A DNA stretch of 43,127 nucleotides from Burkholderiaceae bacterium (GTDB taxonomy: Bacteria; Pseudomonadota; Gammaproteobacteria; Burkholderiales; Burkholderiaceae_B): NCBI GenBank assembly GCA_007116135.1, contig SKIZ01000123.1, positions 1-43,127 of the forward strand. The letters run 5' to 3'. Made by a program: the position numbers and the translations under genes. A model generated the notes under the pieces. It was not told where the DNA came from. It worked only from the letters and a program-made list of their open reading frames with translations, and searched no databases. Positions within the stretch are counted from its first letter, which is position 1; each line of letters starts with the position of its first letter. Shown piece by piece: positions 1 through 43,127 of this stretch.

Positions 1-398
1 AATAACCAGAAGCTGAAGTTATTCATCCGCGCAAATGCCATGTCCGAGGCACCGATTTGCATCGGAATCATCCAGTTGGCGAAACCAACAAATGCCGGCA
101 TGATTGCGCCAAACACCATAATGAGGCCGTGCATGGTGGTGAATTGGTTAAACAGCTCCGGCTGGAAGAACTGGATGCCGGGCATAAACAATTCAGTGCG
201 TAAAAGCAGCGCCAAAATGCCGCCCTGCAAGAACATGACGAAAGCAAAAATCAGGTACATCGTACCGATGTCTTTGTGGTTGGTTGCAAACAGCCACCTG
301 CGCCACCCATGCGGCATGCCGTGGGCATGGTCATCATGATGACCGTGGTCGATGTCTTCGCCTTTACCCGGAATGTTGTCAACGGTTACGCTACTCAT
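1..398 (-). CDS. ctaD: Cytochrome c oxidase subunit I, N-terminal part (runs off window start)
   Basis: Minus-strand translation from ATG at 398: MSSVTVDNIPGKGEDIDHGHHDDHAHGMPHGWRRWLFATNHKDIGTMYLIFAF...; 'TNHKDIGTMYL' is a COX I hallmark; adjacent to coxB. Confidence 0.93.
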   Translation of the reverse strand, partial: MSSVTVDNIPGKGEDIDHGHHDDHAHGMPHGWRRWLFATNHKDIGTMYLIFAFVMFLQGGILALLLRTELFMPGIQFFQPELFNQFTTMHGLIMVFGAIMPAFVGFANWMIPMQIGASDMAFARMNNFSFWL

Positions 399-496
399 GC
401 TTCTCTCCTGACTGCCTTGTGGCGGGCCTTTGCCGCGCAGGTTGAATTTTTCACTATCTTATCTAACAAATATGTACCAATAAAACCGTCGCTGCA

Positions 497-1657
497 CTAT
501 CGTGCCTGGCGAACGTCTATCGGCTGCACCACAGGATCTGTGCCGCCACCGGCGTTAGCCCACGACTGACGGGTGTAGGTGATGACGCTCGCTATCTCAA
601 CGTCACTCAGGTTTGCATAGGACTGCATCGCTGTTCCAGCACGACCGTTTAGCATGATTTCGATGTTTTCTGCCATCGGACCCATCACGATAGGGCTGTC
701 GACCAATGCTGGAAATGCCGGAGCCAAACCTTGGCCGGTGGCCTGATGGCAAGCAATACACTGCGAGTTGTAAACACTTTGGCCTCGGGCTACGAGCTCG
801 TCGACATCCCAGGCAACCGTTGGGTCTTCGGCCGTCGCTACCAAGGCGGCTTGCTGTTGTTGGGCCCACGCGAAGTAGTCGTCCTGAGACAATACTTCAA
901 CAACGATTGGCATAAAGGCGTGATCCTTGCCACAGAGTTCAGCACACTGACCACGGTAGGTGCCTACCTGTTCGGCTCTAAACCAAGTGTCACGCAGGAA
1001 ACCGGGGATGGCATCTTGCTTGACGCCAAAGTCAGGCACCATCCAGGAGTGAATCACATCAGCGGCCGTGACGACGACCCGCACTTTCTGGCCAACCGGG
1101 ACCACAAGCGGGTTATCCACCTCCATGAGATAGAACTCACCTTTGGGTTCGCGGTTTTCAATTTGAGCCCGGGGGGTGCTCAGGGTAGATAAGAAATTGA
1201 TGCCTTGAGCTGGCCCATCGATGTACTCATAACCCCATTTCCATTGGTAGCCCGTGACCTTGACCGTCATATCGGCCCCGGACGTGTCTTTCATCGCCAC
1301 AACCGTGCGGGTTGCAGGCAGGGCCATGCCGATCACGATGAGAAACGGGATGACGGTCCACGCGATTTCAACTTTGACGTTTTCATGGAACGTTGCAGGC
1401 TTTGCCCCTTTCGATTTTCTGTGTGCCCAGATCGAATAGAACATGACACCAAAGACGCCAACAAAAATCACCAGGCAAATGATGAGCATCATCCAGTGCA
1501 GCCACGCTATATCGCTGGCTATTTGAGTCACGCCCGTGGTCAAGTTGAGCTGATTGACAGCAGGACCGCCTGGCATGTCAACACGCTGCGCGTTGGCAAG
1601 ACCGCTGACTAGCAGCGCACAGGCAGGCAGTAACCCCTTGAACTTCATCATGTTCAC
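497..1657 (-). CDS. coxB: Cytochrome c oxidase subunit II with C-terminal cytochrome c domain (caa3-like)
   Basis: 386 aa; signal peptide, two TM segments, CuA motif 'GQCAELCGKDHAFM', C-terminal heme motif 'CIACH'. Confidence 0.95.
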   Translation of the reverse strand: MNMMKFKGLLPACALLVSGLANAQRVDMPGGPAVNQLNLTTGVTQIASDIAWLHWMMLIICLVIFVGVFGVMFYSIWAHRKSKGAKPATFHENVKVEIAWTVIPFLIVIGMALPATRTVVAMKDTSGADMTVKVTGYQWKWGYEYIDGPAQGINFLSTLSTPRAQIENREPKGEFYLMEVDNPLVVPVGQKVRVVVTAADVIHSWMVPDFGVKQDAIPGFLRDTWFRAEQVGTYRGQCAELCGKDHAFMPIVVEVLSQDDYFAWAQQQQAALVATAEDPTVAWDVDELVARGQSVYNSQCIACHQATGQGLAPAFPALVDSPIVMGPMAENIEIMLNGRAGTAMQSYANLSDVEIASVITYTRQSWANAGGGTDPVVQPIDVRQAR

Positions 1658-1879
1658 CTCGAGACAAAGCGCATCTCAGACCACAAATTTGAAACCTAAC
1701 CGAGACTGCCCTCTTCGCTACAACAGCGCGAATAAAACAGCCACCTTCAAATACGTCTGGATTTGTAATTAATCAATGAATCGCATGATTATAACGAAGC
1801 TCGCGCTCACGCCAAATCGAATGGTTACAATCAGTCTCAGTTCACGGGGTTGTCCTAGCCCCTCTTGAGCAAAGGTCGT

Positions 1880-2671
1880 ATGTCGAGCCCGCATGAAATA
1901 AAGCTTTTTTTAGCAAAACTTCACCTTCTGGCGCAACAGGATCCGGCACCAGGCTCGGTTGCGTTGTCGATTGATAACCTGCCCTGTGGCCATGTCAGCC
2001 CGGGTGCCTACGCAGTCATTGCTCGAGGCTGGCCGCAACTGGTCTTAGCCGACAGGATTGAGTTGGGCTCAGGCCCCGATCTAACCGAGCGTCTCGAGCC
2101 AGTTGCTCGGGCTATCTTTGAGGCGGGTTGTGCCGGACGATGGCGCGGTGAGCCGCTCGATTTGTGGTGTGGTGACAACGCTGTCGGTGCGATCGAGCGC
2201 GGTGTTGTGCGGTCACTGGGCCTATTGACCCGCGCTGTGCATTTGAATGCATGGTCAGATGCGGGTCATTTATGGGTGGCCCGTCGCGCGCTCGATAAAG
2301 CAACTGACCCCGGCCTGTGGGACACCCTGGTGGGCGGCTTGGTGGGTTACGGCGAGACAGACGACTTGGCCCTAGAGCGCGAGAGCTTTGAAGAGGCCGG
2401 TCTGAGTGTTGCGCACATGGCCGCGCGCGAACCCCTCAAAAGCATCTTTCGCATGCGCCGCCGGGTGTCAGAGGGTTATCAGTTTGAGGAGGTGCTGACG
2501 GCTGATTGCGTGTTGGATGCGCAGGTGGTGCCGAAAAATCAGGACGGTGAAGTGATGCAAATTAGCTGCTTGCCGGCAACGCAAGTTGCCGCGATGCTGC
2601 TCGATGATCTTTTCACCGTTGAGGCAGGCATTGTTATTGCCCAGAGCTTGTTGGCGCGCTGGCCCGACTGA
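1880..2671 (+). CDS. Nudix hydrolase with N-terminal DUF4743-like region
   Basis: Nudix box GLVGYGETDDLALERESFEEAGL (GX5EX7REXXEEXGU); ORF track starts at TTG 1865, ATG at 1880 more likely. Confidence 0.85.
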   Translation: MSSPHEIKLFLAKLHLLAQQDPAPGSVALSIDNLPCGHVSPGAYAVIARGWPQLVLADRIELGSGPDLTERLEPVARAIFEAGCAGRWRGEPLDLWCGDNAVGAIERGVVRSLGLLTRAVHLNAWSDAGHLWVARRALDKATDPGLWDTLVGGLVGYGETDDLALERESFEEAGLSVAHMAAREPLKSIFRMRRRVSEGYQFEEVLTADCVLDAQVVPKNQDGEVMQISCLPATQVAAMLLDDLFTVEAGIVIAQSLLARWPD

Positions 2672-5162
2672 CCGCCTCAGCATTTCCGACTTGAAGGGCG
2701 TGGTGTCTTTGCTTGGCAACCACTTCAATGGCTTGGCGCAATTGAGCATCTTTTTCCAACAGCACTTTGAAGTCTCTTGCCGTTAACTCAAGCAGCCGCG
2801 TATAACCTAGCGAGCGAACTTCGACGTCTGGCGTGGTCTCGTCAATTAGCAATAGCTCACCAAAAAACTCGCCCGACCCAAGCTCGACGTGTGTGGCGTC
2901 GGGCAACAGCATTGATACTGCGCCCGAGGCAACAAAATAAAGAGCCGGCGTTGTCTTGCCTGGGCCTTGAATCAGCTGACCGGGCAGTGCCAGACGACTA
3001 CGAAGCTTTTGCGTTAACCGAGCGAGGATCTCATCGGGCAAATCAGCTAGCAAAGGCACCTTGTGCACAAGCGTACTTGGCGAGAGCTCGATATCGATGG
3101 GCGGTGGCTTTTCAAGAAACGCCCAGCGTTCATCGAGCTGGGCCAGCAGCGAATCGTAGACCTCAGGACTGATGATCGATTCCTCAAGCATTTTGCGATA
3201 ACGGCTGCGCTCGAGCGTGCGCGCAAGCCGCCCCAAATAACTCTGCTCGAGCCATTCTGCATAGTGAGGATACTGTAGCCGCAGTGCCTGCATGTTGTCT
3301 TCGATGCGCGCTAGCCGTTTACGCAAACCATCTTCAATGGCTAGCGCCGTTTCGTCACCTAGCATCGGTTGAATATGTTTTGCCGTGAAGGCGATTAACC
3401 GACGTGTTACCCAGCGCCAGCCAACGAGCTCGACAAACCGCTGACCAAGCTCGCGTCCAAGCCAGCCATGAAAGCCAAAGACTCGTTGCAGACGCATGAC
3501 GATCTTAAAGCGAGCCGAGTAACGCAGCGCGCGCCGGATCGATTTATCAAACCCGGCCATGCCGTCGACTTTGACATCGTCCTCCATGCGCTCGGAAATC
3601 GATAACAGCCGCTCGGCTGTGCGCCGGTCAAAGCCTTGTTCGCCCAACCCAACCAGGATAAATTCACTTTGGCGTTGCGCCAAGACCGACAGCCCAAGAC
3701 GCAGGCGGTCACCCGGTTCAAACTGCTCAATGTGACGGTCCGTGATGTTCTCGATACTGCCCTCGAAAACCTGACTGATTCTTTGACGAGCCTGGCGACT
3801 GATTCGTTCATCTAGTGCGATGCGATCGGTCTCGGCCTGTAAGTCGTTGACCGTCACAACCACGGCCTGATTTCGCATGGCTTGTTCAAGAGGAGAAAGC
3901 GTATTTAGATCAAGCAAGCGGATAAGCGGGCGCAAAGTCATCCCGTTTAGCAACAAGGTGGCCAACACAAAGCCTGTCACGCCCACAGCGATAAAGTTGC
4001 TGATCTCATCTGACAGCATCTCGTGTTCAGTGACTGCCAAGGCAAGCGCCAAGGACAGTGCGCCGCGCAGCCCACCCCAGCAAATGACTGCTTTATAGCG
4101 CTGGTCGACTTGTGTGCCTGCGGTGGCTGTGACCAGCGGTAGCAACCCATAGACGGTGATCGCACGCGCCAGCAGGGCTGCCAGCATTGCCATAATGACC
4201 ACCAGAAGGTCATGCCAGCTCGCGTGCGCCAGCATTCGCGGAATCGTCAGTGCGGCAAACAAGAAGATGAGCGAGGTGGCCAGAAACCCGAATTGCCGCC
4301 ACGATTGCGCGAGCGCATACGATGTCGTTTGCGTCATCCGGGTGCGCCCAACCGAGGAAACGACAAGTCCGGCGACCACCGTAGACACGACGCCGGATAA
4401 GCCCAGAAAATGTTCCGGAATGATGTAGGCCAGGTAGGCCGTGGCAATGGTCAGCGAGATTTCGGCAGTCGGCCACCCGCGCAAAGCGGGTAATGCGACA
4501 CAAGCCATGCGACCAATGACGTACCCGCTGATGGCACCACCAATGAGCAGCACCAAGAAACTGCCTGCTACGCCACCGATACTAAAGGTGCCAGAGGACG
4601 TATGCGAGGCCAGGCCAATCAGAACGCTAAACAGAGCAATGGCGGCGGCGTCATTGAGCAGACTTTCGCCCTCAACAATCGTGGTTAGCCGCTTGGGCGC
4701 ACCGACTTCTTTGAAAATGCTGACAACGGCGGCCGGGTCGGTGGTGGCGATGATTGCGCCAAGCAGCAAACAGACCGCGAGCCCATAGCCTGAAATCAAT
4801 GAGACACCCAGACCCACGAAGGCGGTGCAGATGACTACCGCGATAACGGCTAAAAGCAAGATAGGGCCCAGATCGTTGATCAAGCCACGCACATTGGTGT
4901 TTAGAGCCGTCTCAAATAGCAATATCGGCAAAAAAATCACCAAAATCGTCTCGGACGGTATTTCAAAGGCTTGTAAGCTCTCCAAGGCATCACCGAGCCA
5001 ACCTGGAGCCCAGTCGTGGACATGGCTGAGATAACCGAGGACACTGCCTGCCAGTAGCAACAAAAGGGTCGAAGGAATGCGCATTGCACTTGCCAAGGGT
5101 GACAAGAAGCAAATCAGGACTAAGAGCCCTGCTAGAGAGAAGACGATTAGATCGACGGTCAT
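2634..5162 (-). CDS. CPA1-family Na+/H+ antiporter with C-terminal cyclic-nucleotide-binding-like domain
   Basis: 842 aa; multi-TM N-terminus with 'GESLLNDAAAIALF' and 'CWGGLRGALSLALAL' antiporter motifs; C-terminus 'PGQLIQGPGKTTPALYFVASGAVSMLL...GSGEFFGELLLIDE' resembles a CNMP-binding fold. Confidence 0.9.
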   Translation of the reverse strand: MTVDLIVFSLAGLLVLICFLSPLASAMRIPSTLLLLLAGSVLGYLSHVHDWAPGWLGDALESLQAFEIPSETILVIFLPILLFETALNTNVRGLINDLGPILLLAVIAVVICTAFVGLGVSLISGYGLAVCLLLGAIIATTDPAAVVSIFKEVGAPKRLTTIVEGESLLNDAAAIALFSVLIGLASHTSSGTFSIGGVAGSFLVLLIGGAISGYVIGRMACVALPALRGWPTAEISLTIATAYLAYIIPEHFLGLSGVVSTVVAGLVVSSVGRTRMTQTTSYALAQSWRQFGFLATSLIFLFAALTIPRMLAHASWHDLLVVIMAMLAALLARAITVYGLLPLVTATAGTQVDQRYKAVICWGGLRGALSLALALAVTEHEMLSDEISNFIAVGVTGFVLATLLLNGMTLRPLIRLLDLNTLSPLEQAMRNQAVVVTVNDLQAETDRIALDERISRQARQRISQVFEGSIENITDRHIEQFEPGDRLRLGLSVLAQRQSEFILVGLGEQGFDRRTAERLLSISERMEDDVKVDGMAGFDKSIRRALRYSARFKIVMRLQRVFGFHGWLGRELGQRFVELVGWRWVTRRLIAFTAKHIQPMLGDETALAIEDGLRKRLARIEDNMQALRLQYPHYAEWLEQSYLGRLARTLERSRYRKMLEESIISPEVYDSLLAQLDERWAFLEKPPPIDIELSPSTLVHKVPLLADLPDEILARLTQKLRSRLALPGQLIQGPGKTTPALYFVASGAVSMLLPDATHVELGSGEFFGELLLIDETTPDVEVRSLGYTRLLELTARDFKVLLEKDAQLRQAIEVVAKQRHHALQVGNAEAVSRASAPTSSGQ

Positions 5163-5181
5163 AGCCGGTATAGTACCGGCT
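5163..5181. repeat. Perfect 8-bp inverted repeat (AGCCGGTA-tag-TACCGGCT) abutting antiporter start codon
   Basis: Read directly; right next to the minus-strand ATG at 5162-5160. Confidence 0.8.
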
Positions 5182-5229
5182 AATTAATTTAGCTCTTCGC
5201 TAGCTCGGTACGCTTTCGTGCGTTTGATC

Positions 5230-6120
5230 TCACGCCGGCGCGAGATGGGTGCGCATCTTTTTCATGGCCGCGACTTCAATCTGTCGAACCCTTTCGGCTG
5301 ACACCCCGAACTCTTTGGCCAGGTCGTGCAAGGTCGCACCGCCGTCGTCGCTAAGCCACCGCGCCTGGACAATTCGGCGTGAGCGCTCATCGAGTGTGGC
5401 TAGCGCCTCATTTAAGCCGGCGCCTTGCTGATGAGCCTGATCTTGCTGATCCAGCATTTCAGTTGGGTCGTATTGCCCCTGGTCTGACAAGAAGTCAATG
5501 GGACTAAAACCATCTTCGTCCTCGGCGCTGCCTTGTAGCGAGAACTCACGGCCTGACATGCGTACTTCCATCTCGCGCACGTCCTTCGATTTGACAGACA
5601 GTTCGCTGGCGATCTGGTCGACTGCCGCAGTGTCGAGGCTGGCGCCATCGGGTCGTAGGCGGCGCAAGTTAAAAAACAACTTGCGTTGGGCTTTGGTTGT
5701 CGCAACCTTGACCAAGCGCCAGTTGCGAATGATGAATTCATGGATCTCTGCCTTGATCCAGTGCACGGCAAAAGACACTAGGCGCACGCCGCGCTCGGGG
5801 TCAAACCGCTTGACGGCCTTCATAAGCCCGATATTGCCTTCTTGAATCAGGTCCGCATGGGCCAGCCCATAGCCAAGGTACTGGCGCGCAATGGAGACGA
5901 CTAGACGCAGGTGCGATTCGATAAGCTGCCTAGCGGCTTCGAGGTCATTTTTCTGCTGCAAGCGCTGCGCTAACTCGTGCTCTTGGTCGGCGCTCAAAAC
6001 CGGCAGTCGATTGACCGCGCCAATGTAAGCTTCAATCGAGCCCAGCGCACCGGGGTTCGCGATAGCCGTCGAAAGGGCGCTCGGCGAAGGGGTCAACTCT
6101 GTAGAAACGGCTGTTAGCAT
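5230..6120 (-). CDS. rpoH: RNA polymerase sigma-32 factor RpoH
   Basis: sigma-70 family with 'QYLGYGLAHADLIQEGNIGLMKAVKRFDPERGVRLVSFAVHWIKAEIHEFIIRNWRLVKVATTKAQRKLFFNLRRL' (RpoH box). ORF track starts at 6147; the ATG at 6120 has an AGGAG upstream. Confidence 0.95.
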   Translation of the reverse strand: MLTAVSTELTPSPSALSTAIANPGALGSIEAYIGAVNRLPVLSADQEHELAQRLQQKNDLEAARQLIESHLRLVVSIARQYLGYGLAHADLIQEGNIGLMKAVKRFDPERGVRLVSFAVHWIKAEIHEFIIRNWRLVKVATTKAQRKLFFNLRRLRPDGASLDTAAVDQIASELSVKSKDVREMEVRMSGREFSLQGSAEDEDGFSPIDFLSDQGQYDPTEMLDQQDQAHQQGAGLNEALATLDERSRRIVQARWLSDDGGATLHDLAKEFGVSAERVRQIEVAAMKKMRTHLAPA

Positions 6121-6190
6121 AGATCGGATGGCTCCTGTTAGCGACATCGTACGGTTTTGATTCGGGTCAAAGGAGAACTTCAGTGAAATA

Positions 6191-6217
6191 TTAGCACTCT
6201 CGAGTAGTGAGTGCTAA
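6191..6217. promoter_or_regulatory. CIRCE element (HrcA operator)
   Basis: TTAGCACTC-N9-GAGTGCTAA, exact match to the CIRCE consensus, upstream of rpoH. Confidence 0.95.
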
Positions 6218-6245
6218 TAAGACCGATGGTCTATAGGGAAGTTCC
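6218..6245 (-). promoter_or_regulatory. Candidate sigma-E-type promoter of rpoH
   Basis: Minus strand reads GGAACTT-N16-TCTTA, similar to the enterobacterial sigma-E consensus GGAACTT-N16/17-TCnnA; CIRCE begins at the next base. Confidence 0.5.
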
Positions 6246-6330
6246 AGCCCAAGCCCCTACTTTTCGCAATGACAGGGGTAAGGTTTAGCCGGCTAGTTTC
6301 GGTTTGTGTCTGTCGTTTTAATGATCTGCT

Positions 6331-7074
6331 ATGCGATTGCCTCGTCTTTACGCCCCCTATGAAGTTCAACTGATCGAAGTGCGGTTTGCTGACTGCGTCG
6401 AACAGGCGTGGTCAAAGAGAGATGGGCCGCTGATGCTTGACCAGGTGTCGCGCTGGCTTGGTCAACAGGCGTCGAGTCACGAGTTAGCCTTGCATGCATG
6501 GGCTCTGACACCGCGGCGCTTGGTTTTGTTGGCAACGCCTGGCCAGCGCGACGCGAGCTCACGCGTGGTGCAGTCAGTCGGGCGTCGACTCGGCGCTTTG
6601 CTGCGCTCTGGTAGTGTGTTTGCCAACCGATTCAAGAGCACTTTGGTTGACGCAGACTGGGTGCTGCGCGCCCAAGCTTGGGTGGAGTCGGGTCCCGTTT
6701 TGGACGGCTACGCTCCCCGTGCGCTGAGTTGGCGGTGGTCCTCAGCGGTCACACATGTCGGACAGATCGACCCTAAACCGCGTGATTTAGGAGTCGCGTT
6801 GATTGATCACTCGCGTTACTGGGCCTGTGGCAACACGCCCTTTGACCGCCAGGCGTATTACCTCAGCTTACTTGACACTGGCTTGTCGGCATCTGACAGC
6901 CGTCAAATAGAGGCATCTATCGCAGGGCAATGGGCCCTTGGTGACCAGGCTTATTTGCAGCGGATGAGCAAGGTGGCTAACCGGCGGGCGACTGCCGGCC
7001 GTCGAGGCCGCCCAAGAAAAGTGCCCGAGCAAATCGACGGAAACGATGATCCGTCCCCAATTAATCAGAGTTGA
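6331..7074 (+). CDS. Degenerate IS200-like / REP-associated tyrosine transposase (RAYT) family protein, probably catalytically inactive
   Basis: Family-like segments 'RFKSTLVDADWVLRAQAWVESGPV', 'LSWRWSSAVTHVG', 'DHSRYWACGNTPFDRQAYYLSLL', 'GQWALGDQAYLQRMSKVANRRATAGRRGRPRK'; the HUH position reads TPRRLVLL and the catalytic Tyr position appears to be Trp. Confidence 0.75.
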   Translation: MRLPRLYAPYEVQLIEVRFADCVEQAWSKRDGPLMLDQVSRWLGQQASSHELALHAWALTPRRLVLLATPGQRDASSRVVQSVGRRLGALLRSGSVFANRFKSTLVDADWVLRAQAWVESGPVLDGYAPRALSWRWSSAVTHVGQIDPKPRDLGVALIDHSRYWACGNTPFDRQAYYLSLLDTGLSASDSRQIEASIAGQWALGDQAYLQRMSKVANRRATAGRRGRPRKVPEQIDGNDDPSPINQS

Positions 7075-7088
7075 TTCCGTGGGGGATA

Positions 7089-7111
7089 AAAATAGGGACG
7101 CACCCTATTTT
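7089..7111. repeat. Perfect 9-bp hairpin AAATAGGGacgcaCCCTATTT region, terminator- or REP-like
   Basis: AAATAGGG core with 5-nt loop acgca (pairs 7089-7097/7103-7111), followed by TTATTTTTCTT; 15 nt after the RAYT-like stop codon. Confidence 0.75.
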
Positions 7112-7191
7112 ATTTTTCTTGCTTCAAAAGCCCCTTGGCGTTATTGTCACTTTCCCGCGCTGCAACAAGCCGGGTTAATCGGGAGCTAAGC

Positions 7192-10100
7192 ATGTCAACA
7201 TTTCCTCTGACTTTCCAACCGCGTGTCCAATCGGGATTCGAGCCGCAAGGGCTGTATTCGCCGACAAACGAACATGACGCCTGTGGCGTTGGGTTCGTGG
7301 CGCACATCAAGGGGCACGGCTCTCATTCGATTATTTCGCAAGGACTGAAAATCCTTGAAAACCTCGACCATCGGGGTGCGGTTGGTGCCGACAAGTTAAT
7401 GGGTGATGGCGCCGGGATCCTCATTCAGATCCCTGACCAGTTATACCGCGAGGAGATGGCAGCGCAGGGTGTCGTACTTCCCGAGCCAGGCGAGTACGGT
7501 GTGGCGATGGTGTTTTTGCCCAAGGAGATCGCCTCGCGCTTGGCCTGTGAGCAAGCGCTAGAGCGCGAGGTCCATGCCGAGGGCCAAGTCGTACTGGGGT
7601 GGCGCGATGTGCCGATCGATGACACCATGCCGATGTCGCCTGCTGTCAAGGCCTGTGAGCCGGTGATCCGGCAGCTGTTTATCGGCCGTGGCGCCAACGT
7701 CATGGTCCCCGACGCGCTTGAGCGCAAACTCTACGTGATCCGTAAAAAAGCCAGCCATGCGATTCATGCCATGAAGCTGGCGCATGGCACTGAGTACTTC
7801 GTGCCGTCGATCTCGGTGCGCACCGTTGTCTACAAGGGCCTCTTGCTGGCCAATCAGGTGGGCCAATACTATCGTGACTTAGCCGATCCGCGTGCTAGCT
7901 CGGCGCTAGCTCTGGTGCACCAACGATTCTCCACCAACACCTTCCCGGCCTGGCCGCTGGCGCACCCCTATCGCTTGATTGCCCATAATGGCGAAATCAA
8001 TACGGTTAAAGGCAACTACAACTGGTTGCGAGCACGCGAGGGAAACATGGAGTCGGCTGTGCTTGGCAGCGACCTAAGTAAGCTCTACCCAATCGTGTAT
8101 CCCGGTCAGTCAGATACGGCAACCTTTGACAACTGCCTTGAGCTGCTCGTGATGTCGGGCTATTCCATGGCGCATGCCATGATGATGATGATTCCCGAAG
8201 CCTGGGAGCAAAACGAGCAGATGGACCCGGCACGCCGTGCCTTCTACGAATATCACGCGGCCATGATGGAGCCATGGGATGGTCCGGCAGCTGTGGCGTT
8301 TACCGATGGCAAACAAATCGGTGCAACCCTGGATCGAAATGGTCTGCGTCCGGCCCGCTACCTCGTGACCGATGATGATCTGGTGATTATGGCCTCAGAG
8401 GCGGGTGTATTACCGATTGCCGAGAGTCGGATCGTCAAAAAGTGGCGCTTGCAGCCCGGCAAGATGTTCCTGATTGACCTCGAGCAGGGCCGCATTATTG
8501 ATGACGCCGAAATTAAGTCGCAGTTGGCCAATAGCCGGCCGTATCGACAGTGGATCGAGCGTTTGCGAGTCAAGCTGGAGTCGCTACCGAAGCCAGATGC
8601 CAACGCTTTGGCACGTGCCCAGTCAGCGGTTGACCGCCTCGATCGCCAGCAAGCGTTTGGCTGGAGTCAGGAGGACTTGAAGTTCATTCTTGAACCCATG
8701 ATTCAAAACGGCGAGGAAGCCACCGGCTCGATGGGCAATGACTCGCCGCTGGCGGTCTTGTCTGACAGGCCTAAGCCGTTCTACAACTACTTTAGGCAAA
8801 TGTTTGCCCAAGTGACCAACCCGCCAATTGATCCGATCCGCGAGCAATTGGTCATGTCTTTGGTGTCCTTTATTGGACCGAAACCGAATCTGCTTGACAT
8901 CAACAACGTCAATCCGCCACTGCGACTAGAGGTGGCGCAACCGGTGCTCGATGACGATGCGATGGCCCAAATTCGGGATGTCGAGGTTTATACCGGCGAG
9001 AAATTTCATAGCTTTGAGCTCGACATCACCTACCCTGCTAGCTGGGGAGCCGAAGGCATTGAGGCCCGCTTGGCCGCGTTGTGCGCCAAAGCCGCCGATG
9101 CTGTCGCTAGTGAGTTCAACGTCTTGATCATCTCAGACCGACTGCTTGACAAGGATCGCGTGGCGATCCCGGCTTTGCTGGCAACCTCAGCGATCCATCA
9201 GCATCTGATCCGTTGCGGCCTGCGCACCCAAACCGGGTTAGTCGTCGAGACCGGGTCTGCCCGAGAAGTTCATCACTTTGCGTTACTCGGGGGCTATGGT
9301 GCCGAGGCAATACACCCCTACCTGGCACTCGAAGCCATTCGTGCAAACGCCAGTGACCCAGACCTTGCCGTGAAGAATTTCATCAAAGCCGTCGGCAAGG
9401 GCCTAAATAAGGTGATGTCCAAGATGGGCATTTCGACCTTCATGTCTTACTGCGGCGCCCAAATTTTTGAGGCGGTGGGCCTGCATGATGACTTGGTCCG
9501 AAAGTATTTTCCAGGTACATCTAGCGCCATTGGCGGGGTCAACGTCTTTGAGGTGGCCGAAGAGGCGCTACGGACGCATCGTCGCGCCTTTGGTAACGAT
9601 CCGACGTTGGCTGGCGCGCTTGACGCCGGTGGTGAATACGCGTTTCGGGTTCGTGGTGAGCAACACATGTGGACGCCAGACTCGATTGCCAAGCTGCAGC
9701 ATTCAACCCGGGCCAATAATTACAGTACTTACAAAGAGTATGCGCAGTTGATTAACGACCAAAGCAAGCGTCACATGACTTTGCGTGGTTTGTTCGAGTT
9801 TCGCTTTGACCCGGCTCAGGCGATCCCTTTAGATGAGGTGGAGTCAGCCAAGGAAATCGTCAAGCGCTTTGCAACTGGGGCGATGTCGCTTGGGTCGATT
9901 TCGACAGAGGCCCACTCGGTGCTTGCGGTCGCAATGAATCGTATCGGTGGCAAATCGAACACCGGCGAAGGTGGCGAAGATGAAATACGCTACCGCAGTG
10001 AGCTGCAAACCGGCAAGAGCGACATCAAAGATGGCGATACCTTGGCCTCAGTGCTTGGGGCGCAAAGGATCGAGGCTGACGTTGCCCTGCAGGCAGGCGA

Positions 10101-11907
10101 TTCGCTGCGTTCAAGAATCAAGCAAGTGGCCTCGGGTCGCTTTGGCGTGAACCCGGAGTATCTGGCCAGTGCCGACCAGATTCAAATCAAGATGGCTCAG
10201 GGCGCCAAGCCCGGTGAGGGCGGGCAACTGCCAGGACACAAGGTCTCTGAGTACATCGCCAAGTTGCGTTGTTCGGTGCCAGGTGTGGGGCTCATTTCAC
10301 CGCCACCACACCACGACATCTATTCGATTGAGGATTTAGCGCAACTGATTCATGACCTGAAAAACGCCAACTCAAAGGCCTCGATATCGGTCAAGCTTGT
10401 CTCCGAAGTTGGTGTCGGTACCGTGGCTGCCGGCGTGGCCAAGGCCAAGGCGGACCACGTGGTGATTGCTGGACATGACGGTGGAACGGGTGCGTCCCCG
10501 ATTTCATCGATCAAGCATGCGGGAACCCCCTGGGAACTTGGGCTGGCTGAAACACAGCAAACGCTGGTGATTAATCGCTTGCGCAGCCGAATCCGAGTGC
10601 AGGCCGATGGCCAAATGAAAACCGGTCGTGACGTGGTGATCGGCGCGTTGCTTGGCGCCGATGAGTTTGGCTTTGCCACAGCGCCTCTGGTAGTTGAGGG
10701 CTGCATCATGATGCGCAAATGCCACCTCAATACCTGTCCGGTTGGCGTGGCCACGCAAGACCCCGTTTTGCGCAAGAAGTTTCAAGGCAAGCCCGAGCAT
10801 GTGGTCAATTACTTCTTCTTTGTGGCCGAGGAAGTGCGTGAAATCATGGCCCAGCTCGGTGTGCGGCACTTTGATGAGCTGATCGGTCGCACCGATTTGC
10901 TCGACACACGTACTGGGATTGACCACTGGAAGGCGCATGGATTGGACTTCACCAAGGTCTTTTACCAGCCACCGACTGATGAGCCGCGCTACCAGTGTGT
11001 CGAACAAGACCATGGTCTGGCCGCGGCCCTCGATTTGCAACTCATCGAGCGCAGTCGGCCGGCCATCGACAAGGGTGAGAAAGTCTCTTTCATCGTGCCG
11101 GTACAAAATCGTAATCGAACCGTCGGTGCCATGCTCAGCGGCGAAATTGCCCGTCGCTATGGCGAAGCAGGTCTGGCCGATGATGCGATCCACATCCAGT
11201 TCAACGGCAGCGCGGGACAGAGCTTTGGGGCATTTTTGGCGCATGGCGTGACGTTTGATTTGGTCGGCGAGGGCAACGACTACGTCGGCAAGGGCTTGGC
11301 CGGTGGGCGCATCATTGTGCGCAGCCCGAATGATTTCCGTGGCTTTGGCCCTGAACATATCATTGTGGGCAATACGGTGTTGTACGGGGCGACGGCTGGC
11401 GAGGCCTATCTCAGTGGTGTGGCCGGCGAGCGCTTTGCTGTGCGCAACTCGGGTGCTGCCGCCGTGATTGAAGGGCTTGGTGACCACGGTTGTGAATACA
11501 TGACCGGTGGCACGGTCGTGGTGTTGGGTGGTACCGGACGTAACTTTGCCGCAGGGATGTCAGGTGGGGTCGCTTACGTGTTTGACCCTGATAGAAGTTT
11601 CAAGGCGTTTTGTAACCTGGCGATGGTCGACCTTGATCCGGTGCTCAGTAACCAAGAGCAAAAGGAGACGGTGGGCATGCAAACCTGGCACAGCATGGTG
11701 CGTGGCGCAGAGCGTGAGACCGATGAGGTCATTTTAAAGCGGCTCGTTGAGAACCACTTCCGCTACACCGGTAGTTTCCGTGCCCGCGACATTCTAAGTA
11801 ACTGGAACGCATCGCGCTCACTGTTTGTGAAGGTGATGCCAAAAGAGTACCGTCGTGCGCTTGCCGAACTTTGGGATAAAGCCAATCCATCTGTCAAAGC
11901 AGCCTGA
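7192..11907 (+). CDS. gltB: Glutamate synthase large subunit
   Basis: ~1571 aa from ATG 7192 ([11 protein letters not shown]...); Ntn nucleophile region '[15 protein letters not shown]', FMN/Fe-S domain '[22 protein letters not shown]', C-terminal GXGXG domain. ORF track start 7135 is upstream. Confidence 0.97.
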
Positions 11908-11920
11908 TTAGGGGAAAGAA

Positions 11921-13387
11921 ATGGGAAAAGTGACAGGGTTTATTGAACTAAAGCGCCTGCAAGAGGCCAGCGAGCCACCTGAGGTGCGTATCAAGCATTG
12001 GAGCGAATTTGTTGATCGCCTAAGCGATGAAGACGCTTCAAAGCAAGGCGCGCGCTGCATGGATTGCGGGATTCCTTTTTGCAACACCGGTTGCCCGGTC
12101 AACAACATCATTCCCGATTGGAATGATTTGGTTTATCGGAATCAGTGGCGCCAAGCGCTCGACGTGTTGCATTCGACCAATAATTTCCCAGAGTTCACAG
12201 GTCGGATCTGTCCGGCTCCATGTGAGGCGGCCTGTACGCTAAACATTAACAATGACCCCGTTGGCATCAAGTCGATTGAACACGCCATTATTGACAAGGG
12301 CTGGGAAGAGGGTTGGGTGGTGCCGCAGCCGCCTGCTCAGCGCACGGGCAAGACCGTGGCGGTTGTTGGGGCTGGACCTGCGGGATTGGCGGCGGCTCAG
12401 CAGCTCGCGCGCGCCGGACACGATGTCACCGTTTATGAAAAGCAGGACCGCATCGGCGGTTTGCTGCGCTACGGTATTCCGGACTTTAAGATGGAAAAAC
12501 ATCTGATTGACCAGCGTGTGGTTCAGATGCAGGCCGAGGGGGTGAAGTTTTGCCCGTCGACCTACGTTGGTTCGCCAGATGATGAGTCCGCCAAAGGATT
12601 GAACGTCAAGAGCCCCAAGCAGCTTGATGAGGAGTTTGACGCCATTGTGTTGTCCGGTGGCTGCGAGGTTCCTCGTGATCTGCCCGTGCCCGGGCGCGAG
12701 CTTGAGGGTGTGATGTTTGCGATGGATTTCTTGCGCCCGCAAAATAAGGTGGTCGCAGGCGACAAGGTTACCGGGCAGGTGTTGGCCAAAGGCAAGCACG
12801 TGGTTGTGATTGGTGGCGGTGACACGGGCTCGGACTGTGTTGGTACCAGCAATCGTCACGGGGCGAAGTCAGTCACACAGATCGAATTGATGCCCAAACC
12901 GCCTGAGCAAGAGAACAAGAGCCTGACCTGGCCTTATTGGCCGGCCAAGCTTCGGACCTCGTCTTCGCACGAGGAAGGTGCCGAGCGTGACTGGGCCATT
13001 ACGACCAAGTCGATTGAAGGTAAAGATGGCAAAGTCACCAAGCTCGTGGGCGCCAAGGTCGAGTGGATACGTGATGAGGCAACCGGTCAATTCAAAATGA
13101 AAGAAGTCGCCGGCTCTGAGTTTGAGATCAAGGCGGATTTGATTTTGTTGGCCATGGGGTTTGTCTCACCAGTAGAGCAGATGCTCAAATCGTTTGAACT
13201 TGAACTCGATGCGCGCGGCAACGCCAAGGCCAACACCGATGACTATCGCACAAGCGCCGATAAGGTTTTTGCCGCCGGTGATATCCGTCGCGGACAATCG
13301 CTGGTGGTCTGGGCGATTCGGGAAGGTCGCCAGTGCGCCCGGGCAGTCGATGAGTTCCTCATGGGTGTCAGTGAGCTGCCACGCTAG
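11921..13387 (+). CDS. gltD: Glutamate synthase small subunit
   Basis: 488 aa; '[28 protein letters not shown]', FAD/NAD Rossmann motifs; follows gltB by 13 nt. Confidence 0.97.
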
Positions 13388-13444
13388 CGACTTCTTGATG
13401 CGGGTATGTCTGCGTCCCAGTGAGCTCGGGGCTACAATCCGCTA

Positions 13445-14287
13445 ATGAATGCAAACGAAGGCTCCGTTATCGAAACCGACCGCCCGATTCTTGAGTTTGA
13501 CCGTGTGAGTCTGGGATATGGCGATTTCGTGGTTCTGCGCGATCTCACCATGAATGTTCAGGCCGGTGAGGTCGTCGCACTCATGGGTGGCTCCGGGTCA
13601 GGTAAGACAACGCTCATGCGCGCGGCCACCGGGCAGTTGTTGGCGATCTCCGGTGAGGTGACGGCGTTTGGTCAGCCGCTCTCGCAGGTCGATCGTCAGG
13701 CATTGCAGGATTTGCGTCAACGTATGGGCGTGTTGTTTCAACATGGCGCGTTGTTTACCGATCTCGATGTGTTTGAGAACGTTGCCTTCCCATTGCGCGA
13801 ACATACCAAGCTCTCAGAAGCTGAAATTACCGAAAAAGTGTTGGATAACCTCGAAGCCGTTGGCCTTAGGGCTGCTGCGCATTTGCGCCTGTCTGAGATA
13901 TCTGGTGGCATGAGCCGACGAGTCGCTTTGGCCCGAGCAATTGTGCGTGAGCCGGAGTTGGTTTTTTACGATGAGCCTTTTGCCGGTTTGGACCCCATCT
14001 CGATGGGCGTGGCTGCCCGGCTGATTCGTAAGCTTTCAGACCGGCTTGGTTGCGCGAGCGTGGTGATCACGCATGATGTGCCTGAGTCATTCGAAATCGC
14101 CGACAAGGTGTACCTTGTCGGTCAAGGCGAGTTAAAAGCCAGCGGCACCCCGGCAAACCTGCGTCAGTCGACCGACCCTTATGTGCGGCAGTTCCTAGAG
14201 GGTGCGCCAGATGGTCCCGTTGCGTTTGACTATCCGGTCACCCCGGCGTTTGAGCAGTGGCGTCGTCAGAAGGGGTCTGGTCGATGA
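13445..14287 (+). CDS. mlaF: Phospholipid (Mla) ABC transporter ATP-binding protein
   Basis: Walker A GGSGSGKTT, signature 'ISGGMSRRVALARA', Walker B 'LVFYDEPFAGLDP'; mla gene order. Confidence 0.93.
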   Translation: MNANEGSVIETDRPILEFDRVSLGYGDFVVLRDLTMNVQAGEVVALMGGSGSGKTTLMRAATGQLLAISGEVTAFGQPLSQVDRQALQDLRQRMGVLFQHGALFTDLDVFENVAFPLREHTKLSEAEITEKVLDNLEAVGLRAAAHLRLSEISGGMSRRVALARAIVREPELVFYDEPFAGLDPISMGVAARLIRKLSDRLGCASVVITHDVPESFEIADKVYLVGQGELKASGTPANLRQSTDPYVRQFLEGAPDGPVAFDYPVTPAFEQWRRQKGSGR

Positions 14288-15069
14288 GCCCGGTCAAAAG
14301 CCTTGCCGCGCTGGGTTCGTTTACCCGCCGACATCTGGTTGTACTGGGACAGATCACGCGATTTTTTTGGCAACTGGTGCTTCGCTTTGGGGTGCTTTTC
14401 CAGCGTCCACGACTTGTGACTCAGCAAGTCCATTTCATCGGAAACTATTCGCTTGTCATTATCGCGATCTCGGGGCTGTTTGTGGGCTTTGTCTTGGCCT
14501 TGCAGGGCTACTACACGCTAAATCGATACGGCGCTGAAGAATCTCTGGGTTTGTTGCTCGCGCTCTCGTTGGTGCGTGAGCTTGGTCCCGTGGTTACAGC
14601 CTTGCTATTTGCCGGGCGGGCCGGGACATCGCTGACAGCGGAAATCGGCTTAATGAAAGCCGGTGAGCAGATAGCTGCCATGGAGGTCATGGCGGTTGAC
14701 CCGATGCGTCGAGTCATCGCCCCGCGCCTGCTCGGTGGCATTATCGCGATGCCGATGTTGGCTGCCGTATTCTCAATGATGGGAGTGATTGGTGGCTGGG
14801 TTGTTGGCGTGGCCTTGATCGGCATCGATGCCGGAGCCTACTGGTCGCAAATGCAAGCGGGCGTCGATGTGTTTGATGACGTATTGAACGGTGTGATTAA
14901 GAGCGTGGTCTTTGGTGTGGCGGTGACGTTGATTGCGCTTTTTGAGGGCTGGCGTTGTCGACCAACGCCAGAGGGGGTCTCACGGGCAACCACACGCACG
15001 GTGGTGGCCGGCTCGTTAACCGTGCTGGGTCTGGACTTTATTATGACAGCCTTGATGTTTAGCAACTGA
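14284..15069 (+). CDS. mlaE: Mla ABC transporter permease
   Basis: 'SLVRELGPVVTALLFAGRAGTSLTAEIGLMKAGEQIAAMEVMAVDP' MlaE hallmark; ATGA overlap with mlaF. Confidence 0.95.
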   Translation: MSPVKSLAALGSFTRRHLVVLGQITRFFWQLVLRFGVLFQRPRLVTQQVHFIGNYSLVIIAISGLFVGFVLALQGYYTLNRYGAEESLGLLLALSLVRELGPVVTALLFAGRAGTSLTAEIGLMKAGEQIAAMEVMAVDPMRRVIAPRLLGGIIAMPMLAAVFSMMGVIGGWVVGVALIGIDAGAYWSQMQAGVDVFDDVLNGVIKSVVFGVAVTLIALFEGWRCRPTPEGVSRATTRTVVAGSLTVLGLDFIMTALMFSN

Positions 15070-15087
15070 ATTAGGGAGTGTGTCCTG

Positions 15088-15558
15088 ATGGACAATCACA
15101 GAACCGACATATGGGTAGGGGTTTTTGTTTTGCTAGGTCTGGTGGCTTTGCTGTTTCTGGCAATGCGAGTGGGCAACCTAAGCACCTTTTCCCTGGCCCA
15201 GACCTATAGCGTGCAGGCCCAGTTTGACAATATCGGCGGCCTGAAAGTACGCGCCCCTGTGAAGTCTGCTGGGGTTGTGGTGGGACGCGTCAAGGACATC
15301 CGTTTTGACGATCACACCTATCGGGCAATCGTGACCATGGATTTGCAGCAATCCTACGAGTTCCCCGCTGACAGTTCGGTCAGCATCCTGACCTCGGGTT
15401 TGTTGGGTGAGCAATATATCGGGCTCGATCCGGGCGCAGACGATCGAATGCTTGCCGCGGGCGACTCGATTACACTGACACAAAGTGCGATTGTGCTTGA
15501 GCGGCTGATTAGTCAGTTTTTATATGGAACGGCTGAAAGGGGAGGCGCTGCAGACTAG
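15088..15558 (+). CDS. mlaD: Mla outer-membrane lipid asymmetry MCE-domain protein
   Basis: MCE domain 'YSVQAQFDNIGGLKVRAPVKSAGVVVGRVKDI...GLLGEQYIGLDPG'. Confidence 0.94.
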   Translation: MDNHRTDIWVGVFVLLGLVALLFLAMRVGNLSTFSLAQTYSVQAQFDNIGGLKVRAPVKSAGVVVGRVKDIRFDDHTYRAIVTMDLQQSYEFPADSSVSILTSGLLGEQYIGLDPGADDRMLAAGDSITLTQSAIVLERLISQFLYGTAERGGAAD

Positions 15559-15581
15559 CTAGCTGCAGTGCGAGCGTCATT

Positions 15582-16358
15582 ATGTTTGTTAGAGCATATA
15601 AATGGTTCGCAGTAGGTGCCTCGGCGTTACTTATTGGTTGCGCCGGGGGAGACCGTTTGCCAAACCCGGCTGACCCATGGGAGACCATGAACCGGGGCAC
15701 ATATGCTTTTAATGATACGGTAGACCGCGCTGTGTTTAGGCCTGTTGCCGAGTTGTACGCCTTTGTCACACCGCGACCTGTACGAACTTGTATTCGCAAT
15801 ATGTTTTTAAATATTAGCGAACCGTGGTCGATGATCAACAGTCACTTGCAGCAAAGGCATATCGACGGCATCAACACCATGGGTCGGTTTTTCTTTAACA
15901 CCACCGTCGGGCTTGGCGGGTGTATCGATGTCGCAAGCATGAACGGCCAGCCCCGCATTCAAAACGATTTCGGTGTGACCCTCGGTGTGTGGGGAATTGG
16001 ACAGGGGCCCTATTTGGTGTTGCCGTTTTTGGGGGCGAGTTCGGTGCGTGATGGGGTGGGCACCGGTGTTGATTTCGTTGGTAACCAGCTAGACACGATT
16101 GGTCAAATTCCCAACGTGCGACTGCGCAACTCGGTCTGGGGCTTGGAAGTCGTGGTTAGAAGAGAGGCGCTACTGACTGTCTCTGAAACCGTTGATCGCA
16201 CGGCCTTGGATCCTTACAGCTTTGTGCGTGACGCTTACTTGCAGCAGCGCGCGGCAATGGTCGCGGGTGCTGACGACGCTCAAAGCTTGCCTGACTATGA
16301 CGATTATGAAGATGTTGAGGCCGATGACAAAGCCCTTGGCATCGAACAGGAGCGATGA
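15582..16358 (+). CDS. mlaA: VacJ/MlaA family lipoprotein
   Basis: Lipobox 'LLIGCAGG', 'DPWETMNRGTYAFNDTVDRAVFRPVAELY', 'FFFNTTVGLGGCIDVAS'. Confidence 0.94.
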   Translation: MFVRAYKWFAVGASALLIGCAGGDRLPNPADPWETMNRGTYAFNDTVDRAVFRPVAELYAFVTPRPVRTCIRNMFLNISEPWSMINSHLQQRHIDGINTMGRFFFNTTVGLGGCIDVASMNGQPRIQNDFGVTLGVWGIGQGPYLVLPFLGASSVRDGVGTGVDFVGNQLDTIGQIPNVRLRNSVWGLEVVVRREALLTVSETVDRTALDPYSFVRDAYLQQRAAMVAGADDAQSLPDYDDYEDVEADDKALGIEQER

Positions 16359-17020
16359 TGAAGTTTTTGATTGACAGCGATGGCCAACAGGTCGCGCGCG
16401 CACGGTGGTTTGCCCAACTGGTGTTGGCGATGTTGGCGCTCGTGATGACAAGCTTGGCCTTTGCCAAGCCCAATGCAAATGACGATCCGCCTGTGTTTGT
16501 GCAGGCGGTGGCCGACGAGATTTTGGTGGTGCTTAAGGCTGACCCAGCAGTCAAGCAACGCGACATGGTGCGGATCAACGAGATTGTTGAGCAATACTTG
16601 ATGCCGCATGTGGATTTTGAGCGCACGACCCGCCTTGCAGTTGGCCGCCCGTGGCGCGATGCCACGCAACAACAGCGCGATGACCTTGTGCAGGCCTTCA
16701 AAGGGACGCTGATTCGGACATATAGTGGCGCGCTAGACAGTATTGACAGCGGGACCTCGATGCAGGTTTTGCCTTTTCGGGAGGCGCCTGAGGCCGATGA
16801 CGTCGTGGTGCGCTCCAACGTGGTGCAGGCGACCAATATGCAACCTATCCGCGTGGATTACCGCCTGCGCCTTGGTGACCAAGGCTGGCGTATCTACGAT
16901 ATCAACGTTGAGAACATTTGGTTGATACAAAATTATCGAAACCAGTTTTCGCAGGAGATTAACCGCTCCGGTATCGATGGTTTGATTGCAGCGCTTAATG
17001 AGCGAAACACACAAAACTAA
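16355..17020 (+). CDS. mlaC: MlaC phospholipid-binding protein
   Basis: MlaC-family segments 'YLMPHVDFERTTRLAVGRPWRDATQQQRDDLVQAFKGTLIRTYSGAL'; ATGA overlap with mlaA. Confidence 0.93.
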   Translation: MMKFLIDSDGQQVARARWFAQLVLAMLALVMTSLAFAKPNANDDPPVFVQAVADEILVVLKADPAVKQRDMVRINEIVEQYLMPHVDFERTTRLAVGRPWRDATQQQRDDLVQAFKGTLIRTYSGALDSIDSGTSMQVLPFREAPEADDVVVRSNVVQATNMQPIRVDYRLRLGDQGWRIYDINVENIWLIQNYRNQFSQEINRSGIDGLIAALNERNTQN

Positions 17021-17021
17021 A

Positions 17022-17819
17022 ATGTCCTCTGTAGCAATCGAATTCGACCACATCCATAAAACGTATCAACCGGCGGTCAAGCACTGGTGGCAGCATTTTG
17101 CTAAACGCAAGCCTAGCGAGGGCTTCAAAGCGCTTGATGATATCAATCTAAAAATTGAGCACGGGGAGTTTTTTGGACTGCTTGGCCCCAACGGTGCGGG
17201 CAAGACCTCGTTGATTTCAATCTTGGCCGGCTTGTCGTACGCCACCAGCGGGCATGCCCGGGTCTGTGGCAAAGACGTCGTGGCGGACTTCAAGCAAGCG
17301 CGTCGATCCTTGGGCGTGGTGCCGCAAGAGCTCGTGTATGACCCCTTTTTTACAGTCATGGAGAGTCTGCGCATTCAGTCAGGCTACTTTGGTCTGCATC
17401 GCAATGACGATTGGATTGAAGAGGTTTTGCATCACCTCGGTTTAACAGACAAGACCCACACCAATATGAGAGCTTTGTCCGGTGGCATGAAGCGACGCGT
17501 ACTTGTGGCTCAGGCATTGGTTCATCGGCCGCCCGTGGTGGTTCTTGACGAGCCCACGGCCGGTGTCGATGTGGATCTTCGGCGCAGCCTCTGGGAGTTC
17601 ATCGCGCGCTTGAACCGTGAAGGGCATACGATTTTGCTTACCACCCATTATCTTGAAGAGGCTGAAGCCTTGTGTGGCCGAATTGCCATGTTGCGCCAGG
17701 GCAGTATCGTTGCGTTAGATACCACTGATGCTTTGCTTGCACGAGTCGGTGGCGCCGGCTTAGAAGAAGCTTTTGTACAAATCATGCATCAAGCCGACCA
17801 GGATGCGATCGCAGCATGA
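17022..17819 (+). CDS. ABC transporter ATP-binding protein (YadG-like)
   Basis: Walker A 'GPNGAGKTS', signature 'LSGGMKRRVLVAQAL', 'VVLDEPTAGVD'; ATG one nt after mlaC stop. Confidence 0.92.
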   Translation: MSSVAIEFDHIHKTYQPAVKHWWQHFAKRKPSEGFKALDDINLKIEHGEFFGLLGPNGAGKTSLISILAGLSYATSGHARVCGKDVVADFKQARRSLGVVPQELVYDPFFTVMESLRIQSGYFGLHRNDDWIEEVLHHLGLTDKTHTNMRALSGGMKRRVLVAQALVHRPPVVVLDEPTAGVDVDLRRSLWEFIARLNREGHTILLTTHYLEEAEALCGRIAMLRQGSIVALDTTDALLARVGGAGLEEAFVQIMHQADQDAIAA

Positions 17820-18595
17820 TCAGTCAACCGGCTCAGGCCCGATCAGGGTTTTACACATTGCTCTACAAGGAGCTTTTACGGTTTTGGCGGGTTGGCTTTC
17901 AGACGATTGCGGCCCCGGTCATGACGGCGCTGCTTTACCTCGTTGTGTTTGCGCAGGTGCTACAAGATCGGGTCAAGGTGTATGACAGCATCGCCTACAC
18001 GGAGTTTCTGATTCCTGGACTGATGATGATGAGTATGCTGCAAAATGCCTTTGCAAACCCCTCATCCTCATTGATTCAAAGTCGGGTCACTGGCAACCTG
18101 GTGTTCGTCTTGCTCACACCGATTTCAAACCGGGAGTTTTTTGCCGCTTATGTGGTCGCCGCGATCATGCGCGGCCTAGCCGTCGGCCTTGCGGTTTGGC
18201 TCGTGACATTGTTTTTTATTCCAGTGCCAGTGACTTCGATCATTTGGATTTTAGTATTTGGTATGCTCGGCTGTGCCAGTTTGGGTGTTTTGGGTTTGAT
18301 TGCCGGTCTTTGGTCTGAAAAGTTTGATCAAATGGCGGCATTTCAGAACTTTCTGATCATGCCACTGACTTTTTTGTCGGGCGTGTTTTACTCGATTCAC
18401 AGCTTGCCCCCTTTCTGGCAAAAGGTGTCGCACTTGAACCCCGTTTTCTATACCATCGATGGCTTTCGGTATGGGTTCTTCGGTGTTTCGGACAGCTCCC
18501 CATGGTTAAGCCTGGCGGTGGTGCTTGGCGCCTTTGTCGTGTTGACGGTGTGCGCCATTCGGCTGCTCGACAGCGGTTATAAATTAAGAACGTAA
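17816..18595 (+). CDS. ABC-2 type transporter permease (YadH-like)
   Basis: ABC-2 membrane protein with 'FQNFLIMPLTFLSGVFYSIHSLPPFWQKVSHLNPVFYTIDGFRYGFFG'; ATGA overlap. Confidence 0.92.
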   Translation: MISQPAQARSGFYTLLYKELLRFWRVGFQTIAAPVMTALLYLVVFAQVLQDRVKVYDSIAYTEFLIPGLMMMSMLQNAFANPSSSLIQSRVTGNLVFVLLTPISNREFFAAYVVAAIMRGLAVGLAVWLVTLFFIPVPVTSIIWILVFGMLGCASLGVLGLIAGLWSEKFDQMAAFQNFLIMPLTFLSGVFYSIHSLPPFWQKVSHLNPVFYTIDGFRYGFFGVSDSSPWLSLAVVLGAFVVLTVCAIRLLDSGYKLRT

Positions 18596-18609
18596 TCAAG
18601 GTGTAATAA

Positions 18610-18852
18610 ATGCTACCGACTCCAGAAGACATCAGGAAATACATTAATAACGGTTTGGAATGCGAGCACCTTGAGGTCACTGGTGATGGCGCGCATTTCG
18701 AAGCGGTGATTGTCAGCCCAGCGTTTGAAGGCAAGCGCTTGATCGCTAGGCATCAGCTCGTTTACGCCGCGCTTGGTGACCGGATGCGTGAGGAAATCCA
18801 TGCCTTGTCGATGAAGACGCTCACCCCCGAAGAGTTCAAGGCTCGGGCCTAA
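18610..18852 (+). CDS. BolA/IbaG family protein
   Basis: 80 aa '[50 protein letters not shown]'. Confidence 0.92.
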
Positions 18853-20120
18853 TGGACCGGTTGAGCATCAGCGGCGGTTACCCCTTGCATGGCGAGGTGG
18901 TTGTCTCGGGTGCAAAAAATGCCGCCTTGCCGATATTGTGTGCGTCGCTATTGACCGCTGATACATTGGTGCTTGAGCAGGTGCCCAAGCTAAAGGACGT
19001 TGACACCACCTTGAGACTACTTGCCGAGCTTGGCGTGAAAGTCACGCGTGGTGCCGGGGAGTCAGTCACGCTTTGCGCCGATCAGGTTGATCGAGTCCAA
19101 GCGCCTTACGATTTGGTCAAAACGATGCGAGCGTCGATCCTGGTGCTTGGTCCATTGCTGGCCCGATTTGGTCAAGCGCAGGTCAGCTTGCCTGGCGGCT
19201 GTGCAATTGGCCAGCGCCCGGTAGACCAGCATATCCAGGGCATGCAAGCGCTTGGTGGCGAGATTTCAATAGAGCATGGCTATGTCGTTGCCAAAGCCAA
19301 GCGCCTCAAGGGTGCTGTCATTCGCACGGATATGGTGACGGTGACTGGCACAGAAAACCTGATGATGGCCGCGGTCCTTGCCCAGGGCGTCACGGTCCTG
19401 GAGAATGCGGCGCGTGAGCCCGAAGTCGTGGATTTGGCTGAGCTCTTGATCAAGATGGGCGCCAAGATTACCGGTCATGGTACTGATCGCATTGTCATTG
19501 AGGGTGTCGAGCGTTTGCACGGCGCCGAGCATTCGGTCATGCCGGACCGAATCGAGGCGGGCAGTTTCCTGTGCGCCGTGGCGGCCACTGGCGGGCACAT
19601 CCGTTTGTGTGCTGCTGCGCCCGATACGATGGGTGCCACGCTCAGTAAGCTGGAGATGGCGGGTCTGCAAATTTCGATTGATCGGGATTCGATCGAAGCC
19701 AAAATGGATCAGCGCCCCAAGGCTGTTGACATTCGCACGCACGAGTATCCCGGTTTTGCCACTGACATGCAGGCGCAGTTTATGGCCCTCAATACAGTGG
19801 CCTCGGGTACCGCTGTGGTCATCGAGACGATCTTTGAGAACCGGTTTATGCACGTGCAGGAGTTAATCCGGCTCGGTGCTGATATTGAGGTCGATGGCCA
19901 TACAGCTATTGTCAGAGGTGTTGAGCACTTGTCCGGTGCAACCGTCATGGCAACCGACCTTCGAGCATCCGCTAGTTTGGTTATCGCGGGACTAAAGGCT
20001 CAAGGTCAGACGATCATTGAACGGATTTATCATTTGGACCGGGGATACAGCCAAATGGAAGTGAAGTTGGGGCAGCTTGGCGCGCGCATCGAGCGCCTGT
20101 CATCTCGGGATACAGCATGA
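18852..20120 (+). CDS. murA: UDP-N-acetylglucosamine 1-carboxyvinyltransferase
   Basis: 422 aa; '[27 protein letters not shown]', active-site Cys loop '[15 protein letters not shown]'. Confidence 0.97.
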
Positions 20121-20779
20121 GTCAAAAGGTCACCAAGCCAATCACGTTGGCCTTATCAAAAGGCCGGATTTTTGATGAAACGTTACCGTTGTTAAAAGCC
20201 GCGGGCATTGAGGTTTTGCAAGACCCCGAGAAGTCGCGCAAGCTCATTTTGCAGACCAGCAAAGCGGATGTGCGAATTATTATTGTGCGCGCCACCGATG
20301 TCCCCACGTACGTCGAGTACGGCGCAGCCGACCTAGGCATTGCAGGCAAAGATGTTTTGATTGAGCATGCCGCAACACACCCTGGCGCGCTCTACCAGCC
20401 TATTGATTTGCAGATTGCGCAATGCCGGCTCTGTGTGGCTGTGCCCAAAGGGTTCGATTACGAGGCCGCCGTTCGACAGGGTGCGCGACTGCGTGTGGCG
20501 ACCAAATACGTTTCTGCCGCGCGCGAGCACTTTGCCCGTAAAGGGGTCTACGTCGACTTAATCAAGCTGTATGGTTCCATGGAGCTTGCCCCTTTGATCG
20601 GGCTTGCTGATGCGATTGTTGATTTGGTCTCAACAGGCAACACGCTCAAGGCAAACGATCTAGTTGCAGTCGAAGACATCATGCCGATTTCTTCTAGGCT
20701 CATCGTTAACCGGGCGGCCCTTAAAACCCGGCGCGCCGAGTTGCAGCCGCTGCTTGACGTATTCGAGCAAGCCGGCTAG
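20117..20779 (+). CDS. hisG: ATP phosphoribosyltransferase, short form
   Basis: 220 aa; '[20 protein letters not shown]', '[31 protein letters not shown]'; lacks the C-terminal regulatory domain of long HisG. Confidence 0.96.
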
Positions 20780-20783
20780 GTGC

Positions 20784-20805
20784 GAGGGACGTGCACTAGT
20801 CCCTC
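20784..20805. repeat. Hairpin GAGGGAC-gtgcacta-GTCCCTC in the hisG-hisD gap
   Basis: Perfect 7-bp stem just after the hisG stop; no downstream U-tract. Confidence 0.6.
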
Positions 20806-20946
20806 TTGGCCGCCCTGTTTTACGGGGGCTTGAAGGCCAAGCCGCTATAATTGAAAGCCCTAGAGTGCGTTGCCGTAGCGACGGCGACGGCTGATGCTGC
20901 AGGCCCCATTAGGCGTTTGGTTTAAATTCGTAACGAATAGGTCATC

Positions 20947-22245
20947 ATGGCTGATATTGCATTTTTGAGCACGAAAGATCCTGACTTTCAAAGTCGGCTT
21001 GATCGCTTGTTGCATATTGATGCCGCTGCCGATGATGCAATCGAGCATGCGAGTGCTGAGATTTTGCAGGCTGTTCGCACCGAGGGTGATAGCGCGTTGT
21101 TACGCTTGACGCAGCAGTTTGATCGGGTTGCCGCGGCCTCTGTGGCTGAGCTTGAAATCACGCCTGACCATTGGCAGACGGCGCTAGAGGGGCTGCCCGG
21201 TGAGCAACGCGAAGCCTTGCAGTTAGCTGCTGACCGGATTCGGCACTACCATGAGCGACAGCGACAAGATAGCTGGAGTTATCGTGAAGACAACGGGACG
21301 GTGCTTGGCCAAAAGATCACCCCGCTAGATCGGGTCGGACTCTACGTGCCCGGTGGTAAGGCTGCCTATCCGTCATCGGTTTTGATGAATGTGATCCCAG
21401 CCAAAGTTGCTGGTGTCAAAGAAGTGATTATGGTGACCCCCACGCCTGATGGGCAGCGCAATGCGTTAGTACTTGCTGCGGCGGCCATCGGTGGGGTGGA
21501 CCGGATTTTTGCTATCGGCGGGGCGCAAGCCGTTGGTGCCTTGGCATACGGCACCCAAACCGTGCCAGCGGTTGACAAGATTGTCGGTCCTGGCAACGCG
21601 TATGTGGCGAGCGCCAAGCGGCGGGTGTTTGGTACGGTTGGCATCGATATGATTGCGGGGCCAAGCGAAATTTTGGTGATTTGCGATGGCCAGACGCCGG
21701 CAAAGTGGATTGCCATGGATTTGTTTTCTCAAGCCGAGCACGACGAGCTTGCACAAGCTATTTTGCTCTGCCCGGACCAAAACTTTATAGAACAAGTTCG
21801 CCAGCAAATCGACGAGCTGCTGCCGCAGATGCCGCGCGCTGACATCATTGCCACCAGTCTAAAGAACCGTGGCGCGCTAATTCACGTCGAATCGCTCGAA
21901 CAGGCCTGTGAAATCAGTAACCGGATTGCGCCAGAACACTTGGAAGTGTCGGTGCAGGATCCGCAGGCACTCTTGGCGCAGTTGCGCCACGCCGGCGCTA
22001 TTTTCCTGGGACGCTATAGCTCGGAGTCGCTTGGGGACTATTGTGCCGGACCTAATCACGTCTTGCCCACCGCGGGTACGGCTCGGTTTTCATCGCCCCT
22101 TGGTGTTTATGACTTCCAAAAGCGCTCGAGCATTATTGACGTCTCAAGCCAAGGGGCATCCGAACTTGGTCGAATTGCCCAGGTTTTGGCCGATGGTGAA
22201 GGGTTACCCGCTCACGCCGCAAGCGCGCGCTACCGCATCAGTTAA
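20947..22245 (+). CDS. hisD: Histidinol dehydrogenase
   Basis: '[36 protein letters not shown]', '[16 protein letters not shown]'. Confidence 0.97.
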
Positions 22246-22331
22246 GGATTGTCGGCACAATCTTGCCTTGCGGCATACAATGCACCTAGCAAGTTACTGC
22301 ACCGCAGTTCTCCTTTTATTTTGAATAAACC

Positions 22332-22919
22332 ATGCGAACCGCTGACATAACCCGCGATACCAAAGAGACTCAAATAAGAGTGGCCCTGAACCTAGATGGT
22401 ACGGGCAAGCAATCGATCGACACGGGCGTGCCGTTTTTGGACCACATGCTTGACCAGATCGCTCGACACGGTCTGATTGACCTTGAGATCAAGGCCACTG
22501 GGGATCTGTACATTGATGACCACCACACCGTTGAGGATGTTGGTATTACGTTGGGCCAGGCGCTGGCCCAAGCGCTAGGTGACAAAGCCGGTGTGCGTCG
22601 CTACGGTCATGCCTATGTGCCGCTCGATGAGGCGCTCTCTAGGGTGGTGATTGATTTGTCTGGTCGGCCAGGCTTGATCTTTGAGGTGCCCTACACGCGT
22701 GCGCGGGTGGGAAATTTCGATGTTGATCTGTCGCGCGAGTTCTTCCAAGGGCTCGTTAACCATGCCTGGATGACGCTGCATATTGATAATCTGCGTGGCA
22801 TTAATGCACATCACCAGTGCGAGACAGTCTTTAAGGCCTTTGGCCGAGCCTTGCGAATGGCCGTTGAGCCCGACTCACGTCAGGCTGGCGCGATCCCCTC
22901 GACCAAGGGTGTTCTCTAG
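22332..22919 (+). CDS. hisB: Imidazoleglycerol-phosphate dehydratase
   Basis: 195 aa monofunctional IGPD: '[42 protein letters not shown]'. Confidence 0.97.
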
Positions 22920-22943
22920 GCCAAACAGCACCTCAGCATAAAC

Positions 22944-23585
22944 ATGAAACGCATCGCGATTGTCGATTACGGCATGGGTAATTATCACTCGGTTGAGCGT
23001 GCGCTGCGCTACGCTGCGCCAGATGCAGATATTCGTCTGACAGGCCAGCCTCAGGCCATCCTGGCTGCCGACCGCGTCGTGTTGCCCGGCCAAGGTGCCA
23101 TGGGTGATTGCATGCGTACGCTGGCGCAAGCCGGCTTGCATGAGGTCGTCTTGAAGGTGGCAGCCACCAAACCGTTACTGGGCGTCTGCGTGGGCGAACA
23201 GATGCTGTTTGAACGCAGCCAGGAGGGTCCTTCTAGCTGCCTCGGTTTGCTGCCAGGCGAGGTCAGGCGTTTTAGCGGTGATTGCTTTGAGGCGAGCGCT
23301 GGCGCAAAACGCCTGAAGATTCCTCACATGGGCTGGAATGCAGTCAAGCAAACCAAAACCCATCCATTGTGGTCAGGCATTCTAGACAATGCCCCCTTTT
23401 ACTTTGTGCACAGTTATCATGTGGTAGCTGCCGATCCTGCGGTTGTCGTCGGCCAGGCGACGTACGGGGCACCGTTTGCTTGCGCTGTGGCCAAAGACAA
23501 TATCTTCGCAGTGCAATTTCACCCTGAAAAAAGTGCAAATGACGGTTTACGCTTGTACCGCAATTTTGTAGATTGGAACCCTTAA
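22944..23585 (+). CDS. hisH: Imidazole glycerol phosphate synthase subunit HisH
   Basis: GATase class I: '[15 protein letters not shown]', '[17 protein letters not shown]', '[23 protein letters not shown]'. Confidence 0.97.
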
Positions 23586-23619
23586 GACTAACCACCCTTG
23601 TGAAGCTGCCTTTCTCGAC

Positions 23620-24360
23620 ATGTTGTTAATACCTGCAATTGACTTAAAAGACGGCCAGTGTGTGCGTTTGCGCCAAGGTGACATGGATGACGTCACTGTG
23701 TTTTCCCAAGATCCGGTCGAAGTTGCCGAGCGTTGGGCTGATCTTGGCGCGCAGCGTCTGCACCTGGTTGATTTAAACGGCGCTGTCGATGGGCGGCCCC
23801 GAAATGAGCCCGTGATTCGGGAAATTCTTGCCGCCATGGGTGATGAGGTTCCGGTGCAAATCGGTGGCGGCATCCGAGACCTCGATACGATCGAGCGCTA
23901 TCTCGATGCGGGCATCTCGTACGTGATTATTGGCACCGCGGCGGTCAAGAGTCCAGGATTTGTGCAAGACGCTTGTGGCGCCTTTCCTGGTCAAATTATT
24001 GTCGGCCTTGACGCCAAGGATGGCCGTGTGGCCACCGATGGTTGGAGCAAGCTCACCAAGCACAGCGTCAATGATTTGGCCAAGAAATTTGAGGATTACG
24101 GCTGCGAGGCGATCATCTATACCGATATTGGTCGTGACGGCATGCTCAGCGGTGTGAACATCGAGGCCACAGTCAGGTTGGCTCAACATGTCCGTATCCC
24201 CGTGATTGCCTCCGGCGGCATTACGGATATGCGTGATATTGACCAGTTGTGCGCAGTGCAGCCTGACGGTGTGGAGGGCGCAATTCTTGGACGCAGTATT
24301 TACGAAGGCACGCTTGACTTTGAGCTCGCGCTAAAGCGCGCAGCCGAGTTGTGCCCATGA
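23620..24360 (+). CDS. hisA: Phosphoribosylformimino-5-aminoimidazole carboxamide ribotide isomerase
   Basis: '[29 protein letters not shown]...', (beta/alpha)8 barrel '[14 protein letters not shown]'. Confidence 0.97.
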
Positions 24361-25160
24361 TCGCGCCGGTGGCATGCGACGGTTTGATGCGACGCATCAT
24401 TCCGTGCCTTGATGTCACAGCGGGGCGAGTGGTCAAGGGGGTTAATTTCGTTGAGCTCACGGACGCGGGTGATCCTGTGGAGATCGCCCGGCGCTATAAC
24501 GAACAGGGCGCCGATGAGCTGACCTTTCTTGACATCACGGCCACGAGCGATGATCGTGATTTGATCTTGCCAATCATAGAGGCGGTGGCTTGCGAGGTTT
24601 TTATTCCGCTGACTGTCGGTGGCGGTGTGCGTCAGGTCAGCGATGTTCAGCGCCTTTTGAGTGCTGGTGCTGACAAGGTGTCGATTAACAGCGCTGCGGT
24701 GTCTGACCCAGACCTCGTCAAGCGGGCCGCTGACTACCACGGTGCACAGTGTATTGTGATTGCAATCGATGCCCGGCGAGTGCCGGGGTCGCCTGAGCAC
24801 GACCCGCGCTGGGAGGTCTATACCCATGGCGGGCGTCGGGCCACCGGCATCGACGCCATTGCCTGGGCGCAGCAAATGGCCCAGGCCGGTGCCGGGGAGG
24901 TTTTGTTGACCAGCATGGACAGAGATGGCACGCGAGAGGGCTTTGACCTGCTATTGACGCGTGCGGTGGCCGATGCGGTTGCCATTCCTGTTATCGCCTC
25001 AGGCGGTGTGGGCGAACTGCAGCATTTGGCCGATGGTGTCACCGCCGGGGGTGCCAATGCCGTTTTGGCGGCCAGCATTTTTCACTTTGGCCAGTACACG
25101 ATCGCCCAAGCCAAGGCGCATATGGCCGCCCAGGGGATCTCGGTTCGGACAACCACATGA
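24357..25160 (+). CDS. hisF: Imidazole glycerol phosphate synthase subunit HisF
   Basis: '[53 protein letters not shown]'; ATGA overlap with hisA. Confidence 0.97.
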
Positions 25161-25570
25161 ACGATCAAGCACCCTACCCAGACTGGATTTCCGAGGTTCG
25201 ATTTGACGACCAAGGGCTAGTGGCGGCCATCGCGCAGGATGCCCACAGTGGCAAAATCTTGATGATGGCCTGGATGAATCGGCAAGCTTTGTTGCAGACC
25301 TGCCAATCCGGTCATGCCGTCTATTACTCCCGATCGCGCCAGAGCCTGTGGCACAAGGGGGAATCCTCGGGGCATACCCAAATCGTCGAAGAAATCTGGC
25401 TTGATTGCGATGCCGATGTGATTGTGCTTAAGGTCAAGCAATTGGGTGGGATTGCGTGTCACACTGGGCGCCAGAGTTGCTTTTTTAGGCGGCTAACCGA
25501 GTCTGATGGCAAAATGCAATGGCAGTCTATCGATCCGGTGCTAAAGGATCCTAAAGAGATCTATAAATGA
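25157..25570 (+). CDS. hisI: Phosphoribosyl-AMP cyclohydrolase
   Basis: '[40 protein letters not shown]'; ATGA overlap with hisF. Confidence 0.96.
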
Positions 25571-25935
25571 ATAACTCTTCAACGAACAGCTCGCATGAGT
25601 GGATTATTAGTCGCTTGGCCGACGTACTCCAGAGCCGGCACCCGAAGCACTCGGGTGACACGGATACTTCCTATGTGGCGCGTTTGTTGACCAAAGGCCA
25701 AGACAGCATCCTGAAGAAAATCGGTGAAGAGTCAACTGAGCTTGTGATGGCCAGCAAGGACGGCCAACCAGAAGCGGTCGTTGCGGAAATGGCTGATCTT
25801 TGGTTTCATTGTTTAGTTCTGCTGACGCACCACGGCCTACGGCCTGAGGCTGTCATGGCTGAGCTAGAGCGCCGCGAGGGTGTGTCGGGCATCGCGGAGA
25901 AGGCAGCCCGCAGCCACGCAAAGGAAAAACCATGA
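25567..25935 (+). CDS. hisE: Phosphoribosyl-ATP pyrophosphatase
   Basis: '[32 protein letters not shown]...[15 protein letters not shown]'. Confidence 0.95.
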
Positions 25936-26300
25936 GTGACACCTGTTTGTTTTGCAAAATCATTCGTGGCGAGATACCCTCGACCATGGTTTACGAAGAT
26001 GATGAGTTTGTGGCGTTCAAGGACATTGCGCCAGCTGCGCCGATCCATTTGTTACTGGTTCCGCGCCAGCATATTGTGTCGCTGCAGGATGTCGGGCCCG
26101 CGGATCGTGAATGGTTAGGTAGAATGATGGCATTGGTTCCACAGATCGCATTTGATAATGGCTGTGAGCCCGGCCCGGCTGGCGGCTTTCGCGTGGTCGC
26201 CAACTCCGGGGCACATGGTGGGCAGGAGGTCGATCACCTGCATTTACATATCATGGGCGGACCGCGACCTTGGTCAGCCCGTTCCATACCAAACGCCTGA
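25932..26300 (+). CDS. HIT-family nucleotide-binding protein (HinT-like)
   Basis: '[28 protein letters not shown]' and HIT motif '[12 protein letters not shown]'. Confidence 0.94.
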
Positions 26301-26313
26301 ACGGAGACTTGAA

Positions 26314-26559
26314 ATGGGTACTTTTAGCATTTGGCATTGGGTCATTGTCCTATTGGTAGTGGCCCTGATATTTGGCACTAAAAAGTTGCGTGGCATGGGT
26401 TCGGACCTCGGCAGTGCTGTCAAAGGGTTCAAGGATGGGATGCGAGAAGCGAGTGACCCATCAAAGGACGATGCGACTGCAGCGGAGTCTCAGCGTGTCG
26501 CCTCGGGTGAAACGATTGATGTGCAGGCCAAAGAAAAGTCAGGTTCGCAGTCTTCTTAA
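26314..26559 (+). CDS. tatA: Sec-independent protein translocase subunit TatA
   Basis: 81 aa from ATG 26314: [43 protein letters not shown]. Confidence 0.95.
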
Positions 26560-26604
26560 CATCGTCTGCGACCCTCTTGCACCTGAACCCCTGGTAGATA
26601 CGAC

Positions 26605-27015
26605 GTGTTTGATATCAGCTTTACCGAGTTGATTTTCATTGGCATGGTTGCCCTGATTGTTATCGGGCCACAGCGCTTGCCCAAGGTCGCCCGTACGGTT
26701 GGGCATATGCTTGGGCGTGCGCAACGCTATGTCAATGACGTCAAGAGCGACATCCAACGAGAGGTCGAGATTGATGAGTTGCGTAAGATGAAAGAGGAGA
26801 TGGAGTCCGCAGCGCGCTCCATACACGGGTCATTGGAAGAAACGCAGACCAGTCTCCAAGATAGTTTCTCGAACCCGCTTGAAGACATCAAGGCCGACCT
26901 TGAGTCGCTGAAAGATCAGAAAGAGGCAACGACCACTGGCCCTGCGACTGCAGCATCCGCTAGCGAGGCTGTAAAGCCTGCCGAGCTAGCCCCGCCCTCG
27001 GAGCCCAAGCCGTGA
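26605..27015 (+). CDS. tatB: Sec-independent protein translocase subunit TatB
   Basis: 'MFDISFTELIFIGMVALIVIGPQRLPKVARTVGHMLGRAQRYVNDVKSDI'. Confidence 0.95.
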   Translation: MFDISFTELIFIGMVALIVIGPQRLPKVARTVGHMLGRAQRYVNDVKSDIQREVEIDELRKMKEEMESAARSIHGSLEETQTSLQDSFSNPLEDIKADLESLKDQKEATTTGPATAASASEAVKPAELAPPSEPKP

Positions 27016-27818
27016 GTCAGGCTGACGCGACCCCGCCCCAAGACACACCAGAGCAGCCCCTGGAAGGATTTATGTCCCACCTGATTGAGCTGCGTAATCG
27101 CTTGATGAAGGCGATCGTGGCTGTCTTAGGGGTGTTTGTGATCATTTTTACCTACCCCGGTGCGGCGGTGATCTATGACTTTCTGGCCCAGCCCATGCTG
27201 GCTTCGCTGCCCCACGGTACCCGGATGATCGCCACAGGTGTGATCACACCATTTATGGTGCCATTAAAGGTGACGTTGCTTGCGGCATTTCTTTTGGCAT
27301 TGCCTTACGTCCTCTATCAGGCGTGGGCGTTTGTGGCACCTGGCTTATACCGTCATGAGCAAAAGCTCGCTGTACCACTGATTGTCTCGAGCTCACTGCT
27401 GTTTTTGGCGGGCATGGCGTTTTGCTATTTCGTGGTCTTTAAGACCGTCTTTGCGTTTATTCAGTCTTTCGCGCCGCAATCGATTACGCCGGCTCCCGAC
27501 ATTGAAGCCTATCTGAACTTTGTCATGACGATGTTCATTGCATTTGGGATCACCTTTGAGGTCCCTATTGTGGTGGTGGTACTGGTTCGGATGGGGATCA
27601 TGACCGTACAAAAGCTGCGTGACATTCGCGGCTACGTCATCGTGTTAGCGTTTGTCATCGCAGCCATTGTGACGCCACCGGATGTCATCAGCCAGTTCAT
27701 GTTGGCGCTGCCGTTGTGGATTTTGTATGAGGTTGGCCTTATCTTGGCTCGATATGTTAAGCCTAGGCAAGCCGAGGATGAGTCCGAGGCCGATGACAGC
27801 ACCGACGATACTCGCTAG
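27012..27818 (+). CDS. tatC: Sec-independent protein translocase subunit TatC
   Basis: 'FMSHLIELRNRLMKAI' and six-TM TatC profile; GTGA overlap with tatB. Confidence 0.96.
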   Translation: MSQADATPPQDTPEQPLEGFMSHLIELRNRLMKAIVAVLGVFVIIFTYPGAAVIYDFLAQPMLASLPHGTRMIATGVITPFMVPLKVTLLAAFLLALPYVLYQAWAFVAPGLYRHEQKLAVPLIVSSSLLFLAGMAFCYFVVFKTVFAFIQSFAPQSITPAPDIEAYLNFVMTMFIAFGITFEVPIVVVVLVRMGIMTVQKLRDIRGYVIVLAFVIAAIVTPPDVISQFMLALPLWILYEVGLILARYVKPRQAEDESEADDSTDDTR

Positions 27819-27836
27819 GCTTAGATGACTGCCTAG
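27815..27836. repeat. Hairpin CTAGGC-N10-GCCTAG at tatC stop codon
   Basis: Perfect 6-bp inverted repeat overlapping the tatC TAG, between convergent tatC and LysR genes. Confidence 0.55.
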
Positions 27837-27852
27837 GTGGTCTTCTGGCGCA

Positions 27853-28800
27853 TCACAGTGCCACCTGTAGCGGCGAGCTCGGTTCGGCGCCAGTGGCCGT
27901 CTGATCAACTCTTCGTAGTGCCGAAACCAGTGCGGCGGTCAATGCGCTGGCGGCGGCCTGAGGCGGTCGCTGAGTGTCGCAAACGTAGACCAAATCTCGG
28001 CTTAGTGAGTTATTTCGCAGCTGATGCATCCGCAACTTCAGGCCGGCGTGATTTATTAAATTGTCCAGGGTGCTGCGGCCAAAGAAACCCACATATGGCC
28101 CGTGGCTGATCATGAGTGCCTGCGCCATGATGGAGTCAAGCTCAAGTGCTGGCAGCAGCTTGATGCCAAATCGTCGGGCATAATCATCTAATAGGTAGCG
28201 TATGCCGTGGCTGTGGGTTGGCAGGATGACTTGATATGCCAGTAACTGCTCAAGAGTCACGTGCTCGGTTAGCTCCACGCCACGCTCGGGCGAGCATGCC
28301 ACGACGATTTCCTCGCGCATCACGAACCCTTGGTCCAAGGTCGATCGACGCGCAGGCTGGTTAACAAAGGCCAAGTCCAAATCGCCTTGCGTGACTCGGT
28401 TGCACAGATCATCAGTTAAACCCTCTGTGACCGATAGCGTCACGTTGGGATGTTCAGTTGTGAATTGGGCCAAGACCTCGGCAAGCACACTTTGGCCGAT
28501 GCAGCTGATCACACCGACTCTGACGTGCCCCGAGAGGTCCTTGCCATCGTGCACAATTTTTGACTTTGCGGTGTTGAAGGCACCAAGGATGGGCAAAAAC
28601 AAGCTGTACATCTCGTCAGCCACCGGCGTTGGCGTCATTCCGCGTGGCGTGCGGGTAAACAGAGGCCGGCCGACTTCGATCTCCAGACGAGTGATCTGCA
28701 TGCTTAGCGCTGGCTGGACGATGTTCAAGCGCTTGGCCGCGCGCGTGACGGACTTCTCCTCATAGAGGCAAATGAAATACTGGATTTGGCGCAGATCCAT
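27853..28800 (-). CDS. LysR-family transcriptional regulator
   Basis: N-terminal wHTH 'MDLRQIQYFICLYEEKSVTRAAKRLNIVQPALSMQITRLEIEVGRPLFTR' plus substrate-binding domain. Confidence 0.94.
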   Translation of the reverse strand: MDLRQIQYFICLYEEKSVTRAAKRLNIVQPALSMQITRLEIEVGRPLFTRTPRGMTPTPVADEMYSLFLPILGAFNTAKSKIVHDGKDLSGHVRVGVISCIGQSVLAEVLAQFTTEHPNVTLSVTEGLTDDLCNRVTQGDLDLAFVNQPARRSTLDQGFVMREEIVVACSPERGVELTEHVTLEQLLAYQVILPTHSHGIRYLLDDYARRFGIKLLPALELDSIMAQALMISHGPYVGFFGRSTLDNLINHAGLKLRMHQLRNNSLSRDLVYVCDTQRPPQAAASALTAALVSALRRVDQTATGAEPSSPLQVAL

Positions 28801-28834
28801 GGTTTAAGGTAAGAGCTTCTTTTGCCTACCAATG

Positions 28835-28859
28835 CTGGTATCAATTATTTTGATACCAG
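28835..28859. promoter_or_regulatory. Perfect 10-bp inverted repeat CTGGTATCAA-ttatt-TTGATACCAG containing a LysR-type T-N11-A box
   Basis: Read directly; 35 bp upstream of the LysR start codon. Confidence 0.7.
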
Positions 28860-28921
28860 TCATTAGAAATAATTAGTAGACACGATAGTATTGGAATTTT
28901 TAGCATTAGTGTACAAACGCG

Positions 28922-28951
28922 AGACACTGGCAACTGATCGTTTCAGTGTCT
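28922..28951. promoter_or_regulatory. 8-bp inverted repeat AGACACTG-N14-CAGTGTCT upstream of XRE gene
   Basis: Read directly; ends 30 bp before the XRE ATG at 28982. Confidence 0.55.
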
Positions 28952-28981
28952 TAACAAGTAGGCCTAAAAATCGGGGGTACC

Positions 28982-29299
28982 ATGATCAGCGAACGACTAA
29001 AAGCAGCACGCCTACGCGCCGGCCTTTCCCAAGAAAAACTTGGAAAACTGGCAGGCATTGACCCAACATCGGCCAGTGCGCGGATGAACCAGTACGAACG
29101 CGGTAAGCATTCGCCTGACTATCGGCTCATGTGTAAAGTCGCGGACATTTTGAAAATGCCAGTCAGCTGGTTCTACACCGAAGACGACGACTTGGCCCGC
29201 CTGCAAGAGGCCTACTACAACCTGTCGCCCGAGGCGCGCCGTGATTTATTGACGCACGCTCAAGCGGTCGAGCAAACCGCGCCGGGCGCGTTGGTCTAA
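28982..29299 (+). CDS. XRE-family HTH transcriptional regulator
   Basis: 105 aa 'ISERLKAARLRAGLSQEKLGKLAGIDPTSASARMNQYERGKHSPDYRLMCKVADILKMPVSWFY'. Confidence 0.93.
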   Translation: MISERLKAARLRAGLSQEKLGKLAGIDPTSASARMNQYERGKHSPDYRLMCKVADILKMPVSWFYTEDDDLARLQEAYYNLSPEARRDLLTHAQAVEQTAPGALV

Positions 29300-29338
29300 G
29301 CCGCATGGCATTTCAGTGTTGCTGTTTACGAGGATGCA

Positions 29339-30106
29339 ATGGAGCGGTCTGAATTACTTTCTTGGTTAAACAGCACGCTGGAGCCTGCACGATTTGCCGA
29401 CTATTGCCCCAACGGGCTGCAGGTTGAAGGGGCCAACCAGATCACCAAAATCGTCACTGGGGTGACAGCCAGTCAGGCCTTGATTGCCAAGGCAGTTCAG
29501 GCTAAAGCCCAGGCGATTTTGGTGCATCACGGCTGGTTCTGGCGAGGCGAAGACCCTACAGTCAGGGGCACGCGGCGTCAACGGCTTGCCAATGTCTTGA
29601 CTCACGATCTCAATCTCATTGCGTACCACTTGCCGCTTGATGCCCACCCGCAGTATGGCAATAACGTGCAGTTGGCCAAGGTACTAGGATTGATTGCGCA
29701 TCTCGACGAGAAAGGACAGCCGGTCACAGGAGGGGCAAAAGACCTGGTCTGGTTCGGCAGTCCAAACGAGCCTTTGAGCTTGGGTCAGTTCGTCGCGCGC
29801 ACTGCGCAAGCACTGGGGCGCGAGCCCGTTGTAATCGGTGATCCGAATGCCCCCTGCAGGCGTGTTGCCTGGTGCACCGGTGGGGCGCAAGGGATGTTTG
29901 AGGCCGCCATCGACGCCGGCGTCGATCTCTACATCACCGGCGAGATCTCAGAGCCGCAAGCCCACCTCGCGCGCGAGAGTGGGGTTGCCTTTATGAGCGC
30001 CGGGCATCACGCAACTGAGCGTTATGGCGTCAAAGCGCTGGGTCAGGCGATTGCCGAGCGCTTTGACCTTGAGGTCTCATTTTTCGATATCGATAACCCA
30101 GCCTAG
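29339..30106 (+). CDS. Nif3-like dinuclear metal center hexameric protein
   Basis: '[10 protein letters not shown]', '[10 protein letters not shown]', '[14 protein letters not shown]', '[16 protein letters not shown]'. Confidence 0.95.
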
Positions 30107-30582
30107 GACGACGACTTTGGGTTGTTTTTTAACAAATCCCTGATTTCGGACAACAAAACCACATCTTGTGCTGGCGCTTCGGGCTCGCTGGCTTGCTCGG
30201 CGACTTGTTCGGTCTCAAAGCGCTTGCGTGCCGTGTTTACCGCTTTGATCATCCAGAAAATGACAAAGGCAAGCAAGACGAAATTCAAGAGAATCGTCAG
30301 GAAGTTGCCGTACGCAAAAAGGGTGGCACCGGCATTACTGAGCTCGGCGTAGGTGAGAGCACCGGCGTAGTCGGCTGGCTTTGCTAACACTATGAATTTA
30401 TTGGAAAAATCCGCCGATCCACCAATTGCGAAGTTGATCAGTGGCATAACAATATCTTTGACCATGGAGTCGACGATTTTTGAGAATGCTGCCCCAATGA
30501 TGATCCCGACTGCCAAGTCAATAACATTGCCGCGCATTGCGAACTCGCGGAACTCACCTAAAAAGCCTTTTACGGAAGCCAT
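30103..30582 (-). CDS. mscL: Large-conductance mechanosensitive channel
   Basis: From ATG 30582: '[55 protein letters not shown]'. Confidence 0.97.
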
Positions 30583-30628
30583 TGTTTCTCCTTGAAGGTT
30601 TGGTTGTTTATGGCGTTCATCCGGGCGG

Positions 30629-30634
30629 TATAAT
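30629..30634 (+). promoter_or_regulatory. Candidate -10 box (TATAAT) for the petABC operon
   Basis: Consensus TATAAT in the mscL/petA divergent intergenic region; -35 poorly matched. Confidence 0.35.
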
Positions 30635-30699
30635 ATTGGAGAATTGTGTGTTTGTGTCATTTGATAGTCCCGAGGGATGTCGTAACCAAGGATGAAGTG

Positions 30700-31344
30700 A
30701 TGAGTCAGGATTCAAACGTTTACGAAGATGAAGAGGGTGCAGCGCCGCTTGAATTGCCAAATGATCCGCAACGGCGGTTCTGGATTGGCGCGACCTGTGC
30801 CGCTGGTGGCGCTGCTGGTGTTGCAGCCACAGCACCGTTTGTTTTTAGCTTCGCACCTTCGGAGAAAGCGCGTGCCGCTGGCGCGCCTGTTGAGGTCGAC
30901 TTATCGACAATCCCACCAGGTCAGATGCGCACGCTCGAGTGGCGCGGTAAGCCCGTCTGGGTTATCCATCGCACGCCTGAGATGATTGCGGGACTGTCTG
31001 AAGTAAATCGCGATCTGGCTGATCCGAATTCGGAGCGGGCAGGTTATACGCCGCCTTACGCCAAAAATGAATGGCGCTCGCGCAAGCCCGAGTTCTGGGT
31101 TGGTGTAGCGATCTGCACGCACCTAGGCTGCTCACCGACGCCTCGATTTGAGTCTGGCCCGCAGCCGAGCCTGCCAAACGACTGGCAAGGCGGCAGCATT
31201 TGCCCCTGCCATGGTTCGTGGTTTGACATGGCTGGTCGGGTTTATCGCAACAAACCGGCGCCTGACAACTTGGAAGTGCCGCCTTATCAGTACATTACTG
31301 ACTCCCGAATTGTGATTGGGGTCGACGAGGACAACCCCGCTTGA
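30700..31344 (+). CDS. petA: Ubiquinol-cytochrome c reductase iron-sulfur (Rieske) subunit
   Basis: Rieske motifs 'CTHLGCSP' and 'CPCHGSWFD'; start ATG 30700 preferred over ORF-track 30646. Confidence 0.96.
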
Positions 31345-31413
31345 TTTATGCATTTGGGGTTATGTACTGATACATGTTTGACATTTCATTGAGAGATTAA
31401 GAGGAGCCGAGTC

Positions 31414-32793
31414 ATGGCTGGCGAGAAGAATGTCGAGACGACGGGTGTGATGGGATGGGTGGATCGCCGTTTCCCGCTGACATCGACGGTCAAGGCGCAT
31501 TTAACCGAGTATTACGCGCCCAAGAACTTTAACTTTTGGTATTTCTTTGGTTCGCTTGCAATGGTGGTGCTGGTCATCCAGATCGTCACCGGTATATTTC
31601 TGGTCATGCATTACAAGCCGGACGCGCAGTATGCGTTTGATTCGGTCGAGTACATCATGCGAGAAGTCCCAGGCGGCTGGTTCATCCGCTATATGCATTC
31701 AACCGGCGCCTCGATGTTCTTTGTCGTGGTTTATTTGCACATGACACGGGCATTGATCTACGGGTCTTATCGCAAGCCGCGCGAACTCGTCTGGATCTTC
31801 GGAGTGGGTATTTTCCTCGCGCTCATGGCAGAGGCCTTCTTCGGATACCTTCTGCCTTGGGGCCAAATGTCTTTTTGGGGTGCGCAGGTCATCGTGAACC
31901 TGTTTGCTGCGGTCCCGTTTATCGGGCCTGAGCTGGCCATCTGGATTCGTGGTGACTACGTAGTGTCTGACGCCACACTAAATCGCTTCTTCGCCTTGCA
32001 TGTCATCGCCATTCCGCTGGTGCTCGTCGGCTTGGTTGCGGCCCACATCATTGCCTTGCACGAGGTGGGTTCGAACAATCCGGACGGTATTGATATCAAG
32101 GAGAAGAAGGACAAATATGGTCGTCCGCTTGATGGCATCCCGTTTCACCCCTACTACACGGTGCACGATATTCTGGGCCTAGCAGGCTTTATGATCATAT
32201 TCATGGCGATTGTCTTTTTTGCGCCGGAGATGGGTGGCTTCTTTATTGAGTACAACAACTTCATTCCGGCTGACCCATTAAAGACGCCCGAGCACATTGC
32301 ACCGGTCTGGTACTTCACGCCCTTTTATTCAATGTTGCGTGCAACCACCGACCCGTTCACCTGGGTGTTGGCCGCAGGATCGGTCATCGCTGCTGGGGTG
32401 TTGTTCTTCAAGTGCAAAGGTCTGGCTAAGATCATCGTCCCGGTCATCTTGATCGCGTTGGCCGTGTCCTTGCGTTTGATCGACGCCAAGTTCTGGGGTG
32501 TGGTTGTGATGGGCGGTGCGGTTGTGTTGCTGTTCTTCTTGCCCTGGCTTGATTACAGCCCAGTGCGTTCGATCCGCTATCGACCGGGTTGGCACAAATG
32601 GATTTACGGAATCTTCTTTGTGAATTTCATCGTGTTGGGATATCTCGGTACGCAAATGCCGTCCGATATCTTTAACCTGTTGTCGCAAATTGGCACGGTC
32701 CTTTATCTGGCATTTTTCTTCTTGATGCCTATCTGGAGTCAGATGGGTGAGTTCAAGCCAGTGCCCGATCGCGTTGTGTTCCATGCCCATTGA
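31414..32793 (+). CDS. petB: Cytochrome b (bc1 complex)
   Basis: 459 aa; 'GWFIRYMHSTGASMFFVVVYLHMTRALIYGSYRKPRELVWI', 'PPEW-like region FTPFYSMLRA'. Confidence 0.97.
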   Translation: MAGEKNVETTGVMGWVDRRFPLTSTVKAHLTEYYAPKNFNFWYFFGSLAMVVLVIQIVTGIFLVMHYKPDAQYAFDSVEYIMREVPGGWFIRYMHSTGASMFFVVVYLHMTRALIYGSYRKPRELVWIFGVGIFLALMAEAFFGYLLPWGQMSFWGAQVIVNLFAAVPFIGPELAIWIRGDYVVSDATLNRFFALHVIAIPLVLVGLVAAHIIALHEVGSNNPDGIDIKEKKDKYGRPLDGIPFHPYYTVHDILGLAGFMIIFMAIVFFAPEMGGFFIEYNNFIPADPLKTPEHIAPVWYFTPFYSMLRATTDPFTWVLAAGSVIAAGVLFFKCKGLAKIIVPVILIALAVSLRLIDAKFWGVVVMGGAVVLLFFLPWLDYSPVRSIRYRPGWHKWIYGIFFVNFIVLGYLGTQMPSDIFNLLSQIGTVLYLAFFFLMPIWSQMGEFKPVPDRVVFHAH

Positions 32794-32809
32794 GCCAGAG
32801 AGAGACGTA

Positions 32810-33661
32810 ATGAAACTGTTTAATAAGCTCCTTGGCGCCATCGCCTTATCCTTGAGTTTTTCGGTGGCCATGGCTGCAGGCGGTTTGGTGCCGCTTGAGA
32901 GAGCCCCGTTTAAGCTTAATGACCAAGCGGCGTTGCAAAACGGCGCCAAAATTTTCGTTAACCACTGTTTGAATTGTCACGGTGCACGCTCGCTGCGCTA
33001 CAACCGGCTAAAGGACATTGGCTTGACCGATGATCAGATTCGCGAGAGTTTGCTTTTCACCGGGCAGCGAGTGGGTGACCCAATGACGATCGCGATGACG
33101 CCTCAGGACGGCACGCGCTGGTTCGGTGCGGCAGCACCAGACCTCTCGGTGATCGCGCGCGCCAAGTCGACCAATGCTGGCCCACCGGGTGGTGATTACA
33201 TTTACACCTACATGCGAACGTTCTATCGCGACACAACGCAGCCCACTGGCTGGAATAACCTGGCCTTCCCCAATGCCGGTATGCCGCATGTGATGTGGGA
33301 CCACCAAGGGCCGCGTGAGATGACTTCGCGTCTGATTCACCGAGTCGAGCGTGATGGTCAAACGGTTTGGGAGCAACTCACAAAAGTCTATGACACCGAG
33401 GGTTATTGGACCGCTGATGTTCAGGTGCTCAACAACTATACTGGCTCGGGTGGTCAATCCTTTTCTTTCAAAGCCCTTGACCCCCAGGCTGCGGCTCAGT
33501 ACGACCGTGACATGGCTGATTTGGCAGCATTCATGACCTGGATGGGCGAGCCAGCGCTGCTCAAGCGCAAGCAAATTGGTGTTTGGGTTCTATTGTTTCT
33601 CGGTATCTTTTTTGTGTTTGCCTGGCGTTTGAATGCCACCTATTGGAAGCACGTCAAGTAG
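32810..33661 (+). CDS. petC: Cytochrome c1
   Basis: Signal peptide, heme motif 'CLNCH', C-terminal TM anchor 'VWVLLFLGIFFVFAWRLNATYWKHVK'. Confidence 0.96.
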   Translation: MKLFNKLLGAIALSLSFSVAMAAGGLVPLERAPFKLNDQAALQNGAKIFVNHCLNCHGARSLRYNRLKDIGLTDDQIRESLLFTGQRVGDPMTIAMTPQDGTRWFGAAAPDLSVIARAKSTNAGPPGGDYIYTYMRTFYRDTTQPTGWNNLAFPNAGMPHVMWDHQGPREMTSRLIHRVERDGQTVWEQLTKVYDTEGYWTADVQVLNNYTGSGGQSFSFKALDPQAAAQYDRDMADLAAFMTWMGEPALLKRKQIGVWVLLFLGIFFVFAWRLNATYWKHVK

Positions 33662-33675
33662 TCGCATTTAACTCC

Positions 33676-33714
33676 GGCCAGCATCGCCCAATGGCGGTGG
33701 CTGGCCTTTTCTTT
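33676..33714 (+). terminator. Rho-independent terminator after petC
   Basis: GGCCAGC...GCTGGCC stem (7 bp, extra CGCC/GGCG inner pairing) followed by TTTTCTTT. Confidence 0.8.
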
Positions 33715-33742
33715 CATCCCCGTATCAGGACGGTACTTCGCC

Positions 33743-34354
33743 ATGATGGTTCTTTACTCCGGCACGACTTGCCCTTTCTCGCACCGTTGTCGATTCGCGC
33801 TGTACGAGAAAGACATGGACTTCGAAGTCCAGGATATTGACTTGTACAACAAGCCCGAAGACATCAGCGTGATGAATCCGTACGGACAGGTACCGATTCT
33901 TGTGGAACGCGATCTGATTTTGTACGAGTCCAACATCATCAACGAGTACATTGACGAGCGTTTCCCGCACCCGCAACTCATGCCGGCCGATCCGGTCATG
34001 CGCGCGCGCACGCGCTTGTTTTTGTTTAACTTTGAGAAAGAGCTCTTTGTGCACGTCGCGCTACTGGAAGATCGCACCGCGCGCGCCGATACCAAGCGCA
34101 TTGACGCGGCACGCGCGGCAATACGCGACCGCTTGTCACAGCTTGCGCCTTTGTTGATGAAAAACAAGTACATGCTTGGTGATGACTTCACCATGCTTGA
34201 TGTGGCAATGGCGCCGTTGCTTTGGCGCCTAGATCATTACGGCATTGAGTTGCCTAAGACTGCCGCACCGATACAAAAATACGGCGAGCGCATTTTCTCG
34301 CGTCCAGCCTATATTGAAGCGCTAACGCCATCTGAGAAAGTGATGCGACGCTAG
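33743..34354 (+). CDS. sspA: Stringent starvation protein A (GST fold)
   Basis: 'MMVLYSGTTCPFSHRCRFALYEKDMDFEVQDIDLYNKPEDISVMNPYGQVPILVERDLILYESNIINEYIDERFPHPQLMP'. Confidence 0.95.
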   Translation: MMVLYSGTTCPFSHRCRFALYEKDMDFEVQDIDLYNKPEDISVMNPYGQVPILVERDLILYESNIINEYIDERFPHPQLMPADPVMRARTRLFLFNFEKELFVHVALLEDRTARADTKRIDAARAAIRDRLSQLAPLLMKNKYMLGDDFTMLDVAMAPLLWRLDHYGIELPKTAAPIQKYGERIFSRPAYIEALTPSEKVMRR

Positions 34355-34370
34355 GTTCGGAGAGACATCA

Positions 34371-34787
34371 ATGGCGGAACGCTCGACCAAGCCTTATCTA
34401 TTGCGTGCACTGCACGAATGGGCCACGGACTGCGGATACACCCCCCAGATCGTGGTTCAAGTCAACGAACAGTGTCGGGTACCGACGGCATTCGTTAAAG
34501 ACAACCAGATCACCCTGAACATTGGTGAGTTGGCCACCGGTGGACTGGTCATGGGTAACGATTACATCGAGTTTCAGGCGCGCTTTGGTGGTAAAGCGCA
34601 TGCCGTGTCTGTGCCGGTTGGCGCAGTAACGGCGATTTATGTCCGTGAAACAGGTGCTGGCATGGGGTTCGAGGTCGAGCACAACGCAACCGAGGCTAGT
34701 GCGGATGCTCAAGAACACGGCGCGCTCGAGCAGCCCGATGAGCCCGATGACTCACCGAAGCGCCCGAGCCTAAAAATCGTCAAGTAG
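34371..34787 (+). CDS. sspB: ClpXP protease specificity-enhancing factor SspB
   Basis: 'KPYLLRALHEWATDCGYTPQIVV', C-terminal ClpX-binding-like tail 'RPSLKIVK'. Confidence 0.94.
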   Translation: MAERSTKPYLLRALHEWATDCGYTPQIVVQVNEQCRVPTAFVKDNQITLNIGELATGGLVMGNDYIEFQARFGGKAHAVSVPVGAVTAIYVRETGAGMGFEVEHNATEASADAQEHGALEQPDEPDDSPKRPSLKIVK

Positions 34788-34838
34788 CGCCGAGGATATG
34801 GCGATAATCTTTTACAATAAGCGTCGTTTTTGTTCAGT

Positions 34839-34914
34839 GCCGGTGTAGCTCAGTTGGTAGAGCAGCGCACTTGTAATGCGAAGGTCGAGGGTTCGACTCC
34901 TTTCACCGGCACCA
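34839..34914 (+). tRNA. tRNA-Thr (anticodon TGT), CCA encoded
   Basis: 76-nt cloverleaf gccggtgtagctcagttggtagagcagcgcacttgtaatgcgaaggtcgagggttcgactcctttcaccggcacca; 7-bp acceptor stem GCCGGTG/CACCGGC. Confidence 0.97.
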
Positions 34915-35030
34915 TTTCTTAGCGGTACAACCTTCAGACATCGTTGACAGTTTGTATCGATCACGCGTCATCGATGGCGGGCCTGCAGGCACGACATCAG
35001 AACGGCAAAGCATGTCCCTGATATGAACCG

Positions 35031-36050
35031 CTAGCTTTGTCTGACTTGCAGTGCGCTCTCGCGCTCAATTCTCAGGGCCGAGGGGCTATAACCGAAAAAG
35101 GCCTTAAAGCTCGCGCTGAAATGGCTCAGCTGAGAGAAGCCCAGCAGACAGGCAATTTCGCTCACGGATTGGCGTGTATCCAGTAGCATCTGATGAGCCA
35201 AAGCCAATCGATGCTCCCGCAGGAACTGCGCCACGCTCATGCCATAGGCTTTTATGAACGATTGGTTCAGTGTCTTGACTGACAGTCCTAGTTTGGAAGC
35301 CAAGTCGGTGACCGATGGGAAGTTGGAAGTCTGCTGTTGAATCAGCTCGAGTGTGGCACGAGCGCGGCATTCCTTTTTGACAGGCTGGCCATGACCTTTG
35401 TTCTCAAAAAATCGAACCAATCCCTCAAGAAATGCCAGTGCCTTGGTTTGTGCATGTAGTTTGTGCAGGGGCCTGCGCAACTGGTAGTCAAAACAATAGG
35501 CCAAGGGTGCAGTTACCGACCGTGGAAGGTGCAGAATCGAGGTTGACGTCTCGGTATGCATGCGCAAAAGATCAGCGATTTCAGGCCCCATGAGTTGCTC
35601 AAGGCTTGATTGACTGGCGCGCATGTAGAGCGCTTCAACAACAGGGCTAGCATCGAACTTTAAAGCGGCGTGTGAGCGGTCACTCCACTGAACCAAAGTG
35701 CTGTCGGGTGCGACATAATGTTCAACCGGGCGCAGATAGTCGTAGCGGGTCAATCCACCGACTTGAACCGAGGTCACAAGTAACGATGGCTCCTTCATAT
35801 CCATGCGAACCACCGCACGTAAGGGCTCTACCCATGCGTGTGTGGCTTGAAACTGAAGGCGCGAGTGGTGCAAAGACACGCCACTTGCCAGATGAATGCT
35901 CGTGAAATAGCCTTTGCCGACTTGTGTCGGAATCGGGTGTTGTACCCAGTAAAGGTCGTCAGTGACATAACGCGCGTTGACCATGGGGTCAGCTAGCGCG
36001 GTATTGCCAATCATCCACTGAACGCTGTATGACTTAAACGGTTTATGCAT
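35031..36050 (-). CDS. AraC-family transcriptional regulator
   Basis: C-terminal double HTH 'VTDLASKLGLSVKTLNQSFIKAYGMSVAQFLREHRLALAHQMLLDTRQSVSEIACLLGFSQLSHFSASFKAFFGYSPSALR'. Confidence 0.94.
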   Translation of the reverse strand: MHKPFKSYSVQWMIGNTALADPMVNARYVTDDLYWVQHPIPTQVGKGYFTSIHLASGVSLHHSRLQFQATHAWVEPLRAVVRMDMKEPSLLVTSVQVGGLTRYDYLRPVEHYVAPDSTLVQWSDRSHAALKFDASPVVEALYMRASQSSLEQLMGPEIADLLRMHTETSTSILHLPRSVTAPLAYCFDYQLRRPLHKLHAQTKALAFLEGLVRFFENKGHGQPVKKECRARATLELIQQQTSNFPSVTDLASKLGLSVKTLNQSFIKAYGMSVAQFLREHRLALAHQMLLDTRQSVSEIACLLGFSQLSHFSASFKAFFGYSPSALRIERESALQVRQS

Positions 36051-36174
36051 CCTAGTTTACCGAAGCGACCATTTGCCCTTAAACATATCGAAATCGCGGC
36101 TGTTCGTCAAAACTAGCCTACTAACTCTTTGTGTGGCGAAATATCTGGTCGCTAAATGGCCTAAAGAGATAAGG

Positions 36175-36216
36175 TTTTCCAAAAAACATAAATCAATATA
36201 AATGTTTTTTAGGAAA
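36175..36216. repeat. AT-rich imperfect inverted repeat (TTTCCAAAAAACAT ... ATGTTTTTTaGGAAA)
   Basis: 14-bp stem with a single-base bulge, ~12-nt loop, in the AraC/sulfurtransferase intergenic region. Confidence 0.65.
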
Positions 36217-36321
36217 CTTTCGTAATAGCCCGGCACGCAAGCCGGACTATCGGAACTGGTCGCATTTGCAATAAGCCAGAGCTGCCATTAATCTGGCTGC
36301 AAGAGACACATAAGGATCATC

Positions 36322-37179
36322 ATGACCTACCAAACATTGATCAGCCCACGAGAGTTGCAGCCCTTATTGGCAAGCCCAACGCCGCCTTTGCTTCTTGATG
36401 CTAGCCATGACCTGTTCGACTCGAAACTTGGCCGTCTCACATATGACACAGGGCATCTGCCCGGTGCGCACTTTGTCTCTATGGAGCGAGACATGGGGGG
36501 GGTGCGCAATGGTCAAAATGGGCGCCATCCCTTGCCATCGCGAGACGATGTGGTGGCCTGGCTCAGGAAACTGGGTGCCAACAATGATCAGCAAATTGTT
36601 GTCTACGACCAGTGTGAGGGCTCATTTGCATCACGCGTCTGGTGGACGATCAAGTGGCTTGGTCATGCCAATGTGGCGGTGCTTGACGGTGGCGCAAGCG
36701 CCTGGCGGGCCGATGGCTTGCCCATGACTCAAGATCAACCGGCGATTCAGGCCGAAGGCGACTTCAGTGACCGCGGGGTGGCGATGCCGACAGTTAGTTA
36801 TGAGGATTTGCTTGAAAACCTCGAGAGCAAAAAATACTTGGTGATCGATGCCCGCTCTGAGGACCGCTTCCGCGGGGAAAATGAAACGTTAGACCCGGTT
36901 GGGGGCCACATCCCCGGCGCCATCAGCCGGTTTTATAAGCACAATCTCAATCCCGACGGTACCTTTAAGTCAATTGAGCAGCTCAAAGAGGAGTTCACAG
37001 CTGCCGCTAGCGGGCGCCAGGCTCAAGCGATGGTCATGCAGTGCGGCTCTGGCGTATCAGCCTGCCACAACCTGTTGGCGCTTGAGCGCATCGGTTTTGG
37101 GGTAGCCCCTTTGTATATCGGCTCATGGAGCGAGTGGTGTTCCCGAGCCGATGCACCGATAGCGACCGGCCCGGCGTGA
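36322..37179 (+). CDS. Rhodanese-type sulfurtransferase (thiosulfate/3-mercaptopyruvate sulfurtransferase-like)
   Basis: Two rhodanese domains; active-site loop 'MQCGSGVSACHNLLAL'. Confidence 0.93.
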   Translation: MTYQTLISPRELQPLLASPTPPLLLDASHDLFDSKLGRLTYDTGHLPGAHFVSMERDMGGVRNGQNGRHPLPSRDDVVAWLRKLGANNDQQIVVYDQCEGSFASRVWWTIKWLGHANVAVLDGGASAWRADGLPMTQDQPAIQAEGDFSDRGVAMPTVSYEDLLENLESKKYLVIDARSEDRFRGENETLDPVGGHIPGAISRFYKHNLNPDGTFKSIEQLKEEFTAAASGRQAQAMVMQCGSGVSACHNLLALERIGFGVAPLYIGSWSEWCSRADAPIATGPA

Positions 37180-37193
37180 GGCGGGCCGGTCGC
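37162..37193. terminator. Perfect 12-bp GC-rich inverted repeat spanning the sulfurtransferase stop codon; possible bidirectional terminator
   Basis: GCGACCGGCCCG-gcgtgagg-CGGGCCGGTCGC; TGA stop lies in the loop; no clear U-tract. Confidence 0.6.
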
Positions 37194-37202
37194 GCCTCGG
37201 GC

Positions 37203-38306
37203 TTAATTTAAGCGGATGAGATTCCAAGAGTCGTTCAGATCGAAGTACTCAATCGCTTTTGCCTCTGGGTCGATTTTTGACATCTCGATGGTTTGTACGG
37301 CGGGATTGCCATGGGTGCGAAGATAGAACACCTGGTTCTTGAGATCTGACACGGCAGCCCAATAGGTGATCTCGTAACCACCGCCGCCGCCACCAAATCC
37401 ACCCTCGCCCAAGCTAATCAGACCAGGCGGAATATCAAAGTTATTCAAGAAATGAAAGGCTGTGGCCACCTGTTGCTCGGTCGTCTTGTCGGTCGGTGCA
37501 TTGCGCGTCATAAAGAACGCTCGAACAAAGCGTGAGGGCGAGGACCAGTCGCCAGGGATCCCCAGAGTGCCGTAGCCTGAGCTCCACGGTGCAATGGTGG
37601 CATTGTCGAGCTTGATGGCCCCGGGTTCCTTGTTGGAGACGGCGGTGTAGTTCCCCAAGTTGTTCAGGTGCCAATTAAAGTGCGGCGCATTGGTCAGCAC
37701 GCTGGTTGGGTTGTCAGATATCTGCATCTCACCACCGATGAACTCAATGACAATGCTCTGGCCACTGGCGTCATGCAAGGTCAAGTGCAGGTCAACGGTG
37801 CCATTGAAGGCTTTTTGTGGTGAACGGTTAACTTTTATTTGTTTAAAACCCTCGCGCGCCTCATCAACGGTGGCAAAGCTCGTCAATGCGTAGACTAGCA
37901 TCTCGTAGGAGGCGATCGATCTCGCCGATTCAGACGGCGCTACTTCCTGATACTCCGTGATGCCAGGGGCGTAGAGCATACCGCCGGCCAAGCCCTTTTC
38001 ATTTAGTCCATCGACGACAATAGGCAGGCCGAGTGCCGATGCGCCAATTACCGCATACTGGCTCGTCCAATGAAGCCCACTGCCAGCCTTGCCGTCAATT
38101 CCCGTGCCTTTCATCGGCAGGTTACGCGGGATCGCAATGCCACGCGAGTCAATGTCCATTCCGAACTCAAGCGTTCGCCCGTAGACAAATCCGCCGTCTG
38201 ACCCGGGCAATAAAAAGCTCGTGCAGGCCTGTGCTGCAGCCGGACCCAACATCATCAACATTGCCATGCAGCTAGCAAGCCAACGCTTGAGTTTTGTGCT
38301 TTTCAT
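37203..38306 (-). CDS. Secreted linear-amide C-N hydrolase, choloylglycine hydrolase / penicillin V acylase family
   Basis: Signal peptide ending AQA before candidate nucleophile Cys 'CTSFLLPGSDGGFVYGRTLEFG', 'GLNEKGLAGGMLY', 'YWAAVSDLKNQVFYLRTHGN'. Confidence 0.9.
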   Translation of the reverse strand: MKSTKLKRWLASCMAMLMMLGPAAAQACTSFLLPGSDGGFVYGRTLEFGMDIDSRGIAIPRNLPMKGTGIDGKAGSGLHWTSQYAVIGASALGLPIVVDGLNEKGLAGGMLYAPGITEYQEVAPSESARSIASYEMLVYALTSFATVDEAREGFKQIKVNRSPQKAFNGTVDLHLTLHDASGQSIVIEFIGGEMQISDNPTSVLTNAPHFNWHLNNLGNYTAVSNKEPGAIKLDNATIAPWSSGYGTLGIPGDWSSPSRFVRAFFMTRNAPTDKTTEQQVATAFHFLNNFDIPPGLISLGEGGFGGGGGGYEITYWAAVSDLKNQVFYLRTHGNPAVQTIEMSKIDPEAKAIEYFDLNDSWNLIRLN

Positions 38307-38383
38307 TTTCTCTCCGAGTCGTCAAATAAAACAACCTGCAGTTTAGGTGAAAATTGTGCAAACACATGCACCAAAGGTCCGAT

Positions 38384-38677
38384 TTAGACCTCCAGTATTT
38401 CTTTGACTCGCGTCAGAACCCAAGTGCACTCAAGAGTGCTTAGGTCAAGCGCGATTTCAGGCAAACCTTGTTCGATGCGCGCTAGCGCATCGGTCATGTC
38501 GATGCCAAGCTGCCAGACTTTGCTTTTCGCTTGTTCGGCTAACAATTGCGCCAAGTCTTCGCAAAGGTCGTGGCGCTGTTCGAGCCAAATGCGACTAGCC
38601 GATGGGCGCGGCTGCGAGGCGCGCGTGTAGATCGCGATAAATGATGCTGGTATGTGAATTTGCCGCTCATCAGTCAT
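38384..38677 (-). CDS. Hypothetical protein (~97 aa)
   Basis: Open reading frame MTDERQIHIPASFIAIYTRASQPRPSASRIWLEQRHDLCEDLAQLLAEQ...; fits the gap between flanking genes; no family recognised with certainty. Confidence 0.65.
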   Translation of the reverse strand: MTDERQIHIPASFIAIYTRASQPRPSASRIWLEQRHDLCEDLAQLLAEQAKSKVWQLGIDMTDALARIEQGLPEIALDLSTLECTWVLTRVKEILEV

Positions 38678-38808
38678 GATCAATCCGTGGCCGCTTTGTT
38701 TGTGAAGGCGTCTTTATCTGGATTCGCTAGGTGATCACCACTGCGCTTAGGTGCTATAAGTTCAGTGTGGTCACAGGCGCAGTTGCCTGGCTTTTTACTG
38801 ATTAAACC

Positions 38809-39456
38809 ATGTACACACCAAAACATTTTTCGGCCCCATCGAGTGAAAGCTTGCAGGCCTTGGTCAGTCGTTACCCGTTGGCGCAGCTAGTTACCTCTGA
38901 TGCGAGTGGGCTTTGGTGCTGCAACCCGATACCGTTGTATGCGCCATCGGGGCTCGAGGTCGGTTCGCGCCTTGTTGGTCATGTGGCCAAGGCCAATCCG
39001 CTTTGGCAGCACCACAGTTCGGTGCTCGCGATTTTTACGGGGCCGCAAACCTACATTACCCCAAACGCTTATCCCAGTAAGTTGGAGCACCACAAAGTGG
39101 TCCCGACCTATAACTACGCCACTGTACAGGTTCGCGGTGAATTGATTGCGTATACCGATGCGCCGCGCAAGCTGCAGGTCGTGAGCATACTGACTGATCA
39201 CTTCGAACAAAGCCAACCCAAGCCCTGGGCGGTCAACGACGCACCAGCCGATTTTGTGCAGACCAATCTTGATGCGATCGTTGCCATTGAGATTTTGATT
39301 CAGTCTGTAGAGGGTAAATTCAAATGGAGCCAGAATCGATCGCAGGCTGACCAAGCCGGTGTGGCTCAATACCTAACTGAAAACGATCAGGCGCATGATC
39401 ACTTGTTCATGTGCCAACTCATGCAAGCCGACACGGATCGAACCAAGCCGAAGTGA
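38809..39456 (+). CDS. FMN-binding negative transcriptional regulator (PaiB-like)
   Basis: 'MYTPKHFSAPSSESLQALVSRYPLAQLVTSDASGL', 'HVAKANPLW', 'FTGPQTYITPNAYPSKLEHHKVVPTYNYATVQVRGEL'. Confidence 0.93.
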   Translation: MYTPKHFSAPSSESLQALVSRYPLAQLVTSDASGLWCCNPIPLYAPSGLEVGSRLVGHVAKANPLWQHHSSVLAIFTGPQTYITPNAYPSKLEHHKVVPTYNYATVQVRGELIAYTDAPRKLQVVSILTDHFEQSQPKPWAVNDAPADFVQTNLDAIVAIEILIQSVEGKFKWSQNRSQADQAGVAQYLTENDQAHDHLFMCQLMQADTDRTKPK

Positions 39457-39465
39457 TAATTGACA

Positions 39466-40437
39466 ATGAATGACAACCATTTGCCCCAAGCCTTGCGTAA
39501 TTTAGCGCTGCCAGTAATTGCCTCGCCCATGTTTACGGTGAGCTATCCCGAGCTGGTGCTCGCGCAATGTAAGGCGGGGATTGTCGGATCGTTTCCGGCG
39601 CTAAATGCTCGGCCCGCTCAGATGCTTGATCAGTGGTTAACTGACATCAACGAAGCTTTGTTGCAGTTCAAGCAAGACAACCCCGATAAGCGAGTCGGTC
39701 CGATTGCCGTTAATCAAATCGTGCATGGATCCAATGAGCGACTTGATGCCGATGTGCAGACATGCGTCAAGCACAAGGTGCCGATTTTGATCACGTCATT
39801 GCGTGCGCCCGTGCCTGAGTTGATTCAAGCAGTTCACGCCTACGGTGGCATCGTGCTGCACGATGTCATCAACATGCGCCACGCCGCTAAAGCGCTCCAA
39901 GCCGGTGTCGATGGCTTGATCGTGGTGGCTGCTGGCGCAGGGGGTCATGCCGGCGCGCAGTCACCATTTGCATTGGTTGGCGAGTTGCGGCGGCACTATC
40001 AAGGTCCCGTGGTGTTGTCCGGCGCGATCTCCACAGGGGCGTCGATTTTGGCGGCCCAAGCCATGGGGGCGGACTTAGCCTATATCGGCACCCGTTTTAT
40101 CGCCAGCAGCGAAGCGCATGCGGTGCAAGACTACAAAGAAGCCATTGTTCGAGCCGGGGCCTCAGACATCATCTACACCGACTTTTTTACTGGGGTGCGT
40201 GGCAATTACATCCGCGAAAGCATTGAAAAGGCAGGCCTTGACCCAGATAACTTGCCCGTGCCTGAGCGAGGCATGAGTTTTTCATCGGGGTCATCAAAGC
40301 CCAAGAGCTGGAAAGACATCTGGGGTGCTGGCCAGGGTGTGGGACAAATTGAAGACATCGTGCCTGTGGCACAGATCGTGGCCCGGTTGCAAACGGAGTA
40401 CCAAGCCGCACGCCAGCGTCTCTTTAACGACGCTTAA
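39466..40437 (+). CDS. Nitronate monooxygenase
   Basis: FMN barrel 'PVIASPMFTVSYPELVLAQCKAGIVGSFPALNARP', 'VAAGAGGHAGAQSPFALVGELRR', 'GADLAYIGTRFIASSEAHA'. Confidence 0.93.
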   Translation: MNDNHLPQALRNLALPVIASPMFTVSYPELVLAQCKAGIVGSFPALNARPAQMLDQWLTDINEALLQFKQDNPDKRVGPIAVNQIVHGSNERLDADVQTCVKHKVPILITSLRAPVPELIQAVHAYGGIVLHDVINMRHAAKALQAGVDGLIVVAAGAGGHAGAQSPFALVGELRRHYQGPVVLSGAISTGASILAAQAMGADLAYIGTRFIASSEAHAVQDYKEAIVRAGASDIIYTDFFTGVRGNYIRESIEKAGLDPDNLPVPERGMSFSSGSSKPKSWKDIWGAGQGVGQIEDIVPVAQIVARLQTEYQAARQRLFNDA

Positions 40438-41329
40438 TGGATTGCACGCTGATGCGGGTTTCGCCAGCTTGGCGTCGGATGGCGCTGCGCCAGGCGTGGC
40501 CATAGGCAATTTCCAGTGTCAGCGTCAATTTGCCATCGGCGCCTCGATTGGCTGCCAAGGCCTCTAGCAGCTTGGCACGCCAATTCGGGGTGGTCAGTGT
40601 TGTGCGGCGTTGCGGGTGGGGATTGCCGCCGAGTGCTCGGGCATCGGCTAAGAGCTTATTGGCATCGTCATAAGTTAACGTGATCGTTTCTTGATCCATC
40701 ACCGGATCGCTAAAGCCATACTCGATCATGAGGTCGCCGAGATCGTGCATGTCTACCAACGGCAGCGTTGCCGAGTCAAGACCGGCCTGGGTGACTGCTG
40801 TACGCAACTCCTGTGCTGTTGCCGGACCAAAACTGCTAAAGAAAGCCAGAGCGCCGGGCCTCAAAAGGCGCGACCACTCGCGCAGCACATCGTGCGGTTC
40901 AGGGTGCCAGTGAATGGCCAAGTTCGACCAAATCAGATCAAATGATTCGGCGGGCAAAGTGGTCTGGCTCAAATCAGCGCAAACCCACTTTGTTCGATGC
41001 TTCGCTGACCAAAGCGCGCGCAGACGCTGCGGCCAGGATCGTGTCTGACGCGTCTTGGCCAACTCCAATAGTTGCGGGCTATGGTCTAGCCCGACCAATT
41101 GGGCGTTGGGGTAGCGTTCTCGCAGCATGGTCAGGCGACGACCGACGCCACAACCGGCATCCAAAATCCAACCCGGATCGAGCCGGATCAGATTTAAGCG
41201 GCTAAGCATCCGCTGGGCGATCTCGCCATACAGAAACTCAGCTGTGGCCATCTCGGCGCGCCGCTCGAACTGACGCCGTACATCGGTTTTGCTAATGGCA
41301 AGGCTGCCGTGCTCGGACAATTGGCTCAT
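40424..41329 (-). CDS. bioC: SAM-dependent methyltransferase, BioC-like
   Basis: 'VRRQFERRAEMATAEFLYGEIAQRMLSRLNLI..WILDAGCGVGRRLTMLRERYPNAQLVGLDHS', 'FDLIWSNLAIHW'. Confidence 0.8.
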   Translation of the reverse strand: MSQLSEHGSLAISKTDVRRQFERRAEMATAEFLYGEIAQRMLSRLNLIRLDPGWILDAGCGVGRRLTMLRERYPNAQLVGLDHSPQLLELAKTRQTRSWPQRLRALWSAKHRTKWVCADLSQTTLPAESFDLIWSNLAIHWHPEPHDVLREWSRLLRPGALAFFSSFGPATAQELRTAVTQAGLDSATLPLVDMHDLGDLMIEYGFSDPVMDQETITLTYDDANKLLADARALGGNPHPQRRTTLTTPNWRAKLLEALAANRGADGKLTLTLEIAYGHAWRSAIRRQAGETRISVQSIKRR

Positions 41330-41409
41330 GGGCTGAATTTAACCATGGTTGTCCATTGGATAATGACCAGAACCTTTTCGCTTTGCATGAATTCCCATCG
41401 ATTTTGCCC

Positions 41410-42105
41410 ATGCGTATTTTGTTTGACCGCATTCCCAGCGTTTGTCCGTTATGCCAGCTTGCCGCGCGTGGCGGCCATTTATGCCGAGGTTGCGAGCATC
41501 AATGGTTTGAGCAGCGCCAGCAGCGTGCCCTATGTCGCAGCTGCGGCGAGGATTTGCCTGCTCTGTGGGCGACAGCTTGCCAGTGCGCTCGGTGTCGCGT
41601 GCAACCGCGAAAGTTTGCCGCCTTGGTTTGCGCTTTGGACTATGGTGTTGGCGGGCAAGCGCTCGTACAAATGTATAAAACGCAACGCCAGCTCGCCTTG
41701 GCGGCCCTGCTCGGCGCGCTGATGGCGCGCGCAGTGCGGCCCGTATTACGCCAATATCGGCCCTGCGCCTGGGTGCCGGTGCCCGCGAGCCAGGCACGTC
41801 TTATGCGTAACGGTTTCAGCCCAGCCCAGCAGCTGGCTCGAGTCGTCGCCGGACACACAGCCATCGCCTGGCGTCTTGACTGGTTGCGCCTAGCTAGTGA
41901 GGGCGCGCCACAGAAACGGCTCAGTCGACACGAGCGAGAAGTCGCGGTCATAGATCGGTTTGTCGCTCATAGCGCTGTGCGCAACCGGTGCATAGGCGTC
42001 ATTGACGACGTGGTCACCACAGGTAGCACCGCAGATGCGACTGCAGGTGCTTTAAAAGCAGCCGGCGCCACCGAGGTGATTGTGCTGGCCTGCGCACGCG
42101 CCTAG
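41410..42105 (+). CDS. comF: ComF family protein (phosphoribosyltransferase-like)
   Basis: Zn-like Cys cluster CPLC..CRGC..CRSC..CARC and PRTase motif 'CIGVIDDVVTTGSTADATAGALKAAGA'; ORF track starts at a TTG (41356). Confidence 0.9.
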   Translation: MRILFDRIPSVCPLCQLAARGGHLCRGCEHQWFEQRQQRALCRSCGEDLPALWATACQCARCRVQPRKFAALVCALDYGVGGQALVQMYKTQRQLALAALLGALMARAVRPVLRQYRPCAWVPVPASQARLMRNGFSPAQQLARVVAGHTAIAWRLDWLRLASEGAPQKRLSRHEREVAVIDRFVAHSAVRNRCIGVIDDVVTTGSTADATAGALKAAGATEVIVLACARA

Positions 42106-42135
42106 GCACGCCTGTGATCTGGCACAATCTGCCCC

Positions 42136-42606
42136 ATGTTTCATGTCATCTTGGTCGAGCCGGAGATCCCCCCCAATACCGGCAATGTGATTCGGCTATG
42201 TGCCAATGCTGGCGCACAGCTTCATTTGGTGCGCCCGCTAGGCTTTGAGATCGATGACCGGCGAATGCGTCGCGCGGGGCTTGATTATCACGAGTGGCAA
42301 CCGTTAAAGGTCCATGACACGCTGTCAGAGGCTTTGGCAAGCACCGGGGTGCCTGCGCAGCGACAGTTTGCCCTGACAACGCATGGCCAGCGCCTGATTC
42401 ATCAGGTGCGGTTTGAGCCGTCTGATGTTTTTGTGTTTGGGCGCGAGACATCGGGCCTGTCGAGCGATCAACGAGCCTTGTTTGAGCCGCAACAATGGAT
42501 CCGTTTGCCGATGCGCGCCGGACAACGCAGTTTGAACCTGTCGAATTCGGTTGCAGTGACGGTCTATGAGGCTTGGCGTCAGTTGGGCTACGAGCAAGGT
42601 GTGTAG
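42136..42606 (+). CDS. trmL: tRNA (cytidine(34)-2'-O)-methyltransferase
   Basis: SPOUT family: '[51 protein letters not shown]', 'FGRETSGL', '[30 protein letters not shown]'. Confidence 0.96.
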
Positions 42607-42610
42607 CCGC

Positions 42611-43127
42611 TCACTCTGGCGCCGCCGCCCGCGTCATGAGTCGCTCGACCGCTTCGGCCGGTGAGATGTCACCAAATAACGTGTCTGACACCGCTTGGGC
42701 GATGGGCATCGGAATGGCTAGTGCAGATGCCCGTGCCAGTACGGCCTGAACGCAACGTGCACCCTCGGCAGTGGTGCCGTCGGACAAAATACCCTCGAGC
42801 GACTCCCCAGCGCCTATGCGAAGACCAAGCTGGCGATTGCGCGAGAGCTCGCCAGTGGCGGTGAGCACCAAGTCCCCCAGGCCCGTGAGTCCGGCAAATG
42901 TGGCCGGGCTCGCACCAAGAGCCGCACCGAACCGGGTCATTTCGGCTAACCCGCGAGTAATGAGCGCGGCGCGCGCATTGCTGCCCAAACCAAGGGCATC
43001 AGAGATCCCGCAGGCAATTGCCATGATGTTTTTAAGCGCCCCGCCGACTTCGACCCCGACCACGTCGTTTGAGCCGTAGATTCGCATCTGTTGACTGTGA
43101 AACACCTCGGTGACATAGTCGCGAAGG
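42611..43127 (-). CDS. gpsA: Glycerol-3-phosphate dehydrogenase [NAD(P)+], partial (N-terminus beyond window)
   Basis: '[85 protein letters not shown]'; frame open to window end. Confidence 0.95.

Follow-up and report, generated by a model that had tools for sequence, protein, structure and literature searches.

The rpoH gene of the window (the whole stretch of 43,127 nucleotides analysed here) is probably controlled by a composite promoter–operator, at which HrcA bound to CIRCE would cover two overlapping promoters, one of the sigma-E type and one a sigma-70 extended −10 promoter. The elements concerned are as follows; positions are those of the window unless a contig is named.

5230–6120, minus strand: rpoH coding sequence; ATG 6120 is the likely start, and the open frame reaches 6147
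6179–6182, minus strand: predicted sigma-70 start region, placed from spacing only
6188–6196, minus strand: predicted sigma-70 extended −10 TGCTAATAT, formed by the right arm of CIRCE and the TAT that follows it; TGnTAnnnT in 103/104 rpoH loci
6191–6217, no strand assigned: perfect CIRCE operator (0 mismatches), the predicted HrcA binding site; present at 104/108 usable rpoH loci
6211–6213, minus strand: region of the predicted sigma-E start, within the left arm of CIRCE, placed from spacing only
6218–6222, minus strand: sigma-E-type −10 TCTTA, an exact match that reaches the edge of CIRCE, as in the class A register
6239–6245, minus strand: sigma-E-type −35 GGAACTT; GGAAC kept in 7/7 same-genus rpoH loci
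Contig C72 of the source genome (L001), 1501–1527: groES CIRCE, adjoined by a sigma-32-type promoter, CTTGAA ... ATCCTTATAA

The operator and the sigma-E motif upstream of rpoH

The source genome is a 2.07 Mb draft, 79% complete. Its rpoH gene (TIGR02392, 398 bits; cut-off 323) is located on the minus strand, downstream of the CIRCE/sigma-E block. The start codon is probably ATG 6120, not 6147, since the Shine–Dalgarno-like ACAGGAGC is positioned ten bases upstream of ATG 6120 and this spacing is matched in a same-genus relative. A divergent open reading frame of 247 residues (6331–7074, plus strand), without a Pfam or NCBIfam match, has the rpoH upstream region in common with rpoH; downstream, rpoH is adjoined by a gene for a sodium/proton antiporter with a C-terminal cyclic-nucleotide-binding domain (2634–5162, minus strand).

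The initial annotation had reported an exact CIRCE, TTAGCACTC-N9-GAGTGCTAA, at 6191–6217 and, on the minus strand at 6245–6218, GGAACTT-N16-TCTTA, with the −10 ending on the base next to the operator. All of this is borne out: CIRCE has no mismatches, the sigma-E-type motif is exact, and its −10 occupies 6222–6218, directly adjacent to CIRCE, which begins at 6217. The geometry would place the sigma-E start inside the operator. CIRCE is the sole site with three or fewer mismatches in the window (0.01 expected from shuffles), and the exact sigma-E motif has a uniform expectation of 0.005 in the same stretch. There are two perfect CIRCEs in the source genome, at rpoH and upstream of groES. The genome encodes both HrcA (PF01628, 227 bits) and RpoE (TIGR02939, 292 bits), the latter followed by an open reading frame that by eye is RseA-like; the presence of both regulators had been a proposed check of the annotation. 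Had hrcA been absent, or GGAACTT poorly conserved among close relatives, this would, by its own account, have spoken against it; neither is the case, since hrcA is present and all seven same-genus rpoH loci found carry CIRCE together with GGAAC-T/C/A at −28 to −40, a co-conservation which also extends far beyond the genus.

CIRCE was found upstream of rpoH at 104 of 108 usable loci, window included (80 named loci, picked by similarity to the RpoH of the window, and 28 from graded relatives), a mostly betaproteobacterial collection that contains related, hence non-independent, sequences and in which some species may occur in both sets. The hrcA gene is present in 11/11 of the CIRCE-bearing genomes tested, and is absent in two of the four genomes without CIRCE at rpoH. 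The other two (L025 and L076) keep hrcA, which counts against the composite model; both have a sigma-E-like motif near rpoH. The CIRCE variant upstream of rpoH in genome L244, TTAGCAGTC-N9-GACTGCTAA, is changed symmetrically in both arms, suggesting that the HrcA of this lineage may have an altered specificity.

The sigma-E-like motif was scanned for with hand-set weights. At a combined −35/−10 score of at least 15.5, the 55 nt preceding CIRCE contain 50 matches, compared with 0.9 predicted from the flanking sequence, whilst the same scan of the opposite strand gave 3 over the whole 550 nt. As the TC supplied by CIRCE could flatter the −10 score, the −35 was also scanned by itself; 86 matches fell between −62 and −8 relative to CIRCE, where the flanking sequence would predict 12. 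Judged by these counts, the pairing of CIRCE with a sigma-E-like motif at rpoH is no accident.

The sigma-E motif at rpoH tracks possession of rpoE across genomes. An RpoE gene is present in 53/56 genomes with the motif (a count that takes in the window's own genome and one RpoE gene split between contigs) and in 10/21 without it (p = 1e-5), the two RpoE searches having slightly different cut-offs. Counting against the composite model are the three motif-bearing genomes without an RpoE match, all of them MAGs and perhaps incomplete, and the 10 genomes with rpoE and no recognised sigma-E motif at rpoH. Four genomes (L019, L067, L072 and L037) have neither an RpoE match over the cut-off nor the sigma-E motif, but their rpoH loci retain both CIRCE and the extended −10. 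L080, a MAG labelled Bordetella parapertussis, also has no RpoE over the cut-off; its RpoH is 58% identical to that of the window, and the label is probably wrong.

Independent support comes from B. bronchiseptica, whose SigE drives transcription in vitro from the promoter region of rpoH, there named fam (PMC3490749). When placed on a Bordetella relative, the primers of that study bracket the sigma-E/CIRCE block (1 and 5 mismatches); in this relative, TGAACTT-N16-TCGAA occupies the same −28 register as the motif of the window. HrcA and CIRCE, on the other hand, are unmentioned in PMC3490749.

A predicted extended −10 formed by the CIRCE right arm and its tail

The initial annotation missed a further feature of the operator. 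The CIRCE right arm and the bases following it spell TGCTAAnAT, a sigma-70-type extended −10, and in the window this sequence (TGCTAATAT) has the top sigma-70 score in the region. The tail of the rpoH CIRCE reads nAT or nCT, with its T in 103/104 loci and the following positions varying freely. The T at the would-be position −12 is invariant (104/104), whereas its counterpart in the left arm is variable (13 loci). A −35-like TTAGCA in the left arm (6217–6212) matches at only 4/6 positions with a spacer of 18, its sequence being dictated by CIRCE itself, which counts against the composite model; a −35 is not essential for extended −10 promoters. The extended −10 persists at rpoH loci where the sigma-E motif is missing, and likewise in genomes that lack rpoE; it is therefore separate from the sigma-E promoter.

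The CIRCEs upstream of groES in related genomes provide a contrast. Only 1/32 has the tail T, so the tail is dispensable for CIRCE; there is no sigma-E −35 peak, and the slot is filled by CTTGAA-type sigma-32 promoters. In the source genome too, a sigma-32-type promoter at groES occupies the slot held at rpoH by the sigma-E promoter. The rpoH arrangement thus resembles HrcA/CIRCE control of groESL in Proteobacteria in its operator, its genome and a −10 adjoining the left edge of CIRCE, but differs in that groES has a sigma-32-type promoter and no nAT tail, and rpoH a sigma-E promoter and the tail.

These observations bear on three other readings of the region. The strength of the sigma-E motif and its co-conservation with CIRCE would fit a reading in which the sigma-E promoter alone is real, HrcA makes of it an AND gate, and the nAT tail has some other role; we consider this unlikely, as TGnTAnnnT is near-invariant even where the sigma-E motif or rpoE is missing, is absent from the groES CIRCEs, and multiple start sites are described for C. 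metallidurans rpoH (PMC7563307). The opposite possibility, that CIRCE is a true HrcA operator on an internal sigma-70 promoter and the GGAACTT block is unused by sigma-E in this organism, would suit those lineages in which CIRCE and the extended −10 persist where no sigma-E motif is present. It is very improbable for the window, where GGAACTT is exact, conserved in the genus and of a type that tracks rpoE across genomes, and given the activity of SigE on the Bordetella rpoH region (PMC3490749). Likewise very improbable is the idea that the tail, which adjoins the operator and is strongly conserved, is an extended HrcA recognition sequence and no promoter element, since groES operators lack it, it is one-sided, and the T of the −10 never varies in the right arm but does so in the left.

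Other forms of control were also considered for rpoH. By eye there is no CTTGAA/CCCCAT pair of the kind expected for sigma-32 autoregulation, and groES has one. An RNA thermometer was rejected, the rpoH leader folding no better than shuffles (z +1.8) and matching no Rfam family. No conventional sigma-70 promoter elsewhere in the leader scores near the one embedded in the operator.

Two registers and their spread in the class

The sigma-E motif and CIRCE occur in two registers that differ between lineages. In class A (the window, Alcaligenaceae and Burkholderiaceae), the −35 begins mainly 28–31 nt before CIRCE, and the −10 extends to the CIRCE edge or stops a few bases short of it. Class B comprises Rhodocyclales, Nitrosomonadales and others; its −35 begins 16–17 nt before CIRCE, and the predicted sigma-E −10 must therefore be composed of the TC that closes the left arm of CIRCE and three spacer bases ending in A. 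At class B loci selected by the −35 alone, the third spacer base is A in 29/34, compared with 7/36 at class A loci and 2/32 in groES CIRCEs; in a separate class-wide sample, it is A at 13/13 class B loci.

A first composite pattern, applied at the level of the order, was found in only 15/399 genomes, because it left out the class B register. The class B composite (a fixed 46 bp with 27 specified bases, up to 3 mismatches allowed) was present in 87/232 genomes across families of the Gammaproteobacteria as defined by GTDB, with no match for a reversed-pattern control; 29 of the 30 loci fetched are upstream of rpoH. In a sample of 160 genomes from the phylum it was found in four, all within the class and all upstream of rpoH, and not outside the Gammaproteobacteria (GTDB). 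As the composite is spread through the class, upstream of rpoH, the arrangement in the window is the Burkholderiales variant of a class-wide one and not particular to the source genome.

Each half of this arrangement is already known, as E. coli K-12 has a sigma-E promoter at rpoH and a CIRCE has been predicted at rpoH of Geobacter sulfurreducens (PMC545781). In Geobacter a perfect CIRCE likewise lies upstream of rpoH, but the phylum is a different one and the passages of PMC545781 consulted describe no overlapping sigma-E or sigma-70 element. Dual control of rpoH by HrcA and sigma-E was not found in the open literature on HrcA, CIRCE and rpoH, as judged mainly from titles and abstracts. In the open literature searched, there is likewise no description of an operator interlocked with both a sigma-E promoter and an extended −10, of two registers for such an arrangement, or of its occurrence throughout the class.

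In E. coli, rpoH is fed by several promoters, including the sigma-E-dependent P3 and neighbouring sigma-70 promoters. The sequence upstream of rpoH in K-12 includes TGAACTT-N16-TCTGA; no CIRCE was found in this region, and a search of 14 control genomes for HrcA gave no E. coli match. The two organisms are therefore alike in having a sigma-E promoter directly upstream of rpoH, and unlike in that the sigma-E-type and the predicted sigma-70 promoter of the window are interlocked with an operator which is missing there in E. coli K-12.

Proposed control of rpoH and its significance

In other bacteria, the activity of HrcA depends on free GroEL. At the composite promoter–operator proposed for rpoH, HrcA would bind CIRCE and thereby cover both promoters, that is the sigma-E promoter, with a −10 adjoining CIRCE and a start expected within the left arm, and the sigma-70 extended −10 promoter, which would be formed from the right arm. 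Once unfolded protein ties up GroEL, HrcA would release CIRCE, and the housekeeping polymerase could then make rpoH mRNA; under envelope stress, sigma-E polymerase would supply additional rpoH mRNA. As HrcA would lie over both promoters, the logic is probably 'not HrcA, and (sigma-70 or sigma-E)', with no obligatory envelope stress. The earlier interpretation thus holds as regards hrcA, rpoE and the co-conservation of the two motifs, but its proposal that rpoH expression depends on envelope stress and release from HrcA together is not supported, because the extended −10 predicts an HrcA-covered sigma-70 start that would function without sigma-E; a strict AND gate is conceivable for the sigma-E branch only.

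In the E. coli model of the heat-shock response, sigma-32 is controlled mainly via its translation, activity and stability. On balance, we favour the view that a single element, roughly 46 bp long and conserved throughout the Gammaproteobacteria (GTDB, including the former Betaproteobacteria), carries an HrcA operator, a sigma-E promoter and a sigma-70 extended −10 in the same bases, and that this represents a widespread, perhaps ancestral, form of rpoH control from which E. coli-type bacteria have lost the operator. If so, many HrcA-bearing relatives would gain a transcriptional layer, in which chaperonin capacity, acting via HrcA, gates what envelope stress and the housekeeping polymerase each contribute to transcription of the sigma-32 gene. 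GroEL, sigma-E and sigma-32 would then be joined by one short DNA element, which yields base-exact predictions for cultured species.
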